Assembly: GCF_009602465.1 (NCBI RefSeq)
Contig: NZ_WBKP01000009.1
Location: 39,203-103,202, forward strand
Origin: Cumulibacter manganitolerans
GTDB lineage: Bacteria > Actinomycetota > Actinomycetes > Mycobacteriales > Antricoccaceae
Direction of reading: 5' to 3'
Length of the DNA: 64,000 nucleotides
Shown here: one piece after another, positions 1-64,000 of the stretch
Layout: each line of letters starts with the position of its first letter
How positions within the stretch are numbered: position 1 is the first letter of the stretch
The notes under the pieces: generated by a model
The model's input: only the letters and a program-made list of their open reading frames with translations
What the model was told of the DNA's origin: nothing
Database searches by the model: none
Translations under genes and position numbers: made by a program

Positions 1-420
1 CCGGCCGCCGGCTACCTGTCCGATCGGGCCGGCCCGCGCCTCGTCACGGGCACCGGCATGCTCGTCGCCGCGGCGGGACTCGTCCTGATCGCGCTCGAGG
101 GCGACGCACTGTGGGGCCTCGTCAGCGGGCTGGCCGTCCTGGGCATCGGATCGGGGCTCTTCACCCCGGCCAACAACGCGTCGATCATGGCCTCGGCCCC
201 GCGGGCGCAGGCCGGCGCGGCCTCCGGGACGCTGAACATGACGCGCGGGCTCGGAACCGCACTGGGTATCGCCACGGCGACGCTGATCGTGGGCTCCAAC
301 GGGCAGTCCGCCCTGGCCGTGGACCGGCTTCCGGTGGCGATGCTGGTGTTCGCGGCCTGGGCTCTCATCGCCGGCGTGCTCTGCCTCGGCAGCCGGACGC
401 CGCGGTCCCTGGCTACCTAG
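1..420 (+). CDS. MFS transporter, C-terminal fragment
   Basis: The frame is open from the first base, so the gene begins outside the window; 139 C-terminal residues are visible. They start with AGYLSDRAGPRL, which fits the loop signature G-x-x-x-D-R-x-G of major facilitator transporters. Four hydrophobic stretches follow (for example MLVAAAGLVLIALEG and VAMLVFAAWALIAGVLCL). The NNASIMASAPRAQAG loop resembles 14-helix DHA2 drug/proton antiporters, so export of a small molecule across the inner membrane is likely; the substrate cannot be read. The stop (TAG, 418-420) interlocks with the stop of the convergent acyl-CoA ligase gene in a shared CTAG. Confidence 0.8.
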   Translation, partial: PAAGYLSDRAGPRLVTGTGMLVAAAGLVLIALEGDALWGLVSGLAVLGIGSGLFTPANNASIMASAPRAQAGAASGTLNMTRGLGTALGIATATLIVGSNGQSALAVDRLPVAMLVFAAWALIAGVLCLGSRTPRSLAT

Positions 421-2051
421 CCCAGCGGTCGGTACCCGCCTTCCTCGATCAGCTCGGTGAGGCGGAACTTCTGCAGCTTGCCCGAGCCGGTCATGGGATA
501 GGCGTCGGTGACGTACCAGGCCGTGGGCGTCTTGTGCGGCGCCAGGTGCTCGCGGCAGTACGCGTGCAGCTCGGCGGCGGTGACCGCCGCGCCGCCGCGC
601 AGCTGGACCACGGCCGCCACGGTCTCGCCCCAGCGCTCGTCCGGTACGCCGACGACCGACACCTGCGCGATCGCCGGGTGCGCGAACAGCAGCTCCTCGA
701 TCTCGCGCGGGTAGATGTTCTCCCCGCCGCGGATGATCATGTCCTTCAGCCGGCCGGTGACGGTGAGGTAGCCGCGGGCGTCCATGGTCCCCAGATCACC
801 GGTGTGCACCCACCCGTCGGCGTCGATCGTCTCGGCGGTCCGCTCGGGCATGTTGTAGTAGCCCAGCATCCGCTGGTAGCCGCGGGCGCAGATCTCGCCC
901 TGCCCGCCGACGTCGAGCGCTTGGCCGGACGCGGGGTCGGCGATCTTCACCTCGACGTTCCACAACGGTCGTCCGGCGGTGTGGATCCGGTCCTCGACCG
1001 AGTCGTCCGGCCCGGTCTGCGTCACGATCGGGCTGAGCTCGGTCTGCCCGTAGACCGTCGACAGGACGACGCCGAAGCGGTCCTCGATCCGACGCGCGAC
1101 CGGCGCGGGCACGGCCGAGCCGCCGGAGACGGCCACGATGCACCGGCTGAGGTCGCGCCGGTCGATCGTCGGATGGTCGAGCATCGCGATGAACATCGTC
1201 GGTACGCCGTACACCAGGGGCCGCGGCGCGCGCTCGATCACGTCGAGCATCAGGCCCGGCTCGAACATCTGCAGCAGGTGCACGGTGCCGCGCAGGTGCG
1301 CCGTCCCGAGGATGGTCATGCCGCAGCCCGCGGTGTGGAACAGCGGCATCGCCGACACGACGTCTCCGCCGCGCACCGCGCCACTGCGCAGGCCGATGTA
1401 CTGGGCGTTCGTCACCAGCCCTCGGTGATGCAGCAGCGCGCCCTTGGGCCGGCCGGTCGTACCGGAGGTGTACTGGATCTGCGCGGCGTCCCCTGCGGCG
1501 ACGGACGGCAGGTCCACGTCGGCGGGCCAGGTCCGGACGGCGTCCGCCCAGTCGTCCATGCCGATCAGGACCGGCTTGCGCTCCAGCGGATCGACGGCCG
1601 CTTCGGCGATCGCCGCCATGTCGCTGCCGCGGAAGGTGGAGACGTACAGCAGTGCCGCGCACTGCGACTGCTCGAGCACGTACCGCAGCTCCTCGGCCCG
1701 CATCGCCGGGTTCGCCGTCACCAGCACCAGCCCCGCGAGCGCCGCGCCGTACTGCGCGATCACCCACTCGGGCACGTTCGGCGCCCAGACGACGATCCGC
1801 TCACCGGGGCGGAACCTGCTCGCCAGGTATCCGGCGCAGCGGACGGCGTCGTCGAGCAGCTCGCGGTAGGTCCAGCGCCGCTCGATGCTGCTCGCGCCGG
1901 TCAGCGCTGGGCTGCCCGGCAGCGCAACCTCGACCAGCGCGGTCACGTCGCCGCTGTCCGCGACGCACTGCCGCAGCAGGTCGCCCGCGGTCAGGTCGAG
2001 CACCGGATACGTCTCGTCCGCCGGCCAGTAGGACGACTCCAGCGCGGTCAT
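417..2051 (-). CDS. AMP-dependent acyl-CoA ligase (FadD-like)
   Basis: Predicted 544-residue ANL-superfamily enzyme that activates a carboxylic acid as acyl-AMP and then transfers it to CoA. The phosphate loop YTSGTTGRPKG lies at about residues 194-204. Further on come YGQTELSPIVTQ, the GDLGTMDARGYLTVTGR hinge region, and the C-terminal catalytic lysine motif PMTGSGKLQK. Length is normal for medium/long-chain ligases. The ATG at 2051 follows an AAGGG ribosome site and overlaps the upstream crotonase stop by 4 bp; an upstream in-frame start would run far into that gene. The operon with a crotonase and TetR regulator suggests beta-oxidation-type breakdown of an unidentified acid. Confidence 0.92.
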   Translation of the reverse strand: MTALESSYWPADETYPVLDLTAGDLLRQCVADSGDVTALVEVALPGSPALTGASSIERRWTYRELLDDAVRCAGYLASRFRPGERIVVWAPNVPEWVIAQYGAALAGLVLVTANPAMRAEELRYVLEQSQCAALLYVSTFRGSDMAAIAEAAVDPLERKPVLIGMDDWADAVRTWPADVDLPSVAAGDAAQIQYTSGTTGRPKGALLHHRGLVTNAQYIGLRSGAVRGGDVVSAMPLFHTAGCGMTILGTAHLRGTVHLLQMFEPGLMLDVIERAPRPLVYGVPTMFIAMLDHPTIDRRDLSRCIVAVSGGSAVPAPVARRIEDRFGVVLSTVYGQTELSPIVTQTGPDDSVEDRIHTAGRPLWNVEVKIADPASGQALDVGGQGEICARGYQRMLGYYNMPERTAETIDADGWVHTGDLGTMDARGYLTVTGRLKDMIIRGGENIYPREIEELLFAHPAIAQVSVVGVPDERWGETVAAVVQLRGGAAVTAAELHAYCREHLAPHKTPTAWYVTDAYPMTGSGKLQKFRLTELIEEGGYRPLG

Positions 2052-2962
2052 CGCTTGCCCTTCCAGCCGCGGGCCTCGGCGACCTCCTGCGCGCGCTCCG
2101 GCGCAGGCAGCTCGCCGCCGCCGTCCGGGATGAGCTGCCCGGAGTCGCGCCATGCGACCGCCGCATGGAACCCGTCGCGCTCGGCGAACTCCTTGAACCA
2201 CTTGCCTTCCGGCGAGTTGCGGGTGATCCCGTCGAAGATCGTGGCGATGGTCTGGGTGCTGTTCAGCCCCATGTTGTCGTACGCCTGGTTGATCATCAGC
2301 TTCTGCATCACGAGCTGGTTGGTCGGCATGCCGCTCATCCGGTCGGCCAGCGCCTCGACGGCCTCGTCAAGGCGCTCGGCCGGCACCGACTCGAGCGCGA
2401 GCCCCCACTCGGCGGCCTGCGCGCCGCTGATGGTGTCGCCGGTCAGCAGCATCCGCTTCGCGCGCTGCGCACCCAGACGGTACACCCACATCGCCGTGGT
2501 GGGACAGCCCCACACCCGCGCCGGCGGATAGCCGATCCGGGCGTCGTCGGCCATGATCAGCACGTCGGCACACAGCGCGATGTCGCTGCCGCCCGCGATC
2601 GCGTAGCCGTGCACCTTGGCGATGGTCGGCTTCAGCGAGCGCCACAGGCTGAAGAACTGGTCGGTGTTGCGGCGCATCTCGCGGTAGTCGCGGATCGGGT
2701 CCCAGGGGTCGGTCTGCCGCCAGCGGCCCTGGCTCTGGTCCTGCTCGGCGAACTGCTTGAGGTCGTACCCGGCACAGAACGAGTCCCCCGCGCCCTGCAG
2801 CACGATCACCCGCACGTCGTCGTCCTCGTTGGCGCGCTCCACGGCGGCCGCGAGCTCGCCGGGCAGCTCGTCGTTGATGGCGTTCTTGCGCTCGGGCCGG
2901 TTCAGCGTGATGTACGCCTTCCGGTCCCGGCTCTGGTAGTCGATGGTGGTGAAGTCGCTCAA
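2048..2962 (-). CDS. enoyl-CoA hydratase/isomerase (crotonase) family protein
   Basis: Predicted 304-residue crotonase-fold enzyme acting on an acyl-CoA thioester. The family features are the first oxyanion-hole strand (SFCAGYDLKQF, about residues 65-75) and the second (GYAIAGGSDIALCADVLIM). The reaction cannot be fixed from sequence: hydratase, isomerase or hydrolase are all possible. The chosen start is TTG at 2962, preceded by GGGAG and overlapping the TetR stop as TTGA; the longer frame upstream lies inside the TetR gene. It is translationally coupled to TetR upstream and to the acyl-CoA ligase downstream, so all three are one transcript. Confidence 0.9.
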   Translation of the reverse strand: MSDFTTIDYQSRDRKAYITLNRPERKNAINDELPGELAAAVERANEDDDVRVIVLQGAGDSFCAGYDLKQFAEQDQSQGRWRQTDPWDPIRDYREMRRNTDQFFSLWRSLKPTIAKVHGYAIAGGSDIALCADVLIMADDARIGYPPARVWGCPTTAMWVYRLGAQRAKRMLLTGDTISGAQAAEWGLALESVPAERLDEAVEALADRMSGMPTNQLVMQKLMINQAYDNMGLNSTQTIATIFDGITRNSPEGKWFKEFAERDGFHAAVAWRDSGQLIPDGGGELPAPERAQEVAEARGWKGKR

Positions 2963-3576
2963 GGTGTCGCTCCCTGCGTCGTGGTGTGCAGCATGTCGCG
3001 GGCGAGCGCGGACCACTGGCGAATCGCGGCGTCCGTGCTCGCGGTGGACCGGCGGAGCACCTGGCCGATGCTCAGCCCGCGGACGAGCGCGAGGGTCATC
3101 GCGCTGACCAGCGGAAAGGACGGATGCGCCGCGAGGTCGGGACCGAACGCGCGGCTGAGCACCCGCTCGAGATCGCGGCCGGCCGCCCGCTCGGCGGTGA
3201 CCAGGTCCGCGCGCAGCTCGGGGTTGGTACGGGCGGCGAGCCACATCTCCATCTCGACCATCGCCGAGTCGGACTGCGCCGCGGTCAGCAGCGCGCGCAC
3301 CGCACGCTCGACGACGTCGCCGTCTGCGGTCCGCGCGAGTGCCGCCTCGACGGCGGCCTCGTTCGCGTCGACGATGCGCCCGATCACCTCACGCAGCAGA
3401 TCGCCGCGGGTCGGGAAATGATGCAGCATCGCGCCGCGGCTCGCACCTGCCGCCTTTTGGACGGCGAGCGTCGAGAGCTGGCCGACGCCGTTCGCGCGCA
3501 GCACGTCGAGCGCTGCGGACAACAGCCGCTCATGGGTGGCGGCACGTTGCTCGGCGCGGCTTCCCGGAGCAGGCAT
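2959..3576 (-). CDS. TetR family transcriptional regulator
   Basis: A 205-residue repressor-type protein. The N-terminal helix-turn-helix spans about residues 15-60, with a recognition helix in ASRGAMLHHFPTRGDLL; the C-terminal ligand domain is divergent, as usual. It is the first gene of the acyl-CoA ligase/crotonase operon and probably senses an acyl-CoA or related acid. The ATG at 3576 lies seven bases after a candidate -10 box, so the mRNA is likely leaderless, and no good ribosome site precedes it. A perfect 7-bp inverted repeat in its promoter spacer suggests autorepression. Confidence 0.9.
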   Translation of the reverse strand: MPAPGSRAEQRAATHERLLSAALDVLRANGVGQLSTLAVQKAAGASRGAMLHHFPTRGDLLREVIGRIVDANEAAVEAALARTADGDVVERAVRALLTAAQSDSAMVEMEMWLAARTNPELRADLVTAERAAGRDLERVLSRAFGPDLAAHPSFPLVSAMTLALVRGLSIGQVLRRSTASTDAAIRQWSALARDMLHTTTQGATP

Positions 3577-3582
3577 GCCCGG

Positions 3583-3611
3583 AGATTTTCACAGTCAGCA
3601 TTGACTGTCAA
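3583..3611 (-). promoter_or_regulatory. candidate autoregulated promoter/operator of the TetR operon
   Basis: Read on the minus strand there is a TTGACA -35 box (3611-3606), a 17-bp spacer and AAATCT (3588-3583), seven bases before the TetR ATG. The spacer and the end of the -35 box hold a perfect inverted repeat: arms ACAGTCA (3591-3597) and TGACTGT (3602-3608) around a 4-bp centre. A repressor bound there would occlude RNA polymerase. The boxes and repeat are visible; TetR binding is inferred. Confidence 0.6.
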
Positions 3612-3649
3612 CCGCGCCCGCGGTGGTTGAACGGCGGCCGCCCCCGCCC

Positions 3650-3733
3650 GACGCGGTGGGTTGCACCCCGGTAACGCGTGACGCGGTGGCTCCTACCCCG
3701 CTATCGCGTCGATAGCGGGGTAGAACCCACCGC
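3650..3733. repeat. palindromic intergenic repeat (family D) with an adjacent half copy
   Basis: Positions 3683-3733 form a 51-bp near-perfect palindrome. Outer arms are GCGGTGG and CCACCGC; the inner arms CTACCCCGCTATCG and CGATAGCGGGGTAG surround a 3-base centre. Just before it (3650-3679) is a shorter, diverged stretch with the same GACGCGGTGG opening. It sits between the TetR operon promoter and the 3' end of an LLM gene. It could act as a terminator for the latter, but the extra half copy points to a REP-like repeat. No second copy was noticed in the window. Confidence 0.7.
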
Positions 3734-3775
3734 ATCCGGCGTCGGTGCGGCATCTGGATCAGAGGGGAAGGCGGG

Positions 3776-4756
3776 TCAGAGGGCGCGGAGCTTCTCCAGC
3801 AGCGGCTGCGCCGCCTCGCGCAGGAACGCCTCCTGGGTCTCGTCACCGACCTGCACCAGCGCGACGTCGGTGAAGCCCGCGTCGACGTACGCCTTCACCG
3901 ACTCGGCGATCTTGTCGAGGTCCGGACCGCACGGGATCGACTCGGCGACGTCCTCCTCGCGGACGAACTGGCTCGCGGCCGCGAATCCCTGCGGCATCGG
4001 CAGATCCGCGTTCACCGCCCAGCCGCCGCCGAACCACCGGAACAGCTCGTGGGCGCGCTTGACCGCCTGCTCCTCCGACGGTCCCCAGGAGATCGGGATC
4101 TGGCCGATCGCTCGGGCGCCGTTCGGGATCTGCGGCGCGTCCGGCACCGCGTTCCACTGCCGCACCAGGTCGACCTCGGGCTGGACGGCGATCAGGTGGT
4201 CGGCCAGCGGGGCGAACCGTTCGATGCCCTGCCCGCCACTCACCGCGACGCCAATGTCCAGCCCCTGCTCCGGCACGTCCCACAGCTTCGCGGTGTCCAC
4301 GGTGAAGTAGTCGCCCTCGTGGGTGAGCGTCTGTCCGCCGAGCAGGGCGCGGATGATCTCGATCGCCTCGGCCAGCATCTCCTGGCGCGCCTGCGCACCG
4401 GGCCAGCCCTCGCCGACGACATGCTCGTTGAGCCGCTCACCGCTGCCGAGCCCGAGGGTGAACCGTCCGTCGGCGAGGAGCTGCGTCGTCGCGGCCTTCT
4501 GCGCGACGACTGCCGGGTGGTATCGCGTCGTCGGGCAGGTCACGTAGGTCATCAGGTCGACGCGCTCGGTGGCGTGCGCGACCGCTCCGAGCACGCTCCA
4601 CGCGTACGGCGCGTGCCCCATCTCGTCCAGCCAGGGGAAGTAGTGGTCGCTCATGACCTCGAAGTCGAAACCGGCCCGCTCGGCTCCCTGCGCATAGCCG
4701 ACCAGCTGCTTCGGGCCGCTCTGCTCGGTCATCAGCGTGTATCCAAAACGCGTCAT
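3776..4756 (-). CDS. LLM-class F420-dependent oxidoreductase
   Basis: A 326-residue luciferase-like (TIM barrel) enzyme. The N-terminus MTRFGYTLMTEQ, the SDHYFPW segment and LADGRFTLGLGSGERLNEH match the actinobacterial F420-dependent glucose-6-phosphate-dehydrogenase-like subgroup, which uses cofactor F420 rather than FMN; F420 use is inferred from family resemblance. The substrate is unknown. The ATG at 4756 has a strong GAGGAGAA ribosome site. It is monocistronic, with family-D and family-B palindromes on either side. Confidence 0.88.
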   Translation of the reverse strand: MTRFGYTLMTEQSGPKQLVGYAQGAERAGFDFEVMSDHYFPWLDEMGHAPYAWSVLGAVAHATERVDLMTYVTCPTTRYHPAVVAQKAATTQLLADGRFTLGLGSGERLNEHVVGEGWPGAQARQEMLAEAIEIIRALLGGQTLTHEGDYFTVDTAKLWDVPEQGLDIGVAVSGGQGIERFAPLADHLIAVQPEVDLVRQWNAVPDAPQIPNGARAIGQIPISWGPSEEQAVKRAHELFRWFGGGWAVNADLPMPQGFAAASQFVREEDVAESIPCGPDLDKIAESVKAYVDAGFTDVALVQVGDETQEAFLREAAQPLLEKLRAL

Positions 4757-4802
4757 CCGGTTCTCCTCATGTTGGTCGGCACTGCCTGATCGTCGGTTAT
4801 CC

Positions 4803-4849
4803 CCGTTGTCTTGTTGCGACTTCGGCCGACGTCGCCCGAAGTCGCCACA
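4803..4849. repeat. palindromic repeat family B, copy 1
   Basis: A 47-bp sequence with the palindromic core CGACTTCGG / CGAAGTCG around CGACGTCG. It is nearly identical to 32358-32404, including the flanking CCGTTGT and CACA. Here it abuts the stop codon of the methyltransferase-DinB gene and could also serve as its terminator. Confidence 0.8.
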
Positions 4850-6073
4850 TCACATCGGCGGGACGTCGGCGGCGCGGGCTGCCGCCTCCAGTCGCGCGCG
4901 GTACGCGGCCCAGGCGTCGGCGTCCAGGTCCGGGGTGTTCAGGGCGTCGGGGCGCAGGCCGGCGGCGCCGTCGATGAGCTCGCGGACGACGTCCGCGTGG
5001 CCGGCGTGCCGGTGCGTCTCGGTGGCGAGGTGGGTCAGGATCCGACCCAGCGTCACCTCGGCCCGCTCGTCCGGCCAGTGCGCGACGCGGCCCCGGGCGT
5101 CCAGCTCGAGCGCCGCGACCGTCGCGTCGGCGTGGGCCCACGCGCGCCGGTACAGCCCGACGATGTCCGCGCGGGACTCCTCGGGCGTGGCCCACATGTC
5201 GGCGTTGTCCTCCGCGCCGTCCTCGAACCAGGGCAGCGGGATGCCGCTGGGGCGGTCGAAGGTGTCCCCCAGATACCCGAGCTCGATGCTGGCCAGATGC
5301 TTCACCAGTCCGAGCAGGTTGGTCCCGGTCGGGGTGAGCGGCCGGCGGACGTCGTACTCCGAGAGGCCCTCGAGCTTCCACAGCATGGCCTCCCGGCCCT
5401 GCTGCAGGTAGCGCAGCAGCCAGCCTTTGAGGTCGTCGGGCGCGGGAAGCGGCGGTGTGCTGCGCCGCGCGGTCGCCAGGAAGACGGGGTAGCCGCCCCC
5501 GGACTTCTCGATCCGCGTGCAGTCCTCGACGCGCACGTCGCCGAACCCGGCCCGCTCCAGGCGGCTCGCGAGGTCGGCGCGATCGAAGCCGGAGTGCCCG
5601 TCGAAGCCGGGCACGTGCGCGTGGAACGAGCCGTCCTCCTTGTCCAGGTCGGCGATGGCCAGGTAGCCGCCGTCCTCGAGCAGCGCGGCGAATCCTGCCA
5701 GCACCCGCTCGAGGTCGTGGACGTGGTGCAGCACCATCGAGGACACGATCACGTCGAAGCGCTCCGTCGGCGGGGGCTGCCGCTCGAGATCGAGGTCCCA
5801 CACGCGCGTCCCGGCCGGAAGCGCACCGGCGGCGACCTTCTGCCCGATCACCGCCCGCATGCCACTCGAGCTGTCGGCGAGGGTGATCGCGGAGAAGCGG
5901 TCGACCAGCGCCTGCGACACCAGGCCGGTGCCGGCGCCGTACTCGAGCAACCGGGCACCGGCCGTCGCCGGGATCGCCCGAGCGACGCCCGTCGCCACGG
6001 CGGCCGCTCGCTCGACCTTCGCGGGATCGTCGTCCCACGTGGAGGCGTGCTCGTCGAAATGCTCGTTGCCCAT
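4850..6073 (-). CDS. class I SAM methyltransferase fused to a DinB/DUF664-type domain
   Basis: A 407-residue two-domain protein. Residues ~1-205 are a Rossmann methyltransferase, with the SAM-binding LLEYGAGTGLVSQ motif near residue 45 and the VSSMVLHHVHD strand typical of class I enzymes. Residues ~225-400 resemble the DinB/DUF664 four-helix fold (LLGLVKHLASIELGYLGDTF and ILTHLATETHRHAGHADVVRE), whose histidines usually bind a metal and which in Actinobacteria often uses mycothiol. The two normally occur as separate proteins. The ATG at 6073 is preferred over GTG 6082 because GTGAGG lies just before it. Substrate unknown. Confidence 0.85.
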   Translation of the reverse strand: MGNEHFDEHASTWDDDPAKVERAAAVATGVARAIPATAGARLLEYGAGTGLVSQALVDRFSAITLADSSSGMRAVIGQKVAAGALPAGTRVWDLDLERQPPPTERFDVIVSSMVLHHVHDLERVLAGFAALLEDGGYLAIADLDKEDGSFHAHVPGFDGHSGFDRADLASRLERAGFGDVRVEDCTRIEKSGGGYPVFLATARRSTPPLPAPDDLKGWLLRYLQQGREAMLWKLEGLSEYDVRRPLTPTGTNLLGLVKHLASIELGYLGDTFDRPSGIPLPWFEDGAEDNADMWATPEESRADIVGLYRRAWAHADATVAALELDARGRVAHWPDERAEVTLGRILTHLATETHRHAGHADVVRELIDGAAGLRPDALNTPDLDADAWAAYRARLEAAARAADVPPM

Positions 6074-6180
6074 ACGCCTCACCCTGCCACGGTAGGGCGC
6101 CCCCGCGCAGCGCCGATCGAGCGGCTCCGCCGGCGCTTCTCGGATCTACGGCGGATGGTGTCGCCGGTCACATCCGGCCT

Positions 6181-6233
6181 AATTAGTTGTCTTCTCAACT
6201 AATTCGCCGTAGGTTAGTTGTATCAACAACTAA
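6181..6233 (+). promoter_or_regulatory. two palindromic operators upstream of the F420-NADP-reductase-like gene
   Basis: Two unusually AT-rich palindromes share the half-site TTAGTTG/CAACTAA. The first has arms AATTAGTTG (6181-6189) and CAACTAATT (6196-6204) around 6 bp. The second has arms TTAGTTGT (6214-6221) and ACAACTAA (6226-6233) around 4 bp. Their centres are 31 bp apart, about three helical turns, and the second ends 32 bp before the ATG. The half-site resembles MarR/DUF24-type operators; no such regulator is encoded nearby. Confidence 0.75.
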
Positions 6234-6265
6234 ATGCGGTTCCGCTTCCCACCAAGGAGAGACAC

Positions 6266-6841
6266 ATGACCACCGTCAGCATCATCGGCTCGGGCAACAT
6301 GGGCTCGGCGATCGCCGGAGTCGTCGAGAAGGGCGGCAACACCGCTCAGGTCCTCGGCACGGACGCCGTCGACCAGGCCGTCACCGGCGACATCGTCGTC
6401 CTCGCCGTCCCCTACCCGGCGTTCGGCGAGGTCCTTGCCCAGCGCGGCGACCAGCTCGCCGGCCGCGTCGTCGTCGACATCACAAACCCGCTGAACTTCG
6501 AGACCTTCGACTCGCTGACCGTCGCGGCCGACGGCTCGGCGGCCGCCGAGCTCGCCGAGAAGCTGCCCAGCTCGAAGGTCCTCAAGGCGTTCAACACCAA
6601 CTTCGCCGCGACGCTGTCCTCGGGGCAGGTCGCCGGGTTGCAGACCACGGTCACCATCGCCGGTGACGACGCCGACGCCAAGGCCGCGCTCGCCGCGGTC
6701 GTCACCGCCGGCGGCCTGCGCGCCATCGACGCCGGGGCGCTCAGCCGCGCCCGCGAGCTCGAGGCGATCGGCTTCCTGCAGATCACCCTCGCCGCCGCCG
6801 AGAAGATCAGCTGGGCCGGCGGCTTCACCCTCCAGCCGTAG
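6266..6841 (+). CDS. NADPH-dependent F420 reductase-like (NpdG family) oxidoreductase
   Basis: A 191-residue Rossmann protein beginning MTTVSIIGSGNMGSAIAG, a GxGxxG nucleotide-binding loop as in F420H2:NADP oxidoreductases and related NADP-binding reductases. VLAVPYPAFGEVL and VVDITNPLNFETFD continue the fold, and KAFNTNFA is the family's active-site-like segment. It may exchange hydride between NADPH and F420 or act on another substrate; many small homologues are uncharacterised. The ATG at 6266 follows AAGGAGA with ideal spacing; the longer frame from 6218 would start inside the operator. Followed by a hairpin terminator, then DoxX. Confidence 0.85.
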   Translation: MTTVSIIGSGNMGSAIAGVVEKGGNTAQVLGTDAVDQAVTGDIVVLAVPYPAFGEVLAQRGDQLAGRVVVDITNPLNFETFDSLTVAADGSAAAELAEKLPSSKVLKAFNTNFAATLSSGQVAGLQTTVTIAGDDADAKAALAAVVTAGGLRAIDAGALSRARELEAIGFLQITLAAAEKISWAGGFTLQP

Positions 6842-6849
6842 TTCCTCCC

Positions 6850-6877
6850 GTGTGGGGCGGCGGTAGCCGCCCCACAC
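6850..6877 (+). terminator. hairpin terminator
   Basis: A perfect 12-bp stem (GTGTGGGGCGGC paired with GCCGCCCCACAC) with a 4-base GGTA loop lies 9 bp after the stop of the reductase gene. There is no U-tract, as is common for actinobacterial terminators. Confidence 0.8.
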
Positions 6878-6943
6878 GCATGTCCAGACCCCGTACCGCT
6901 GCCGCACGCTCGGCATCGCTCACCCGAAAGGCTTCACTCCCCT

Positions 6944-7390
6944 ATGCGTACCCTGCTCCGCCCGGCCACCGGCCGCCCTGCCCTCACCGACATCGCACTG
7001 CTGATCACCCGGGTCGCGCTCGGCGTCATCCTGGTCGCCCACGGATGGCAGAAGTACCACGAGTGGACGATCGCCGGGACGGCCGGTGCGTTCGAGGGGA
7101 TGGGCATCCCGGCCCCGACGGCCGCGGCCGTGTTCGCCACCATCGTCGAGATGGTGGGCGGGACGCTGCTGATCCTCGGGCTGCTGACCCCGGTGGTCGC
7201 CGTCCTCAACGGCCTCAACCTGCTCGGCGCGCTGGTGCTGGTGCACATCTCCAACGGCGTCTTCGTGGGCGAGAACGGATTCGAGCTCGTCCTCGCGCTG
7301 ATCGCAGGACTGCTGGTGCTCGCGATCCACGGCGGCGGCAAGTACGGCCTGGACGCGCTGATCGTCCGCAAGAAGGCTGCGCTCGCCTAG
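6944..7390 (+). CDS. DoxX family membrane protein
   Basis: A 148-residue integral membrane protein with four predicted helices (IALLITRVALGVILVAHG, FATIVEMVGGTLLILGLL, VLNGLNLLGALVLVHI, LVLALIAGLLVLAIHGG). The early HGWQKY segment after helix 1 and the EMVGG segment in helix 2 are characteristic of DoxX/DoxD proteins, linked to thiol or redox metabolism at the membrane. It follows the F420-reductase-like gene and may share its thiol/quinone-stress-type promoter by read-through, although a hairpin separates them. The ATG at 6944 has only a weak GAAAGG site at longer spacing. Confidence 0.85.
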   Translation: MRTLLRPATGRPALTDIALLITRVALGVILVAHGWQKYHEWTIAGTAGAFEGMGIPAPTAAAVFATIVEMVGGTLLILGLLTPVVAVLNGLNLLGALVLVHISNGVFVGENGFELVLALIAGLLVLAIHGGGKYGLDALIVRKKAALA

Positions 7391-7409
7391 CCGTACTCAC
7401 CCCTCGCCA

Positions 7410-7468
7410 TTCTGCGGGGCAGCCAGGAACGCTCGGGGCCTCCGATCGTCACTGGCTGCCCCGCAGAA
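7410..7468. terminator. bidirectional terminator between convergent genes
   Basis: A perfect 17-bp inverted repeat, TTCTGCGGGGCAGCCAG (7410-7426) and CTGGCTGCCCCGCAGAA (7452-7468), with a 25-base loop. It sits between the 3' ends of doxX and the convergent GGT-like gene, so it can terminate both. The long stem also makes it a candidate palindromic repeat, but no second copy was seen. Confidence 0.75.
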
Positions 7469-7487
7469 CCGTCGGCGCGGCGCCGGC

Positions 7488-9101
7488 TCAGACCGAGGCG
7501 GCCATCCCGTCGGTCGCCCGGTCGGCGCCGCCGTCCCAGCGGCCGTCATCACCGATGCGGATGGCATGCACCCAGGCGAACTTGAACGCCTGCGGGTACC
7601 GGCGGGTCGGGTAGCCGAGGGCCTGCAGGTCGCGCTCGGTGGACCGCAGGACGCGGTTGGTCAGCTCGATCGTCTCCGACAGGGCGGCCACCCGCGGGGC
7701 GTCGATCGCCTCCTGGGCGCTCATCCCGAAGTCGATCACGTTCAGGATCACCTGCAGGTTGCCGACCGTGATGTAGGTGGCGCCTGGGGCCCCGAGCACC
7801 AGCACCGGGCGATCGTCGCGGAAGACGATCGTCGGCGACAACGCCGAGAAGCGCGCCTTGCCGGGCGCGAGCGATCCCGCCCGACCCGGCCGCGGGTCGA
7901 ACACCGACATCGCGCCGTTGTACATGAACCCCAGCCCCGGCGTGATCACTCCCGACGGCTGGCCCAGCGTGTGGGTCATCGTCACGCAGGTGCCGTGCTC
8001 GTCGACGGCAGCGACCTGGGTGGTGTGCTTGTGCTCGCCGCCGCCGGAGTTGAAGCGCGGCACCTCCGCCTTGACGCCGTCCCTGATCTGCTGGGCCTTG
8101 CCGGCGGCGTACTCCTTCGACGTGAGCTCCTCGACCGGTACCTCGACGAACCGCGGGTCGCCCACCTTGGCATCCTTGTCCGCGGTGGCGATCTTCATCG
8201 CCTCCGCGAGGATCCGGATGTACTCCGGGCTGTTGTGGCCGAGCGACGCCAGATCGAAGTTCTCCAGGATGTTCAGCATCTCGATCAGCTGGATGCCGCC
8301 GCCGGGAGGGTTGTTGGTGGCGATGCGGTGCCCCCGGTACGTCCCCCACAGCGGTGCGTTGTCCTCCGGGGCGCACGTCGCGAGGTCGTCGGGACCGAGC
8401 AGTCCTCCGTTCGCCCGCATGTCCTCCACGATCCGCTCGGCGATCGCGCCGCGGTAGAAGTCGTCGGTGCCGTGCTCGCGGATCCGCCGCAGCGTCGCCG
8501 CCATGTCCGGGTTGCGCAGCACGTCGCCGACGTCGAGGGTGGCGCCGTCGCCTTTCCCGTAGATCGCCCGCGCCGCGGGGTTCTTGGTGACGAGCCCGAT
8601 GTTCGGGTCGCGACCGGCCCCGGCGGGCTCGTTCCAGAACTCCCACATGTGGGGTCGTACGGCGAATCCGTTCTCGCAGTAGGCGATGGCCGGATCGAGA
8701 AGCTCGGTCAGCTGCCGGGTGCCGAACCGCTGCAGGGCGACCTCGAGGGCCGCGAGCGTGCGCGGGGTGCTGATGGCGCCGTACCCCTTCTCGTTGACGC
8801 GGCCCTTCAGGATGAAGCCCCACCCGTCCTCGGCCTCCCGCTCGATGAGGTGCTCCCACATGTCGGGGCGCACCGCCAGCGGGGAGCGGCCGTGGAAGTC
8901 GAGCGTCGTGTGCACACCGGCCTGCGGCTGGTACACGTGGAAGGTCCCGAATCCTGCTATACCGCACATCTGGGGATCGACCGCGGTCTGCGTCAGTGCC
9001 GTGGCTACCGCCGCGTCGACCGCGTTGCCTCCTGCGGCGAGGACGTCGAGGCCCGCTTCCACCGCCTCCGGCTGCGGTGCGCTGATCATGCCGTGCGTCA
9101 T
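7488..9101 (-). CDS. gamma-glutamyltransferase family protein
   Basis: A 537-residue N-terminal-nucleophile hydrolase precursor. These proenzymes self-cleave before a threonine, here most likely in KHTTQVAAVDEHGTCV, giving large and small subunits. The N-terminus AGGNAVDAAVATALTQ and the later SPTIVFRD and VILNVIDFGMSAQEAIDAPRV blocks are typical. The usual GSPGGSR block is LGAPGATYI, so it is a divergent member. No signal peptide is visible, so cytoplasmic action is likely. The ATG at 9101 follows GGAAGGA. It lies 39 bp downstream of a CoA-transferase gene and is probably cotranscribed; the physiological substrate is open. Confidence 0.88.
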   Translation of the reverse strand: MTHGMISAPQPEAVEAGLDVLAAGGNAVDAAVATALTQTAVDPQMCGIAGFGTFHVYQPQAGVHTTLDFHGRSPLAVRPDMWEHLIEREAEDGWGFILKGRVNEKGYGAISTPRTLAALEVALQRFGTRQLTELLDPAIAYCENGFAVRPHMWEFWNEPAGAGRDPNIGLVTKNPAARAIYGKGDGATLDVGDVLRNPDMAATLRRIREHGTDDFYRGAIAERIVEDMRANGGLLGPDDLATCAPEDNAPLWGTYRGHRIATNNPPGGGIQLIEMLNILENFDLASLGHNSPEYIRILAEAMKIATADKDAKVGDPRFVEVPVEELTSKEYAAGKAQQIRDGVKAEVPRFNSGGGEHKHTTQVAAVDEHGTCVTMTHTLGQPSGVITPGLGFMYNGAMSVFDPRPGRAGSLAPGKARFSALSPTIVFRDDRPVLVLGAPGATYITVGNLQVILNVIDFGMSAQEAIDAPRVAALSETIELTNRVLRSTERDLQALGYPTRRYPQAFKFAWVHAIRIGDDGRWDGGADRATDGMAASV

Positions 9102-9140
9102 CGTGGGATTCCTTCCGTTCGCGCGTCGATCGCCAGCGTG

Positions 9141-11711
9141 TCAGACGACTCCCGCGTCGTACAGCGCCTGGACGTCGTCGGGTGACATGCCGAGCAGCTT
9201 CATGAGCACCTCGGCGGTGTCCTCTCCGTAGTTGGGACCGTTGCGGCGCACCGGCCCGCCCACGTGCGGCGGCGTCTCGCTCATCTGCACCGGCAGCTGC
9301 TTGACCGGCCACGTCCCGTTCTCGGTCTGCGGCAGGTCGACCAGCCATTGCCGGTGCTGCAGCTGCGGGTCGTGCTCCACCCGGTCCTCGGCGTTCTGCG
9401 CGACGCCGGCCGGGACGCCCGCGTGCTGCAACGCGTACATCAGCTCGTAGCGGTCCCAGCCCGACGTGGCCTCCTCGAGGAGCGCATCGAGCTCGTCCTG
9501 CCGTTGCAGGCGCCGCGGCAGCGTTGCGAACCGCTCGTCACTCACCCACTCCGGACGCCCGAGGACGGCGGCGGTCGCCGCCCATTGGTGGTCCGTGAAG
9601 CAGGAGATCGCCACCCACCGGTCGACGCCGGCGGCCCGGTAGATGCCGTGCGGCGCGGCCAGCTTGTCCGGTGAACGGTTGCCGCGGCGGGTGAACCGCC
9701 GGCCGTTGACTGTGTAGTCCAGGAACGCGGTGCCGGCCAGGTACATGCCGGTCTCGACCTGTGACGCGTCGATGTGGCAGCCCTCGCCGGTGCGGGCGCG
9801 CCGGTGCAGCCCGGCGAGGATCGCGGTCGCGGCGTTGTACGCGCCGAACCAGTCCAGGTAGCTGTATCCGATCCCGGCCGGTGGCCACGGATCGGGCAGG
9901 CCGGACATCTCGGTGAGCCCGGAGAACGCCTGCGCGGTCGGCCCGAACGCCTTCGCGCGCCCATAGGTCCCGCGATCGCCGAGCCCCGACTGCTGCACGT
10001 AGACGATGTCCGGCTTGAGCTCCTTGAGCCGCTCGTAGCCCAGGCCCATCCGCTGCATGGTGCCCGGCGAGTAGCCCTCGATCACGACGTCCGCCTTGCT
10101 GATCAGCTGCTCGAGGATCGCGCGGCCGCGCGGGTCCTTCAGGTTCAGCGAGATGGCGGACTTGCCGCTGTTGATCTCCATGAAGTTCGCGGACTTGTTG
10201 ACGGTGTCCAGCGGCGGCGGCACCATCGGCAAGCTCGCGGCATCGCGCTCGGCGCGCCCACCGGTCGGGTACACCACCTCGGTGAACCGCATGCCGTCGA
10301 GCCGCGACTCGTGCTCGACCTTGATCACCTCGGCACCCATCGCGGCCAGGAACTTGCCGGCGCCCGCCGACGCGAGCATCCAGCTGAGGTCGACGACCCG
10401 CAGCCCAGCCAGCGCGAACGGCTTGCCGTGCATCGAGTGCTCGGCCGCTTCCTCGCGGGCGGTCGGCTGCGGGCCGGCCCGGCGAACCGACCACGCCTCG
10501 AGGACGGCGCCGTTGTGCTCGCCGACCATCGGCGCGCGGGGTCCGGTCACCCAGTCGGCCTGGTCGCACACCCATCGCGGGCCGATGTCGACGAACGACT
10601 CCCCCAGCTCGGGATACTCGACCGCGGCGAAGGTGCCGCGGATCCTCCAGTGCTCGTCCGACAGGTTCTCCTCCGGGCTGCGCACGGGCGCCCACGAGAG
10701 CCCGCGGTCGAGCATCTCGCGCCAGAAGCCCTTGTCGTAGGTGAAGCGGCGTACGAGACGGTCCATCGCGGCGGTGAGGTACTCCCGCCGCTGGAGCCGG
10801 TAGTCGGCGTCCTGCCACTCGGCGCCGTCGAGCTCGCCCTGCATGCCGTACTGGCGCAACGCGGCGAGGTCGCCCTCCCAGCTCGACGGGAAGTTGCGGA
10901 CGTAGGTCGCGTACGGCAGCAGATAGCGGCCGTCCTTGGTCTGGCTGAGAGCCTTCGGAGTGGGCACCGGGGAGCTGTGCCGGCCGGTCTGACGGTGGTG
11001 CGGCCGGCGCAGGGCCAGCCAGTTGGGCAGGTCGATCTCGGTGTTCACGGCGTTGGCCTGATGGACCGAGCAGGACAGGTACTGGCCGCGGCCGGTGCGC
11101 TCGCGGTGCAGGAGCGCGCCGAGCAGCGCGATCACGCCCTGCTCGCCGGCCACGTGGTAGGCGTGCCACATCTGCGGCGCGATCGGCGGCGTGTCGTAAT
11201 GCCCGTCGGGCTCGGGGTCGTACCCGGAGTTCATCGCCATCCCGCCAAGAGCCAGATGCACCAGATCGCTGCCGAGGAACCCGGCCCAGGGGCCGTCCTC
11301 GCCGAACGGGGTGATGCGCAGGTACACGAGCCCTGGGTTCGCCCGCGACAGCGCGTCGTGGCCCAGCTCGCGGTCGGCGAGGTAGCTGCCCGGACGCGCA
11401 TCGATCACGACGTCCGCATGCTCGGCGAGGCGGGCGAACGCCTGCCGACCCGCCGGCGTGTCGAGATCGACGCTGACCGAGCGCTTGGCGACGTTGTAGT
11501 GCCAGAAGTAGAGGCTGCGCTCGGGGTGCGGCTCGTCGCGGTAGAAGGGGCCGTACCGGCGGGTGTGCTCACCGCCGAGCGGCTCGATCTTCACGACGTC
11601 GGCCCCGAGGCCGGCCAGCAGCTTGCCGGCGTACTCGCCCGCCTCGTCGGCGAGCTCGAGGACCCGCAGGCCGCCCAGATAGGTGTCCGTCGCCGGCCGC
11701 GCCTCGCTCAT
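9141..11711 (-). CDS. tandem-domain CoA-transferase, family III (CaiB/BaiF)
   Basis: An 856-residue protein made of two family III CoA-transferase domains in one chain. Domain 1 (~10-400) opens with GLRVLELADEAGEYAGKLLAGL and GADVVKIEPLGG. Domain 2 (~430-856) opens with LAGLRVVDLSWMLASAGAGK and GAEVIKVEHESR and carries the VIEGYSPGTMQRMGLGY block. Family III enzymes usually form interlaced dimers of ~400-residue chains and move CoA between acids through an aspartyl-CoA intermediate; a fused pair probably folds as a pseudo-dimer. The acid is unknown. The ATG at 11711 follows GGGAGAGG. First gene of a likely two-gene operon with the GGT-like enzyme. Confidence 0.88.
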   Translation of the reverse strand: MSEARPATDTYLGGLRVLELADEAGEYAGKLLAGLGADVVKIEPLGGEHTRRYGPFYRDEPHPERSLYFWHYNVAKRSVSVDLDTPAGRQAFARLAEHADVVIDARPGSYLADRELGHDALSRANPGLVYLRITPFGEDGPWAGFLGSDLVHLALGGMAMNSGYDPEPDGHYDTPPIAPQMWHAYHVAGEQGVIALLGALLHRERTGRGQYLSCSVHQANAVNTEIDLPNWLALRRPHHRQTGRHSSPVPTPKALSQTKDGRYLLPYATYVRNFPSSWEGDLAALRQYGMQGELDGAEWQDADYRLQRREYLTAAMDRLVRRFTYDKGFWREMLDRGLSWAPVRSPEENLSDEHWRIRGTFAAVEYPELGESFVDIGPRWVCDQADWVTGPRAPMVGEHNGAVLEAWSVRRAGPQPTAREEAAEHSMHGKPFALAGLRVVDLSWMLASAGAGKFLAAMGAEVIKVEHESRLDGMRFTEVVYPTGGRAERDAASLPMVPPPLDTVNKSANFMEINSGKSAISLNLKDPRGRAILEQLISKADVVIEGYSPGTMQRMGLGYERLKELKPDIVYVQQSGLGDRGTYGRAKAFGPTAQAFSGLTEMSGLPDPWPPAGIGYSYLDWFGAYNAATAILAGLHRRARTGEGCHIDASQVETGMYLAGTAFLDYTVNGRRFTRRGNRSPDKLAAPHGIYRAAGVDRWVAISCFTDHQWAATAAVLGRPEWVSDERFATLPRRLQRQDELDALLEEATSGWDRYELMYALQHAGVPAGVAQNAEDRVEHDPQLQHRQWLVDLPQTENGTWPVKQLPVQMSETPPHVGGPVRRNGPNYGEDTAEVLMKLLGMSPDDVQALYDAGVV

Positions 11712-11807
11712 CTGCCTGCCTCTCCCGATCTCGTCCCTGCCCCGAGCCGACTACGCCCCGGGGAAGATGTCAACGTCATCCCACGGACGTGATGCCGCCC
11801 ACAAGGG

Positions 11808-11836
11808 TTGGCGATCCGCGAATCGTCGTTTACTGT
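11808..11836 (+). promoter_or_regulatory. promoter of the sulfur operon
   Basis: TTGGCG (11808-11813), a 17-bp spacer and TACTGT (11831-11836) form a plausible housekeeping promoter. Transcription would begin near 11843, which is the first base of the riboswitch P1 stem. The agreement between promoter and RNA start supports both calls. Confidence 0.6.
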
Positions 11837-11843
11837 TCAACGA

Positions 11844-11962
11844 GGTCACGAGAGTCGCCGTCAAGCCCTGGCTCGGCGACCAGCAACCCCCGTCTCGCGG
11901 AGGGGTGCTCCAGGTGAGGACCGGGCCGGATCGCACGAGCGATCGGCAAGCGCGAGATCGCC
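11844..11962 (+). promoter_or_regulatory. SAM-IV riboswitch
   Basis: The RNA matches my recollection of the actinobacterial SAM-IV consensus block by block. P1 is GGTC (11844-11847) with the GACC that ends at 11922. P2 is GTCGCC (from 11854) with GGCGAC around the conserved GTCAAGCCCTGGCTC. The CAGCAACCCC junction follows, then a P3 hairpin of ACCCC with GGGGT, then GTGCTCCAGGTGAGGACC. The downstream pseudoknot/P5 part ends with the conserved CGGCAAGCGCGAG (11944-11956). SAM binding should shut off the operon by hiding translation or stopping transcription. It lies directly upstream of a Cys-type leader peptide and the monooxygenase/ABC operon, marking that operon as sulfur-regulated. Confidence 0.87.
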
Positions 11963-11984
11963 GATGCGGAAGGAGAAGCCAGTC

Positions 11985-12101
11985 ATGGACGCCACGTCTG
12001 GTATCCACGCCGCACACTCCCGGCCGCTGGCCGGTCACGAAGCCGCGTGGCGGCTGTACGTCGACCTGGCACTCGTCGCCAGCATGCGCTGTCCGCGCTA
12101 A
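11985..12101 (+). CDS. 38-residue leader peptide (actinobacterial Cys-leader type)
   Basis: The short frame starts at an ATG with a good AAGGAGA site (11970-11976) and ends YVDLALVASMRCPR. That resembles the 'putative leader peptide' family (xVDLxRVASAxCxR) found ahead of sulfur-assimilation operons in actinomycetes. In mycobacteria similar cysteine-containing short ORFs act as cysteine-responsive attenuators. The single Cys codon, TGT at 12090-12092, lies three codons before the stop, next to alternative RNA helices. It is placed between a SAM-IV riboswitch and the first structural gene. The role in attenuation is inferred. Confidence 0.8.
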   Translation: MDATSGIHAAHSRPLAGHEAAWRLYVDLALVASMRCPR

Positions 12102-12193
12102 GAGCGCGTTCCAGCCCGACGTTCGCTTCACACATCACCTGAGGGACACCTCCGTCCCGTCGCAGCCGCGGCACCGATTCCGCTTGCGCGCTC
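12094..12193 (+). promoter_or_regulatory. candidate attenuator with mutually exclusive helices
   Basis: The 3' end of the leader ORF forms a hairpin: CGCGCT (12094-12099) with AGCGCG (12103-12108), enclosing part of the stop codon. The same right arm, extended as GAGCGCG (12102-12108), can instead pair with CGCGCTC at 12187-12193. A ribosome stalled at the Cys codon (12090-12092) would mask the first arm and favour the second pairing. Complementarities are visible; the switching is inferred, and no clear terminator was identified between here and 12250. Confidence 0.4.
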
Positions 12194-12249
12194 GACACGC
12201 CTTCCTTCTGCGGCGGTGATGTGCCCTTTCACCACGAGGTGCCTCCACC

Positions 12250-13482
12250 ATGTCCACCAACCCCCCAACTCTTTCGCGCCCTTCCGAGAACATCGGGCTA
12301 TCCGTCGCCCTCGACGGCGCTGGCTGGCATCCGGCCGCCTGGCGCGAGCCGGCGGCACGGCCCGCGGACCTGTTCAGCACCGCCTACTGGGCCGACCTCG
12401 CGGCCGAGGCGGAGCGCGGTCTGCTCGACTTCGTCACCATCGAGGACTCGCTCGGTCTGCAGTCCGATCACTTCGGCGGCCCACCCGACTCCCGAACCGA
12501 CCAGGTTCGCGGCCGTCTCGACGCCGCCCTGATCGCCGCCGCACTCGGGCCGGTCACGTCCTCGATCGGCCTGGTGCCGACGGTCACGACCACCCACACG
12601 GAACCCTTCCACGTCTCGAAGTCACTCGCCACGCTGGATTTCGTCAGCCACGGCCGTGCCGGCTGGCGCGTCCAAGTCTCCAGCAAAGCACACGAAGCTG
12701 AGCATTTCGGACGGCGCCAGATCCCCGCTATAGGTCGGAACTGGGAGTCTGACGATGCGTCCCGTCGCGTGGTGCGCGAGCTGTTCGACGAGGCGGCCGA
12801 CGTGATCGAGGCGGTTCGCCGGCTGTGGGACAGCTGGGAGGACGACGCGGAGATCCGCGACATCGCCACCGGCCGCTTCATCGACCGCGGCAAGCTGCAC
12901 TACATCGACTTCGAAGGGCCGGCCTTCAGCGTCAAGGGGCCGTCGATCACCCCTCGACCGCCACAAGGCCAGCCGGTCGTCACCGCGCTCGCCCACGCCC
13001 AGATCCCCTACGAGCTGGCGGCCCGCGGCGCCGACCTCGTGTTCGTCACGCCCCAGACCGTCGACGAGGTGCCCGGGATCATCGAGCAGGTCCGGTCGGC
13101 CGAGGCGTCCGTCGCGCGCACGGGCACACCGCTGCTGATCAACGCCGATCTGCTCGTGGTGCTGGACCACACCGAGCAGGCGGCACGCGACCGCCGCCAC
13201 CGTCTCGACGACCTGGCCGGCTCGGCGCTGCAGTCCGACGCCGCGATCATCGCCACCACGCCCGAGCGGCTGGCCGGCCTGCTGATCGAGTGGGCCGACG
13301 CCGGCCTAGACGGCTTCCGCCTACGCCCGGCCGCGCTGCCCACCGACCTCGTCGCGATCACCCGCGGCGTCGTCCCGCACCTGCAACGAGCCGGCGCCTT
13401 CCGCAGCGGCTACTCCACCACGTCCCTCCGCGAGCATCTCGGGCTACCCGTAGCCGTCAACCGCTACGCCGCAATCGCCTAA
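12250..13482 (+). CDS. LLM-class flavin-dependent monooxygenase (sulfur operon, first gene)
   Basis: A 410-residue luciferase-fold protein. Family features are YWADLAAEAERGLLDFVTIEDSLGL near residues 43-65, LDFVSHGRAGWRVQVSS and AHAQIPYELAARGADLVFVTP. It resembles the two-component FMNH2-dependent monooxygenases that cleave C-S or C-N bonds (NtaA/SnaA/DszA relatives). The ATG at 12250 is preceded by GAGGTG. It is the first structural gene after the SAM-IV riboswitch and leader peptide, so it is probably expressed under sulfur limitation. A flavin reductase partner is not encoded in the operon. Confidence 0.88.
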   Translation: MSTNPPTLSRPSENIGLSVALDGAGWHPAAWREPAARPADLFSTAYWADLAAEAERGLLDFVTIEDSLGLQSDHFGGPPDSRTDQVRGRLDAALIAAALGPVTSSIGLVPTVTTTHTEPFHVSKSLATLDFVSHGRAGWRVQVSSKAHEAEHFGRRQIPAIGRNWESDDASRRVVRELFDEAADVIEAVRRLWDSWEDDAEIRDIATGRFIDRGKLHYIDFEGPAFSVKGPSITPRPPQGQPVVTALAHAQIPYELAARGADLVFVTPQTVDEVPGIIEQVRSAEASVARTGTPLLINADLLVVLDHTEQAARDRRHRLDDLAGSALQSDAAIIATTPERLAGLLIEWADAGLDGFRLRPAALPTDLVAITRGVVPHLQRAGAFRSGYSTTSLREHLGLPVAVNRYAAIA

Positions 13483-13499
13483 CGGAAAGAAAAGTAGAC

Positions 13500-14903
13500 A
13501 TGAGCAACCAAACGACTCGTAAGCAGATCATCCTCGGCGCGCATTTCCCCGGCGTCAACAACACCACCGTCTGGCGTAACCCGGCTTCGGGCAGCCAGAT
13601 CGACTTCGCCTCCTTCAGGCACTTCGCGCAGACAGCCGAACGCGGCAAGCTCGACTTCCTGTTCCTCGCGGAGGGGCTCCGGCTGCGTGAGCAGCGCGGC
13701 CTGATCCATGACCTCGACGTCGTTGGTCGGCCCGACACGTTCGCCGTGCTGGCGGCGCTGTCGTCGGTTACCACGCAGCTCGGGCTCGCCGGCACCATCA
13801 ACGCCACCTTCAACGAGCCGTACGAGGTTGCCCGCCAGTTCGCCACGCTGGACCAGCTTTCCGGCGGCCGGGCCGCCTGGAACGTCGTCACGAGCTCGGA
13901 TGCCTTCACCGGCGAGAACTTCCGGCGCGGCGGCTTCCTGCCGCACGCGCAGCGCTATACCCGCGCACGGGAGCACGTCCAGACCGCCCGGGAGCTGTGG
14001 GACTCCTGGCGCAGTGACGCGATCGTCGCCGACAAGGAGGCCGGGCAGTTCCTCGCGGACGGCACGGCCGGGGCGTTCGCGCATGACGGCGAGCACTTCA
14101 AGATCAGCGGCCGGTTCAACGTCCCGCGCAGCCCGCAAGGGCATCCGGTCGTCTTCCAGGCCGGCGACTCGAGCGACGGAAGGGAGTTCGCGGCACAGTC
14201 CGCCGACGCGATCTTCACCCGCCACGGCACCCTGGAGGAGGGCGTCGCGTTCACTCGTGACGTCAAGGCTCGCGCGCGCCGCTACGGGCGCGACCCCGAC
14301 GACCTGAAGGTGCTGCCCGGAGTGGGCTTCATCCTCGGCGATACCGATCAGGAGGCCGCCGAGATCGCCCGTGAGGTGCGCTTCGAGCAGGTGAGCCCGC
14401 AGACCGCGATCCTGCTGCTCGAGCAGGTCTGGAACCGCGACCTGTCGTCGTACGACCCGGACGGGCCGCTGCCCGCGGAGGACCCGGACGTCGAGTCGAT
14501 CTCGATCATCCAGGGCCGCGCCCGGCAGGTCGACGGCATCCTGGAGACCGCGCGTCGCTACCGCCGGATCGCCGAGGAGAAGAACCTCAGCATCCGCGAG
14601 CTCATCGTCGAGGTGACCGGCCGTGGGCTGTTCGTCGGCAGCGCCCGGACGGTCGCCGACGAGCTCGACCGCTTCGTTCTCGCCGGCGCGAGCGACGGCT
14701 TCATCCTGGTGCCGCACATCGTCCCGTTCGGCCTCGACGGCTTCGTCGACCAGGTCGTGCCGCTGCTGCAGGAGCGCGGCGCCCTGCGAGAGGACTACGT
14801 CCCCGGTGCGACCTTGCGCGAGAACCTCGCCCTACCCCCTGCCGCACCCGCAGCACACTGGGCCGCTCGGGTCCGCGACAACGCCGAGGAGGTGGCCTCG
14901 TGA
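13500..14903 (+). CDS. NtaA/SnaA/DszA-type flavin-dependent monooxygenase
   Basis: A 467-residue LLM protein starting MSNQTTRKQIILGAHFPGVN. The blocks FASFRHFAQTAERGKLDFLF, ATLDQLSGGRAAWNVVTSSD (shared by nitrilotriacetate, pristinamycin and dibenzothiophene-sulfone monooxygenases), FNVPRSPQGHPVVFQAGDSS and VGSARTVADELDRFV identify the family. It would use reduced FMN from a separate reductase to open a heteroatom-carbon bond. The start is ATG 13500 after GGAAAG; the long upstream frame overlaps the preceding gene. It overlaps the ABC binding-protein gene by 4 bp (GTGA), implying coupled translation and a shared substrate. Confidence 0.9.
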   Translation: MSNQTTRKQIILGAHFPGVNNTTVWRNPASGSQIDFASFRHFAQTAERGKLDFLFLAEGLRLREQRGLIHDLDVVGRPDTFAVLAALSSVTTQLGLAGTINATFNEPYEVARQFATLDQLSGGRAAWNVVTSSDAFTGENFRRGGFLPHAQRYTRAREHVQTARELWDSWRSDAIVADKEAGQFLADGTAGAFAHDGEHFKISGRFNVPRSPQGHPVVFQAGDSSDGREFAAQSADAIFTRHGTLEEGVAFTRDVKARARRYGRDPDDLKVLPGVGFILGDTDQEAAEIAREVRFEQVSPQTAILLLEQVWNRDLSSYDPDGPLPAEDPDVESISIIQGRARQVDGILETARRYRRIAEEKNLSIRELIVEVTGRGLFVGSARTVADELDRFVLAGASDGFILVPHIVPFGLDGFVDQVVPLLQERGALREDYVPGATLRENLALPPAAPAAHWAARVRDNAEEVAS

Positions 14904-16522
14904 GGGCCAGCACGCATCGTTCATCAGGCCGCCGGCTCATCCCCGTCGCGCTGCTCGCGACCGCGAGCCTGGCCCTGGCCGCCTGCGGCGGCGGCGCCGG
15001 AGCGCAGGCGCCGGCGGGATCGCCCACCAGCGGCGGAAAAGCGACCATCGCGGTGGCCTCCGACGCCGGCTGCGTGGATCCGCAGCAGGTGGCCAGCAAC
15101 GACACCATCTGGTCGACGCGCCAGATCGTCGACTCGCTCACCGACCAGAACCCCAAGACCGGTGAGATCGTTCCTTGGCTCGCGGAGTCGTGGGACATCA
15201 GCCCCGACTCCACGGCGTTCACCTTCCACCTCCGTAAGGGCGCGACATTCTCCGACGGCTCGGCGGTGGACGCCGCGGCGGTGAAGGTCAATCTCGACCG
15301 CGCTGTGACCCTGGGGGCGCGCGCCGGCCTGATCCGCGGTTACCTCAGCGGCTACGCGGCCAGCACCGTGGTCGATCCGCAGACCGTCACGGTGTCCTTC
15401 AAGCAACCCAACGCGCAGTTCCTCCAGGCGACATCCACGCACAGCCTGGGCCTGCTGTCGCCGGCCAGCGTCCCGCTCAGCGACGACGAACGGTGCAAGG
15501 GCGTCATCGGATCCGGCCCGTTCGTGCTCGGCTCCTACACGCCGAACCAGTCGGTCGTGCTCACCAAGAGAGCCGGCTACAGCTGGGGATCCTCGCTGTG
15601 GAAGCACAAGGGCGCGGCCTACCTCGATCAGGTGACCTTCCAGGTCGTCCCCGAGTCGGGGGTGCGAGCCGGCAGTCTCCAGTCCGGCGAGTCCGACGTG
15701 ATCAGCAGCATCGGCCCGCAGGACGAGGCGGCCTTCAAGGGCACCAACGTGGTCCTGCAGGCCCGGTCCAACCCCGGAGTCGTGTTCAACCTCGGCTTCA
15801 ACCACCAGCGCCCGCTCGGCGCCGACCCGGTGGTGCGCAAGGCGCTGTCGCTCGCCCTCGATCGCCAGCAGATCGTGGACACGGTCTACACGTCGCAGAC
15901 GAAGCCGGCGACCAGCATCCTGGCCTCGACGACACCGATGTACGCCGAGCAGAAGAAGGCGCTGGGCAGCGATCCGAAGGAGGCGGGCAAGCTCCTGAAG
16001 GACGCAGGGTGGGTCCGCGGCTCCGACGGCATCTACGCCAAGGACGGCCGCAAGCTGTCGCTGACCGTCAGCTGGTCGGCGGTGATCGGGACCAACAAGC
16101 CGGCCCTGGAGCTGATCCAGCAGCAGGCGGCCGCGTCCGGCATCGACCTGCAACTCAAGGAGCTCCAGGTGGCCGAGTCGGCGTCGGTGCTCGCGTCGGG
16201 AGACTTCGACATCTACTGGAGCAACCTCACCCGAGCGGATCCCGACATCCTGCGTTCGAGCTACTCGACCGCGCTGGCCAACAACTACCGCCTACCGGCG
16301 TCCGACCTCGACGCGGCGCTGGCCGCCCAGGCGGCGGACTCGGACCCGGTGAAGCGCGCCGGGGCGGCGGCGCAGGCGCAGCAGCTGATCGTCGACAGCT
16401 ACGACGTGGTCCCCGTCGTCGAGCTGACCACGGTTCTGGCGCACAGCCCGAAGATCCACGACGTCACGTACGACGCGTCGTCGCGCATCCAGCTCTTCGA
16501 CACCTGGACCACGGGCGGCTGA
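14900..16522 (+). CDS. ABC transporter substrate-binding lipoprotein (family 5, peptide/nickel type)
   Basis: A 540-residue solute-binding protein. The N-terminus is a lipoprotein signal: RRLIP, a hydrophobic run and the lipobox LALAACG with the lipidated Cys near residue 29. The mature part has the family-5 blocks WLAESWDISPDSTAFTFHLR, GATFSDGSAVDAAAVKVNL, GSGPFVLGSYTPNQSVVLTK and VRKALSLALDRQQIVDTVY. Family 5 captures oligopeptides, nickel, glutathione and other polar solutes. In this operon the ligand is probably a sulfur-containing one. GTG start at 14900, overlapping the previous stop; first of four importer genes. Confidence 0.92.
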   Translation: MRASTHRSSGRRLIPVALLATASLALAACGGGAGAQAPAGSPTSGGKATIAVASDAGCVDPQQVASNDTIWSTRQIVDSLTDQNPKTGEIVPWLAESWDISPDSTAFTFHLRKGATFSDGSAVDAAAVKVNLDRAVTLGARAGLIRGYLSGYAASTVVDPQTVTVSFKQPNAQFLQATSTHSLGLLSPASVPLSDDERCKGVIGSGPFVLGSYTPNQSVVLTKRAGYSWGSSLWKHKGAAYLDQVTFQVVPESGVRAGSLQSGESDVISSIGPQDEAAFKGTNVVLQARSNPGVVFNLGFNHQRPLGADPVVRKALSLALDRQQIVDTVYTSQTKPATSILASTTPMYAEQKKALGSDPKEAGKLLKDAGWVRGSDGIYAKDGRKLSLTVSWSAVIGTNKPALELIQQQAAASGIDLQLKELQVAESASVLASGDFDIYWSNLTRADPDILRSSYSTALANNYRLPASDLDAALAAQAADSDPVKRAGAAAQAQQLIVDSYDVVPVVELTTVLAHSPKIHDVTYDASSRIQLFDTWTTGG

Positions 16523-16529
16523 CGCAGCG

Positions 16530-17489
16530 ATGACCAGATATCTGCTCCGCCGCACCGGGCTGGCGCTGGGCGTGCTGTGGGCGGCGTTCACCGCGTCGTT
16601 CGTCGTGCTCTACCTGATCCCGGGCGACGCGGTCGAGGCGATGGTCTCGGCGCAGGACGTGCCCCCGTCGGCTGCCGAGCTCGCCCGGCTACGGGCGACG
16701 TACGGCGTCGACGAGCCACTGATCGTGCAGTACGGCGAACGGCTCTGGGCGGCGCTGCACGGCGACTTCGGCGACTCCATCCAGACCGGGCGCTCCGTGA
16801 CCTCCTCGATCCTGGACGCGCTGCCGAGCACCGCACTGCTGGCCGGCACGGCACTCGTGCTCGCGATCGTCGGCGGCGGGTCGCTCGCCGTCGTCGCGAC
16901 CGGGACCGAGTCCCGGTGGGCGCGCCAGGTGCTCCTGGCGCTCCCGCCGCTGGCGGTGTCGCTGCCGACGTTCTGGGTCGGTCTGGTGCTGATCCAGGTG
17001 TTCAGCTTCCAGCTCGGCCTTTTCCCGTCGATCGGCGGCACCGGCCTGAGCGGCCTCGTGCTGCCCGCGGTGACGCTGGCACTGCCTATCGGCGCCGTCA
17101 TCGCCCAGATCCTGGCGAAGTCGCTGACCTCGGCGCTCGACGAGCCGTACGTCACCACGGCCCGCGCGAAGGGCGTGGGCCGGACCGGCATCCACCTCCG
17201 GCACGCCCTGCGCAACGCAGCGTTGCCCGCACTCACGGCGATCGGGCTGCTCGTCGGACAGCTGCTGGCCGGATCGGTGGTGGTCGAGACGGTGTTCGCG
17301 CGCGTCGGCGTCGGTCGGCTGACCGTCCAGGGCGTGACCGCCCAGGACATCCCACTCGTCCAGGGAATCGTGGTGTTCGGCGCCCTGGTGTTCGTCACCG
17401 CGAACCTCCTGGTCGATCTGGTCTACCCCGTGCTCGACCCCCGCATCGTGAGCACACCGCCGATCTCCCGACGAAAGGTACGCACATGA
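16530..17489 (+). CDS. ABC transporter permease (DppB type)
   Basis: A 319-residue inner-membrane permease. MTRYLLRRTGLALGVLWAAF is the typical first helix, followed by GDSIQTGRSV and the EAA-loop-like PYVTTARAKGVGRTGIHLRHALRN block that contacts the ATPase. VETVFARVGVGRLTVQGVTAQD is a conserved C-terminal segment. It begins 7 bp after the binding-protein stop and overlaps the second permease by 4 bp. It forms half of the membrane channel of the importer. Confidence 0.92.
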   Translation: MTRYLLRRTGLALGVLWAAFTASFVVLYLIPGDAVEAMVSAQDVPPSAAELARLRATYGVDEPLIVQYGERLWAALHGDFGDSIQTGRSVTSSILDALPSTALLAGTALVLAIVGGGSLAVVATGTESRWARQVLLALPPLAVSLPTFWVGLVLIQVFSFQLGLFPSIGGTGLSGLVLPAVTLALPIGAVIAQILAKSLTSALDEPYVTTARAKGVGRTGIHLRHALRNAALPALTAIGLLVGQLLAGSVVVETVFARVGVGRLTVQGVTAQDIPLVQGIVVFGALVFVTANLLVDLVYPVLDPRIVSTPPISRRKVRT

Positions 17490-18415
17490 CCGAGATCGCC
17501 ACCGCTACCCTGCTTCGGGACTCTGACCTCCTGCCCGCCGACCCCGCGCCCGCGGCCGCGCCTGCGCGAGAGCCTGCCGTCCGCGGCGGCCGGCTGCCGC
17601 GATGGTTGCGGTTCGGCCTCACGCGGCCGGGTCTGATCATCAGCGTCGCCTTCCTCGCGCTGGTGCTCACGGCCTGCTTCGCCCCGAACCTGCTGGCCTC
17701 GGGCAACCCGCTGACCGGCCGACCGGCCGACCACCTGCGGGCACCGGACCTGGTGCACCTGTTCGGCACGGACCATCTGGGACGTGACGTGTTCACCCGC
17801 GTGGTGCACGGAACCGCTCTGTCGTTGCGTTCTGCGCTGGTGGCCGTCACGATCGCGCTCGTGGTCGGTGGCCTGCTGGGGCTCGTCGCGGGGACCCTCG
17901 GACGCTGGATCGACGAGGCGATCATGCGTTTCGTCGACGTACTGCTGGCCATCCCGGCCCTGCTGCTTTCCCTGGCGCTCGTTACCGCGCTCGGCTACGG
18001 GACCGTCAACGTGGCCATCGCGGTCGCGATCGGCTCGGTCGCGACGTTCGCACGAGTCGCCCGGTCCGAGACCTTGCGAGTCTCGCGCGCCGCGTACGTC
18101 GAGGCGGCGCGCTCGGCCGGCTCACGTCCGTGGACGACGCTCTGGCGGCACATCCTGCCCAACGCGATCGGCCCGATCCTGGCGCTCGCGGTGCTCGAGT
18201 TCGGGGTGGCGATCCTCGCCGTCGCCTCCCTGAGCTTTCTCGGGTACGGCGCTCCGCCGCCCACTCCGGAATGGGGGGCGATGGTCGCCGAGGGACGGAA
18301 CTACCTGGCGACCTCCTGGTGGCTGACGACGCTGCCCGGGCTCACCGTCGCTGCGACGGTGCTGGCGGTCAACCGCGTCTCCCGGGCGCTCGACGGAGAA
18401 TGGAGACGAGCATGA
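17486..18415 (+). CDS. ABC transporter permease (DppC type)
   Basis: A 309-residue partner permease. After a poorly conserved, Ala/Pro-rich N-terminus come LTRPGLIISVAFLALVLTAC, the DppC-type DLVHLFGTDHLGRDVFTRVV loop, the EAA-like YVEAARSAGSRPWTTLWRHI block and PPTPEWGAMVAEGRNYL. The ATG at 17486 overlaps the upstream stop (ATGA) and is preceded by GAAAGG. It pairs with the DppB-type permease and overlaps the ATPase gene downstream. Confidence 0.92.
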   Translation: MTEIATATLLRDSDLLPADPAPAAAPAREPAVRGGRLPRWLRFGLTRPGLIISVAFLALVLTACFAPNLLASGNPLTGRPADHLRAPDLVHLFGTDHLGRDVFTRVVHGTALSLRSALVAVTIALVVGGLLGLVAGTLGRWIDEAIMRFVDVLLAIPALLLSLALVTALGYGTVNVAIAVAIGSVATFARVARSETLRVSRAAYVEAARSAGSRPWTTLWRHILPNAIGPILALAVLEFGVAILAVASLSFLGYGAPPPTPEWGAMVAEGRNYLATSWWLTTLPGLTVAATVLAVNRVSRALDGEWRRA

Positions 18416-20079
18416 CCACCCCCGACACGGCCCCGCTCCTCGCGGTCCGGGACCTACGCGTCAGCTACCGGACCAGAGGGCGCGAGGTCCCCGCGCTGCG
18501 CGGCGTCGACCTGCAGCTCTCGCGCGGCGAGGTCGTCGCGCTGGTCGGCGAATCCGGATCGGGCAAGAGCACGCTCGCGCACTCGATCATCGGGCTGCTG
18601 GCACCCAACGCGTCCATCGGCTCAGGCCAGGTGCTGTGGCGCGGCACGGATCTCGCCCAGGCATCGACTCGCACCTACCGCCGGCTGCGGGGGCGCGAGA
18701 TCGGCCTCGTCCCGCAGGACCCGACCGTCTCCTTGAACCCTGTGCAGCGCGTCGGAGCGCAGGTGGCGGAGGTCTTGAAGGTGCACGGACTCGCTGATCG
18801 TCGAGGCGCCGCGGCGGCAGCCGTGGCGGCCCTGGAGAAGGCCGGCCTGCCGGACCCGGAGCTGCGGGCGCAGCAGTATCCGCACGAGCTCTCCGGGGGC
18901 ATGCGGCAACGGGTGCTGATCGCGATCGCCATCGCGGCAGATCCGCAGCTGCTCATCGCGGATGAGCCGACGAGCGCGCTCGACGTCACGGTGCAGCGGC
19001 GCATTCTCGACCACCTCGATGGCTTGCGCACCGAACGCGAGCTGGCGGTCCTGCTGGTGACTCACGATCTCGGCGTCGCGGCCGATCGCGCGCAGCGGAT
19101 CGTCGTGATGTCCGAAGGGCGCATCGTCGAGGACGGCGCGGCCGACGCCGTGCTGCACGACCCGCGGCACGAGTACACGCAGCGCCTGCTGCGGGCAGCC
19201 CCCGGCCTGGCGCTCGGCGGCGACCGGAACCGCAGCCGGGTCGACCGGCCTCCGGCGGTACGCGCGCTGGCGAGCGCCGAGCAGCCGGCGCTGGTCCGGG
19301 CGGCCAACCTGGTGAAGGAGTTCCGGCTACCGCAGGGCGCGACGGTGCGCGCCGTCGACGATGTCAGCTTCGCGATCCCCACGGGGCAGACCCTCGCGCT
19401 GGTCGGCGAGTCCGGCTCGGGCAAGTCCACGACCGCGCGCCTGGTCCTCGGCCTCACGCCACCGACGTCCGGCACAGTGACGGTCGGCGGCGCCGAGATG
19501 AGCGGGCTGCGCGGCAGCGCCTGGCGAGAGGCGCGCCGGCATGCGCAGCTGGTCTACCAGAACCCGTTCGCCTCGCTCGATCCCCGGTGGCGCGCGGAGG
19601 ACATCGTCGGCGAACCACTCCGGGTGTTCAAGGTCGGCACCCGGGCCGCACGCCACCGGCGGGTGGCGGCACTGATCGACCGGGTCGCGCTGCCGGCCTC
19701 CACGCTGGATCGCAAAGCCGCCGAGCTCTCCGGGGGCCAGCGGCAGCGCCTCGCCATCGCCCGCGCGCTGGCGCTGTCGCCGCAGCTGGTCGTCCTCGAC
19801 GAGCCGGTGTCGGCACTGGATGTCTCGGTGCAGGCGCAGGTGCTCGAACTGCTCGCCGAGCTGCAGTGCGACCAGCAGCTGACCTACCTGTTCATCACCC
19901 ACGACCTCGCGGTCGTCGGCCAGATCGCCCACCAGGCAGCCGTCATGCGAGCCGGCTCGATCGTCGAGTCCGGTCCCGTCGACCAGCTGTTCACGCGACC
20001 GCGACACGACTACACCCGCGACCTGCTCGACTCCATCGCAGGTCGCCACCTGTCCCACGCGCCGGCGGCGCGTGCCTGA
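18412..20079 (+). CDS. fused double ABC ATPase (DppD-DppF type)
   Basis: A 555-residue protein with two complete ATPase domains that are separate proteins in most importers of this class. Each has a GESGSGKST Walker A loop (about residues 45 and 330). The signature motifs are LSGGMRQR and LSGGQRQR, and the Walker B motifs LLIADEPTSALD and LVVLDEPVSALD. Each also ends with the oligopeptide-ATPase C-terminal extension (DPRHEYTQRLL and RPRHDYTRDLL). It energises uptake through the two permeases. The ATG at 18412 overlaps the previous stop; an alternative ATG lies 12 bp upstream. Confidence 0.93.
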   Translation: MTTPDTAPLLAVRDLRVSYRTRGREVPALRGVDLQLSRGEVVALVGESGSGKSTLAHSIIGLLAPNASIGSGQVLWRGTDLAQASTRTYRRLRGREIGLVPQDPTVSLNPVQRVGAQVAEVLKVHGLADRRGAAAAAVAALEKAGLPDPELRAQQYPHELSGGMRQRVLIAIAIAADPQLLIADEPTSALDVTVQRRILDHLDGLRTERELAVLLVTHDLGVAADRAQRIVVMSEGRIVEDGAADAVLHDPRHEYTQRLLRAAPGLALGGDRNRSRVDRPPAVRALASAEQPALVRAANLVKEFRLPQGATVRAVDDVSFAIPTGQTLALVGESGSGKSTTARLVLGLTPPTSGTVTVGGAEMSGLRGSAWREARRHAQLVYQNPFASLDPRWRAEDIVGEPLRVFKVGTRAARHRRVAALIDRVALPASTLDRKAAELSGGQRQRLAIARALALSPQLVVLDEPVSALDVSVQAQVLELLAELQCDQQLTYLFITHDLAVVGQIAHQAAVMRAGSIVESGPVDQLFTRPRHDYTRDLLDSIAGRHLSHAPAARA

Positions 20080-20093
20080 CCGAAAGGCCCCAC

Positions 20094-21224
20094 ATGCCCA
20101 CCACCCCGCTGTCCGTCCTCGACCTCGCCCCGGTCTCCGACGGAGCCGAACCGGCGCAGGCGCTGCGCAACACGATCGACCTCGCCCGGCATGCCGAACG
20201 CCTCGGCTACCACCGGTACTGGGTTGCCGAGCACCACTTCACCCCGGGCGTCGCGAGCTCGTCACCGGCCGTCCTGACCGCGCTCATCGCCTCCGCCACG
20301 AGCCGGATCCGAGTGGGATCGGGAGCGGTGCTCGCCGGCAACACGACCGCTGCGGCCGTGCTCGAGCAGTTCGCGACCATCGACGCCGTCCACCCCGGTC
20401 GCATCGACCTCGGGCTGGGCCGCACGGGCCAGCGCCGCGCGGAGGCGCTGGCCACGGTCGCGGCCGGTGCGCCCCCGAAGCCGGCGCGCCAGGAACGGGT
20501 CGTCGACGGGCTGCTGCTGCCGGCGCCGTTCGACGTGACCCGCCAGCTGACTTCCTCGCGAGCCCGCACCGCCGACCGGCTGCTTCGCCAGGACGGCGCC
20601 CAGTCGCCGCCGTTCGCCGAGCAGGTCGCCGACATCGAGGCGTTCATCGCGGGCAGCTACCGCACGGAGGACGGCGAGCCGGTGGAGCTGGTGCCCGGCC
20701 GAGGCGCCACGCTGGAGCTGTGGCTGCTCGGCAGCAGCGGCGGCGAGAGCGCGCAGCTGGCCGGCGCCCGGGGGCTGCCGTTCGCGGCGAACTACCACGT
20801 CGCCCCGTCGGCGGTCCTGGAGGCGGTGCAGGCGTACCGCGACGCGTTCGTGCCGTCGTCGCGGCTCGACCGGCCGTACGTCGTGGTATCTGCGGACGTG
20901 GTCGTCGCCGAGTCGGACGAGCGGGCCCGTGAGCTCGCCTCGCCGTACGCCGCGTGGGTGCGCAGCATCCGCAACGGCACCGGCGCAATCCCCTACCCGT
21001 CGCCGCAGCAGGCCGCCGCTCAGGCGTGGTCGGACGAGGATCGCGCGCTGGTCGACGACCGGGTGCGCACGCAGTTCGTCGGAAGCCCGCAGCGCGTGGC
21101 CGAGCAGCTACGCACCCTTCAGGCCGCCACCGGTGCCGACGAGCTGCTCGTCACCTCGGTCACCCACGACCACCGTGACCGCGTGCGATCGCACGAGCTG
21201 CTCGCCACCGCTTGGGCGGCATGA
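20094..21224 (+). CDS. MsnO8-family LLM oxidoreductase
   Basis: A 376-residue single-component-like luciferase-fold protein. LSVLDLAPVSDGAEPAQALR, YHRYWVAEHHFTPGVASSSP, GNTTAAAVLEQFATIDAVHP and GRIDLGLGRTGQ are hallmarks of the MsnO8/YhbW group. Unlike the two enzymes at the start of the operon, this group is not tied to one reaction. It follows the ATPase by 14 bp with a GAAAGG site before ATG 20094. Its place between the importer and DUF1684 suggests a second oxidation step on the imported compound. Confidence 0.88.
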   Translation: MPTTPLSVLDLAPVSDGAEPAQALRNTIDLARHAERLGYHRYWVAEHHFTPGVASSSPAVLTALIASATSRIRVGSGAVLAGNTTAAAVLEQFATIDAVHPGRIDLGLGRTGQRRAEALATVAAGAPPKPARQERVVDGLLLPAPFDVTRQLTSSRARTADRLLRQDGAQSPPFAEQVADIEAFIAGSYRTEDGEPVELVPGRGATLELWLLGSSGGESAQLAGARGLPFAANYHVAPSAVLEAVQAYRDAFVPSSRLDRPYVVVSADVVVAESDERARELASPYAAWVRSIRNGTGAIPYPSPQQAAAQAWSDEDRALVDDRVRTQFVGSPQRVAEQLRTLQAATGADELLVTSVTHDHRDRVRSHELLATAWAA

Positions 21225-21267
21225 TCCTCCCCCTAATCACCTACATCATCGAAGGGACCACCGCATC

Positions 21268-22113
21268 ATGACGACGACGAAGCAGTTCACCGAGGAATGG
21301 GCCCGGTGGCACGAGGAGCACGAGCGCAACCGGGCGCACGAGCACGGCTTCCTGGCGATCACCGGGCTGTACTGGCTCAGCACCGACCCGACCACGCTGC
21401 CCGATGCGCCCGGGTCTTGGACCACCGGCGACGACGGACCGGTCGTCGAGCTCGCCGACCGGGAGTGGCTGACCGTCGAGGGACGGCGCGTGTCCGGCCG
21501 TCACGAGTTCGGGCCGATTCCCGAGCGCGGCGGCATCAACGCCGAGTTCGACGGCGGAGTCATCGAGGTCGCCCGGCGCGGCGGCCGCGATCTGCTGCGT
21601 CCGCGGCGCGGCGACAACCCGTTCCTGAAGGCCTACCGGGGGAACCCGACGTTCGCGCCGGATCCGGCCTGGCGGCTGCCGGCGCGATATCTGCCGTGGG
21701 AGACGCCGCGGGCCGTCACCGTAGGCGCCGCCGTCGACGACCTGCAGCACGTCTACGACTCCCCCGGGCAGGTGGAGTTCGAGGTGGGCGGCGCGACGCT
21801 GCGCCTTACGACGTTCCCCGGCCATGAGCCCGGTTCCCTGTTCGCGCTTTTCACCGACCAGACCAGCGGGATAACGACGTACGCCGCCAACCGGAGCGTC
21901 GCCATCCCGGCGCCGGACTCCGAGGGCCGGACCGTCGTCGACTTCAACCGCGCCGTGAACCTGCCGTGCGCGCACACCGACTTCGCGACGTGCCCCCTGC
22001 CGCCGGCGCAGAACCGACTGCCGGTCGCGGTGGAGGCCGGCGAGCGCCACCCGACGTCCCGGCTGACAGGCACGGTCACCGACACCGCGATTCTGTTACC
22101 GGCGACCCGCTAA
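21268..22113 (+). CDS. DUF1684 domain protein
   Basis: A 281-residue soluble protein recognised as DUF1684 from FLAITGLYWLSTDPTTL near the N-terminus and the C-terminal DFNRAVNLPCAHTDFATCPLPPAQNRLPVAVEAGE. Family members occur across bacteria; I know of no firmly established biochemical role. The conserved Asp/Asn/Cys/His cluster near residue 235-255 could be a metal or active site, which is speculation. The ATG at 21268 is preceded by GAAGGGA. It is the last gene of the SAM-IV-controlled operon, so a role in handling a sulfur compound is plausible. Confidence 0.8.
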   Translation: MTTTKQFTEEWARWHEEHERNRAHEHGFLAITGLYWLSTDPTTLPDAPGSWTTGDDGPVVELADREWLTVEGRRVSGRHEFGPIPERGGINAEFDGGVIEVARRGGRDLLRPRRGDNPFLKAYRGNPTFAPDPAWRLPARYLPWETPRAVTVGAAVDDLQHVYDSPGQVEFEVGGATLRLTTFPGHEPGSLFALFTDQTSGITTYAANRSVAIPAPDSEGRTVVDFNRAVNLPCAHTDFATCPLPPAQNRLPVAVEAGERHPTSRLTGTVTDTAILLPATR

Positions 22114-22125
22114 GCGGGTCGCCGG
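22099..22125 (+). terminator. terminator hairpin wrapped around the operon's stop codon
   Basis: A perfect 12-bp stem, CCGGCGACCCGC paired with GCGGGTCGCCGG, whose 3-base loop is the TAA stop codon of the DUF1684 gene. It ends the riboswitch-controlled operon just before the convergent nuclease gene. Confidence 0.8.
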
Positions 22126-22144
22126 CCAAGCTCGGGGTGGTGGG

Positions 22145-22975
22145 TCACTCGGAGTCGGGCAGTATCCGATGCGCCTCCTCGCCGACCAGCCGCTCGCGGA
22201 CGGCGGAGCCGAGGAACCGGTACGACCACTCCTGCGCGAGCGACCGGTTCTCCAGGAACAGGATCGGGACCGACGGCCAGCGCACCTGGCACTCGGCGAG
22301 CATCTCTGCGACCACGGCCGGCCGCACATGCTCGAGCTTGAACACGGCCGAGTACCGGTCCTCGACCACCACCGCTGCCCGGTCGATGCCGGTCAGGTCC
22401 GCCAACCGGTACGCGAGACGGCCGGACGTCAGCGATCCGACGAGGTCGTCGAGCGATTTGCGCTCGACCACCGCCACCAAGTCGTCGTCGACGAACGTCG
22501 CGTAGTCCCCGACCGGCAGCGCCCTCTTCGTGACGGTCGCCTGCTGTTGCGCGAACTTCCATGCGTAGCGCTCGCGGGTGTCGACGACGATCTCCAACGA
22601 GTCGAGACCGCCCGCGCGGGCCTTGGGGAGAGCGACGTTGGGGCGGGCCGCCTTGGCGACGCGCGCGGTCTGCCAGAAGATCATCTCGCGGCCCCGCGCG
22701 CGCGTCAGCACAAACTGTGATCGCGCCTCGCGTCGGCGGTCGGCGACGATGTCGATCGCCGCCCCGCGACGCGAGCACTCTCGAAGCGGCACGGATTCGA
22801 CGATCTCCGCGTCGTCCGGCCACGGCCCGTCGTGCCGGTGGCAGTACACCTTCGACGTGCGCGGCCACGTCTCGCGGGTACGCAGCACTATGCCGTCACC
22901 GATCGGGATCCGAACGAGGTACGGCAGGCTGGAGGCCGCGTCGGGGTTGCGGACGATCAGGAGCGGCTCGGTCAC
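22145..22975 (-). CDS. ERCC4/XPF-type nuclease domain protein
   Basis: A 276-residue protein whose C-terminal half carries the XPF/MUS81 nuclease core. VVDTRERYAWKF is followed by LPVGDYATFVDDDLVAVVERKSLDD, where ERKSLDD is the ERKxxxD catalytic motif. Then come GRLAYRLADL and a VVVEDRYSAV strand. Such enzymes cut branched or flapped DNA in repair. No helicase or HhH domain is attached, unlike eukaryotic XPF. The N-terminal part is unrecognised. GTG 22975 is the preferred start; an earlier in-frame start at 23047 would abut the repeat. No obvious partner gene. Confidence 0.82.
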   Translation of the reverse strand: MTEPLLIVRNPDAASSLPYLVRIPIGDGIVLRTRETWPRTSKVYCHRHDGPWPDDAEIVESVPLRECSRRGAAIDIVADRRREARSQFVLTRARGREMIFWQTARVAKAARPNVALPKARAGGLDSLEIVVDTRERYAWKFAQQQATVTKRALPVGDYATFVDDDLVAVVERKSLDDLVGSLTSGRLAYRLADLTGIDRAAVVVEDRYSAVFKLEHVRPAVVAEMLAECQVRWPSVPILFLENRSLAQEWSYRFLGSAVRERLVGEEAHRILPDSE

Positions 22976-23047
22976 CCCACCACGGTATGCGCCGAGCGGG
23001 CCGTCTCTGCAGTCACCGTGCGCCTCAGTTGGCAGAGCCTCCCTCAC

Positions 23048-23156
23048 GGTCGTCTAGCGAGCCGGAGCGCCAGCGGAGGCGACGTCGAGACGTTCTGCGG
23101 TGGACTGTCGGCTTGCGTCGTCTCGACGTCGCTCGTTCCTCGCTCGCTCGACGACC
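23048..23156. repeat. 109-bp palindromic element, family A copy 1
   Basis: Terminal arms GGTCGTCTAGCGAG and CTCGCTCGACGACC, and inner arms CGACGTCGAGACG and CGTCTCGACGTCG, form a long imperfect hairpin. The same element appears twice at 59706-59816 and 59929-60039. It lies 73 bp upstream of the nuclease start, and its right end merges into the 63-bp tandem array. Confidence 0.85.
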
Positions 23157-23521
23157 GTTGGGATGCGTTCGACGACCCGTTGGGCCGGCAGTCGCTCGTT
23201 CCTCGCTCGCTCGACGACCGTTGGGATGCGTTCGACGACCCGTTGGGCCGGCAGTCGCTCGTTCCTCGCTCGCTCGACGACCGTTGGGGTGCGTTCAACG
23301 ACCCGTTGGGCCGGCAGTCGCTCGTTCCTCGCTCGCTCGACGACCGTTGGGATGCGTTCGACGACCCGTTGGGCCGGCAGTCGCTCGTTCCTCGCTCGCT
23401 CGACGACCGTTGGGATGCGTTCGACGACCCGTTGGGCCGGCAGTCGCTCGTTCCTCGCTCGCTCGACGACCGTTGGGGTGCGTTCAACGACCCGTTGGGC
23501 CGGCAGTCGCTCGTGTCTCGC
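23131..23521. repeat. 63-bp tandem array in an A-A-B-A-A-B pattern
   Basis: Six complete 63-bp units start at 23131, 23194, 23257, 23320, 23383 and 23446, with a partial seventh at 23509. Units 1, 2, 4 and 5 read GGGATGCGTTCGACG where units 3 and 6 read GGGGTGCGTTCAACG. The array is therefore two copies of a 189-bp three-unit block. Each unit contains the right arm of the family A palindrome. All six frames stay largely open because 63 is a multiple of 3; the reading frames look spurious. It fills the gap between the nuclease and cupin genes. Confidence 0.95.
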
Positions 23522-23522
23522 C

Positions 23523-23855
23523 CTAGCGGTCGACGACGACGGTGAGCAGGACGACGGTGTCGGACAGCGCCTCGAGGTCGTGGCGGGCCGGCGGGATGAT
23601 GAGGTAGTCGCCGGCCACGCCCTCCCAGTGCTGCTCGCCCGCGATGAGCCGTACGCGGCCGTCGAGGACCTGCAGGCTGGCCTCTCCCGGGCTCTCGTGC
23701 TCGCCGAGCGCGCGGCCGCCGGCGATGGCGATCACCGTCTGCCGCAGCGAGTGCTCGTGGCCGCCGTGGACGGTGCGGGCGGTCCGCCCGCTCGAGTGCT
23801 CGCGCGCCTCGGCGAGGAGCTCTTCGGCGAGCGCGGCCAGTCTGATCGATTCCAT
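23523..23855 (-). CDS. small cupin-domain protein
   Basis: A 110-residue single-domain cupin. GGRALGEHESPGEASLQVLDG is cupin motif 1-like and GDYLIIPPARHDLEAL is motif 2, with the two barrel halves around a short loop. Such small cupins bind a metal or ligand; function unknown. The ATG at 23855 follows AGGAG. Its stop directly borders the tandem array. Confidence 0.85.
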   Translation of the reverse strand: MESIRLAALAEELLAEAREHSSGRTARTVHGGHEHSLRQTVIAIAGGRALGEHESPGEASLQVLDGRVRLIAGEQHWEGVAGDYLIIPPARHDLEALSDTVVLLTVVVDR

Positions 23856-24039
23856 CTGCGTCTCCTATGGATCGCGGTCCGGGAAGCCCAGTTCACCGTA
23901 CGTGACCGGCCCCCGGTGGCGCACCGGACGCCGGACCAATCCCGAACCGGCGCGGCACCGAACCGGCACCATGCGACCACCCTCGGACCCCCGGCCCCAC
24001 GACCCTACCGACGCCGATTCCGCCCGGACCGCGCCCGGG

Positions 24040-24045
24040 CATAAT
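24040..24045 (+). promoter_or_regulatory. candidate -10 box for the cyclopropane synthase-like gene
   Basis: CATAAT is the only good AT-rich hexamer in the 260-bp gap 23856-24115; no convincing -35 box is seen 16-18 bp upstream. It would give a leader of about 65 bases. Nothing else was recognised in this gap. Confidence 0.3.
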
Positions 24046-24115
24046 CTGCGAGAAGAAGCGAGGCCCCCGGGCACGGCGGCGCCGACGAACCTCAGAGTGG
24101 AGGGCTGGTAGCAAG

Positions 24116-25372
24116 ATGGTCCCGGTACCCGATGCCCAGCAGCTGGGCGCAACCCCGCTCGCCGGCGCACGCGCCGCGCTCGCCCGCCGGTTGCTGCCCA
24201 CCGTGCTCAACCGGTTCGACGTCGACATCCGGACCGCCGGTGCTCCGCCCCTGCGCACCACCGCCCCGGCACCGGGCCTTCCGCAGATCGACGTGCACCG
24301 TCCGGACGACCTGATCCGCCGGATCGCCGACGCGCCGAAGATCGGCATCGGCGAGGGCTACATGGCCGGTGACTGGTCCGAGGCCGACGGAACCGACCTC
24401 GCCGACGTGCTGGCGCCGTTCGCCGAGAAGCTCAGCAGCGCCATCCCGCCGGTCCTGCGCCGGCTGCGCAAGGTCGTGGACCGGCCCATCCCGCTGCACA
24501 TGCGCAACAGCACGGCCGGCTCCCGCCGCAACATCGAGGCGCACTACGACCTCAGCAACGACCTCTTCGCGTTGTTCCTCGACCAGACGATGTCCTACAG
24601 CAGCGCGCTGTTCGAGCACGGCCGGCCGCGCACCCGCGAGACGCTGCGCGCCGCCCAGCTGCGCAAGATCGACGCCGCGCTCGACCGCGCCCGGATCACC
24701 GAGGCATCGAGCGTGCTGGAGATCGGCACCGGCTGGGGCGCGCTGGCGATCCGCGCCGCGCAGCGCGGCGCGAAGGTCACCACCATCACGCTGTCCAAGG
24801 AGCAGGCGAAGCTCGCCCGCGACCGCGCGCGGGACGCCGGGGTCAGCGACTCCATCGACATCCGGCTGCAGGACTACCGCGAGGTCACCGGGCTCTACGA
24901 CGCGGTCGTCAGCATCGAGATGATCGAGGCGGTCGGCGAGGAGTACTGGCCGATCTACTTCCAGACGATCGACGCGCACCTCAACGTCGGCGGCACCGCT
25001 GTGATCCAGGCGATCCTGATGGACGACGCTCGGCTGCGCGCCACCAGGGCGTCGTACAGCTGGATCCAGAAGCACATCTTCCCCGGCGGGATCATCCCGT
25101 CGCTGCCGGCGATCGAGCGGACGCTCGACCGCCACACGACGCTGGAGCTCACCGAGATCTCGAAGTTCGGCCAGTCGTACGCCGACACGCTGCGCATCTG
25201 GCGGGCCGGGTTCGACGCGCGCCTCGACGAGGTGCGCGCGCTGGGCTGGGACGACCAGATGATCCGCGCGTGGCAGTTCTACCTCGCCTACAGCGAGGCC
25301 GGCTTCCGCACCGGGTACCTCGACGTCGCGCAGCTGCGGCTGGAGCGGCCGCGGGCGGACGCCGACGTCTGA
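24116..25372 (+). CDS. cyclopropane-fatty-acyl-phospholipid synthase family methyltransferase
   Basis: A 418-residue SAM-dependent enzyme. YMAGDWSEADGTDL lies in the N-terminal domain. The core has RRNIEAHYDLSNDLFALFLD (the family's His-Tyr-Asp signature), TMSYSSALFE, the SAM loop VLEIGTGWGALAIRAAQRGA and SIEMIEAVGEEYWPIYF. The C-terminal AWQFYLAYSEAGFRTGYLDV is also typical. It would add a methylene bridge or methyl group to unsaturated phospholipid acyl chains at the membrane face. The ATG at 24116 has a GGAGGG site at a slightly long spacing. Followed by a second methyltransferase 23 bp downstream, probably in the same transcript. Confidence 0.92.
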   Translation: MVPVPDAQQLGATPLAGARAALARRLLPTVLNRFDVDIRTAGAPPLRTTAPAPGLPQIDVHRPDDLIRRIADAPKIGIGEGYMAGDWSEADGTDLADVLAPFAEKLSSAIPPVLRRLRKVVDRPIPLHMRNSTAGSRRNIEAHYDLSNDLFALFLDQTMSYSSALFEHGRPRTRETLRAAQLRKIDAALDRARITEASSVLEIGTGWGALAIRAAQRGAKVTTITLSKEQAKLARDRARDAGVSDSIDIRLQDYREVTGLYDAVVSIEMIEAVGEEYWPIYFQTIDAHLNVGGTAVIQAILMDDARLRATRASYSWIQKHIFPGGIIPSLPAIERTLDRHTTLELTEISKFGQSYADTLRIWRAGFDARLDEVRALGWDDQMIRAWQFYLAYSEAGFRTGYLDVAQLRLERPRADADV

Positions 25373-25395
25373 GCGGCGCGCGGCATGATGGCGGC

Positions 25396-26043
25396 ATGGG
25401 ATTGCGCAGCAGCTGGGAAGCGCACGTGCTTCCGCGGATCATGGACCGTTCGCTCCGGGACCCGATCACGCACCCGTGGCGTGAGTTCGCGTGCGGGCAG
25501 GCCCACGGCGAGGTTCTCGAGCTGGGCTTCGCCGCCGGCCTGAACCTGCGGTTCTATCCCGCGGCCGTGCACCGCGTGCTCGCCATCGAGCCCGCAGATC
25601 TCGCGTGGGCGCTGGCCGAGCGCCGCATCGACCGGGCCAGAAGCGCACGACCGGCGCTGGAGGTCGCGCGGATCGGGCTGGACGGCGCCCGCGTGGACCT
25701 GCCGGACCGCAGCGTCGATGCGGTCGTGTCGACGTGGACGATGTGCAGCATCCCGGACCTGACGTCCGCGCTCGCGGAGGTGCGGCGCCTGCTGCGCCCC
25801 GGCGGCGAGCTGCGGTTCGCCGAGCACGGCCTCAGCCCGGACGCCGACGTCGCCCGACGCCAGCGGCGGTATCAGCGGTGGTGGACGCCGGTGGCCGGTG
25901 GCTGCCACCTCACCCGCGACTTCCCCGCGCTGCTCGACGCGGCCGGCTTCGACGTCGACATCGCCCATCGCGAGTACGCGATGCCCGGCAACCTGTCGCG
26001 GCCCTGGTCGTGGATGCTGCGGGGCACCGCGACGCCGCGCTGA
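25396..26043 (+). CDS. class I SAM-dependent methyltransferase
   Basis: A 215-residue methyltransferase. EVLELGFAAGLNLRFYP is the SAM-binding motif I, DRSVDAVVSTWTMCSIPDL motif IV, and EVRRLLRPGGELRFAEHGL motifs V/VI. It resembles UbiE/phosphatidylethanolamine-type methyltransferases. The YQRWWTPVAGGCHLTRD segment is typical of the small bacterial group that includes methyltransferase-like 7 relatives. Substrate not assignable. The start is ATG 25396; two earlier ATGs are out of frame. Lies just after the cyclopropane synthase-like gene. Confidence 0.85.
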   Translation: MGLRSSWEAHVLPRIMDRSLRDPITHPWREFACGQAHGEVLELGFAAGLNLRFYPAAVHRVLAIEPADLAWALAERRIDRARSARPALEVARIGLDGARVDLPDRSVDAVVSTWTMCSIPDLTSALAEVRRLLRPGGELRFAEHGLSPDADVARRQRRYQRWWTPVAGGCHLTRDFPALLDAAGFDVDIAHREYAMPGNLSRPWSWMLRGTATPR

Positions 26044-26067
26044 GCCGACCGGCCGCGCCGGAGCCGA

Positions 26068-27087
26068 TCAGCCGAGCAGCGCCCGCACCCGGGGCACCAC
26101 CTCGGTGCCGTAGAGCTCGATCGAGTGCAGCATCTTCTCGTGCGGGAGCGTCCCGTTGCTGAACTTCAGGTCGAACCGGTCGATGCCGAGCGCCTGCGCG
26201 GTGCGGGCGATCTTGTCCGCGACGGTCTGCGGTGAGCCGACGTACAGCGAGCCCGACTCGACCTCCTCGTCGTACTGCGCGCGGGTGACCGGCGGCCAGC
26301 CCCGCTCGCGGCCGATGCGGTCCCGGTTGACCTTGAAGTGCGGGAACAGCTCCTCGCGCGCCTGCTTGTCGGTGTCGGCCACGTGCCCCGGCGAGTGGAC
26401 GCCGATCGGGAGCTCACCGGACTCGAGCTCCGTGCAGGCCCGCCGGTAGAGGTCGGCGTACGGCACGAACCGGGCCGGGTCGCCACCGATGATGGCCAGC
26501 ATCATGGGAATCCGGTAGCGGGCGGCGCGGACGACGGACTCCGGCGAGCCGCCGACCCCGATCCAGGTCCGCAGCCGGCCCGACTCGGTCTTCGGGAACA
26601 CCTCGACGTTGCGCATCGCCGGGCGGGTCGTGCCCTCCCAGGAGACGGGGCCCTCGTCGAGCAGCCGGGAGAACAGGTCGAGCTTCTCGTTGAACAGCAC
26701 CTCGTAGTCGTTCAGATCCAGCCCGTACAGCGGGAACGACTCGGTGAACGAGCCGCGGCCGAGCTGCACCTCCGCGCGTCCGCGGGACACCGCGTCGAGG
26801 GTCGCGAACTTCTCGAACACGCGCACCGGGTCGTCGGAGGACAGCACCGTCACCGCCGAGCCGAGCAGGATCCGCTCGGTGCGGCCAGCGGCCGCGGCCA
26901 GCACGATCTCCGGGGCCGACACGGCGAAGTCGTCACGGTGGTGCTCGCCGGCCGCGAAGGCGTCGATGCCCACCGAGTCGGCCAGCACCGCCTGCTCGAC
27001 CACGTTGCGCAGCACCTCCGGGTACGGCAGCCGCCGCGCCATGGAGTCGACCGTGACGTCGCCGAAGGTGTCCAGGCCGAAATCCAC
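26068..27087 (-). CDS. LLM-class flavin-dependent oxidoreductase
   Basis: A 339-residue luciferase-fold enzyme starting at a GTG (27087) behind a strong GAGGAGAA site. MDFGLDTFGDVTVD, FAAGEHHRDDFAVSAPEIVL, GSAVTVLSSDDPVRVFEKFA and GRAEVQLGRGSFTESFPLYG place it in the group of LLM proteins resembling Atu2307/SP_0267. Reaction unknown. Monocistronic and divergent from a DinB-like gene, with a 121-bp shared upstream region in which no clear operator was seen. Confidence 0.88.
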   Translation of the reverse strand: MDFGLDTFGDVTVDSMARRLPYPEVLRNVVEQAVLADSVGIDAFAAGEHHRDDFAVSAPEIVLAAAAGRTERILLGSAVTVLSSDDPVRVFEKFATLDAVSRGRAEVQLGRGSFTESFPLYGLDLNDYEVLFNEKLDLFSRLLDEGPVSWEGTTRPAMRNVEVFPKTESGRLRTWIGVGGSPESVVRAARYRIPMMLAIIGGDPARFVPYADLYRRACTELESGELPIGVHSPGHVADTDKQAREELFPHFKVNRDRIGRERGWPPVTRAQYDEEVESGSLYVGSPQTVADKIARTAQALGIDRFDLKFSNGTLPHEKMLHSIELYGTEVVPRVRALLG

Positions 27088-27208
27088 GTCGTTCTCCTCA
27101 TCGATGGGCGATACGGTGGTGCGAGCGACGAAACGGCGGCGCCCTACCAGCGCTGTCTCGCGCCCAGCGTAGCCCGCAACCGGGTCCTCGACCGGCGGCG
27201 TCGCGCGG

Positions 27209-27775
27209 ATGACAACGGCGATCGGCGGCAACGTGGACGCAGCCAGCGAACAGACCATTGCCGGATACCGCCGTGCCCGGCGAGAACTGGCTGCCTGGCT
27301 GGAGACCGCGTCGCCGGCCGACCTGCGCCGCAGCAGCAACGGCACGTGCTGGACGAACGAGCAGCTGCTGTTCCACATGGTCTTCGGATACATGATCGTC
27401 AGGGCGCTGCTGCCCCTGGTCCGAGTCGTCAGCCGCCTGCCCGCGTCGTGGGGCAGGGCGTTCGCCGGCCTGCTGAACGCCGCTACCGGACCGTTCGACA
27501 GGGTGAACTACTGGGGCTCCCGCGCCGCGGCCCTGGTCTACGACCACCGACGAATGGCGCGGAAGCTGGAGAAGACGACGGCAGCGCTGACGCGGCGGCT
27601 CGCCCAGGAGACGCCGGCATCGCTGAGCCGGTCGATGCCGTTCCCCACACGCTGGGACCCCTTCTTCACCGACACCATGACCGTGGCGGACCTTTATCCC
27701 TACGCCACACAACACTTCGACTTCCACGCCAAGCAGCTGCGACTGGCCTCCCCGGATGATCGCCGGGGCGCGTGA
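27209..27775 (+). CDS. DinB-like four-helix protein
   Basis: A 188-residue protein with the DinB-superfamily layout: an N-terminal helix with ARRELAAWLETAS, the TCWTNEQLLFHMVFGY helix carrying a metal-ligand histidine, and a C-terminal LYPYATQHFDFHAKQLRL helix with three more histidines. In Actinobacteria this fold includes mycothiol-dependent isomerases and transferases. It overlaps the next gene, another member of the fold, by 4 bp if that gene starts at GTG 27772. Reaction unknown. Confidence 0.7.
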   Translation: MTTAIGGNVDAASEQTIAGYRRARRELAAWLETASPADLRRSSNGTCWTNEQLLFHMVFGYMIVRALLPLVRVVSRLPASWGRAFAGLLNAATGPFDRVNYWGSRAAALVYDHRRMARKLEKTTAALTRRLAQETPASLSRSMPFPTRWDPFFTDTMTVADLYPYATQHFDFHAKQLRLASPDDRRGA

Positions 27776-27831
27776 GCCGGCAGCCGGGCGGCGCGAGCCG
27801 CGTCGCGGGTTCGGCGCGTACGGTGGCAGTC

Positions 27832-28434
27832 GTGAGTGATTCAGTCACCCTTCTCACCGCCGGGCTCGATCTGATCGGCGAGCAGGTCGAGGCCACGTCG
27901 GACGACGGCTGGTCGGCCGCGTCGCCCTGTGAGCGCTGGACGGCCCTGGACGTGCTGGCGCATGTCACCGGCACGACGCAGAAGGCCATCGCCTGCATGA
28001 GCGGCGCGGAGTACACCGGCGAACCGGCCGATCCCGTGACCGGTGAGGGCGTCGCGCCGATCGTGCAGCGGTGGCGTGACACCGCCGACCAGGCGGCCGA
28101 CAGCGTCATCGCGGCGGACCCCGCCCAGCAGGTCGAGACGCCGCGCGGGTCCATGCCGCTCGGCGCGGCGCTCGCCCTTCCGGCCGCGGACCTCGCGGTG
28201 CACGCGTGGGACCTCGCCGCAGCCGGCGGCCGCCGGCTGGAGCTGTCACCGGAGCTGCTCGCGCACGTGCAGTCGGTCATCGACAGCCTGCCGCCGGATC
28301 GGCTGCGCTCCCCCGGCTTGTTCGGCCCGCAGGTCGAGGCGCCGCCCGGCGCCGGTCCGACCGAGACGCTGATGGCCTTCCTCGGCCGCCGTCGCCCGGA
28401 CGCCGAGGAGTCCCGGCCTCAGGTGCCGCAGTAG
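27832..28434 (+). CDS. TIGR03086-type metal-binding protein (mycothiol-dependent fold)
   Basis: A 200-residue protein recognised by SPCERWTALDVLAHVTGTTQ near residue 30 and ALPAADLAVHAWDLAAAGGR near residue 120, which supply the metal-binding histidines of the TIGR03086/MDMPI family. The GTG at 27832 places the start at the usual distance from the first helix; GTG 27772, overlapping the previous stop, would add 20 atypical residues. It converges on selO with a 16-bp overlap of coding ends. Confidence 0.78.
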   Translation: MSDSVTLLTAGLDLIGEQVEATSDDGWSAASPCERWTALDVLAHVTGTTQKAIACMSGAEYTGEPADPVTGEGVAPIVQRWRDTADQAADSVIAADPAQQVETPRGSMPLGAALALPAADLAVHAWDLAAAGGRRLELSPELLAHVQSVIDSLPPDRLRSPGLFGPQVEAPPGAGPTETLMAFLGRRRPDAEESRPQVPQ

Positions 28435-29882
28435 GTGACGTACCCGGTGGTGAACTCGGCGGGCGCCGGCTCGGCGTAGCGGTCGAGCCCGGGACGTTCG
28501 GTGAACGGCTCGCGGACCACCGAGAGGAGCTGTTCGAAGGGCGCCAGGTCGCCGTCCACGGCCGCGGCGAGCGCCTCCTCGACGAGATGGTTGCGCGGGA
28601 TGTACACCGGGTTGACCGCGTCCATGGCTGCGGCGGTCGCGGTCCGGTCCGTCTCCCCCAGCCGTTGCCGCCAGCGCGCCTGCCAGGCGTCGTACGCCGC
28701 GAGGTCGAGCACGTGCTCGCGGACGTCGTCCGGCTCGCCGCGCAGCACGCGGGCCAGGCCCCGGAAGGTGGAGGTGAAGTCCAGCCGGTTCATCGCCATC
28801 ATCGACAGCAGGTCGCCGATCAGCACGCCGTCGGACTCGACCGCGCCGGCCAGCCCGAGCTTGGCCCGCAACCGCGCCGCCCGTGCCGCGTCGTACGCCG
28901 CAACGAACGCCTCCACGCGTTCCGTCGCGTCGGCGATCGCGGCGTCGACGTCGCCGTCCTCGGCGAGCAGGCCGAGGAGCGTCTCGGCGAACCGGGAGAG
29001 GTTCCACAACGCGATCGGCGGCTGCTGTCCGTATCGGTAGCGTCCGCCGGTGTCGATCGAGCTGAAGACCTGGTCCTCGTCGTACGCGTCCAGGAAGGCG
29101 CAGGGCCCGTAGTCGATCGTCTCGCCCGAGATGGTCATGTTGTCGGTGTTCATCACCCCGTGGATGAACCCGATGCTCATCCACGAGGCGATCAGCTCGG
29201 CCTGGCGGGCGATGACGGCGCTGAGGAAGCCGGCGTAGTCGCCGGGCGCCACCTCGGGATAGTGCCGCGCCATCGCGTAGTCGGCCAGCCTGCGGACGTG
29301 CTCCACGGTGCCGTGGTGCGCCGCCATCTGGAACGTGCCGACCCGCAGGTGGGACGCCGCGACGCGGGTCAGGATCGCGCCGGGCTGGACGCCGCCGTCC
29401 CGGAGCACCTGCTCGCCGGTCGTGGCCGCGGCGAGCGCCCGCGTGGTCGGGATGCCGAGGGCGTGCATCGCCTCTCCGACGACGTACTCGCGCAGCACCG
29501 GCCCGAGGACCGCCTTGCCGTCGCCACCGCGGGAGAACTGGGTGCGCCCGGAGCCCTTGAACGCGATGTCGCGGCGGTTGCCGTGCCGGTCGACGATCTC
29601 GCCGAGCAGCACCGCCCGCCCGTCGCCGAGCATCGGGCTGAGCTGGCCGAACTGATGACCGGAGTACGCCTGCGCCAGCGGCGTGGCACCCTCGGGCACG
29701 ACGGCGCCCGACAGGGCCGCGACGCCCTCCTCACCGGCCAGGACGCCGGGGTCGAGCCCGAGCTCCGCGGCCAGCTCGGTGTTCAGCGCGACGAGCCGGG
29801 GGGCCGGCGGGACGGCCGGGTCCCAGGGCACGTAGAACCCGTCCAGCTCCCGCGCGTACGTGTTGTCGAACCGCCAGTCCAT
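28419..29882 (-). CDS. selO: protein adenylyltransferase SelO
   Basis: A 487-residue SelO pseudokinase, which transfers AMP to Ser/Thr/Tyr of target proteins under redox stress. Hallmarks are YSGHQFGQLSPMLGDGRA near residue 73, the ATP-binding lysine in DIAFKGSGRTQFSRGGDG, and the metal/nucleotide Asp residues in HGVMNTDNMTI and DYGPCAFLDAYD. The chain ends TYCGT: the antepenultimate position that is selenocysteine in animal SelO is Cys here, and the UGA that follows is the true stop. The ATG at 29882 follows GGGAGG. Downstream of ctaD on the same strand with a 54-bp gap. Confidence 0.95.
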   Translation of the reverse strand: MDWRFDNTYARELDGFYVPWDPAVPPAPRLVALNTELAAELGLDPGVLAGEEGVAALSGAVVPEGATPLAQAYSGHQFGQLSPMLGDGRAVLLGEIVDRHGNRRDIAFKGSGRTQFSRGGDGKAVLGPVLREYVVGEAMHALGIPTTRALAAATTGEQVLRDGGVQPGAILTRVAASHLRVGTFQMAAHHGTVEHVRRLADYAMARHYPEVAPGDYAGFLSAVIARQAELIASWMSIGFIHGVMNTDNMTISGETIDYGPCAFLDAYDEDQVFSSIDTGGRYRYGQQPPIALWNLSRFAETLLGLLAEDGDVDAAIADATERVEAFVAAYDAARAARLRAKLGLAGAVESDGVLIGDLLSMMAMNRLDFTSTFRGLARVLRGEPDDVREHVLDLAAYDAWQARWRQRLGETDRTATAAAMDAVNPVYIPRNHLVEEALAAAVDGDLAPFEQLLSVVREPFTERPGLDRYAEPAPAEFTTGYVTYCGT

Positions 29883-29936
29883 GAGCTACCTCCCAGCCCC
29901 TTACGGTGCCACGAAACGGCGGCGGCCGCCGATGCG

Positions 29937-31628
29937 CTAGGGATGCCGTCGCCCGCTGTGCGCCTCCAGCCGGAGCCGCTCGCGCATCTGGGGGTAGTGC
30001 AGATCGAACGCCGGTCGCAACGACCGGATCCGGGGCAGCGTGAGGAAGTTGTGCCGGGGCGGGGGCGTGGTCGTCGCCCACTCGAGCGAGTTGCCGAACC
30101 CCCAGGGGTCGTCCGCCGTGGTCACCTCGCCGTACCGGTACGAGCGATACAGGTTCCACATGAACGGCAGCACCGACATCCCGAGCACGAACGCGAACAC
30201 CGTCGAGAGCTGGTTGAGGCCGGCGAAGCCGTCGCTGAGCAGGTAGTCGCCGTAGCGACGCGGCATCCCCTCGTTGCCGAGGTAGTGCTGGACGAGGAAG
30301 GTGCCGTGGAATCCGATGAACGTGAGCCAGAAGTGCCACTTGCCCAGCCGCTCGTCGAGGAACCGCCCGGTGAACTTGGGGAACCAGAAGTACACCCCGG
30401 AGTACGCCGAGAACACGATCGTGCCGAACAGCACGTAGTGGAAGTGCGCGACGACGAAGTAGGTGTCGGTGACGTGGAAGTCGATCGGGGGCGAGGCGAG
30501 CAGGACGCCGGTGATGCCGCCGAACGTGAACGTGACGATGAACCCGACCGCGAACAGCAGCGGTGTCTCGAAGGTCAGCGCGCCCTTCCACATCGTGAAC
30601 AGCCAGGTGAAGATCTTCAGCCCGGTGGGGATCGCGATGAGGAACGACATGAAGGAGAAGAACGGCAGGAGGACGGCGCCCGTGGCGAACATGTGATGCG
30701 CCCAGACCGCGATCGACAGGACGGCGATCGCGATCGTCGCGAACACCATGCCCTTGTACCCGAACAGCGGCTTGCGGCTGAACACCGGGACGACCTCCGA
30801 GACGATGCCGAAGAACGGCAGCGCGACGATGTACACCTCCGGGTGGCCGAAGAACCAGAACAGGTGCTGCCAGAGGATCGCGCCGCCGTTCTCCGCCTCG
30901 AACACGACCGAGCCGAGTTGCCGGTCGGACAGCAGCAGCAGGAACGCGGAGGTGAGGATGGGGAACGCGATGAGCACCATGAGGCTGGTGACCAGCGTGC
31001 TCCAGGTGAACATCGACATCCGGAACATGGTCATCCCCGGCGCGCGCATGCACACGATCGTGGTGATGAAGTTGACCGCGCCGAGGATCGTGCCGAGACC
31101 GGAGATCGCCAGACCGACGATCCACAGGCTCGGGCCGACCCCCGGCGAGTTCGCGGCGTTCGACAGCGGCGTGTACGCGAACCACCCGAAGTCGGCCGAG
31201 CCCGCGGGCGTGAGGAACGCGGACAGGGTGACGAGCGAGCCGAGCGAGTAGAACCAGTACGACAGCGCGTTCAGCCTCGGGAACGCGACGTCGGGAGCGC
31301 CGATGTGCAGCGGCATGACGAGGTTGCCGAACGCGAAGAACAGCGGCGTGGCGAACATCAGCAGCATGATCGCGCCGTGGTTGGTGAACAGCTGGTTGTA
31401 CTGCTCCGGCGAGAGGAACTGGTAGCCCGGGTAGGCCAGCTCGGCGCGCATCAGCATCGCCATGAGGCCGCCGATCAGGAAGAACCCGAACGCGGTCCCG
31501 AAGTACATCTTCCCGATCATCTTGTGATCGGTCGTGCCCAGCACGCGGGCGAGCATCGAGCCGGGTCTGGCTCGGTGCGGTACGGCGACCGGGGTCAGCT
31601 CCAACGGGCGATCGGGTGCGAGTGTCAC
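29937..31628 (-). CDS. ctaD: cytochrome c oxidase subunit I
   Basis: A 563-residue 12-helix haem-copper oxidase catalytic subunit of the aa3 type. Visible ligands are the low-spin haem His in [19 protein letters not shown], the CuB His with its cross-linked Tyr in [17 protein letters not shown], the His pair in [10 protein letters not shown], and the haem ligands in [13 protein letters not shown]. It reduces O2 to water at the plasma membrane and pumps protons. GTG 31628 with a GAGGAGGTG site is the start. No other oxidase subunit gene is next to it. It is divergent from an Fe-S-type regulator. Confidence 0.96.
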
Positions 31629-31680
31629 GGGCACCTCCTCAGGGAGGTTTATCCAATTCGATGCTGTATAAACTATGACT
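31629..31680. promoter_or_regulatory. divergent promoter region, ctaD / HTH regulator
   Basis: The 46-52 bp between the two starts is AT-rich. TATAAA (31667-31672) is a good -10 for the rightward gene and would place transcription at about 31679, making ATG 31681 leaderless. A 6-bp inverted repeat, GTTTAT and ATAAAC, spaced by 15 bp, spans the region and is a candidate operator for both directions. Confidence 0.45.
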
Positions 31681-32343
31681 ATGGCACAACCCACCCGCGA
31701 CGGGGAAGATGCCGGCGGAGCCGGGGACCGTCGGGCCCGCATCCTGCGGCTGCTCCAGGAGCAGTCCCGGGCGCTGGACATCACGCAGATCGCCGCTCTG
31801 GCGGGGATCCACCGCAACACCGTCCGCTTCCATCTGGAGAACCTGGTCGCCGCCGGCACGGTGGAACGATCGACGGGACGCCCCACGGCGCGAGGGGGCA
31901 GACCGCCGCAGCTGTTCCGCACGGCACCCGGCTGGGACCGCACCGGCCCGCGGAACTACCTCGGCCTCGCGGCGGCGCTGCTCGAGCAGCTGCGGACTCG
32001 CCCGGACGCCGCCGCGGCGGCGGAGGAGGCAGGGCTCGCGTGGGGGGAACGGCTCGGCGCCGACGCCCCGGTTCCGGCAGACGCCGACGCGGCCCGCAGC
32101 ACGCTGACGAGCGGACTTCGGCAGCTGGGCTTCGCCCCCGAGCAGGTGGACGAGCGGCGGATCGATCTGCGGCATTGCCCGTTCGTCGAGCTCGCCGCCG
32201 ATCCCGACCGTCTCGTCTGCCGGCTGCATCGTGGGCTGCTGCAGGCCGCGGTCGCCGGGTGGCCGGACGCGATACGGGGCGTCGACCTCGAGCCCGAGGT
32301 CGAGCCGGGTCGCTGCGTCGTCCGCCTCACGCCGGCCCAGTGA
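31681..32343 (+). CDS. winged-helix regulator with a Cys-rich (Fe-S-type) sensor domain
   Basis: A 220-residue regulator. [20 protein letters not shown] followed by [17 protein letters not shown] is a winged helix of the ArsR/DeoR-like group. The C-terminal part has [21 protein letters not shown], in which spaced Cys/His residues resemble the iron-sulfur ligands of SufR-like repressors. A redox or iron signal is therefore likely. It is divergent from ctaD over about 50 bp and probably controls it and itself. ATG 31681 fits a leaderless start; ATG 31675 is two codons earlier. Confidence 0.82.
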
Positions 32344-32357
32344 GCAGCCCGCCAGAA

Positions 32358-32404
32358 CCGTTGTGTTGTGGCGACTTCGGGCGACGTCGCCCGAAGTCGT
32401 CACA
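32358..32404. repeat. palindromic repeat family B, copy 2
   Basis: A 47-bp copy of the element at 4803-4849. Within it, TTGTG (32366) to CACAA (32405) is a 40-bp palindrome with one mismatched pair. It lies between the convergent ends of the HTH regulator and CoA-binding protein genes. Confidence 0.85.
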
Positions 32405-32416
32405 AGTCAACGGGGG

Positions 32417-32911
32417 CTAGGTGGTGAGCTGGCGCTTGCTGGAGATGACGCCGGTGTCGAAGCCCGCGAAGTGCAGGCCGCCGTGGAAGCGCGCGTGCTC
32501 GATCTTCGTGCAGCGGTCCATCACGACCGTCATCCCGGCCGCCTCCGCGCGGCGCGTGGACTCCTCGTCCCACAGCCCCAGCTGCAGCCATAGGGTCTTC
32601 GCGCCGACCTCGATCGCGTCGTCGAGGACCTCGGGGATGTCGCTCTGCTTGCGGAACACGTCGACGATGTCCGGCACCACCGGCAGCTCGCGCAGCGACG
32701 GGTACACCGGATGCCCGTGCACCTCCTTGAGCGAGGGGTTGACGAAGTACACGTCGTACTCGTGCGTCGCGAGCAGGTAGGTCGCCACGAAGTACGACGC
32801 GCGGGAGGGCTTGTTCGAGGCGCCGACGATGGCGATCGACTTCGCCGTGCGCAGCAGGTTCAGCCGTTCGGGGGCCGACGGGCCCTGCCAGGTGCGAGCC
32901 GGTCGCGTCAT
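32417..32911 (-). CDS. CoA-binding domain protein (YccU-like)
   Basis: A 164-residue single CoA-binding (Rossmann) domain. LLRTAKSIAIVGASNKPSRASYF carries the nucleotide loop, followed by YDVYFVNPSLKEVHGHPVYP and LWLQLGLWDEESTRRAEAAG, which are typical of the family. The chain ends MTVVMDRCTKIEHAR, the conserved C-terminal CxxxEH. Homologues bind CoA but have no fixed role. The stop of metY and this ATG overlap by one base (TGATG), so it is translated with the sulfhydrylase. Confidence 0.88.
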   Translation of the reverse strand: MTRPARTWQGPSAPERLNLLRTAKSIAIVGASNKPSRASYFVATYLLATHEYDVYFVNPSLKEVHGHPVYPSLRELPVVPDIVDVFRKQSDIPEVLDDAIEVGAKTLWLQLGLWDEESTRRAEAAGMTVVMDRCTKIEHARFHGGLHFAGFDTGVISSKRQLTT

Positions 32912-34203
32912 CACTGCTCTCCGATCGCCGCGGTCAATGCCTGGTCCAGGTCCCAGAGTATGTCCTCGATGTCCTCCAGCCCGACCGAGATGCGGATCAG
33001 GTCGTCGGGGACGCCGGCCGCGACGAGCTGCTCGTCGCTGAGCTGCCGGTGGGTAGTGGACGCCGGGTGCAGCACGAGGGTCCGCGAGTCGCCGACGTTG
33101 GCCAGGTGCGAGGCGACCTGCAGCGCCGCGATGAACCGCTGGCCGGTCTCGCGGCCGCCCTCGACGCCGAACGCGAACACCGCGCCCGGGCCCTTGGGCA
33201 GGTACTTGCCGGCCCGCTCGTGGTGCGGGTGCGACGGCAGGCCGGCGTAGTTGACGTACGCGATGCGCGGGTCGGCGTCGAGCCACTCGGCGACGCGCCG
33301 GGCGTTCGCGACGTGCTCGTCCATCCGCTGCGGCAACGTCTCGACGCCCTGCAGCAGCATGAACGCCGAGTGCGCCGGAAGGGCCGGGCCGACGTCGCGC
33401 AGCTGCTCGCTGCGCAGCCGGGTCAGGAACGCGTACTCGCCGAAGTTGCCCCACCACTCCAGGCCGCCGTACGACGGGACCGGCTCGGTCATCCGCGGGA
33501 ACTTCCCGTTCGCCCAGTCGAAGCGGCCGGACTCGACGACGACGCCGCCGAGGGTCGTGCCGTGGCCGCCGAGGAACTTGGTCGCGGAGTGCACGACGAT
33601 GTCGGCGCCGTGCTCCAGCGGCCGCAGCAGGTACGGCGTCGCCATCGTGGAGTCGACGATCAGCGGCAGGCCGTGCCGGTGCGCGACCTCGGCCAGCCCG
33701 GCGATGTCGGCGATATCCCCCGACGGGTTGGCGATCGACTCGGCGTACACCGCGCGGGTGCGCTCGGTGATGGCCGCCTCGTAGTCGGCCGGGTCGGTGC
33801 CGGGCACGAACGTCGTGTCGATGCCCAGCCGCCGCATGGTGACGTCGAGCAGGGTGACGGTGCCGCCGTACAGCTGGGCGGCCGCGACCAGGTGGTCGCC
33901 GGCCTCGCACAGCGAGCTGACGACGAGGAACTCCGCCGACATGCCGGTCGCCGCGGCGACCGCGCCGATGCCGCCCTCGAGCGCTGCGACCCGCTCCTCG
34001 AACGCCGCGACGGTCGGGTTGGAGATGCGCGAGTAGATGTTGCCGTACTTCTGCAGCGCGAACAGGCTCGCCGCGTCCTCGGCGTCCTCGAAGACGAAGG
34101 ACGTGGACTGGTAGATCGGCACCGCGCGGGCCCCGGTGAACGGGTCGGGGGTACCACCGGCGTGCAGGGCCTTGGTCCGGAAGCCGAACTCGTGGTCTCT
34201 CAT
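32911..34203 (-). CDS. O-acetylhomoserine sulfhydrylase (MetY-type)
   Basis: A 430-residue PLP enzyme of the Cys/Met metabolism family. FRTKALHAGGTPDPFTGARA at the N-terminus, IYSRISNPTVAAFEERVAAL, and the Schiff-base lysine in VVHSATKFLGGHGTT are diagnostic. The C-terminus DDLIRISVGLEDIEDILWDL is conserved. Its length matches O-acetylhomoserine sulfhydrylases, which use sulfide to make homocysteine; the related cystathionine synthases are ~40 residues shorter. It sits in a three-gene overlapping operon with a ketopantoate-reductase-like gene and a CoA-binding protein. No SAM riboswitch is visible upstream, unlike the operon at 12 kb. Confidence 0.92.
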   Translation of the reverse strand: MRDHEFGFRTKALHAGGTPDPFTGARAVPIYQSTSFVFEDAEDAASLFALQKYGNIYSRISNPTVAAFEERVAALEGGIGAVAAATGMSAEFLVVSSLCEAGDHLVAAAQLYGGTVTLLDVTMRRLGIDTTFVPGTDPADYEAAITERTRAVYAESIANPSGDIADIAGLAEVAHRHGLPLIVDSTMATPYLLRPLEHGADIVVHSATKFLGGHGTTLGGVVVESGRFDWANGKFPRMTEPVPSYGGLEWWGNFGEYAFLTRLRSEQLRDVGPALPAHSAFMLLQGVETLPQRMDEHVANARRVAEWLDADPRIAYVNYAGLPSHPHHERAGKYLPKGPGAVFAFGVEGGRETGQRFIAALQVASHLANVGDSRTLVLHPASTTHRQLSDEQLVAAGVPDDLIRISVGLEDIEDILWDLDQALTAAIGEQ

Positions 34204-35258
34204 CCTCGGATCTCCTCTCGCGAGCTCTGCTCACGGTACGCAGCGGTACGGCGCAGCACCGCCTCGACGTCCGCCGCCGGGATCGAGCGGGGCGCGGCGC
34301 CCGAGGCGGCGGCCACCCGGGCCAGCGACGCCAGCGCCGCGTTGACCGGCGTCGGTACGCCGTGCAGGCGGCCCAGCCGGACGATCTCTCCGTTGAGGTA
34401 GTCGGTCTCGATGGTGCCGGTGCGGCGGGCGAGCGACTGGAACGTCGACGAGCCGACCTCCTCCGGTGCGCCGTCGACGGCGGCCGTCCGGGGCGCGCTC
34501 GCGCCCAGCGCCTTCTCCTTGGCCGAGGAGACGACCGGCTCCCCCGACGCGGCGAGCGCCGCCTCGGCCTCCTTCCGGCAGGCCCGCGTCAGCGCGGCGG
34601 CGCCGTCGCCCGGCACGATGAGCGCGTCGACGGCGTTGCCCATGTTCGCCACCAGCTTGCGGCGCTTCCAGGCCATGACGTCGTCCGGCAGCGGCACCCG
34701 CAGCCCGGCTCCCGACCAGTCGTCGGCGATGGCGCGGGCGAGCGCGTCCGCGGGCTGCGCGCGCGGGTAGCGGCCGAGGAAGAAGATGCCCGAGTCGCCG
34801 TCGTAGCGCGCCACGACCTCCCCCGGGCGGACGTGGGTGGCGGGGCACCACACCGCGGCGGCGTACACCCGCGCGAAGTAGCGCAGCGCGAGGTCCTCGC
34901 CGGCGAGGCCGTTGGTGGCGGTGACGACCGGCAGCGTCTCGCCCGCGGTGCCGACCACCCCGTGCTCGTCGCGCACCGTCGCGTCGGCCCAGGCCGCGAG
35001 GGCCGCGCCCGCCTGGTGCAGCTTCGTGGCGAGCACCAGGACGTCGCCCGGGCCGAGGTCCGCCTCCTCCGGAGCGGTCCACACCGGCGCGCAGACCTGG
35101 TAGGTGGCCCGCGGCGTGCGCAGGGTGAGCCCGTCGCGGGCGAGCACCGCGGCGTGCTCGCCGCGCGAGACCCACGCCACCGGCACCCCGTGCTCGGCGA
35201 GGCGGCCGCCGATCGTGCCGCCGATGGCCCCGGTGCCGATGATCACGTATCGCCGCAT
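34200..35258 (-). CDS. 2-dehydropantoate 2-reductase family protein
   Basis: A 352-residue two-domain reductase. YVIIGTGAIGGTIGGRLAEHG is the NADP-binding GxGxxG loop; KRRKLVANMGNAVDALI carries the catalytic lysine and asparagine of the ApbA/PanE family, and ETDYLNGEIVRLGRLHGVPT the second substrate-binding block. Residues 180-260 are longer than in E. coli PanE, so pantoate synthesis is not assured; it may act on another 2-keto acid. It overlaps the sulfhydrylase gene by 4 bp (ATGA). Confidence 0.87.
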   Translation of the reverse strand: MRRYVIIGTGAIGGTIGGRLAEHGVPVAWVSRGEHAAVLARDGLTLRTPRATYQVCAPVWTAPEEADLGPGDVLVLATKLHQAGAALAAWADATVRDEHGVVGTAGETLPVVTATNGLAGEDLALRYFARVYAAAVWCPATHVRPGEVVARYDGDSGIFFLGRYPRAQPADALARAIADDWSGAGLRVPLPDDVMAWKRRKLVANMGNAVDALIVPGDGAAALTRACRKEAEAALAASGEPVVSSAKEKALGASAPRTAAVDGAPEEVGSSTFQSLARRTGTIETDYLNGEIVRLGRLHGVPTPVNAALASLARVAAASGAAPRSIPAADVEAVLRRTAAYREQSSREEIRG

Positions 35259-35308
35259 GGGCCCTGTCTATCAGGCGGCGGTTCGGAGGCGCCGGGCAGA
35301 ATGGCCGC

Positions 35309-36289
35309 GTGCGAGGCAACCGGGTCGGCTGGGCGGTGCTCGGCCTGCTCGTCGTGGCGCTGGTGGTGACCGGCGATCCCGCCCTCGTCGGCGTCTCGAC
35401 CTACCAGCCGTTCGCGCAGCTCATCGCGCTGCGCGGCTGGCTGGCGCTGGGCCTCCTCGCGCTCGCCGGGGTCCTGGGCGGCGCCGCGCTGCTGGTGCAT
35501 CACCGCGGCGTGGACCGGCCGGTGCGGCTCACAGCGGCGATCCTGGCATTGCTCGCCGCGGCCGGCGTGCACGGCGCGGTGGTGATCGGCCGCGGCGTCA
35601 CGGCGGCCGCGGCCCTGCCGGCCGACAAGCGCGCCGGCGATCTCGACGTGCTGGCGTTCAACACCTGGGGCGGCGCGGCGGGCGACGCCCGGGTCAGCGC
35701 CCTGATCGACGACGTGCGGCCGGACGCCGTGGTGCTGCCGGAGACCACCGCCGCGGCGGCGCACCGCATCGCCGCCGCTGCCGGTCCGGGCTTCACGGTG
35801 CTCATGGGCGAGGGCCGCCCGGGCGGCTCCGGCCCGACCGCGCTGCTGATCAGCGCCGGCCTCGGCGAGTACGAGCGGATCGACGGCCCGGACCTCGAGT
35901 ACGGCATGGTCGGCGCGCGGCCTCTCGACGGCCCCGGGCCGGTGCTGTACGCCGTCCACGTGGTCTCGCCGGTCGGTGAGCGGACGGCGGCGTGGCGTCG
36001 CGAGCTCGCGCTGGTGACCGCGATCTGCGACCGGACCGACGGCGCGGTCGTGGCCGGTGACTTCAACGCGACGGTCGACCACGCGCCGCTGCGCGCGACG
36101 CGGTGCGTGGACGGCAGCGTCCGCTCGGGCGGCGTCGGGACCTGGCCGGCCGGCGCCCCGCGCCTGCTGGGGGCGCCGATCGACCACGTGCTGGCCGATC
36201 CGGCACGGTGGAGCCCGGTCGGCAGCGCCGTCCGGGACGTCGGGGGCAGCGATCACCGCGCCCTCGTCGTCCGGTTACGGCGGCACTAG
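35309..36289 (+). CDS. membrane-anchored endonuclease/exonuclease/phosphatase-fold protein
   Basis: A 326-residue protein. Three N-terminal membrane helices ([57 protein letters not shown]) occupy residues ~6-92. The EEP domain follows: [33 protein letters not shown] and [12 protein letters not shown], the last two carrying the catalytic Asp/Asn and His. The catalytic domain should face outside. Substrate unknown (phosphodiester or lipid phosphate). GTG start at 35309; the gene upstream is divergent. Confidence 0.87.
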
Positions 36290-36343
36290 ATTTGGGACGG
36301 GCTGGCCGAGACCCTCGGCGCCTGGTCGAATGGATGATCACAC

Positions 36344-36365
36344 CGCCCGGCCGCACGGCCGGGCG
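36344..36365 (+). terminator. hairpin between the EEP gene and pntA
   Basis: A perfect 10-bp inverted repeat, CGCCCGGCCG and CGGCCGGGCG, with a CA loop. It lies 55 bp after the EEP stop and 31 bp before the pntA ATG, so it may end the first transcript or shape the pntA leader. Confidence 0.6.
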
Positions 36366-36395
36366 TCGCTCGGACACGCAGAGAAAGGCCTGCTC

Positions 36396-37922
36396 ATGCG
36401 CATTGGCGTGCCCAGGGAAGCCGGCGACGAGACCCTCGTGGCGGCGACGGCCAAGACGGTGGGGCAGCTGATCGGTCTCGGCTACGACGTCACCGTCGAG
36501 CACGAGGCCGGAGCCCTGGCCGACCAGCCCGACGAGGCGTATGCCGAGGCCGGCGCGGCGCTCGGCACCGCGGACGACGTCTGGGGCAGCGACGTCCTGG
36601 TCAAGGTCAACGCCCCGACCGACGAGGAGATCGCGCGGCTGCACCGCGGCCAGACGGTCATCTCGCTGATGGCGCCCGCGCGCAGCCCCGAGCTGCTCGA
36701 GAAGCTGCAGGGCGCCGGCGTCACGGCGCTCGCGATGGACGCCGTCCCCCGCATCTCGCGGGCGCAGTCGATGGACGTGCTGTCGTCGATGGCCAACGTC
36801 GCCGGCTACCGCGCGGTCGTCGAGGCGGCGCACGAGTTCAAGCGGCAGTTCACCGGCCAGGTCACCGCTGCCGGCAAGGTCCCGCCGGCGAAGGTCTTCG
36901 TCGTCGGCGCCGGCGTCGCCGGGCTGGCCGCGATCGGCGCGGCCGGCAGCATGGGCGCGATCGTGCGGGCGTTCGACGTCCGGCCCGAGGTCGCCGAGCA
37001 GGTCGAGTCGATGGGCGCGCAGTTCGTTACCGTCGACCTCCAGCAGGAGGTCAGCAGCGACGGCTACGCCAAGGAGCTCACGGCGGAGCAGGAGCAGCTC
37101 ACCGCCGACATGTACGACGCCGAGGCGCGCGGCGCCGACATCGTCATCACCACGGCGCTGATCCCGGGGCGTCCGGCCCCGCGGCTGATCACCGCCGCCA
37201 CCGTCGCGGCGATGGCCCCCGGCTCGGTGATCGTCGACATGGCGGCCGCCAACGGCGGCAACTGCGAGCTGACCCGCCCGGGCGAGAAGTACGTCACCGA
37301 CAACCAGGTCACCATCATCGGCTACACCGATCTGGCCGGCCGGCTCGCGGCGCAGACCTCGCAGCTCTACGGCACGAACATCGTCAACCTGCTCAAGCTG
37401 CTGACCCCCGGCAAGGACGGCGTGCTCACCCTCGACCTGGACGACGTCGTGCAGCGCGGCATCACGGCCGTCCGCGACGGCGAGGGCATGTGGCCGCCGC
37501 CGCCGGTCCAGGTGTCGGCGGCGCCGGCCGCGACGAAGGCAGCTGCGGTCGCGACCGCGCCGCCGCCGAAGCCGAAGGACCCGCGCCGGCGGCTCTACGC
37601 CGCCGGCCTCGCCGCGGTGCTGTTCGCGCTGGTGGCGACGTTCAGCCCGGCGTCCTTCCTCGGGCACTTCACCGTCTTCGCGCTGGCGATCTTCGTCGGC
37701 TACTACGTGATCAGCAACGTCACCCACGCCCTGCACACGCCCCTGATGAGCGAGACGAACGCGATCTCCGGCATCATCCTGGTCGGCGGCCTGCTCCAGG
37801 TGGGCAGCGACAACCTCGCCGTCACGATCATCGCCGTCCTCGCCGTCCTGGTCGCGAGCATCAACATCTTCGGCGGCTTCCTCGTGACCCTGCGCATGCT
37901 CAAGATGTTCCGGAAGGACTGA
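36396..37922 (+). CDS. pntA: NAD(P) transhydrogenase subunit alpha
   Basis: A 508-residue E. coli-type alpha subunit. Domain I (NAD-binding, ~1-380) has [40 protein letters not shown] and the loop [21 protein letters not shown] Pro/Ala/Lys linker (~400-420) leads to four membrane helices (for example [17 protein letters not shown] and [20 protein letters not shown]). With PntB it couples hydride transfer from NADH to NADP+ to proton entry. ATG 36396 follows GAGAAAGG. pntB starts 5 bp downstream. Confidence 0.96.
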
Positions 37923-37926
37923 CGCG

Positions 37927-39399
37927 ATGACCTCCCCGCTCCTGGCGAGCGCCACCGACGCCACCACGACCGATCTCCGCCTGGCCGGGCTGGTCACCGC
38001 GGCCTACATCATCGCCGCCGTGCTGTTCATCTTCGCGTTGGCCGGGCTGTCGAAGCACGAGACCGCGAAGCGCGGCAACATCGCCGGCATGGTGGGCATG
38101 GCGCTGGCCATCGTCGCGACGATCATCCTCGCCGTACGTGACTCGCAGCGGCCGGCCGCCGTGACGATCGCCCTCATCCTCGTCGCCATCCTGATCGGCG
38201 CGGTGATCGGCGCGTGGCGGGCCCGCACGGTCGAGATGACCGGCATGCCCGAGCTGGTGGCGATGCTGCACAGCTTCGTCGGTCTCGCGGCCGTGCTGGT
38301 CGGCTACAACTCGTTCCTGCAGGCCGACCACACGGCGTCCGACTCCCTGGCCACCATCCACTCCGTCGAGGTGTTCCTCGGTGTGTTCATCGGCGCGGTC
38401 ACCTTCACCGGCTCGATCGTGGCCTACCTGAAGCTCAGCGCGAAGATGAAGTCCTCGCCGCTGATGCTGCCCGGCCGGCACCTGCTCAACCTCGCGATCC
38501 TCATCGCGTCGGCCGCGCTGCTGGTGTGGTTCATGCTCGACAAGAGCGACCTGGGCGGTACGCCGACCGCGCTGATCCCGCTGCTGGCGATGACCGTCCT
38601 CGCGCTGCTGCTCGGCTTCCATCTCGTGGCGGCGATCGGTGGCGGCGACATGCCGGTCGTGGTCTCCATGCTGAACAGCTACTCCGGCTGGGCGGCGGCC
38701 GCCGCCGGCTTCATGCTCGGCAACGACCTGCTGATCATCACCGGCGCGCTGGTCGGCTCGTCCGGTGCGATCCTGTCCTACATCATGTGCAAGGCGATGA
38801 ACCGGTCGTTCGTGTCCGTCATCGCCGGCGGCTTCGGCTCCGACGGCGCCGTGTCCGGCGAGGCCCGCGACTACGGCGAGCATCGCGAGATCACCGCCGA
38901 GGATGCCGCCGAGCTGCTCAAGGACGCCAAGTCGGTCGTCATCACGCCCGGCTACGGGATGGCCGTCGCGCAGGCGCAGTACCCCGTCGCGGCGCTCACC
39001 GAGAAGCTCCGCGCGCGCGGCGTCGACGTCCGCTTCGGCATCCACCCGGTGGCCGGGCGGCTGCCCGGGCACATGAACGTGCTGCTGGCCGAGGCCAAGG
39101 TGCCCTACGACGTCGTCCTGGAGATGGACGAGATCAACGAGGACTTCCCCGACACCGACGTCGTCCTGGTCATCGGCGCGAACGACACCGTCAACCCGGC
39201 CGCCATGGAGGAGCCCGGCAGCCCGATCGCCGGCATGCCCGTGCTGGAGGTGTGGCACGCCCGCGACGTCATCGTCTTCAAGCGGTCGATGGCGGCCGGC
39301 TACGCCGGCGTGCAGAACCCGCTGTTCTTCAAGGACAACAGCCGGATGCTGTTCGGCGACGCCAAGGAGCGGGTCAACGACATCCTGAACCACCTCTGA
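37927..39399 (+). CDS. pntB: NAD(P) transhydrogenase subunit beta
   Basis: A 490-residue integral membrane protein. About eight or nine helices fill residues ~15-270, including [20 protein letters not shown] and [20 protein letters not shown]. Domain III, the NADP(H)-binding domain, follows with [41 protein letters not shown] and [19 protein letters not shown], all diagnostic. It completes the proton-translocating transhydrogenase that supplies NADPH. A GC-rich hairpin follows the stop. Confidence 0.97.
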
Positions 39400-39401
39400 C
39401 C

Positions 39402-39430
39402 GGCGCCGCCGCCGGGCCGGCCGCGGCGCC
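39402..39430. terminator. bidirectional hairpin after pntB
   Basis: Arms GGCGCCGC (39402-39409) and GCGGCGCC (39423-39430) with a 13-base GC-rich loop fill the 31-bp gap between the convergent ends of pntB and the glutathionyl-hydroquinone-reductase-like gene. Confidence 0.6.
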
Positions 39431-40456
<1,026 letters not shown>

Positions 40457-40481
40457 GCGATCCATCCTCGCACCGCCCGTC

Positions 40482-41618
40482 TCAGAGCGCCGAGTAGATC
40501 GCGTCGACGTAGGCCTCGGAGCGGTCCGAGCCGATGATGCCCGGCGCCATCTTGTTCATCATGTAGCTGATCGTCAGGCGCCGGTCGAGATCCATGATGA
40601 TCACCGATCCTCCCCAGCCGCCCCAGTAGCAGGCCCTGCCCTGCGGCGCGTAGGGCAGCGTCTCGGTCTCCGGCAGCGCGTAGCCGATGCCGAACCGCAG
40701 CGAGACGCCGAGCACCAGGTCCACGCCGTGGCTCTGCTCGTCGAAGATCACGTCGATGGTCTCCGGCGACAGCAGCCGCACGCCGCCGGCCGCACCGCCG
40801 AGCGAGAGGACGCGCAGCATCGTCGCCACCGAGCGGGCGTTGCCGTGCCCGTTGGCGGCGCCGACCTCCGACCGGCGCCACGCGTCGGTGTTGGCGGCGT
40901 TCGCGTCCACGGGCGGTCCGGTGAACGTCTTGACCATGGGGCTGTCCGGATCCACCGCGCCGAGGTCGATGGGCAGCGGCGGCGGCGCGATCACCGGAGC
41001 GATCCGCGGCCAGTCCTTCTCGGCGGCGCCGATCTGGAAGTCGGCGCCCAGCGGGCCCGCGATCTCCTCGGCGACGAACCGGCTCAGCGTCTTGCCGGAC
41101 ACCCGCCGTACCACCTCACCGACCAGATGGCCCTGGTTGAGCGCGTGGTAGCCGGACGCCGACCCCGGCGTCCACCACGGCGCCTGCCGAGCGAGCGCGG
41201 CGGTGGCGCTGGGGGTGTCGAGCATCTGCTCCGTGGTGTACGGCGCCTCCCAGCCGGACACGCCGGAGGTGTGCGACAGGAAGTGCCGGACCTCGACGGC
41301 GTCCTTGCCGTTGGCGGCGAACTCCGGCCAGTACGTCGCCACCTTCTCGTAGGGGTCCAGCAGGCCGCGCTCGACGCACACCAGCGCGGCCAGGTTGGTG
41401 ACGGTCTTCGTCGTGGACCACACGTTGACGATGGTGTCGCGCTCCCACGGGCGGGTCATCGCGGCGTCCGCCCAGCCACCCCAGATGTCGACCACCGGCC
41501 GGCCGTCGAGGTCGACGGCGATGCTCGCGCCGAGCTCCTCGCCGCTGTCGAGCCGCTCGGCGAGCGCCTCGCGCACCGCCGCGAACCGGGCGTCGGACTC
41601 TCCGTGTACTGCGCTCAT
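40482..41618 (-). CDS. serine beta-lactamase-fold hydrolase (esterase/class C-like)
   Basis: A 378-residue protein with the penicillin-binding-type catalytic set: Ser-x-x-Lys in [14 protein letters not shown] and the second-block tyrosine in [16 protein letters not shown]. There is a WGGWGGS segment near the C-terminus where an SxN/KTG-like strand is expected. It has no signal peptide and resembles intracellular esterases of the EstB/LipL type more than secreted beta-lactamases. ATG 41618 follows GAGAGGG. Substrate unknown. Confidence 0.87.
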
Positions 41619-41785
41619 GGCATGGCCCTCTCGGTCGGGTGGCGGGTTAGGCACACGCTAGGCGGCGGACGGCGATTCGCCAACCGCCGGGCGCGGTGGG
41701 TCGTCGCTCACGTCCGGTGGACGCAGATAGTTAGTAGTGCGAAGATTATCGGGAGTTGATACGACGGTCAGGTGAGGAAGCAGGC

Positions 41786-42934
41786 ATGGAGCGCAATCTC
41801 TACGAGCAGGAGCACGAGGACTTCCGCGGCATGGTCCGCGCCTTCATGGAGAAGGAGGTCGCTCCCCACCAGGAGGAGTGGCTGGCGCAGAAGATGGTCC
41901 CCAAGTCGCTGTTCGAGAAGGCGGCCGAGATCGGCCTGATGGGGCTCAACGTGCCCGAGGAGTACGGCGGCTCGGGCCCGGTCGGCTACCGCTACAACCA
42001 GATCATCTCCGAGGAGACCGCCCGCGTCGGCGGCCACCTCGGCGGCATGCGGGTGCACTCCGACGTCTGCCTCGCCTACATCCTGGCGTACGCCGACGAC
42101 GAGCAGAAGCAGCGCTGGCTCCCGCGGATCGCCGAGGGCAAGGGCATGCTGTCGATCGCGATGACCGAGCCCGGCACCGGCTCCGACCTCGCCGGGATGA
42201 AGACCACCGCCCGGCTGGACGGTGACCACTGGGTGCTCAACGGCGCGAAGACGTTCATCACCGGCGGCGCGAACGCCGACCTCGTGATCGTCGTGGCCCG
42301 GACGTCGTCCAGCCCGGACAACCGGCGCAAGGGCCTGAGCCTGCTAGTCGTCGAGGACGGCATGCCCGGCTTCGAGAAGGGCCGGCTGCTGAACAAGATC
42401 GGCCTGCCGCTGCAGGACACCGTCGAGCTGTCGTTCACCGACGTGCACGTGCCGGTCGCCAACGTGCTCGGCGAGGAGGGCGAGGCGTTCTCCTACCTCG
42501 GCAACAACCTGCCCCAGGAACGGCTGTCGATCGCCTCGGGCGCCGTCGTCGCGTGCGAGGCGGCGCTGCGCTACACCGTCGACTACGTCAAGGATCGTCA
42601 GGTGTTCGGCCAGGCGCTGGCGTCCTTCCAGAACACCAAGTTCGAGCTGGCCGCGCTGGAGGCCAAGGTCGAGGCCGCCCGCGCGATGGTCGACCGGGCC
42701 GTGCTGCTGCACGAGGACGGCAAGCTCACCCCGGTCGACGCGGCGAAGTGCAAGCTGTTCTGCACCGAGCTGCAGGGCGAGGTCGTGGACCGCTGCCTGC
42801 AGCTGTTCGGCGGCTTCGGCTACATGCTGGAGTACCCCATCGCGCGGCTGTACACCGACGCCCGGGTGAGCCGGATCTACGGCGGCACGTCGGAGATCAT
42901 GAAGACCATCATCGCCAAGTCGATGGGGATCTAG
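41786..42934 (+). CDS. acyl-CoA dehydrogenase
   Basis: A 382-residue flavoprotein of the ACAD family. MLSIAMTEPGTGSDLAGMKT and WVLNGAKTFITGGANADLVI bind FAD and substrate; the C-terminus has LFGGFGYMLEYPIARLYTD and IYGGTSEIMKTIIA. The usual catalytic Glu of the YEGT motif is Gly, as in long-chain and isovaleryl-CoA dehydrogenases. There the base is supplied by the Glu aligned with LPQERLSIA, which is present at about residue 250. A long-chain or branched substrate is therefore likely. ATG 41786 follows GAGGAAG. Confidence 0.93.
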   Translation: MERNLYEQEHEDFRGMVRAFMEKEVAPHQEEWLAQKMVPKSLFEKAAEIGLMGLNVPEEYGGSGPVGYRYNQIISEETARVGGHLGGMRVHSDVCLAYILAYADDEQKQRWLPRIAEGKGMLSIAMTEPGTGSDLAGMKTTARLDGDHWVLNGAKTFITGGANADLVIVVARTSSSPDNRRKGLSLLVVEDGMPGFEKGRLLNKIGLPLQDTVELSFTDVHVPVANVLGEEGEAFSYLGNNLPQERLSIASGAVVACEAALRYTVDYVKDRQVFGQALASFQNTKFELAALEAKVEAARAMVDRAVLLHEDGKLTPVDAAKCKLFCTELQGEVVDRCLQLFGGFGYMLEYPIARLYTDARVSRIYGGTSEIMKTIIAKSMGI

Positions 42935-42966
42935 CCCCGCGAGCGGACGTCGACAACACTGGGGCG

Positions 42967-43740
42967 ATGACCTCCACCGACCCCACCGTGCAGCTCATCG
43001 GCGGCCCGACCGTGCTGATCGAGTACGCCGGGCTGCGGATCCTCGTCGACCCGACGTTCGACGAGCCCGGCGACTACCCCATCGGGCAGCGGACGCTGAC
43101 GAAGACGGCCGGTCCTGCGCGCCGTCTGGACGAGCTCGGACGGATCGACGTCGTCCTGCTCTCGCACGACCAGCACCCCGACAACCTCGACACCGCGGGC
43201 CGGGCCGCGCTCGCCGAGGCGGGGCAGGTGCTGACCACGCCGGCCGCGGCCGAGCGCCTCGGCGGTACGGCGACCGGCCTGGCGCCGTGGCGCGGCATGG
43301 ACCTCGACGCGCCGGCCGGACCGGTGCACGTGACCTGGGTACCGGCGATCCACGGCCCCGACGGCACGGAGGGCCTGGTCGGCCCGGTCACCGGCTTCGT
43401 GCTGCAGGCACCGGACCAGCCGCGGGTCTACGTCAGCGGCGACAACGCGTCGCTGCGGGCCGTCGCCGAGATCACCCATCACCTGGGGCCGATCGACGCC
43501 GCGATCCTCTTCGTCGGTGCGGCGCGCACCCCGTTGCTGGATGCCTACCTGACGCTCACCGCCGCGCAGTCGGCGCAGGCCGCCGGCATCCTCGGCGCCC
43601 CGATCGTCGTACCGGCACACACCGACGGCTGGGCGCACTTCACCCAGGACTCCGAGGCGGTGCGCGCGGCGTTCGAGGACGCCTCGCTGAGCGGCGTCCT
43701 GCGGCTGCTGCCGCCCGGCGAGTCGACCGCCCTTCGCTGA
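42967..43740 (+). CDS. MBL-fold metal-dependent hydrolase
   Basis: A 257-residue metallo-beta-lactamase-fold protein of the UlaG-like/lactonase group. GGPTVLIEYAGLRILVDPTF, the metal motif LLSHDQHPDNLD (HxxH-D), VPAIHGP and VYVSGDNASL supply the expected ligands. Substrate unknown. The ATG at 42967 lies 32 bp after the acyl-CoA dehydrogenase, so the two may be cotranscribed. A family C palindrome follows the stop. Confidence 0.86.
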   Translation: MTSTDPTVQLIGGPTVLIEYAGLRILVDPTFDEPGDYPIGQRTLTKTAGPARRLDELGRIDVVLLSHDQHPDNLDTAGRAALAEAGQVLTTPAAAERLGGTATGLAPWRGMDLDAPAGPVHVTWVPAIHGPDGTEGLVGPVTGFVLQAPDQPRVYVSGDNASLRAVAEITHHLGPIDAAILFVGAARTPLLDAYLTLTAAQSAQAAGILGAPIVVPAHTDGWAHFTQDSEAVRAAFEDASLSGVLRLLPPGESTALR

Positions 43741-43742
43741 CG

Positions 43743-43787
43743 AGGTGCCCGGTTGTGCACGCCAGACGCTGCACAGGTAGGCACCTT
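43743..43787. repeat. palindromic repeat family C, copy 1
   Basis: A 45-bp element with terminal arms AGGTGCC and GGCACCT, inner arms TTGTGCA and TGCACAG, and the conserved centre GCCAGACGC. Copies 2 and 3 (47718, 48753) are in the same orientation; copy 4 (49850) is inverted. It lies between the MBL and GDSL genes. Confidence 0.85.
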
Positions 43788-43816
43788 GAGCTGCAGCTGA
43801 CGGTCCACGTGGCCGG

Positions 43817-44536
43817 TCACGCGCGGCGGCGCCGGTCGATGCGCCGCCGCGCCAGCCACCGCCAGCCGTGCCGGACGTACCAGCGCCGCCGGTCTCGCGG
43901 GCCGAACCGTGGGAGACCGGCCGGGACGTCGGGCACCGGCGCCGGCACGCCCCACCGCGCGGCGAGCGCCGCGGCGTACCTCGCGGCGTACTCGAAGTGC
44001 CCGGCCTGCGACAGGTGGGTCCCGTCGGGCCCGGTGACCCGCGGGCCCGGCCACGTCAGGTGGACGCCGCCGGCCGCCGGGGAGAGCGCCGCGGTCAGCT
44101 CGTTGATCAGGGCCCCCTGCCGGTCCCACGCCCGCATCGCCCACGCCGGTCCCGGCAGCACCGCGGAGATCCGCGGCAGTTCCATCGTCAACGGCACGCC
44201 GCCGCGCTCGCGGACCGCGGCGAAGAGGCCCTCGATCGCCGCCCGGCTGTCGGAGATTCCGTAGCCCGCCCGCAGGACGTCGTTGCCGCCGACCCACAGA
44301 CAGACCAGGTCGCCGTCCGCGACGTCCGCCACCGCGAGCTGTTCGGCGAGGATCTCCGCCGACGTGGCGCCGCTGCGCGCGAGCCGCGACGCGAGGGTGA
44401 CCTCGACGCCGGTCCGCGGGAGAAGGTCGACGAGGATCTCGTGCCACGGCACCAGGCGCTGGTTCGTCCACACGTCGGCGATCGCGGCTGTCAGGGAGTC
44501 GCCGACCCCGTGGACGACGATCCGTTCGGGTCTCAT
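43817..44536 (-). CDS. SGNH/GDSL hydrolase
   Basis: A 239-residue esterase-type protein. Block I is VVHGVGDSLTAA with the nucleophilic Ser, block III is LVCLWVGGNDVLRAG, and block V is PDGTHLSQAGHFEYAARYAA with the catalytic Asp and His. No signal peptide is visible. The Arg-rich C-terminus (RWLARRRIDRRRRA) is unusual. It overlaps the glycosyltransferase gene by 4 bp (ATGA), suggesting a role in deacylating or modifying the same glycan or glycolipid. Confidence 0.88.
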   Translation of the reverse strand: MRPERIVVHGVGDSLTAAIADVWTNQRLVPWHEILVDLLPRTGVEVTLASRLARSGATSAEILAEQLAVADVADGDLVCLWVGGNDVLRAGYGISDSRAAIEGLFAAVRERGGVPLTMELPRISAVLPGPAWAMRAWDRQGALINELTAALSPAAGGVHLTWPGPRVTGPDGTHLSQAGHFEYAARYAAALAARWGVPAPVPDVPAGLPRFGPRDRRRWYVRHGWRWLARRRIDRRRRA

Positions 44537-45609
44537 GCCCGGTATTGCGCCAGCAGCTCGCCGGCGGCACGCTCCCAGGTGTACTGGCGGGCCGCGGCCA
44601 CCGACCGGGTGCGGGCGCCGACGTCGCCGGAGACCCGGAGCGCCGCCTCGGCGAAGCCCTCCGGCGTGCCCTCCGCCGGGACGGTGGACGGGATCTCGCT
44701 GATCGACCCCGACCGGCGGCACACCACAGGCAGCCCGCACGCCATCGCCTCGAGCGCGCTGACGCCGAAGGTCTCGAACGGTCCCGGGGCGAGGAAGACG
44801 TCGGCTGCGCCGAGCAGCTCGGCCATCCGGGGCGGACCGTCCACGAAGCCGGCCGACCGGGTGCCCCGATGGCGCGCGATCGTCGCCGCCTCGGGACCCG
44901 AGCCGATCACGAGCAGCTCGACCGGCAGGCCGGCGTCCGCCAGCCGCTCGGCGGTGCGGGCGCTCAGCAGCGGGTCCTTCTCGGCCGACAGCCGTCCGGC
45001 GTGCACCAGCCGGAGCGCGCCGTCCCGCCGGGGCGCCCGCGAAGCGGGCCGGAAGGTCTCGTGGTCGACGCCCCATGGGATCACCCGGACCTCGATGCCG
45101 GCGTCGGCGTACGGCGCGGCGGCGAACCGGCTCGGCGCGACGACCGCGTCGACGCCGTCCCCGATCCGGCGCAGCCATCGCGTAATGGACCCGGCGGCCC
45201 GCGGCACCCGCGACCAGAACGCCGCCAGCAGGTCGAGCCGCTCGTGCGCGACGAGGATCGCGCGGATCCCCCGGCTCCGGCACTCCGGACCCAGCCACGC
45301 CAAGGTGAGCTGGTCGTGGATCTCGACCACGTCGGGGCGTACGTCGTCGAGCAGCGCGCGGACGGCGCCCCGCTCGAGCATCAGCCGGTACGACTGGCCG
45401 GCGACGAGGCGGACGCCGGGGAGCGTCCCGACGTCCAGCACCCCGGGTATCGCCTCGATGCCGGCGTCCGGGCCGGGCACCACGACGACGCTGCGCACGC
45501 CGAGCGCGGCCTGCGCCAGCGACACCCGCCGCAGCACGGTGCGGATGCCGCCGCTGGTCGGCGAGACGAAGTTGGCCAGCCGCAGCACCCGGAGTTCCTC
45601 AGCGTGCAC
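44533..45609 (-). CDS. glycosyltransferase family 4 protein
   Basis: A 358-residue GT-B glycosyltransferase. The acceptor half begins LRVLRLANFVSPTSGGIRTV. The donor half has LRLVHAGRLSAEKDPLLSA, ELLVIGSGPEA and the sugar-nucleotide motif PGPFETFGVSALEAMACGLP (ExxGxxxxE). It transfers a sugar to an unknown acceptor at the cytoplasmic face. GTG start at 45609, overlapping the end of a second family 4 transferase by 11 bp; the GDSL gene overlaps downstream, so the three genes form one operon. Confidence 0.9.
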   Translation of the reverse strand: MHAEELRVLRLANFVSPTSGGIRTVLRRVSLAQAALGVRSVVVVPGPDAGIEAIPGVLDVGTLPGVRLVAGQSYRLMLERGAVRALLDDVRPDVVEIHDQLTLAWLGPECRSRGIRAILVAHERLDLLAAFWSRVPRAAGSITRWLRRIGDGVDAVVAPSRFAAAPYADAGIEVRVIPWGVDHETFRPASRAPRRDGALRLVHAGRLSAEKDPLLSARTAERLADAGLPVELLVIGSGPEAATIARHRGTRSAGFVDGPPRMAELLGAADVFLAPGPFETFGVSALEAMACGLPVVCRRSGSISEIPSTVPAEGTPEGFAEAALRVSGDVGARTRSVAAARQYTWERAAGELLAQYRA

Positions 45610-46696
45610 CGAGCGCCTCGTCGTACGACGCGAGCAGCGAGCTCATGCTGGAGTCCCAGGTACGGTGCGCGACCGTGGCGGCGATCTCGCCCGGCGCCCG
45701 GCCGGGGGAGGCGAGCTCGGCCAGCGCGGCGGCGCGCAGCGAGCCGCCGTCACCGCCGGCGAAGTGCCGGCCGGACAGGCCCGGAGCCACCAGCTCGGTG
45801 CTCCCGGAGCCGGCGTCCGGGACGATGCACGGGACGCCCGACGACAGTGCCTCGAGCACCACCTGCGAGAGCGTCTCGCCGCGGCCGGGGTGCACGAACA
45901 GGTCGAGCGACGCCACGGCCTCCGGGTACGTCGGGCCGCGGAGCCTGCCGGTGAACTCCGCCTCGGGCAGCAGCCGCTCGAGGCGCCCGCGGGCCGGGCC
46001 GTCGCCGATGACCTTCAGCCGGGCGCCGGGGATCCCGCGCAGCGCGATGAGCAGGTCGAGCTCCTTCTCACCGGCCAGCCGGCCGGCGTACCCGATGGTG
46101 ACCGTGCCGGTGGCGGACGTCGTGAGGCGCTGGGTGCGGGCCGCGGGGGTGAACCGCGCGGTGTCGATCGCCCGCAGCCACTCGCGCGGAACCGGCGCAC
46201 GCCAGCCGCGCAGCGTGCCCAGCGCGTACTGCGAGCAGGCGATGTTGATGGTGGCCATCGAGTGCAGCGCCTGCTGCACCCGGCCGGCCATCCGCGACGT
46301 CAGCTGCGCCCCGGGCAGCCGGTGCATCGCCTGCGCCGAGAACGCGGTGAAGTCCGTCATGTAGGCGGCGATCGCGGGGATCGCCTGGCGGCGCGCGGCG
46401 CGCAGGGCGCTGTAGCCGACGCTGAGCGGCGAGGCGACGTGCACGAGGTCGGGGCGCCAGTGCTCGATCATCCGCACGCACCGCGCCCCGAGGCGGCCGA
46501 CGGTGTACTCCTGCGTGGGGCCGACGCGCAGCGCCTTCGCCGCGTGCAGCTCCTCCCCCGGCGAGTCGGAGGTGAGCGGTGCGACGACCCGGATCCGGTG
46601 ACTGCGGCCGCGGAGCTCCTCGACCAGCCGGACGCTGGAGGTGGCCACCCCGTTCATGGCCGGCGGCCACGACTCGGTGACGAACAGGATCTTCAT
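45599..46696 (-). CDS. glycosyltransferase family 4 protein (mannosyltransferase-like)
   Basis: A 365-residue GT-B enzyme starting MKILFVTESWPPAMNGVATS, typical of the MgtA/PimB-type actinobacterial alpha-mannosyltransferases. VTIGYAGRLAGEKELDLLIA, LKVIGDGPARGRLERLL and the donor motif HPGRGETLSQVVLEALSSGV follow. The ATG at 46696 has a GGAGG site; the longer upstream frame overlaps the MerR gene in another frame. First gene of the glycosyltransferase/GDSL operon; a lipid or cell-envelope glycan product is likely. Confidence 0.9.
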   Translation of the reverse strand: MKILFVTESWPPAMNGVATSSVRLVEELRGRSHRIRVVAPLTSDSPGEELHAAKALRVGPTQEYTVGRLGARCVRMIEHWRPDLVHVASPLSVGYSALRAARRQAIPAIAAYMTDFTAFSAQAMHRLPGAQLTSRMAGRVQQALHSMATINIACSQYALGTLRGWRAPVPREWLRAIDTARFTPAARTQRLTTSATGTVTIGYAGRLAGEKELDLLIALRGIPGARLKVIGDGPARGRLERLLPEAEFTGRLRGPTYPEAVASLDLFVHPGRGETLSQVVLEALSSGVPCIVPDAGSGSTELVAPGLSGRHFAGGDGGSLRAAALAELASPGRAPGEIAATVAHRTWDSSMSSLLASYDEALGAR

Positions 46697-46798
46697 CGAG
46701 CCTCCGGCCCGGTCGCGACGTCCACGTGGCGATTGCACGCGACGAAGGCGGCCGGGCCTCGAACCCCACATGAGCGCGGGTGAACGGCGAGAAGAACT

Positions 46799-46819
46799 TC
46801 GATACTCGGCAAGTATCGA
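46799..46819. promoter_or_regulatory. operator-like palindrome upstream of the glycosyltransferase operon
   Basis: Arms TCGATACT and AGTATCGA match perfectly around a 5-bp centre, in locally AT-rich sequence about 100 bp upstream of the glycosyltransferase ATG. The shape resembles PadR/MerR-type operators. It could instead be a terminator of the MerR gene, whose stop is 32 bp away. Confidence 0.4.
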
Positions 46820-46850
46820 TCTTGCTCGAGATTTGCTCGGCGAGGAGCGA

Positions 46851-47630
46851 TTACCCGTCGTGCCGGTCCGCGTTGGCGTGGATCGCGTCGTGCACGTACT
46901 GCGCGAGGCCGGGTCGGATGTCCTCGTACGTCTTGGTGAACCGGGGATCGGCGAGGTACATGTCGGCCAGGTTGCGCTGCATCTCGTAGCCGCAGTCGTA
47001 GAACCGGTTGATGCTCGCGCGGTGCGCCTCGGCGGCATCCATCGCCGGCTCGCTGCTCGCCGGGAGCCCGGCGTCGATCGCGGCCGTGAAGGCTGCGTTG
47101 ACGGCGTCCGTCTCGGCCTTGACCGACTCCCAGTCGGACCGGGTGTAGTGCGCCGTGCGGCGCTGCGACTGCGCCCAGGCGTCGGTCTCGCCCCAGCGGC
47201 TCTCGGCCTCGGCGGCGTACGACTCGTCGAACGCGTCGCCGAACAGCTCGCGCATCTCGGTCGCGGTCAGCTTCTCGTTGCTCATTTGCTTCTCCAGTGC
47301 GTGGTCGATGGCCCCGACGAGCTCCTGCAGCTCGTCCAGGCGGGACATGACCGTCGCGCGCTGACGGCGCAGGTGCTCGATCGCGCTCTCGTCGCCGTCC
47401 AGCAGCTCGCGGATGGTCTCCAGCGGTATCTCCAGTCGCCGGTAGACCACGATCTGCTGCAGTCGGGCGAGGTCGGCGTCGGTGTACAGCCGGTACCCGG
47501 CGCCGGAGCGCGCCGACGGAGCCAGCAGCCCGATCTCGTCGTAGTGGTGCAGGGTGCGCACCGTGACGCCGAACGTCTCGGCCACCTTCCCTACCGTCCA
47601 GGTGCTGCTCACCTGCGTCCTCTCGGTCAT
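46851..47630 (-). CDS. MerR family regulator with TipAS-type drug-binding domain
   Basis: A 259-residue TipA-like activator. Residues ~8-75 are a MerR winged helix (TVGKVAETFGVTVRTLHHYDEIGLL and GYRLYTDADLARLQQI). A long dimerisation helix (~75-120) follows, then the TipAS fold (LFGDAFDESYAAEAESRWGE and DMYLADPRFTKTYEDIRPG), which in Streptomyces captures thiopeptides and other hydrophobic drugs. The ATG at 47630 is the first codon with an acceptable GAGAG site; GTG 47639 is three codons upstream. A classic MerR-type promoter lies just upstream, so it should autoactivate. No drug-export gene is adjacent. Confidence 0.92.
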   Translation of the reverse strand: MTERTQVSSTWTVGKVAETFGVTVRTLHHYDEIGLLAPSARSGAGYRLYTDADLARLQQIVVYRRLEIPLETIRELLDGDESAIEHLRRQRATVMSRLDELQELVGAIDHALEKQMSNEKLTATEMRELFGDAFDESYAAEAESRWGETDAWAQSQRRTAHYTRSDWESVKAETDAVNAAFTAAIDAGLPASSEPAMDAAEAHRASINRFYDCGYEMQRNLADMYLADPRFTKTYEDIRPGLAQYVHDAIHANADRHDG

Positions 47631-47640
47631 GGCTCTCACG

Positions 47641-47668
47641 ATGCTGCCTCACGTCGCGGGAGGGTCAA
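47641..47668 (-). promoter_or_regulatory. MerR-type promoter with long spacer and dyad
   Basis: On the minus strand TTGACC (47668-47663) is followed by a 19-bp spacer. The spacer region holds a near-perfect dyad, CCTCCCG and CGTGAGG around a 3-bp centre. A -10-like CATCGT follows, running a few bases past the left end given here, and then the gene start. Over-long spacers with a centred dyad are the hallmark of promoters untwisted by MerR activators. Confidence 0.7.
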
Positions 47669-47717
47669 GCCTATTCGTCGCGCTGGAGGACGCCCGGCTC
47701 CTTGCCGCTGCTGCGCG

Positions 47718-47761
47718 AGATGCCGGGTTGTGCATGCCAGACGCTGCACAGGTCGGCACCT
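47718..47761. repeat. palindromic repeat family C, copy 2
   Basis: A 44-bp copy with AGATGCC and GGCACCT ends and the shared centre GCCAGACGCTGCACAGG. It lies between the MerR promoter and the GyrI-like gene. Confidence 0.85.
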
Positions 47762-47828
47762 GAGCGATTCCGCGCGGCGGGACCTCCGGCCCTGGGCCGG
47801 CCGGCCGCCGGCCCGCAGGCTGGGAGCC

Positions 47829-48284
47829 ATGGACTACGTCGTCGAGATCAGCGAAGTCCCCGTGCAGCCCGCTGCGGTGGTGAAGGCGTACGTCGAGGCG
47901 ACGCAGCTTCCGCAGTTCTTCGGACCGGCGTTCGGGGAGGTGCTCGAGGCCGTCGGCCGGCAGGGCCGGGCGGTCACCGGGCCGCCGTTCGGCCGCTACA
48001 TCCCGCGGGACGGCGGCTTCGACGTCACGGCCGGATTCCCCGTGGACGGCGCGGTCACCGCCGCCGGCAGGGTGACGCCCGACGAGCTCCCCGGCGGGAC
48101 CGTCGCCACCACCCTGCACGTCGGCGGCTACGACGCGGTGGCCGCCGCCTACGAGGCGGCCACCACCTGGCTCGAGCAGCACGACCTCGCGGTCACCGGC
48201 GTCCCCTGGGAGAGCTATCTCGACGGGCCCGAAGTGCCCGAGCCACGCACCCGGGTGTGCGTCCCCTGCGGCCCGAGGTCCTGA
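47829..48284 (+). CDS. GyrI-like small-molecule-binding domain protein
   Basis: A 151-residue stand-alone effector-binding (GyrI/Rob C-terminal-like) domain. VVKAYVEATQLPQFFGPAFG, GPPFGRYI, GGFDVTAGFPVDGAV and VATTLHVGGYDAVAAAYEAA are typical. These domains bind hydrophobic drugs or hydrolyse some cyclopropanoids. It is divergent from the TipA-like regulator, another drug-binding protein, and may be part of the same response. ATG 47829 follows a GGGAG site. Confidence 0.85.
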   Translation: MDYVVEISEVPVQPAAVVKAYVEATQLPQFFGPAFGEVLEAVGRQGRAVTGPPFGRYIPRDGGFDVTAGFPVDGAVTAAGRVTPDELPGGTVATTLHVGGYDAVAAAYEAATTWLEQHDLAVTGVPWESYLDGPEVPEPRTRVCVPCGPRS

Positions 48285-48327
48285 CCAGCCCGGCGCCGGC
48301 CCGAGATCGTGCGCGGACGGGGCGCCG

Positions 48328-48723
48328 ATGAGCAAGCGGGCGCCGATGAGCGATGATCCGTGGATGCCCGACGACGCGACGACGAACTGTCCCCGCTGTG
48401 CACCGCTGCGCGAGTGGGGAGTCCCGCTCGGGCCGCGCGACGTCCACCAGCGGGTGCTCGATCTACTCGACGTCCTCGGCGACGGGTTCACCGAAGTGCA
48501 GCAGCCGGGGCCCTGGCCGGGGACGGCGTGGCAGCTGTGGTCGACGGTCCCCCGGGGCCAGATCACCGAGCAGTGGATAGCGCACGGGACGCCGCCGGGC
48601 GTCGAGCTGCCCACCAGCGTCGTGATCCGTTGCGACGCGTGCGGCTGCACGTTCGGCCAGGCCTGGGCGCCGGACCGCGGCTACCCGACCTGGCGGATCG
48701 ACGGGCGGCCGATCGCACCCTGA
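48328..48723 (+). CDS. hypothetical protein with two Cys pairs
   Basis: A 131-residue soluble protein that I do not recognise. It contains CPRC (about residue 21) and CDACGC (about residue 103), which could together bind zinc. Between them is a helix-rich stretch (RDVHQRVLDLLDVLGDGFTE) and a Trp-rich region (PWPGTAWQLWSTVPRGQ). Three ATGs lie within the first seven codons' distance (48328 and 48346 are in frame); 48328 is chosen because it gives the longest frame. Base composition is like its neighbours. Confidence 0.6.
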   Translation: MSKRAPMSDDPWMPDDATTNCPRCAPLREWGVPLGPRDVHQRVLDLLDVLGDGFTEVQQPGPWPGTAWQLWSTVPRGQITEQWIAHGTPPGVELPTSVVIRCDACGCTFGQAWAPDRGYPTWRIDGRPIAP

Positions 48724-48752
48724 CCGGCAGCCATCCCCGGCCGTACCGGCCC

Positions 48753-48797
48753 GGGTGCCTGGTTGTGCACCGCAGACGCTGCACAGGTAGGCACCTT
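48753..48797. repeat. palindromic repeat family C, copy 3
   Basis: A 45-bp copy with GGGTGCC and GGCACCTT ends and the centre GCAGACGCTGCACAGG. About 38 bp further on (48835-48855) GGTTGTGCACAGGTGCGG looks like a shortened copy in which the two halves have been joined. Confidence 0.8.
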
Positions 48798-48899
48798 GCG
48801 GCCGCGCGGCGGGCGTTCGACCATCCACAGGGCGCCGGTTGTGCACAGGTGCGGCGGTGCCGCTCGCGCCGGGCGATGCAGTGCCGGACGCTGCGCGGT

Positions 48900-49805
48900 A
48901 TGCACGCACGCACTCGGTTGCCGGACGCCGTCCGAGAGCTCGCCCAGGGGCGGCACGGCGTCCTCACCCGGACGGACCTCGAGCGTGCGGGCCTGCCCCG
49001 CGGTCAGGTGGCGGCGCTCTGCCAGGAGCTGCCCCGCCTCATGCGGGGCACGTATCTCCTTCCCGGCGATCACGACCCCTGGATGCAGAAGGTGGTCGCC
49101 GGCCTGTTGTCGGCCGGCGAGGGGTCGGCCGCGTGGGGCCGGACGGCCGCGGCACTGTGGGGCCTGGGCGAGCGGCCGTCGGTCATCGAGGTGCTCAGCG
49201 ACAAGCACCGTCCGGCGACCGAGGACTGGCTGCGGATCAAGCGCGACCCGGTCCTGCTGCGGCGGGTGGTGGACGTCGAGCCGTGCCGCGTGGCGCTGGA
49301 GGACGCGGTCATCGACGCGAGCGCGTCAGGCGACCGCGCCTCGGCGCTCGCCCTGGTCGCCCGCGCCCTGCAGGAGCGCCGCACGACGCCCGAGCGGCTG
49401 CTCGCCGTGGCGCGGGGACGCCACCGGCTGCGGCACCGCGCGCTGCTGCTCGACGCGATCGGACCCACCGCCGCGGGCGCGCACAGCGCGTTGGAGCACC
49501 TCTACCGCCTGGACGTCGAGCAGGCGCACCGGCTTCCGCCGATGCGCCGCCAGCACCTCGTCCCGACGTCCGGCCACCACGCCGACGGCGGCTACCCGGA
49601 GCATCGGCTGCTGATCGAGCTGGACGGCGTCCGCTACCACGACCTCGACGCCGACACGGCGCTCGACAACCGGCACAGCGCGGCGGGCTATCGCACCCTG
49701 CGCTTCGGCTGGCCGACGATCGACGCCGACCCGTGCGGGGTGGCGAGCACGGTCGCCGCCGCGTTGCTCATCGCGCTGCCGCGACGCTGCCGCCGCTGCC
49801 CCTGA
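48900..49805 (+). CDS. AbiEi-like/DUF559-type protein
   Basis: A 301-residue protein common in actinobacteria. The N-terminus (ELAQGRHGVLTRTDLERAGL to MRGTYLLPGDHDPW) resembles the winged-helix domain of AbiEi-type antitoxins. The C-terminus (HRLLIELDGVRYHDLDADTALDNRH and TLRFGWPTIDADP) resembles the Vsr/DUF559 PD-(D/E)xK nuclease fold, with E-x-D before the GxxYH segment. No toxin partner gene is adjacent. Function is uncertain. ATG 48900 is placed 46 bp after a GC-rich segment without a clear ribosome site. Confidence 0.7.
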   Translation: MHARTRLPDAVRELAQGRHGVLTRTDLERAGLPRGQVAALCQELPRLMRGTYLLPGDHDPWMQKVVAGLLSAGEGSAAWGRTAAALWGLGERPSVIEVLSDKHRPATEDWLRIKRDPVLLRRVVDVEPCRVALEDAVIDASASGDRASALALVARALQERRTTPERLLAVARGRHRLRHRALLLDAIGPTAAGAHSALEHLYRLDVEQAHRLPPMRRQHLVPTSGHHADGGYPEHRLLIELDGVRYHDLDADTALDNRHSAAGYRTLRFGWPTIDADPCGVASTVAAALLIALPRRCRRCP

Positions 49806-49849
49806 CGGACGCCGGTACCCACCACGCCGTACCCGCCAGCCCGGACGCT

Positions 49850-49898
49850 CAACGTGCCTAGCTGTGCAGCGTCTGGCGTGCAGAACCCGGCATCTTGA
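49850..49898. repeat. palindromic repeat family C, copy 4 (inverted)
   Basis: Read on the minus strand it matches copies 1-3: GATGCCGGGTTCTGCACGCC, then AGACGCTGCACAGCTAGGCAC. It lies between the convergent ends of the AbiEi-like gene and lysS and may serve as a terminator. Confidence 0.8.
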
Positions 49899-49932
49899 GG
49901 TGGCCGGCGCCCCGCGATCCAGGCCGCCTGAG

Positions 49933-51438
49933 CTACTCGGGCTTGACGAAGGGGAACAGGATCGTCTCCCGGATGCCGCGGCCGGTGAAGACCTTGAGCA
50001 TCCGGTCGATACCGAGTCCCACCCCGCCGGTCGGCGGCATGCCGTACTCCAGCGCGCGCAGGAAGTCCTCGTCGACCTCCATCGCCTCGACGTCGCCGCC
50101 GGCACGGTGCGAGGCCTGCTCGACGAACCGCTCGCGCTGGATCACCGGGTCGACGAGCTCGGAGTACCCGGTGCCGCACTCCATGCCGTCGATGTAGAGG
50201 TCCCACTTCTCGACGACGCCCGGGATGGAGCGGTGCGCGCGGACCAGCGGGGAGGTGTCCAGCGGGAAGTCGCGGACGAAGATCGGTCCCTCGAGGACGT
50301 CGCGGGACGTCGCCTCGAAGATCTCCTCGAGGACCTTGCCCGCGACCCACGCCGGGTTGACGTGGATGCCGAGCCGGTCGGCCACCGACCGCAGCTCGTC
50401 GAGGGAGGTCTCGGGAGTCAGCCGGGTCCCCGCGCCCTCGGAGGCCAGCTCGTACAGCGACTCCTGCCGCCACTGCCCCGACAGGTCGATGGTCGAGCCG
50501 TCCCAGCGCTCGAAGCGCAGCGCCCCGACCGAGTCGAGGGCGGCCTGCTGGTAGAGCTCGCGCGAGAGGTCGGCGACGTCGTTGTAGTCGGCGTACGCCT
50601 GGTAGTACTCGAGCATCACGAACTCCGGCGAGTGCGTCGAGTCCGCGCCCTCGTTGCGGAAGTTGCGGTTGATCTCGAACACCCGGTCGATGCCACCCAC
50701 GACGCAGCGCTTGAGGAACAGCTCGGGCGCGATCCGCAGGAAGACGTCCTGGTCGTAGGCGTTGTAGTGCGTGGTGAACGGCCGCGCGGTCGCCCCGCCC
50801 TGGACCGCCTGCAGCATCGGAGTCTCGACCTCGATGTAGCCGTGCGCGTCGAGCGTACGGCGGATCGAGGCGATCGCCCGGCCCCGCGTCTCGACCATCC
50901 GGCGCGCCTCGGGACGCACGATCAGGTCTGCGTACCGCTGCCGGATGCGGGTCTCCTCGCTCATCGGCTTGTGCGCCACCGGCAGCGGCCGGATCGCCTT
51001 CGCCGTGAGCGTCCACGCGTCGGCCATCACCGACAGCTCGCCGCGCTTGGAGGTGATCACCTCGCCCTCGGCGAAGATGTGGTCACCGAGGTCGACGTCG
51101 GCCTTCCAGTGCGCCAGCGACTCCTCGCCGACGTTCGCCAGCGACAGCATCACCTGCAGCTCGACGCCGCCCTCGCGCAGCGTCGCGAAGCACAGCTTGC
51201 CGGTGTTGCGCATGAAGATCAGCCGTCCCGTGACGCCCACCCGCTCGCCCGTGCGGGTGTCCGCCGGCAGCTCGGGGAAGCGCTCGCGCACCTCCGCCAG
51301 CGACGTCGTCCGGGCGACCGATACGACGTACGGCTCGACGCCCGCCTCCAGGAGGCGATCGCGCTTCTCGCGGCGGATCCGCAGCTGCTCGGGTAGGTCG
51401 TCGTCGGGACTCGGTACGTCGGGAGGGTTCTGCGCCAC
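49933..51438 (-). CDS. lysS: lysyl-tRNA synthetase, class II
   Basis: A 501-residue enzyme charging tRNA-Lys. The N-terminal OB-fold anticodon domain (VGVTGRLIFMRNTGKLCFAT) spans about residues 55-150. The catalytic core has motif 2 FRNEGADSTHSPEFVMLEYY and motif 3 GVGLGIDRMLKVFTGRGIRE. Length is standard. GTG 51438 is the start, directly after an AAGG segment; the longer frame upstream runs through the GNAT gene. Strand-mates upstream are a GNAT acetyltransferase 26 bp away. Confidence 0.96.
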   Translation of the reverse strand: MAQNPPDVPSPDDDLPEQLRIRREKRDRLLEAGVEPYVVSVARTTSLAEVRERFPELPADTRTGERVGVTGRLIFMRNTGKLCFATLREGGVELQVMLSLANVGEESLAHWKADVDLGDHIFAEGEVITSKRGELSVMADAWTLTAKAIRPLPVAHKPMSEETRIRQRYADLIVRPEARRMVETRGRAIASIRRTLDAHGYIEVETPMLQAVQGGATARPFTTHYNAYDQDVFLRIAPELFLKRCVVGGIDRVFEINRNFRNEGADSTHSPEFVMLEYYQAYADYNDVADLSRELYQQAALDSVGALRFERWDGSTIDLSGQWRQESLYELASEGAGTRLTPETSLDELRSVADRLGIHVNPAWVAGKVLEEIFEATSRDVLEGPIFVRDFPLDTSPLVRAHRSIPGVVEKWDLYIDGMECGTGYSELVDPVIQRERFVEQASHRAGGDVEAMEVDEDFLRALEYGMPPTGGVGLGIDRMLKVFTGRGIRETILFPFVKPE

Positions 51439-51464
51439 GGCAAAGACCTTACCCAAGCGCCGGG

Positions 51465-51914
51465 TCAGATCTCCTTCGAGAGCTTCACGACCTGCTCGCC
51501 GTACCCGATGGCCGCGTAGAACTCCCGCGCCGCGGTGTTGGACGCCGGCGTCTCGATGTGCACCCACTTGTGGCCGCGGCCACGGGCCCAGTCCTCGCAC
51601 GCCTTCATCAGGGCGGTGCCGACGCCCTGGTGGGCCACGCGCTCGTTGACTGCGAGCCCGTCGACGTACGCCTCCTTCTGGCCCTTCATCTGCCCCTTCA
51701 TGAAGACCTTGACCATGCCGGCGACACCCTCGTCGTCCTCGGCGACGAAGACGGCCTGCGGGGTCTGCTGCGTCTCCTCCGCGGCGAGCATCCACTCGAC
51801 GGTGTCGAACGGTCCGCTTCCGCTGTCGTCGAACGGGTTGACGTTCTCCAGCAGCCGCGGCGCGAGCTGGTGGCAGGCTTCGCGATCTCGCTCCTCGAAC
51901 GGACGGATGTTCAT
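51465..51914 (-). CDS. GNAT family N-acetyltransferase
   Basis: A 149-residue acetyltransferase. YVDGLAVNERVAHQGVGTAL carries the acetyl-CoA pyrophosphate loop (Q-G-V-G-T/A), and ETPASNTAAREFYAAIGYGE is the C-terminal motif B. Substrate unknown. ATG 51914 follows GGAGG with five-base spacing; the in-frame GTG four codons upstream overlaps that site. It lies upstream of lysS on the same strand. Confidence 0.9.
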   Translation of the reverse strand: MNIRPFEERDREACHQLAPRLLENVNPFDDSGSGPFDTVEWMLAAEETQQTPQAVFVAEDDEGVAGMVKVFMKGQMKGQKEAYVDGLAVNERVAHQGVGTALMKACEDWARGRGHKWVHIETPASNTAAREFYAAIGYGEQVVKLSKEI

Positions 51915-52113
51915 GAGGTCCTCCACTCATCGACGTAGTGGCAACGATCGTAGGCATATCGCGTTTGCCCCGGTACCGGCGCCCTCCGGCGCGGCGGATG
52001 CGCCGTGCCGGGCGTCCGGCCCGGCGACCGAGCGATCGCTAGGCAACCGGGTGGGAGGCCCTCGCGGCGGGTAATCTGCCAGCAACCCGCACACCCCCAC
52101 ACCGGAGGCCCGC

Positions 52114-52878
52114 ATGGCTGACAAGCTCAATCGTTTCGAAGGAAAGTCCGCGATCGTCACCGGCGGCAGCCGGGGCATCGGCCTCGGCATCGCCGAGGCC
52201 ATCCTCAACGAGGGCGGCCGCGTCATCATCACCGGCCGCAAGCAGGAGCAGCTCGACGCTGCCGCCGCCGAGCTGAACGCCGGCGACCGGCTGCTGACGC
52301 TGGCCGGCAACGCCTCGCACGACGACCACCGCAAGGAGCTCGTCGACCTCGCGATGGAGAAGTTCGGCAAGATCGACCACGTCGTCGGGAACGTCGGCAT
52401 CAACCCGTTCTACGGCTCCACCCTCGACATCCCGCTCGACACGGCGCGCAAGATCCTCGACACCAACATCGTCTCGACGCTCGGCCTCATCCAGCTCACG
52501 TGGCACGCCGGCATGAAGGACACGGGTGGATCGGTGCTCATCGTCGCGTCGGTCGCCGCGCTGCGCTCGGCCGGGGCGATCGGCATCTACGGCACCTCGA
52601 AGGCCGGTCTGGTGCAGCTCACCAAGCAGCTCTCGATCGACATGGCACCCAACGTCCGCGTCAACTCGATCTCCCCTGCCGTCATCAAGACCCGCTTCGC
52701 CGAGGCGCTGTATGCCGAGAACGAGGAGGAGGTGGCCAACAGCTACCCGTTGAAGCGGCTGGGCACCCCCGAGGACACCGGGGCGACCGCCGCGTTCCTG
52801 CTCTCGGACGACGCGGGCTGGATCACCGGCCAGAACATCGTCATCGACGGCGGAGCGATGAACACGCCCAAGGTCTGA
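52114..52878 (+). CDS. SDR family oxidoreductase
   Basis: A 254-residue classical short-chain dehydrogenase. The cofactor loop is AIVTGGSRGIGLGIAEAIL (TGxxxGIG), the NNAG-equivalent is VVGNVGINP, the catalytic Ser lies in LIVASVAAL, and the active-site YGTSK is at about residues 157-161. SISPAVIKT and GWITGQNIVIDGG complete the fold. It resembles 3-oxoacyl-ACP reductase-like SDRs; substrate unknown. ATG 52114 follows CCGGAGG. A strong hairpin separates it from the formate dehydrogenase operon. Confidence 0.93.
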   Translation: MADKLNRFEGKSAIVTGGSRGIGLGIAEAILNEGGRVIITGRKQEQLDAAAAELNAGDRLLTLAGNASHDDHRKELVDLAMEKFGKIDHVVGNVGINPFYGSTLDIPLDTARKILDTNIVSTLGLIQLTWHAGMKDTGGSVLIVASVAALRSAGAIGIYGTSKAGLVQLTKQLSIDMAPNVRVNSISPAVIKTRFAEALYAENEEEVANSYPLKRLGTPEDTGATAAFLLSDDAGWITGQNIVIDGGAMNTPKV

Positions 52879-52886
52879 GCCGCCCG

Positions 52887-52920
52887 GGCCGCGGCGGCCG
52901 AACCTGAGACCGCCGCGGCC
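52887..52920 (+). terminator. terminator after the SDR gene
   Basis: An 11-bp perfect stem, GGCCGCGGCGG and CCGCCGCGGCC, with a 12-base loop, 8 bp after the SDR stop. It insulates the selenoprotein operon from upstream read-through. Confidence 0.75.
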
Positions 52921-53008
52921 GGTCAGCGGCATTCACTGGCCAACGAGGTGCGCCAGGCGCTACGTTGAGCCGACATCGAGTTCCCGGCGGGCACGAGAGG
53001 TGGCAGTC

Positions 53009-56000
53009 ATGTCGCTGAAGAGAACGTTCCTGGAATGGCCGGTCGTGCGCCAGCTCAAGGACGGCGACCTGCTGGGCCGCGGCCCGTCGGTGACGTCGGC
53101 GAAGACGCGCCAGATCACCGCCCGCACCGAGACCGCCGATCGGGTCGTGCAGAGCGTCTGCCCCTACTGCGCCGTCGGCTGCGGGCAGCGCGTCTACGTC
53201 AAGGACGAGAAGGTCATCCAGATCGAGGGCGACCCGGACAGCCCGGTCAGCCGCGGTCGCCTGTGCCCCAAGGGATCGGCGAGCGAGCAGCTGGTCAACC
53301 AGCCCGGGCGCATCACCAAGGTGATGTACCGCCGCCCGTACGGCACCGAGTGGGAGCCGCTGGAGCGCGACACCGCGATCGACATGATCGCCGACCGGTT
53401 CATCGAGGCGCGGCGCGCGCACTGGCAGGACGCCGACGACCAGGGCCGCCCGCTGCGCCGCACGATGGGCATCGCCAGCCTGGGCGGCGCGACGCTCGAC
53501 AACGAAGAGAACTACCTCATCAAGAAGCTGTTCACGGCGGCCGGCGCAATCCAGATCGAGAACCAGGCGCGTATTTGACACAGCGCCACGGTCCCCAGTC
53601 TGGGGTCCTCCTTCGGCCGCGGCGGCGCCACCCAGTACGTGCAAGACCTCTCGAACGCCGACTGCATCGTCATCCAGGGCTCGAACATGGCCGAGTGCCA
53701 CCCGGTCGCCTACCAGTGGGTGACCGAGGCGAAGCTCAAGGGCGCGAAGGTCATCCACGTCGACCCGCGGTTCACCCGCACGTCGGCGACCGCTGACCGG
53801 CACATCCCGATCCGCGCCGGCAGCGACATCGTGCTGCTGGGTGCCCTGATCAACTACGTGCTGCAGAACGACCTCTGGTTCGAGGAGTACGTCCGCCACT
53901 ACACCAACGCCTCGCACCTGATCAACGAGGACTACCGCGACGCCGAGGACCTCGGCGGCCTGTTCTCGGGCTACGACCCGAAGACCGGCCAGTACGACCT
54001 GAGCACGTGGGCCTACCGAGAGCAGAGGGGCGACGGCGACGCGCTGGTCGGCTCCGCCGGCGGCGAGGAGCACGGTGCGTCGCACTCCGCACGGTCCTCG
54101 GGTGACACGCACGGCTCCGGCGGGCCGCCGCTCGAGCACGCCGAGATCGCGACCGACCCGACGCTGCAGGATCCGAGCTGCGTCATGCAGATCCTCCGGC
54201 GGCACTACGCGCGGTACACCCCGGCCATGGTCGCCGACGCCTGCGGCATCAGCGAGGAGGACTTCGGCTATCTGGCCGAGGCGATCACCGCCAACAGCGG
54301 ACGCGACCGCACGACGGCGTTCGTGTACGCGGTGGGCTGGACCCAGCACACGATGGGCGCGCAGTTCATCCGCACGTCCTGCATCCTGCAGCTGCTGCTG
54401 GGCAACATGGGCCGCCCCGGCGGCGGCATCATGGCGCTGCGCGGGCACGCCAGCATCCAGGGCTCGACCGACATCCCCACCCTGTACAACATCCTCCCCG
54501 GCTATCTGCCGGTCCCGATGGTCGGCCAGCACGACACCTGGGCCGAGTACCTCGACGCGGTGGGCTCGAAGAAGCAGAAGGGGTTCTGGGCGAACGCCGA
54601 CACGTACATCGTCAGCCTGATGAAGGCCTGGTGGGGGGACGCAGCGACCGCCGAGAACAACTGGGCGTACGACTATCTGCCGCGGCTCTCCGGCCCGCAC
54701 GGCACCTACCAGACCGTGATGGCGATGCTCGAGGACCAGGTGGACGGCTACTTCGTGCTCGGCCAGAACCCCGCGGTCGGCTCCGCGAACGGTCGCCAGC
54801 AGCGGATGGGGCTCGCCCACCTCAAATGGCTCGTCGTGAAGGACTTCGCGATGATCGAGACCGCCACGTTCTGGAAGGACTCCCCCGAGATCGCGACCGG
54901 TGAGCTCGACACCGAGAAGATCGGCACCGAGGTGTTCTTCATGCCGGCCGCGACCCACGTGGAGAAGTCCGGCACCTTCACCCAGACGCAGCGGATGCTG
55001 CAGTGGCATCACAAGGCGATCGATCCGCCGGACGACGCGCAGAGCGACCTCGAGTTCTTCTACGAGCTCGGCAACCGGATCCGCGACCGGCTGGCCGGCT
55101 CCGACGACCCGCGCGACCGGCCGCTGCTGGACCTCACCTGGGACTACCCGCTCGGCGAGGACGGCGAGATCGATCCCGCCGCAGTGCTGCAGGAGATCAA
55201 CGGACGCACGCTCACCCCGGACGGTGACGGTCAGCTGCTGGACGGCTACACCCAGCTCAAGGCCGACGGATCCACCTCCAGCGGATGCTGGATCTACTCC
55301 GGCGTGTACGCCGGCGGCGTCAACCACTCGGCGAACCGCAAGCCCGGCCGAGAGCAGAACCTGGTCGCGCTCGACTGGGGCTGGGCGTGGCCGATGAACC
55401 GCCGCATCCTGTACAACCGGGCGTCGGCCGATCCCGAGGGCAGGCCCTGGAGCGAGCGCAAGAAGTACGTCTACTGGGACGCCGAGCAGGGCAAGTGGGT
55501 CGGCCCCGACGTCCCGGACTTCCCGGGCGACAAGGCGCCGTCCTACCGGCCCGCGGCGGGCACCGGGGGGCCTGACGGGCTGGCCGGGGACGACCCGTTC
55601 ATCATGCAGTCCGACGGGAAGGGCTGGCTGTTCACGCCCAAGGGCATGGTCGACGGGCCGCTGCCCACGCACTACGAGCCGCAGGAGAGCCCGGTACGCA
55701 ACCCGCTGTACGGGCAGCAGCAGAGCCCCGCGCGGCGGGTCTTCCCCCGCAAGGACAACCTGTGGAGCCCGTCGGCCGGTGAGCCGGGTGCGGACGTGTA
55801 CCCGTACGTGTTCACGACGTACCGCCTCACCGAGCACCACACGGCGGGCGGCATGAGCCGCTTCCTGCCCTACCTGTCCGAGCTGCAGCCCGAGCTGTTC
55901 TGCGAGGTCTCCCCCGAGCTCGCCGCCGAGCGCGGCCTCGAGCACAACGGGTGGGCGACGATCGTCTCGCCACGGACCGCGATCGAGGCACGGGTGATGG

Positions 56001-56302
56001 TCACCGACCGGATGACGCCGCTGACCGTCGGCGGCCATCGGGTGCACCAGATCGGGCTGCCGTACCACTGGGGCGTCGGCAAGCAGGCCGTCGTCTCCGG
56101 CGATGCCGCGAACGACCTGCTCGGCGTGGCGCTCGACCCCAACGTGCAGATCCAGGAGAGCAAGGCCGGCTCCTGCGACATCCGCCCGGGGCGCCGGCCC
56201 CGGGGACCGAAGCTGTTGCAGCTCGTCGAGGAGTACCAGTCGCGGGCCGGCAGCACCGTGATGACCGGCAACGAGCTGCTCACCGAGGAAGGACCACGCT
56301 GA
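53009..56302 (+). CDS. fdh: formate dehydrogenase alpha subunit, selenoprotein (UGA-encoded Sec190)
   Basis: One 1097-residue molybdopterin enzyme read through an in-frame TGA at 53576-53578. Residues 51, 54, 58 and 86 are the [4Fe-4S] cysteines (CPYCAVGC and LCPKG). The context NQARI-Sec-HSATVPSLGSSFGRGG is exactly where FDH-N/O enzymes carry Sec as the molybdenum/tungsten ligand. The frame continues without a stop through HPVAYQWVTEAKLKGAKVI and AGSDIVLLGALINYVL to the C-terminal FSPSAGEPGADVYP-like molydopterin-binding segments. It oxidises formate to CO2. ATG 53009 follows GAGAGG; GTG 53000 is three codons earlier. No twin-arginine signal is visible. It overlaps the beta subunit gene by one base. 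Automatic annotation would split it into two genes. Confidence 0.95.
53576..53608 (+). promoter_or_regulatory. SECIS element (UGA codon and hairpin)
   Basis: Counting the U of UGA as 1, the hairpin has GG at 15-16, an unpaired U at 17, a 5-bp stem CCCCA/UGGGG (18-22 with 26-30), and the loop GUC at 23-25. The outer GG pairs with CC across a U-U mismatch. E. coli fdhF has the same landmarks: GG at 15-16, bulged U17, and G23 and U24 in the loop, which SelB contacts. The base pairing and offsets are read directly; SelB recognition is inferred. Confidence 0.9.
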
Positions 56303-57261
56303 TGGGCTGGCACGAGCAGCTGTCCGGGCCGACCGACCCGGCCGCCGACGCGGGCTGGGGCGCCTCGGCCGAGCCCCGCAAGGGCTTCTTCACCGACACG
56401 TCGATCTGCATCGGCTGCAAGGCCTGCGAGGTCGCCTGCAAGGAGTGGAACCTGCTGCCGGAGGACGGCCTGGATCTGCTCGGGACCAGCTACGACAACA
56501 CCGGCGCGCTCGGCGCGACGACCTGGCGGCACGTGGCCTTCATCGAGCAGCCGGCGGACCGGATCGCCGAGGCCCGCGCCTCGGGTGCCGCGCTCGTCGA
56601 CCTCGGGATGCCCAGCGTCGGGCCGCCGACCACCGCCGAGGCCGGCGCCGTGACGGCCGACGTGCCGGACTTCCGCTGGCTGATGTCCTCGGACGTCTGC
56701 AAGCACTGCACCCACGCCGGCTGCCTCGACGTCTGCCCGACGGGGGCGCTGTTCCGCACCGAGCACGGCACCGTCGTCGTCCAGTCCGACGTCTGCAACG
56801 GCTGCGGCTACTGCGTCCCGGCGTGCCCGTTCGGCGTGATCGAACGCCGCTCTCCGCTACCGGACCAGACCTCCGCCGAGCGCGTCGGCATCGCCCAGAA
56901 GTGCACCCTCTGCTACGACCGCCTCGACTCCGGCCTCACCCCCGCCTGCGCGAAGGCCTGCCCCACGACATCCATCAAGTTCGGCGACCTCGACGAGATG
57001 CGGGCCGCGGCGCAGGAGCGCGTGACGGCGCTGCACGCGCAGGGCCTGACCGAGGCGCGGGTGTACGGCGGCAACGACAACGACGGCGTCGGCGGCACCG
57101 GCTCGGTGTTCCTGCTGCTCGACGAGCCCGAGGTCTACGGGCTTCCGCCGGACCCGCAGGTGCCGACCTCCCGGCTCCCGCAGATGTTCCGCAGCGCGGG
57201 GATCGCGGCCAGCGGCATGCTGGCGGCAGCGGCGCTGGCCTTCCTGGGAGGACGGCGATGA
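56302..57261 (+). CDS. formate dehydrogenase beta (Fe-S) subunit
   Basis: A 319-residue ferredoxin-like electron-transfer subunit. Four cysteine groups can hold four [4Fe-4S] clusters: CIGCKACEVACKEW (about residue 37), CKHCTHAGCLDVCPTGAL, CNGCGYCVPACPFG, and CTLCYDR with ACAKACPTTSI. A C-terminal hydrophobic helix (AGIAASGMLAAAALAFLGG) probably anchors it in the membrane, as in FdnH. It passes electrons from the alpha subunit to the NrfD-like membrane subunit. The start overlaps the alpha-subunit stop (TGATG) and the end overlaps the next gene (ATGA). Confidence 0.95.
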   Translation: MGWHEQLSGPTDPAADAGWGASAEPRKGFFTDTSICIGCKACEVACKEWNLLPEDGLDLLGTSYDNTGALGATTWRHVAFIEQPADRIAEARASGAALVDLGMPSVGPPTTAEAGAVTADVPDFRWLMSSDVCKHCTHAGCLDVCPTGALFRTEHGTVVVQSDVCNGCGYCVPACPFGVIERRSPLPDQTSAERVGIAQKCTLCYDRLDSGLTPACAKACPTTSIKFGDLDEMRAAAQERVTALHAQGLTEARVYGGNDNDGVGGTGSVFLLLDEPEVYGLPPDPQVPTSRLPQMFRSAGIAASGMLAAAALAFLGGRR

Positions 57262-58331
57262 CCCTGAGCCCCTTCGACTCCGACCGTGGTCCCGAGCTGC
57301 CGCGCGGAGGTCGCCGCGGCAAGAAGGACCGCCGCCGCGCCGACCCGAACGCGACCGTGCCCGAGGCCCGGTTCTCCAGCTACTACGGGCACCAGATCGT
57401 CAAGCCGGCGCCCTGGGGGCACGAGATCCCGGCGTACTTCTTCCTCGGCGGTGTGGCGGCCGGCTCCGGGCTGATCGGGGCGCTCGCCCACGGCAAGGGC
57501 CTGGGCACCCTCCGGCGCAACAGCCGCTACTCGGCGCTCGGCGCGGTGGCGCTCTCCGGCGCGACGCTGATCGCCGACCTGGGGCGGCCCGAACGCTTCG
57601 TGAACATGCTGCGCACCGTCAAGCTCACCTCGCCGATGTCGGTCGGGACCTGGATCTTCTCGGCGTTCAGCGCGAGCTCGGGGCTGGCGGTGGCCGCCGA
57701 GGCGGCGTCCGCGCTGGGCATCGGCAGTGGCCGCTCGGGCGCCGGCAGGGCGGTCGGCAAGGCCCTGGCCGTCGCCGGGCCGCTGGCGAGCATCGGCAGC
57801 GCCGCGTTCTCGGCGCCGCTCGCGTCGTACACCGCCGTCCTGGCCAGCGACACAGCGACGCCGCTGTGGCACGAGAGCTACCGCGAGCTGCCGTTCGTGT
57901 TCACCGGCTCGGCGCTCGCCGCGTCGTCCGGCCTGGCGATGCTCACTACTCCCGCGGCGCAGACCGCGGAGGTCAGGCGGCTCGCCGTGCTCGGGGCGGC
58001 TGCCGACACGGCGGCTTTCCACCTGATGAAGCACCGCCTGGGCCAGCTGGCCGAGCCGCTCGAGAGGGGCCGGCCGGGGACGCTGGCGAAGGCCGCGACC
58101 GCGCTCACCGCGGCCGGAGCGGCCGGCACGGCGCTGTTCGGACGCAGCCGGCTCGGGTCCGCGCTCAGCGGGCTCGCGCTGATGGCCGGCTCCGCGGCCA
58201 CCCGGTTCGCCGTCGTCGAGGCCGGCATCGAGTCGGCGAAGGACCCGAAGTACACCGTGATCAGCCAGAAGGCGAGGCTCGCCGCCCGGCGGGCGTCGGG
58301 ACGGGTCACGGACTCGATCGTCACCGCGTAG
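57258..58331 (+). CDS. nrfD: NrfD/PsrC-type membrane subunit
   Basis: A 357-residue polytopic protein. After a basic, disordered N-terminus (RGGRRGKKDRRRADPN) come IPAYFFLGGVAAGSGLIGAL, ADLGRPERFVNMLRTVKLTS, PMSVGTWIFSAFSASSGLAV and PLASYTAVLASDTATPLWHE, all conserved in the NrfD/PsrC family; about eight helices are expected. It replaces the cytochrome b subunit of E. coli FDH-N and should hand electrons to menaquinone. It overlaps the beta-subunit gene by 4 bp. Confidence 0.93.
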   Translation: MTLSPFDSDRGPELPRGGRRGKKDRRRADPNATVPEARFSSYYGHQIVKPAPWGHEIPAYFFLGGVAAGSGLIGALAHGKGLGTLRRNSRYSALGAVALSGATLIADLGRPERFVNMLRTVKLTSPMSVGTWIFSAFSASSGLAVAAEAASALGIGSGRSGAGRAVGKALAVAGPLASIGSAAFSAPLASYTAVLASDTATPLWHESYRELPFVFTGSALAASSGLAMLTTPAAQTAEVRRLAVLGAAADTAAFHLMKHRLGQLAEPLERGRPGTLAKAATALTAAGAAGTALFGRSRLGSALSGLALMAGSAATRFAVVEAGIESAKDPKYTVISQKARLAARRASGRVTDSIVTA

Positions 58332-58360
58332 CAACGCCCGCCACACCTCAGGAGGACACC

Positions 58361-59659
58361 ATGACCAGCCCCGACTCCTCCGCACGGCCGACCGGGAACC
58401 GGTGGCTGATCCTCGTCGCCGCCATCCTGCTGCAGCTCGCCCTCGGCGCGGTGTACGCGTGGAGCGTGTTCTCCAAGGCGCTGAAGGAGCCGCAGGCCTT
58501 CGGCTGGAGCGCGGCGCAGGCCGCGGTGCCGTTCACCGTCTGTATCGGCATGATCTTCGTCGGCTCGTACGTCGGCGGCCTCATCCAGGACCGCAAGGGA
58601 CCGCGGCTGGTGGCGCTGGTCGGCGGCGTCATCTACTCGGTCGGCGTCATCCTCGCCTCCTTCGCCCAGACCAAGGACTCCCTGTGGCTGCTGGTGCTGG
58701 GCTACGGCGTCCTCGGCGGCTTCGGCCTGGGGATGGGCTACATCGTGCCGATCGCCATGCTGCAGAAATGGTTCCCCGACAAGCCGGGCCTGATCACCGG
58801 TCTGGCGGTGGGCGGCTTCGGCTTCGGCGCGGTCATCACCGCGCCCCTCGGGCAGGCCCTCATCGACAACGACCCGTCGGTCCCCACCAAGGCGTTCCTG
58901 CCCCTCGGCATCGGGTACCTGGTCGCGGTGCTGATCGGCGGCAGCTTCTTCCGTAACCCGCCGGCCGGCTACCGGCCGCCGGGCGCGCCCCTGCCTGCCG
59001 CCGACGAGCCGGCGGCACCGGCCGCGGACGCGACGACGCCGCCGGTCGCGGTGACCACGGACTACACCACCGCGCAGGCGCTGCGCACACCGCAGTGGTA
59101 CCTGCTCACCGCCATCCTCACCCTCAGCGTGGTCGCCGGCATCTCGTTCATCGGCGTCGCGGCCAGCAGCATGACCGACGTCGCGGGGATGTCGGCCGCG
59201 GGGGCCGCCACCCTCGTCGGCGTGCTCGGGCTGTTCAACGGCGGAGGCCGCATCTTCTGGGGCTGGATCTCCGACAAGATCGGCAAGATGCCGGCGTTCA
59301 TGGGAATCCTCGGCATCCAGGGCGTGTGCCTGCTGATCCTCCCGCACGCGAGCAACGCGGTGCTGTTCGCGATTCTCGCGGCCGCCATCTACACCTGCTA
59401 CGGCGGCGGCTTCGGCACCATGCCCTCGACGGCGGGCCGGTTCTTCGGCGTGACGAACGCGGGCGCGATCTACGGCCTGATGCTGATCGCCTGGTCCATC
59501 GGCGGCGTCATCGGCCCCACCGTCATCACCAAGATCATCGGCGCCGAGAAGGCGTACACCGCGGGCTTCACCGTCGTCGGGATCATCGCGCTCGCCGGCA
59601 TCCTGCTCACTCTGGTCACCAAGCCGCACCGCAAGGTGGAGGTCGCCGAGAAGGTCTAG
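58361..59659 (+). CDS. OFA-family MFS carrier (oxalate/formate antiporter type)
   Basis: A 432-residue 12-helix MFS protein. LQLALGAVYAWSVFSKAL at the start, the DRKGPRLVALVGGVIYSVGV loop, GFGLGMGYIVPIAMLQKWFP, and GFGTMPSTAGRFFGVTNAGA in helix 11 identify the oxalate:formate antiporter family, whose members also move other organic acids. Next to formate dehydrogenase it may import formate or oxalate; this is inferred. ATG 58361 has an ideal AGGAGGA site, 29 bp after nrfD. The last 24 codons are duplicated at 60085-60156. Confidence 0.9.
   Translation: MTSPDSSARPTGNRWLILVAAILLQLALGAVYAWSVFSKALKEPQAFGWSAAQAAVPFTVCIGMIFVGSYVGGLIQDRKGPRLVALVGGVIYSVGVILASFAQTKDSLWLLVLGYGVLGGFGLGMGYIVPIAMLQKWFPDKPGLITGLAVGGFGFGAVITAPLGQALIDNDPSVPTKAFLPLGIGYLVAVLIGGSFFRNPPAGYRPPGAPLPAADEPAAPAADATTPPVAVTTDYTTAQALRTPQWYLLTAILTLSVVAGISFIGVAASSMTDVAGMSAAGAATLVGVLGLFNGGGRIFWGWISDKIGKMPAFMGILGIQGVCLLILPHASNAVLFAILAAAIYTCYGGGFGTMPSTAGRFFGVTNAGAIYGLMLIAWSIGGVIGPTVITKIIGAEKAYTAGFTVVGIIALAGILLTLVTKPHRKVEVAEKV
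59588..59659. repeat. 72-bp direct repeat, copy 1 (3' end of the MFS gene)
   Basis: Identical to 60085-60156 except for one T/C difference at the 24th base. This copy is the functional end of the carrier gene including its TAG. The two copies are 497 bp apart and bracket two family A palindromes. Confidence 0.95.
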
Positions 59660-59705
59660 GTGGACACCAAGCCGCCGACAACCCGCGACACCCGAGCCCC
59701 TGAAC

Positions 59706-59816
59706 GGTCGTCGAGCGAGCCGGAGCCGCTAGGCGCAGGCGACGCCGAGACGTCGTACGGCCAACTGTCGACTTGCGGCGTCTCGACGTCGCTCGTTCCT
59801 CGCTCGCTCGACGACC
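59706..59816. repeat. 111-bp palindromic element, family A copy 2
   Basis: Outer arms GGTCGTCGAGCGAG and CTCGCTCGACGACC, inner arms around GACGCCGAGACGTC and GGCGTCTCGACGTC, and a GTACGGCCAACTGTCGACTTG apex form a long hairpin. It is followed by CATGTAAAACACGCGCGCGACC, which recurs in changed form after copy 3. Confidence 0.9.
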
Positions 59817-59928
59817 ATGTAAAACACGCGCGCGACCGTGGACTCCCTCGACGAGCGTGGAACGCGCCGACGACCACTGCAAGCCGCGACGCCGAGGCAC
59901 CCGTACGGTCGTCGGGCCGCCTCCACAC

Positions 59929-60039
59929 GGTCGTCGAGCGAGCCGGAGCCGCTAGGCGCAAGCGACGTCGAGACGTCGTACGGCCAACTGTCGACTTGCG
60001 ACGTCTCGACGTCGCTCGTTCCTCGCTCGCTCGACGACC
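59929..60039. repeat. 111-bp palindromic element, family A copy 3
   Basis: Nearly identical to copy 2, in the same orientation, but with GACGTCGAGACGTC and GACGTCTCGACGTC as fully complementary inner arms. Between copies 2 and 3 are shorter scraps (GTCGTCGGGCC, CCTCGACGAGCGTG) of the same family. No gene is recognised in 59660-60152. Confidence 0.9.
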
Positions 60040-60084
60040 GTGTAAACACACGCGCGCGACCGTGGGGCGCTCGACGACCGTGGG

Positions 60085-60156
60085 GCGCTCGCCGGCATCC
60101 TGCTCACCCTGGTCACCAAGCCGCACCGCAAGGTGGAGGTCGCCGAGAAGGTCTAG
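60085..60156 (+). pseudogene. duplicated 3' end of the OFA carrier gene
   Basis: A 72-bp copy of the last 24 codons of the carrier (ALAGILLTLVTKPHRKVEVA and so on), ending in TAG. This TAG interlocks with the selD stop (CTAG, 60153-60156), the tight arrangement expected for the original gene border. It therefore looks like the ancestral end of the carrier, displaced by insertion of the repeat-bearing segment. The left border carries ACCGTGGGGCGCTCG twice in tandem. Confidence 0.85.
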
Positions 60157-61145
60157 CGGACGACGAGGGTGGTGCCGTCGGCGTACGCCGGGACGAGCTC
60201 GCCGATCACCGGGGCGCCGGGGACCTCTCCGGCGATCAGCAGGCCGCCGGAGGTCTGCGCGTCCGCGAGCAGCACCAGCTCGAGCTCGTCGGCGCCGTCG
60301 GCAGCGAGGTGCGGGCGGACCCAGTCGAGGTTGCGCCGCGACCCGCCCGGCACGTACCCGTCCGCGAGCGAGGCGCGGACGCCGTCGAGCACCGGCACGG
60401 CCGCCCGATCGAGCACCGCGGTGACGCCGGAGGCGCGCGCCATCTTGTGCAGGTGCCCCAGCAGACCGAACCCGGTCACGTCGGTGGCGGCCTGGACTCC
60501 GGCGTCCAACGCGGCCCGCGCCGCCGCGGCGTTCAGCGTCGTCATCGTGGCGACCGCCTCGTCGAACACCTCACCGGTGGCCTTGTGCCGGTTGTTGAGG
60601 ACGCCGACCCCGATCGGCTTGGTCAGCGACAGCGGCAACCCGGCACGCGCCGCATCGTTGCGCATCAGCCGGTCCGGGTCGCCGACGCCGGTCACGGCCA
60701 GGCCGTACGTCGGCTCGGGCGAGTCGATCGAGTGGCCGCCGGCCAGCGGGCAGCCGGCCTCGCGGGCCACGTCGAGCCCGCCGCGCAGCACCTCGCTCGC
60801 GAGCTCGCCCGAGAGGATCTCCCGCGGCCAGCCGAGCAGGTTGATCGCCAGCACCGGCGTCCCGCCCATCGCGTAGATGTCCGAGAGGGCGTTGGCGGCG
60901 GCGACCCGGCCCCAGTCGTAGGGGTCGTCGACGACCGGCGTGAAGAAGTCGGCGGTGGACAGCACCGCGGTGCCGCCCTCGATCCGCACGGCCGCCGCGT
61001 CGTCCCCGTGGTCCAGCCCGACCACGAGCGTCGGCCAGTCGCCGCCGGTCAGGCCGCGCACCATCTCCTCGAGATCGCCCGGGGGGATCTTGCAGGCGCA
61101 ACCGCCGCCGTGCGCCAGCTGCGTCAGCCGCACTGTTTGGGTCAT
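60153..61145 (-). CDS. selD: selenide, water dikinase
   Basis: A 330-residue enzyme making selenophosphate from selenide and ATP, the selenium donor for Sec-tRNA. The N-terminus has the catalytic Cys16 and Lys19 in HGGGCACKI, equivalent to Cys17 and Lys20 of E. coli; some homologues have Sec here, this one does not. Metal/ATP-binding segments are LDHGDDAAAVRI, LSTADFFTPVVDDPYDWG, NALSDIYAMGGTP and GGHSIDSPEPTYGLAVTG. ATG 61145 is preferred to GTG 61154. It runs opposite to the rest of the sel genes and starts 41 bp from tRNA-Sec. Confidence 0.97.
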   Translation of the reverse strand: MTQTVRLTQLAHGGGCACKIPPGDLEEMVRGLTGGDWPTLVVGLDHGDDAAAVRIEGGTAVLSTADFFTPVVDDPYDWGRVAAANALSDIYAMGGTPVLAINLLGWPREILSGELASEVLRGGLDVAREAGCPLAGGHSIDSPEPTYGLAVTGVGDPDRLMRNDAARAGLPLSLTKPIGVGVLNNRHKATGEVFDEAVATMTTLNAAAARAALDAGVQAATDVTGFGLLGHLHKMARASGVTAVLDRAAVPVLDGVRASLADGYVPGGSRRNLDWVRPHLAADGADELELVLLADAQTSGGLLIAGEVPGAPVIGELVPAYADGTTLVVR

Positions 61146-61186
61146 GGGCCCCACCCTAGGCCGCGGCCGACCGCTACGGTGAGGGA

Positions 61187-61282
61187 GGAAGCGTATGGGT
61201 TCCTGGTGGGCCCCCCGGTCTTCAAAACCGGTGAGGCCGAGTAGCTCGGCCTGGCGGGTTCGATTCCCGTCCGCTTCCGCCA
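61187..61282 (+). tRNA. selC: selenocysteine tRNA, anticodon UCA
   Basis: A 96-base tRNA with encoded CCA. The acceptor GGAAGCG pairs with CGCTTCC before GCCA. The anticodon arm is CCGGT / ACCGG with the loop CTTCAAA, giving anticodon TCA. The long variable arm is GGCCGAG / CTCGGCC with a TAG loop, and the T loop is GGTTCGATTCC. The long variable arm, UCA anticodon and extended D arm are specific to tRNA-Sec, which is charged with Ser and converted by SelA. It sits between selD and selA. Confidence 0.97.
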
Positions 61283-61309
61283 GGCTTTCCAGCGAAGGTG
61301 GAGGTGCTC

Positions 61310-62608
61310 GTGGCCCAGGCCGACGACCCGCGGCGCCGGATCCCGCGCACCGACGCCCTGCTGGCCCACCCCACGGTCGCCGCCGCCGCCGACGAGTACG
61401 GCGCCGCCGCGGTACGCGAGGTGGTGACCGAAGTCCAGCAGCGGGCCCGCGACGGGCAGATCGTCCCGGAGCAGGTGCTCGAGCACGTGATCAGCGCGCT
61501 GCCCACCCGGCCGGGCTCGATGACACCGGTGATCAACGCGACCGGGATCGTCGTGCACACCAACATCGGGCGGGCGCCCCTGGACCCCCGCGCGGTCGAG
61601 GCGCTCGTCGCGGCGAGCGGCTACGTCGACGTGGAGCTCGATCTGGGCACCGGGCAACGTGCCTCCCGGGGCGCCGGGGCGCTGCAGGCCCTGCTCGCCG
61701 CCGTCCCCGAGGCCGAGGACTGCCTCGTCGTGAACAACGGCGCAGCCGCCCTCGTGCTGGCGACGACCGCGTTGGCGACCGGCCGCGAGGTGGTGATCAG
61801 CCGCGGCGAGCTCGTCGAGATCGGGGACCGGTTCCGCCTGCCCGACCTCATCGAGTCCACCGGCGCGGTACTGCGCGAGGTCGGCACGACGAACCGCACG
61901 TCCGTCGCCGACTACGCGGCCGCGATCGGGGAGCGCACCGGCTGCATCCTCAAGGTGCACCCCAGCAACTTCCGCATCGACGGGTTCACCTCGTCCGTCG
62001 GGGTGCGGGAGCTCGCCGCCCTCGGGCCGCCGGTCGTGATGGACTCCGGCTCCGGGCTGCTGCGGCACGACGACGCGCTGCCCGAGGAACCCGACGTCGC
62101 GACCTGCCTGCGCGACGGCGCCACCCTCGTCACGGCCAGCGGCGACAAGCTGCTCGGCGGACCGCAGGCCGGGCTCGTCCTCGGCGAGCGCGCGACCGTC
62201 GAGCTGCTGCGCCGCCACCCGCTGGCCCGCGCGCTGCGGGTGGACAAGCTGACGCTGGCGGCGCTCGAGGCCACCGTGCGCGGTCCCCGTCCGCCGGTGG
62301 CCGGCTACCTGCACGCCACCCCCGACGAGCTGCGGCACAAGGCGCGGCGGCTCGCCGATGCGGCCGGCCTGAGCGCGGCCGACGTCGTCGAGGTCGACGG
62401 CCGCGTCGGAGGCGGCGGCGCCCCCGGCGTACCGCTCGCCGGGTGGGCCGTCGCGATCCCCGAGGACGGCGCGGTGGCACTGCGTACCGGCTCACCCGCC
62501 GTGCTGGCCCGCGTCGAGCGGGGCCGCTGCCTCGTCGACCCGCGGTGCGTGCCCGACGACGACCTGCCGGCGCTCGCGGGCGCCGTACGCCGGGTCCTGG
62601 GGCGGTGA
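61310..62608 (+). CDS. selA: L-seryl-tRNA(Sec) selenium transferase
   Basis: A 432-residue PLP enzyme converting Ser-tRNA-Sec to Sec-tRNA-Sec with selenophosphate. RRRIPRTDALLAHP, VINATGIVVHTNIGRAPLD, GYVDVELDLGTGQR, VVNNGAAALVLATTALATGR and the Schiff-base lysine in TASGDKLLGGPQAGLVLG (about residue 280) are diagnostic. GTG 61310 is chosen because GGAGG lies five bases upstream; GTGs at 61298 and 61304 are in frame and possible. The gene begins 27 bp after tRNA-Sec, and selB follows 7 bp downstream. Confidence 0.97.
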   Translation: MAQADDPRRRIPRTDALLAHPTVAAAADEYGAAAVREVVTEVQQRARDGQIVPEQVLEHVISALPTRPGSMTPVINATGIVVHTNIGRAPLDPRAVEALVAASGYVDVELDLGTGQRASRGAGALQALLAAVPEAEDCLVVNNGAAALVLATTALATGREVVISRGELVEIGDRFRLPDLIESTGAVLREVGTTNRTSVADYAAAIGERTGCILKVHPSNFRIDGFTSSVGVRELAALGPPVVMDSGSGLLRHDDALPEEPDVATCLRDGATLVTASGDKLLGGPQAGLVLGERATVELLRRHPLARALRVDKLTLAALEATVRGPRPPVAGYLHATPDELRHKARRLADAAGLSAADVVEVDGRVGGGGAPGVPLAGWAVAIPEDGAVALRTGSPAVLARVERGRCLVDPRCVPDDDLPALAGAVRRVLGR

Positions 62609-62615
62609 GCCTGGC

Positions 62616-64000
62616 GTGGCGGTGATCGCGACGGCCGGGCACGTCGACCACGGCAAGTCCGCGCTGGTGCGTGCGCTCACCGGCATCGAGCCCGACCGGT
62701 GGGACGAGGAGCGCCGCCGCGGGCTCACCATCGACCTCGGCTTCGCGTGGACCACCCTGCCGTCCGGCACCGACCTCTCCTTCGTCGACGTACCTGGTCA
62801 CCAGCGGTTCATCGGCAACATGCTCGCCGGGCTGGGGCCGGCCGCGGCGGTCATGGTCGTGGTCGCGGCCGACGAGGGATGGCGCGCGCAGACCGAGGAG
62901 CACCTGCTGGCGATCGATGCCCTCGGCATCCGGAACGGGCTCCTCGTCGTCACCCGCAGCGACCTCGCCGACCCCGGTACGGCCATGCGCGCGGCCCGCG
63001 ACCGCATCGCCGCGTCGTCGCTGGGCGACGTCGAGGCGGTCGCGGTCTCGGCGCGGACCGGCGACGGCGTCGCCGACGTCCGCTCGGCCCTGGACCGGCT
63101 GATCGGCGCCCTCCCGCCGGCGCCCGCTGGGCCCGCCCGCATGTGGCTCGACCGGGCGTTCACCATCCGTGGCGCCGGCACCGTGGTCACCGGGACCCTC
63201 GGCCAGGGCGAGCTCGCGACCGGGTCGCCGGTCGACCTGGTCTCGGCGACCGGCGACAGCGCTCCCGACGTCCGGATCCGCGGCCTGCACAGCCGCGACC
63301 TGCCGGTCACCTCGATCGCGGCGGTGTCCCGGGTCGCCGTGAACCTCGCCGGCATCGAGGCCGACCGCATCGGCCGCGGCGGCGTCCTGCTCACCGGCTC
63401 CTGGTCGCTCACCGACGTCCTCGACGTCCGGGTCACCGGCGTCCGCGCCGGAGAGCTGCCGGAGCAGCTGATGCTGCACGTCGGTACGCACGCCGCGCAG
63501 GTGCGGGTACGCCCGCTCGGCGACGACGCCGCCCGCCTGCAGCTGACGGCGGCGCTGCCGCTCCGCGAAGGGGATCGGGCCATCCTGCGCAACCCCGGGC
63601 TGCAGCACGTGGTGGCCGGCGCCGAGGTGCTCGATGCGGCGCCTCCGGCGCTGCGCCGGCGGGGCTCGGCGGCCCAGCGCGGCGTCGTTCTCGGCCAGGG
63701 CGCCGGATCACCGGCGTCCCTCGCGTGGTCGACGCTGCAGGAGCGCGGCGTGCTGCGGCACGCCGAGCTGGTCCGCCTCGGACTCGACGAGGCAGAGCCG
63801 CGGGGCACCCGCCGCGTCGGCGACTGGGTGGTGACCGACGCCCAGTGGTCGTCGTGGGCGGCGCTGCTGCGCGCGCTCGTGACGGCTCAACGGGACGCCG
63901 ACCCGCTCGAGCCGGGGGTCACCGAGAACGCCGCGGCCGCCGAGCTGCGGCTGCCCGAGCGCGCCGTGCTGGCGGCGCTCGCGGGCGACGCGGGCGCCGA
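62616..64000 (+). CDS. selB: selenocysteine-specific elongation factor (3' end outside window)
   Basis: The frame runs open to the last base, giving about 460 of the usual ~590 residues. The GTPase domain has the P-loop AGHVDHGKSA, switch region RGLTIDLGF, DVPGH (G3) and VTRSDLAD (G4). MWLDRAFTIRGAGTVVTGTL marks the following EF-Tu-like domain. The winged-helix domains that bind the SECIS hairpin have begun near the end of the window. It brings Sec-tRNA to ribosomes stalled at UGA. Start GTG 62616; GTG 62622 is also possible. The 3' end is cut off by the window. Confidence 0.96.
   Translation, partial: MAVIATAGHVDHGKSALVRALTGIEPDRWDEERRRGLTIDLGFAWTTLPSGTDLSFVDVPGHQRFIGNMLAGLGPAAAVMVVVAADEGWRAQTEEHLLAIDALGIRNGLLVVTRSDLADPGTAMRAARDRIAASSLGDVEAVAVSARTGDGVADVRSALDRLIGALPPAPAGPARMWLDRAFTIRGAGTVVTGTLGQGELATGSPVDLVSATGDSAPDVRIRGLHSRDLPVTSIAAVSRVAVNLAGIEADRIGRGGVLLTGSWSLTDVLDVRVTGVRAGELPEQLMLHVGTHAAQVRVRPLGDDAARLQLTAALPLREGDRAILRNPGLQHVVAGAEVLDAAPPALRRRGSAAQRGVVLGQGAGSPASLAWSTLQERGVLRHAELVRLGLDEAEPRGTRRVGDWVVTDAQWSSWAALLRALVTAQRDADPLEPGVTENAAAAELRLPERAVLAALAGDAGA

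Follow-up and report, generated by a model that had tools for sequence, protein, structure and literature searches.

A SAM-IV riboswitch and a cysteine leader ORF in series may form a two-input gate ahead of a probable sulfur-scavenging operon in Cumulibacter manganitolerans

What does a SAM-IV riboswitch control when a short cysteine-containing reading frame lies between it and the operon downstream? This question is raised by a stretch of 64,000 nucleotides from Cumulibacter manganitolerans (hereafter the window; all features are on its plus strand unless stated otherwise). The SAM-IV riboswitch was reportedly described by Weinberg in 2008. In the window, the Rfam covariance model for this family (RF00634) matches positions 11844-11958 over its full length (model positions 1-116 of 116) with a score of 98.5 bits (E 8.2e-17) against a gathering score of 38, which bears out the SAM-IV assignment made in a preliminary description of the locus; the conserved sequence blocks quoted there are likewise found in the window. 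Both pseudoknots pair perfectly, CCTGG at 11867-11871 with CCAGG at 11910-11914 for PK-1 and CTCGCG at 11894-11899 with CGCGAG at 11951-11956 for PK-2, and both are among the SAM-IV features described in PMC6890682. Furthermore, comparison with the other elements in an alignment of 26 reveals paired changes in both pseudoknots: the commonest form of PK-1 is CCCGG/CCGGG, and the U-A pair of PK-2 is a C-G pair in most elements. The aptamer is predicted to bind SAM. The same genome carries two further SAM-IV elements, one of which precedes a gene for an enzyme of cysteine or methionine metabolism.

Transcription probably starts at the first base of the aptamer. A candidate -10 box, TACTGT (11831-11836), ends 7 nt before 11844 and is preceded at a distance of 17 nt by a candidate -35 box, TTGGCG (11808-11813). 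Neither the -35 box nor any other promoter within 11600-12400 was listed by the consensus scanner. A locus from a congener (L193, genome G002) has TACTCT at the same place as the -10 box. Moreover, 133 SAM-IV matches start with the first position of the model and are preceded by 26 nt of sequence, and 94 of these have a TANNNT motif whose first base lies at -14 to -12. In Corynebacterium glutamicum, the observed transcript start lies 2 nt before the Rfam start of a SAM-IV element, according to PMC3890552. The earlier placement of the RNA start on the first riboswitch base is thus plausible as a prediction. Its feature was, however, drawn from 11808 to 11962; the riboswitch within it stands, but the proposed promoter boxes together with the Rfam match set its start at 11844, 11808 being the first base of the proposed -35 box.

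Downstream, eight genes probably form one operon. They encode two LLM monooxygenases (12250-13482, best match to the NtaA/DmoA family TIGR03860 just under the cut-off; 13479-14903, same family and above the cut-off, start codon provisional), an ABC substrate-binding protein of the SBP_bac_5 type (14900-16522, best NCBIfam match TIGR04028, under its cut-off), two ABC permeases (16530-17489 and 17486-18415), an ABC ATPase with two ABC_tran stretches (18412-20079, start codon provisional), a third LLM enzyme of 376 aa (20094-21224; PF00296, 144.5 bits) and a DUF1684 protein of 281 aa (21268-22113), the probable last gene. These family matches agree with the three LLM genes and the ABC transporter previously noted behind the riboswitch. 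The operon is probably devoted to sulfur scavenging. Divergently from it, 7488-11711 of the minus strand holds a gamma-glutamyltransferase gene and an ORF of 856 aa, stretches of which match CoA-transferases of the CaiB type. Elsewhere in the window are a tandem repeat (23128-23521; 63-bp unit, 6.3 copies, 97% match) that is open in more than one frame, and a selenocysteine tRNA (61187-61278, plus strand, 82.8 bits).

The preliminary description had the riboswitch govern this operon and tied the operon to sulfur metabolism. While the sequence supports the tie to sulfur, the operon does not follow the riboswitch immediately: a leader ORF of 38 codons that had been overlooked lies between the aptamer and the first LLM gene. 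This ORF (11985-12101) is preceded by the Shine-Dalgarno sequence AAGGAG (11970-11975), encodes MDATSGIHAAHSRPLAGHEAAWRLYVDLALVASMRCPR and ends in ...LYVDLALVASMRCPR*. An HMM built from 20 leaders, the window's own excluded and one of them (L108) itself located behind a SAM-IV element, scores the peptide with an E value of 6.6e-6. The peptide carries a D-x8-C motif, YVDLALVASMRC, in which the cysteine lies exactly nine residues past the motif Asp; it is encoded by a UGU codon (TGT, 12090-12092) close to the stop codon and upstream of the sulfur-type operon. The motif Arg three residues after the Asp is missing, and the NCBIfam model NF042934 (curated score 27 bits) gives no match to the peptide even at E 10 with HMMER filters on. 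The same model, run on four other leaders from LLM-orthologue or similar loci, passes three (40.4, 36.3 and 30.4 bits) and fails one (18.7 bits).

In the congener, the -10 box, the SAM-IV element, the leader and the LLM gene are all kept. The two leaders differ at 14 nucleotides, 8 of them in third positions (dN 0.075, dS 0.33). A perfect hairpin, CGCGCT-AAG-AGCGCG (12094-12108), overlaps the leader stop codon, is also found in L193 and is part of the minimum free energy (MFE) fold. By these sequence criteria, 11985-12101 is a divergent member of the actinobacterial Cys leader peptides, at which ribosomes would be expected to stall under cysteine limitation, making the leader a putative cysteine sensor.

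The arrangement recurs well beyond this genus. SAM-IV elements were found in 60 of 101 genomes, a set made up of this organism and 100 relatives from its order, and 118 further elements were fetched from among the matches listed. Searching with nhmmer gave 172 SAM-IV matches, or 171 once the window's duplicate of one locus (L002) was dropped. Among the matches listed, the leader ORF lies behind 62 of these 171 elements at an HMM E value of 0.002 or less and 109 lack it by the same test, in a set that is not a random sample, 20 elements coming from loci picked for their LLM gene. For the order sample alone, the leader follows 49 of 151 listed elements, in 30 of the 58 genomes examined. The same HMM matched none of 490 reverse-strand ORFs and none of 156 upstream short ORFs, and we reject a chance ORF on this basis. 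Named carriers of the pair are ten Streptomyces loci, one Blastococcus locus (L073) and one Nakamurella locus (L108). We also looked from the side of the LLM gene, in the best 80 of 586 orthologue loci, one of which is titled Melainabacteria. A short Cys ORF lies upstream in 24 of these 80, and 23 of the 80 have the leader with no SAM-IV element upstream; one locus (L058) has both, and two (L072 and L076) have a SAM-IV element with no recognised leader.

Our chief reason for taking the leader to be the target of the riboswitch is its position relative to the aptamer. The median distance from aptamer to leader start is 38.5 nt (quartiles 33-43), as against 43 nt (quartiles 35-50) from aptamer to gene in SAM-IV elements without a leader, a comparison based on the 67 of 109 such genes starting within 100 nt and on leader and gene starts chosen by heuristics that favour Shine-Dalgarno sequences, with some gene calls doubtful (for example at L157 and L202). 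The leader start therefore occupies the place that is often held by the gene elsewhere. In our reading, the leader peptide is probably what the riboswitch gates, and the operon probably responds to cysteine in addition to SAM.

The genes behind the two kinds of element also differ. One leader-bearing locus (L142) gave no gene, and Pfam families were thus scanned for 61 of the 62; the first genes include 12 LLM, 8 SBP_bac_3, 4 GNAT and 2 cysteine dioxygenase genes, with NCBIfam adding 21 ABC permeases (TIGR01726) and one SsuE. Without a leader (n = 109), Aminotran_5 (45) and Cys_Met_Meta_PP (32) prevail over LLM (11) and NlpA (4). At least three of the 32 Cys_Met_Meta_PP members, 31 of which were rescanned, also match Aminotran_5, so that the two families together account for 73 or 74 of the 109 first genes without a leader and for none of the 61 with one. 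The split is clear (Fisher p about 6e-21 or less), even though the p value comes out too low because the genomes are related. Since 11 of the 109 leaderless elements also precede LLM genes, the leader is not obligatory.

The cysteine codon of the leader is nearly invariant. In 55 of the 62 leaders a Cys lies exactly nine residues past the motif Asp; TGT encodes 54 of these 55 residues, a count conditional on the D-x8-C spacing and excluding the 7 leaders that lack it as called. Among the 24 leaders of LLM orthologues the codon is TGT in all 24, with L058 common to both sets. The background is far lower: TGT makes up 37 of 237 Cys codons in the first genes and 1 of 20 in the window's genes, UGU being a rare codon. 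Such a bias points to selection on the codon and not only on the residue, and suggests that the speed of decoding matters at this position. Outside the codon, we compared the 48 leaders that a stricter pattern anchors on the motif Asp, which is itself invariant by construction because it serves as the anchor: 47 of them have Arg at +3 and 43 have Ser at +6. This pattern left out 14 of the 62, the window's included. Three leaders, all among the 7 without the spacing, have no Cys. All three are from Streptomyces (L042, L056 and, behind the minus-strand SAM-IV element, L058) and end in ...LTRRLHIDLLRVSSAY*, possibly leaders with another signal.

By which route could the leader reach the operon? 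Between its stop codon and the first operon gene lies a spacer of 148 nt (12102-12249) that is rich in C (0.41) and poor in G (0.25), and is a possible Rho-loading region. The excess of C over G is 0.167 in spacers with a leader; long UTRs that lack one have 0.108, and coding sequence 0.071. No intrinsic terminator was listed in the spacer or between aptamer and leader; the one terminator-like site listed anywhere within 11600-12400 precedes the riboswitch. Within the spacer, the arms CACATCACC (12131-12139) and GGTGATGTG (12215-12223) are both kept in L193 while much between them diverges, and the stretch 12131-12223 pairs in the MFE fold.

Several structural routes were modelled and none of them was supported. 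Placing a stalled ribosome on the leader left the operon ribosome-binding site closed in the fold model (mean change 0.003, shuffled 0.014, at 23 hand-picked loci of the 62), which does not favour its release by stalling. The predicted access of the leader Shine-Dalgarno sequence is independent of aptamer occupancy (occupied versus free 0.46 and 0.47 in the window, 0.46 and 0.43 over 57 leaders), with no useful change that would speak for its masking by the riboswitch. Switch stems competing with P5 did not exceed in length those of shuffled sequences (5.29 versus 5.39 pairs over 112 elements), and RNAalifold found no conserved fold for the Cys codon and its surroundings (42 nt; alifold energy 0.0). 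For Streptomyces clavuligerus, PMC8269248 reports a premature transcription unit that carries a predicted SAM-IV element. Taken together, the negative fold tests, the C-rich and G-poor spacers and this premature transcript lead us to prefer, loosely, a Rho-type coupling.

We consider it somewhat probable that the SAM-IV element and the Cys leader form a serial AND-type gate controlling the eight-gene operon. Two observations could instead be read as two independent switches in a row, the riboswitch acting on transcription or mRNA fate alone and the leader acting separately with no gating: the folds revealed no masking of the Shine-Dalgarno sequence, and the leader occurs without SAM-IV at 23 of the 80 LLM orthologues. 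The premature S. clavuligerus unit would also suit a riboswitch of this kind. Independence would nevertheless leave unexplained why leader starts lie at the distance at which many SAM-IV elements have the gene directly behind them, and in the window no intrinsic terminator was listed on the way from the aptamer to the leader; we regard this alternative as possible but unlikely.

The same material bears on what the short ORF senses. Its conserved core, R-R-H-V-D-L-x-R-V-x-S-A-L-C, could belong to a nascent-chain arrest peptide that responds to something other than Cys-tRNA. The conservation of Arg and Ser away from the Cys codon would fit such a peptide, as would the Streptomyces leaders without Cys and the finding that 31 of 62 leaders have just one Cys among the final 14 residues, a low number if codons alone were counted. 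A signal carried by the peptide only would, however, have no need of the near-universal UGU, and the first genes resemble those for sulfur or amino-acid uptake, so that we hold an arrest peptide to be improbable. That the SAM-IV riboswitch works alone, the ORF being a chance or relic frame, is very improbable: the window peptide is indeed divergent and goes unrecognised by NCBIfam, but it is conserved in L193, and the pair recurs among the listed SAM-IV matches with zero matches in the controls.

For the serial gate, which we prefer, we infer the direction of the SAM and cysteine effects and the route of the signal to the operon as follows. At high SAM the riboswitch would deny ribosomes access to the leader ORF; the C-rich RNA that follows the untranslated leader would stay bare, and either transcription would end early, most likely via Rho, or the operon would remain untranslated. 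At low SAM the leader would be translated. With ample cysteine the ribosome would then pass the UGU codon and the operon would be off, whereas with scarce Cys-tRNA it would pause at UGU near the leader end and the operon would be expressed. Under this hypothesis, the operon is made only when SAM and cysteine are both low.

Each of the two parts has known relatives. The element resembles known SAM-IV riboswitches (RF00634) in its full-length aptamer, both pseudoknots, the predicted transcript 5′ end and the sulfur-type genes, but these lie upstream of the gene itself, as listed for example for the cysteine desulfurase gene of S. lividans in PMC8079986, while in the window a leader-peptide ORF stands in between. 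The leader resembles the actinobacterial Cys leader peptides of NCBIfam (NF042934 cis_reg_atten, NF042936 and NF042933), which likewise are short ORFs ahead of sulfur genes, have Cys codons close to their end and show no obvious terminator, and differs in being divergent and located behind a riboswitch. Such actinobacterial leader peptides were reportedly the subject of work by Canestrari in 2020. Mycobacterial Cys leaders are leaderless and polycysteine, in contrast to the one UGU codon of the window's leader, and act by translational attenuation, in which a stalled ribosome frees the ribosome-binding site of the next gene; this release is what the fold model of the hand-picked loci did not reproduce. 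Leader ORFs of cys genes also appear in PMC1262725, and PMC13236596 cites Canestrari 2020 for translation attenuation of Cys genes. A further likeness is to the mgtA 5′ leader with its MgtL uORF, where RNA structure acts together with translation of the leader ORF to influence Rho termination (PMC11552253); mgtA has a single signal (Mg), whereas the window joins an aptamer of a SAM-binding family to a Cys leader. We found no report of SAM-IV and a Cys leader in series in the open-licence literature; within that literature both components are already known and their serial combination is new.

If the proposal is true, this locus would be a natural two-metabolite logic gate put together from a riboswitch and a leader peptide in tandem, and the UGU codon offers a clean codon-level prediction. 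Roughly one in three of the sampled SAM-IV elements has the pair. Our judgement is evenly balanced on the wider claim: that Actinobacteria have a widespread and so far undescribed two-input RNA gate, in which SAM-IV acts directly on a leader ORF that senses cysteine and whose UGU codon is near-invariant, rather than on an enzyme gene, SAM decides whether the cysteine supply is read, and the gate marks sulfur-uptake operons while methionine-synthesis genes have the riboswitch alone. The leader ORF would then count as a target of SAM-IV, and would open a route to sulfur-scavenging operons of unknown substrate in Actinobacteria.
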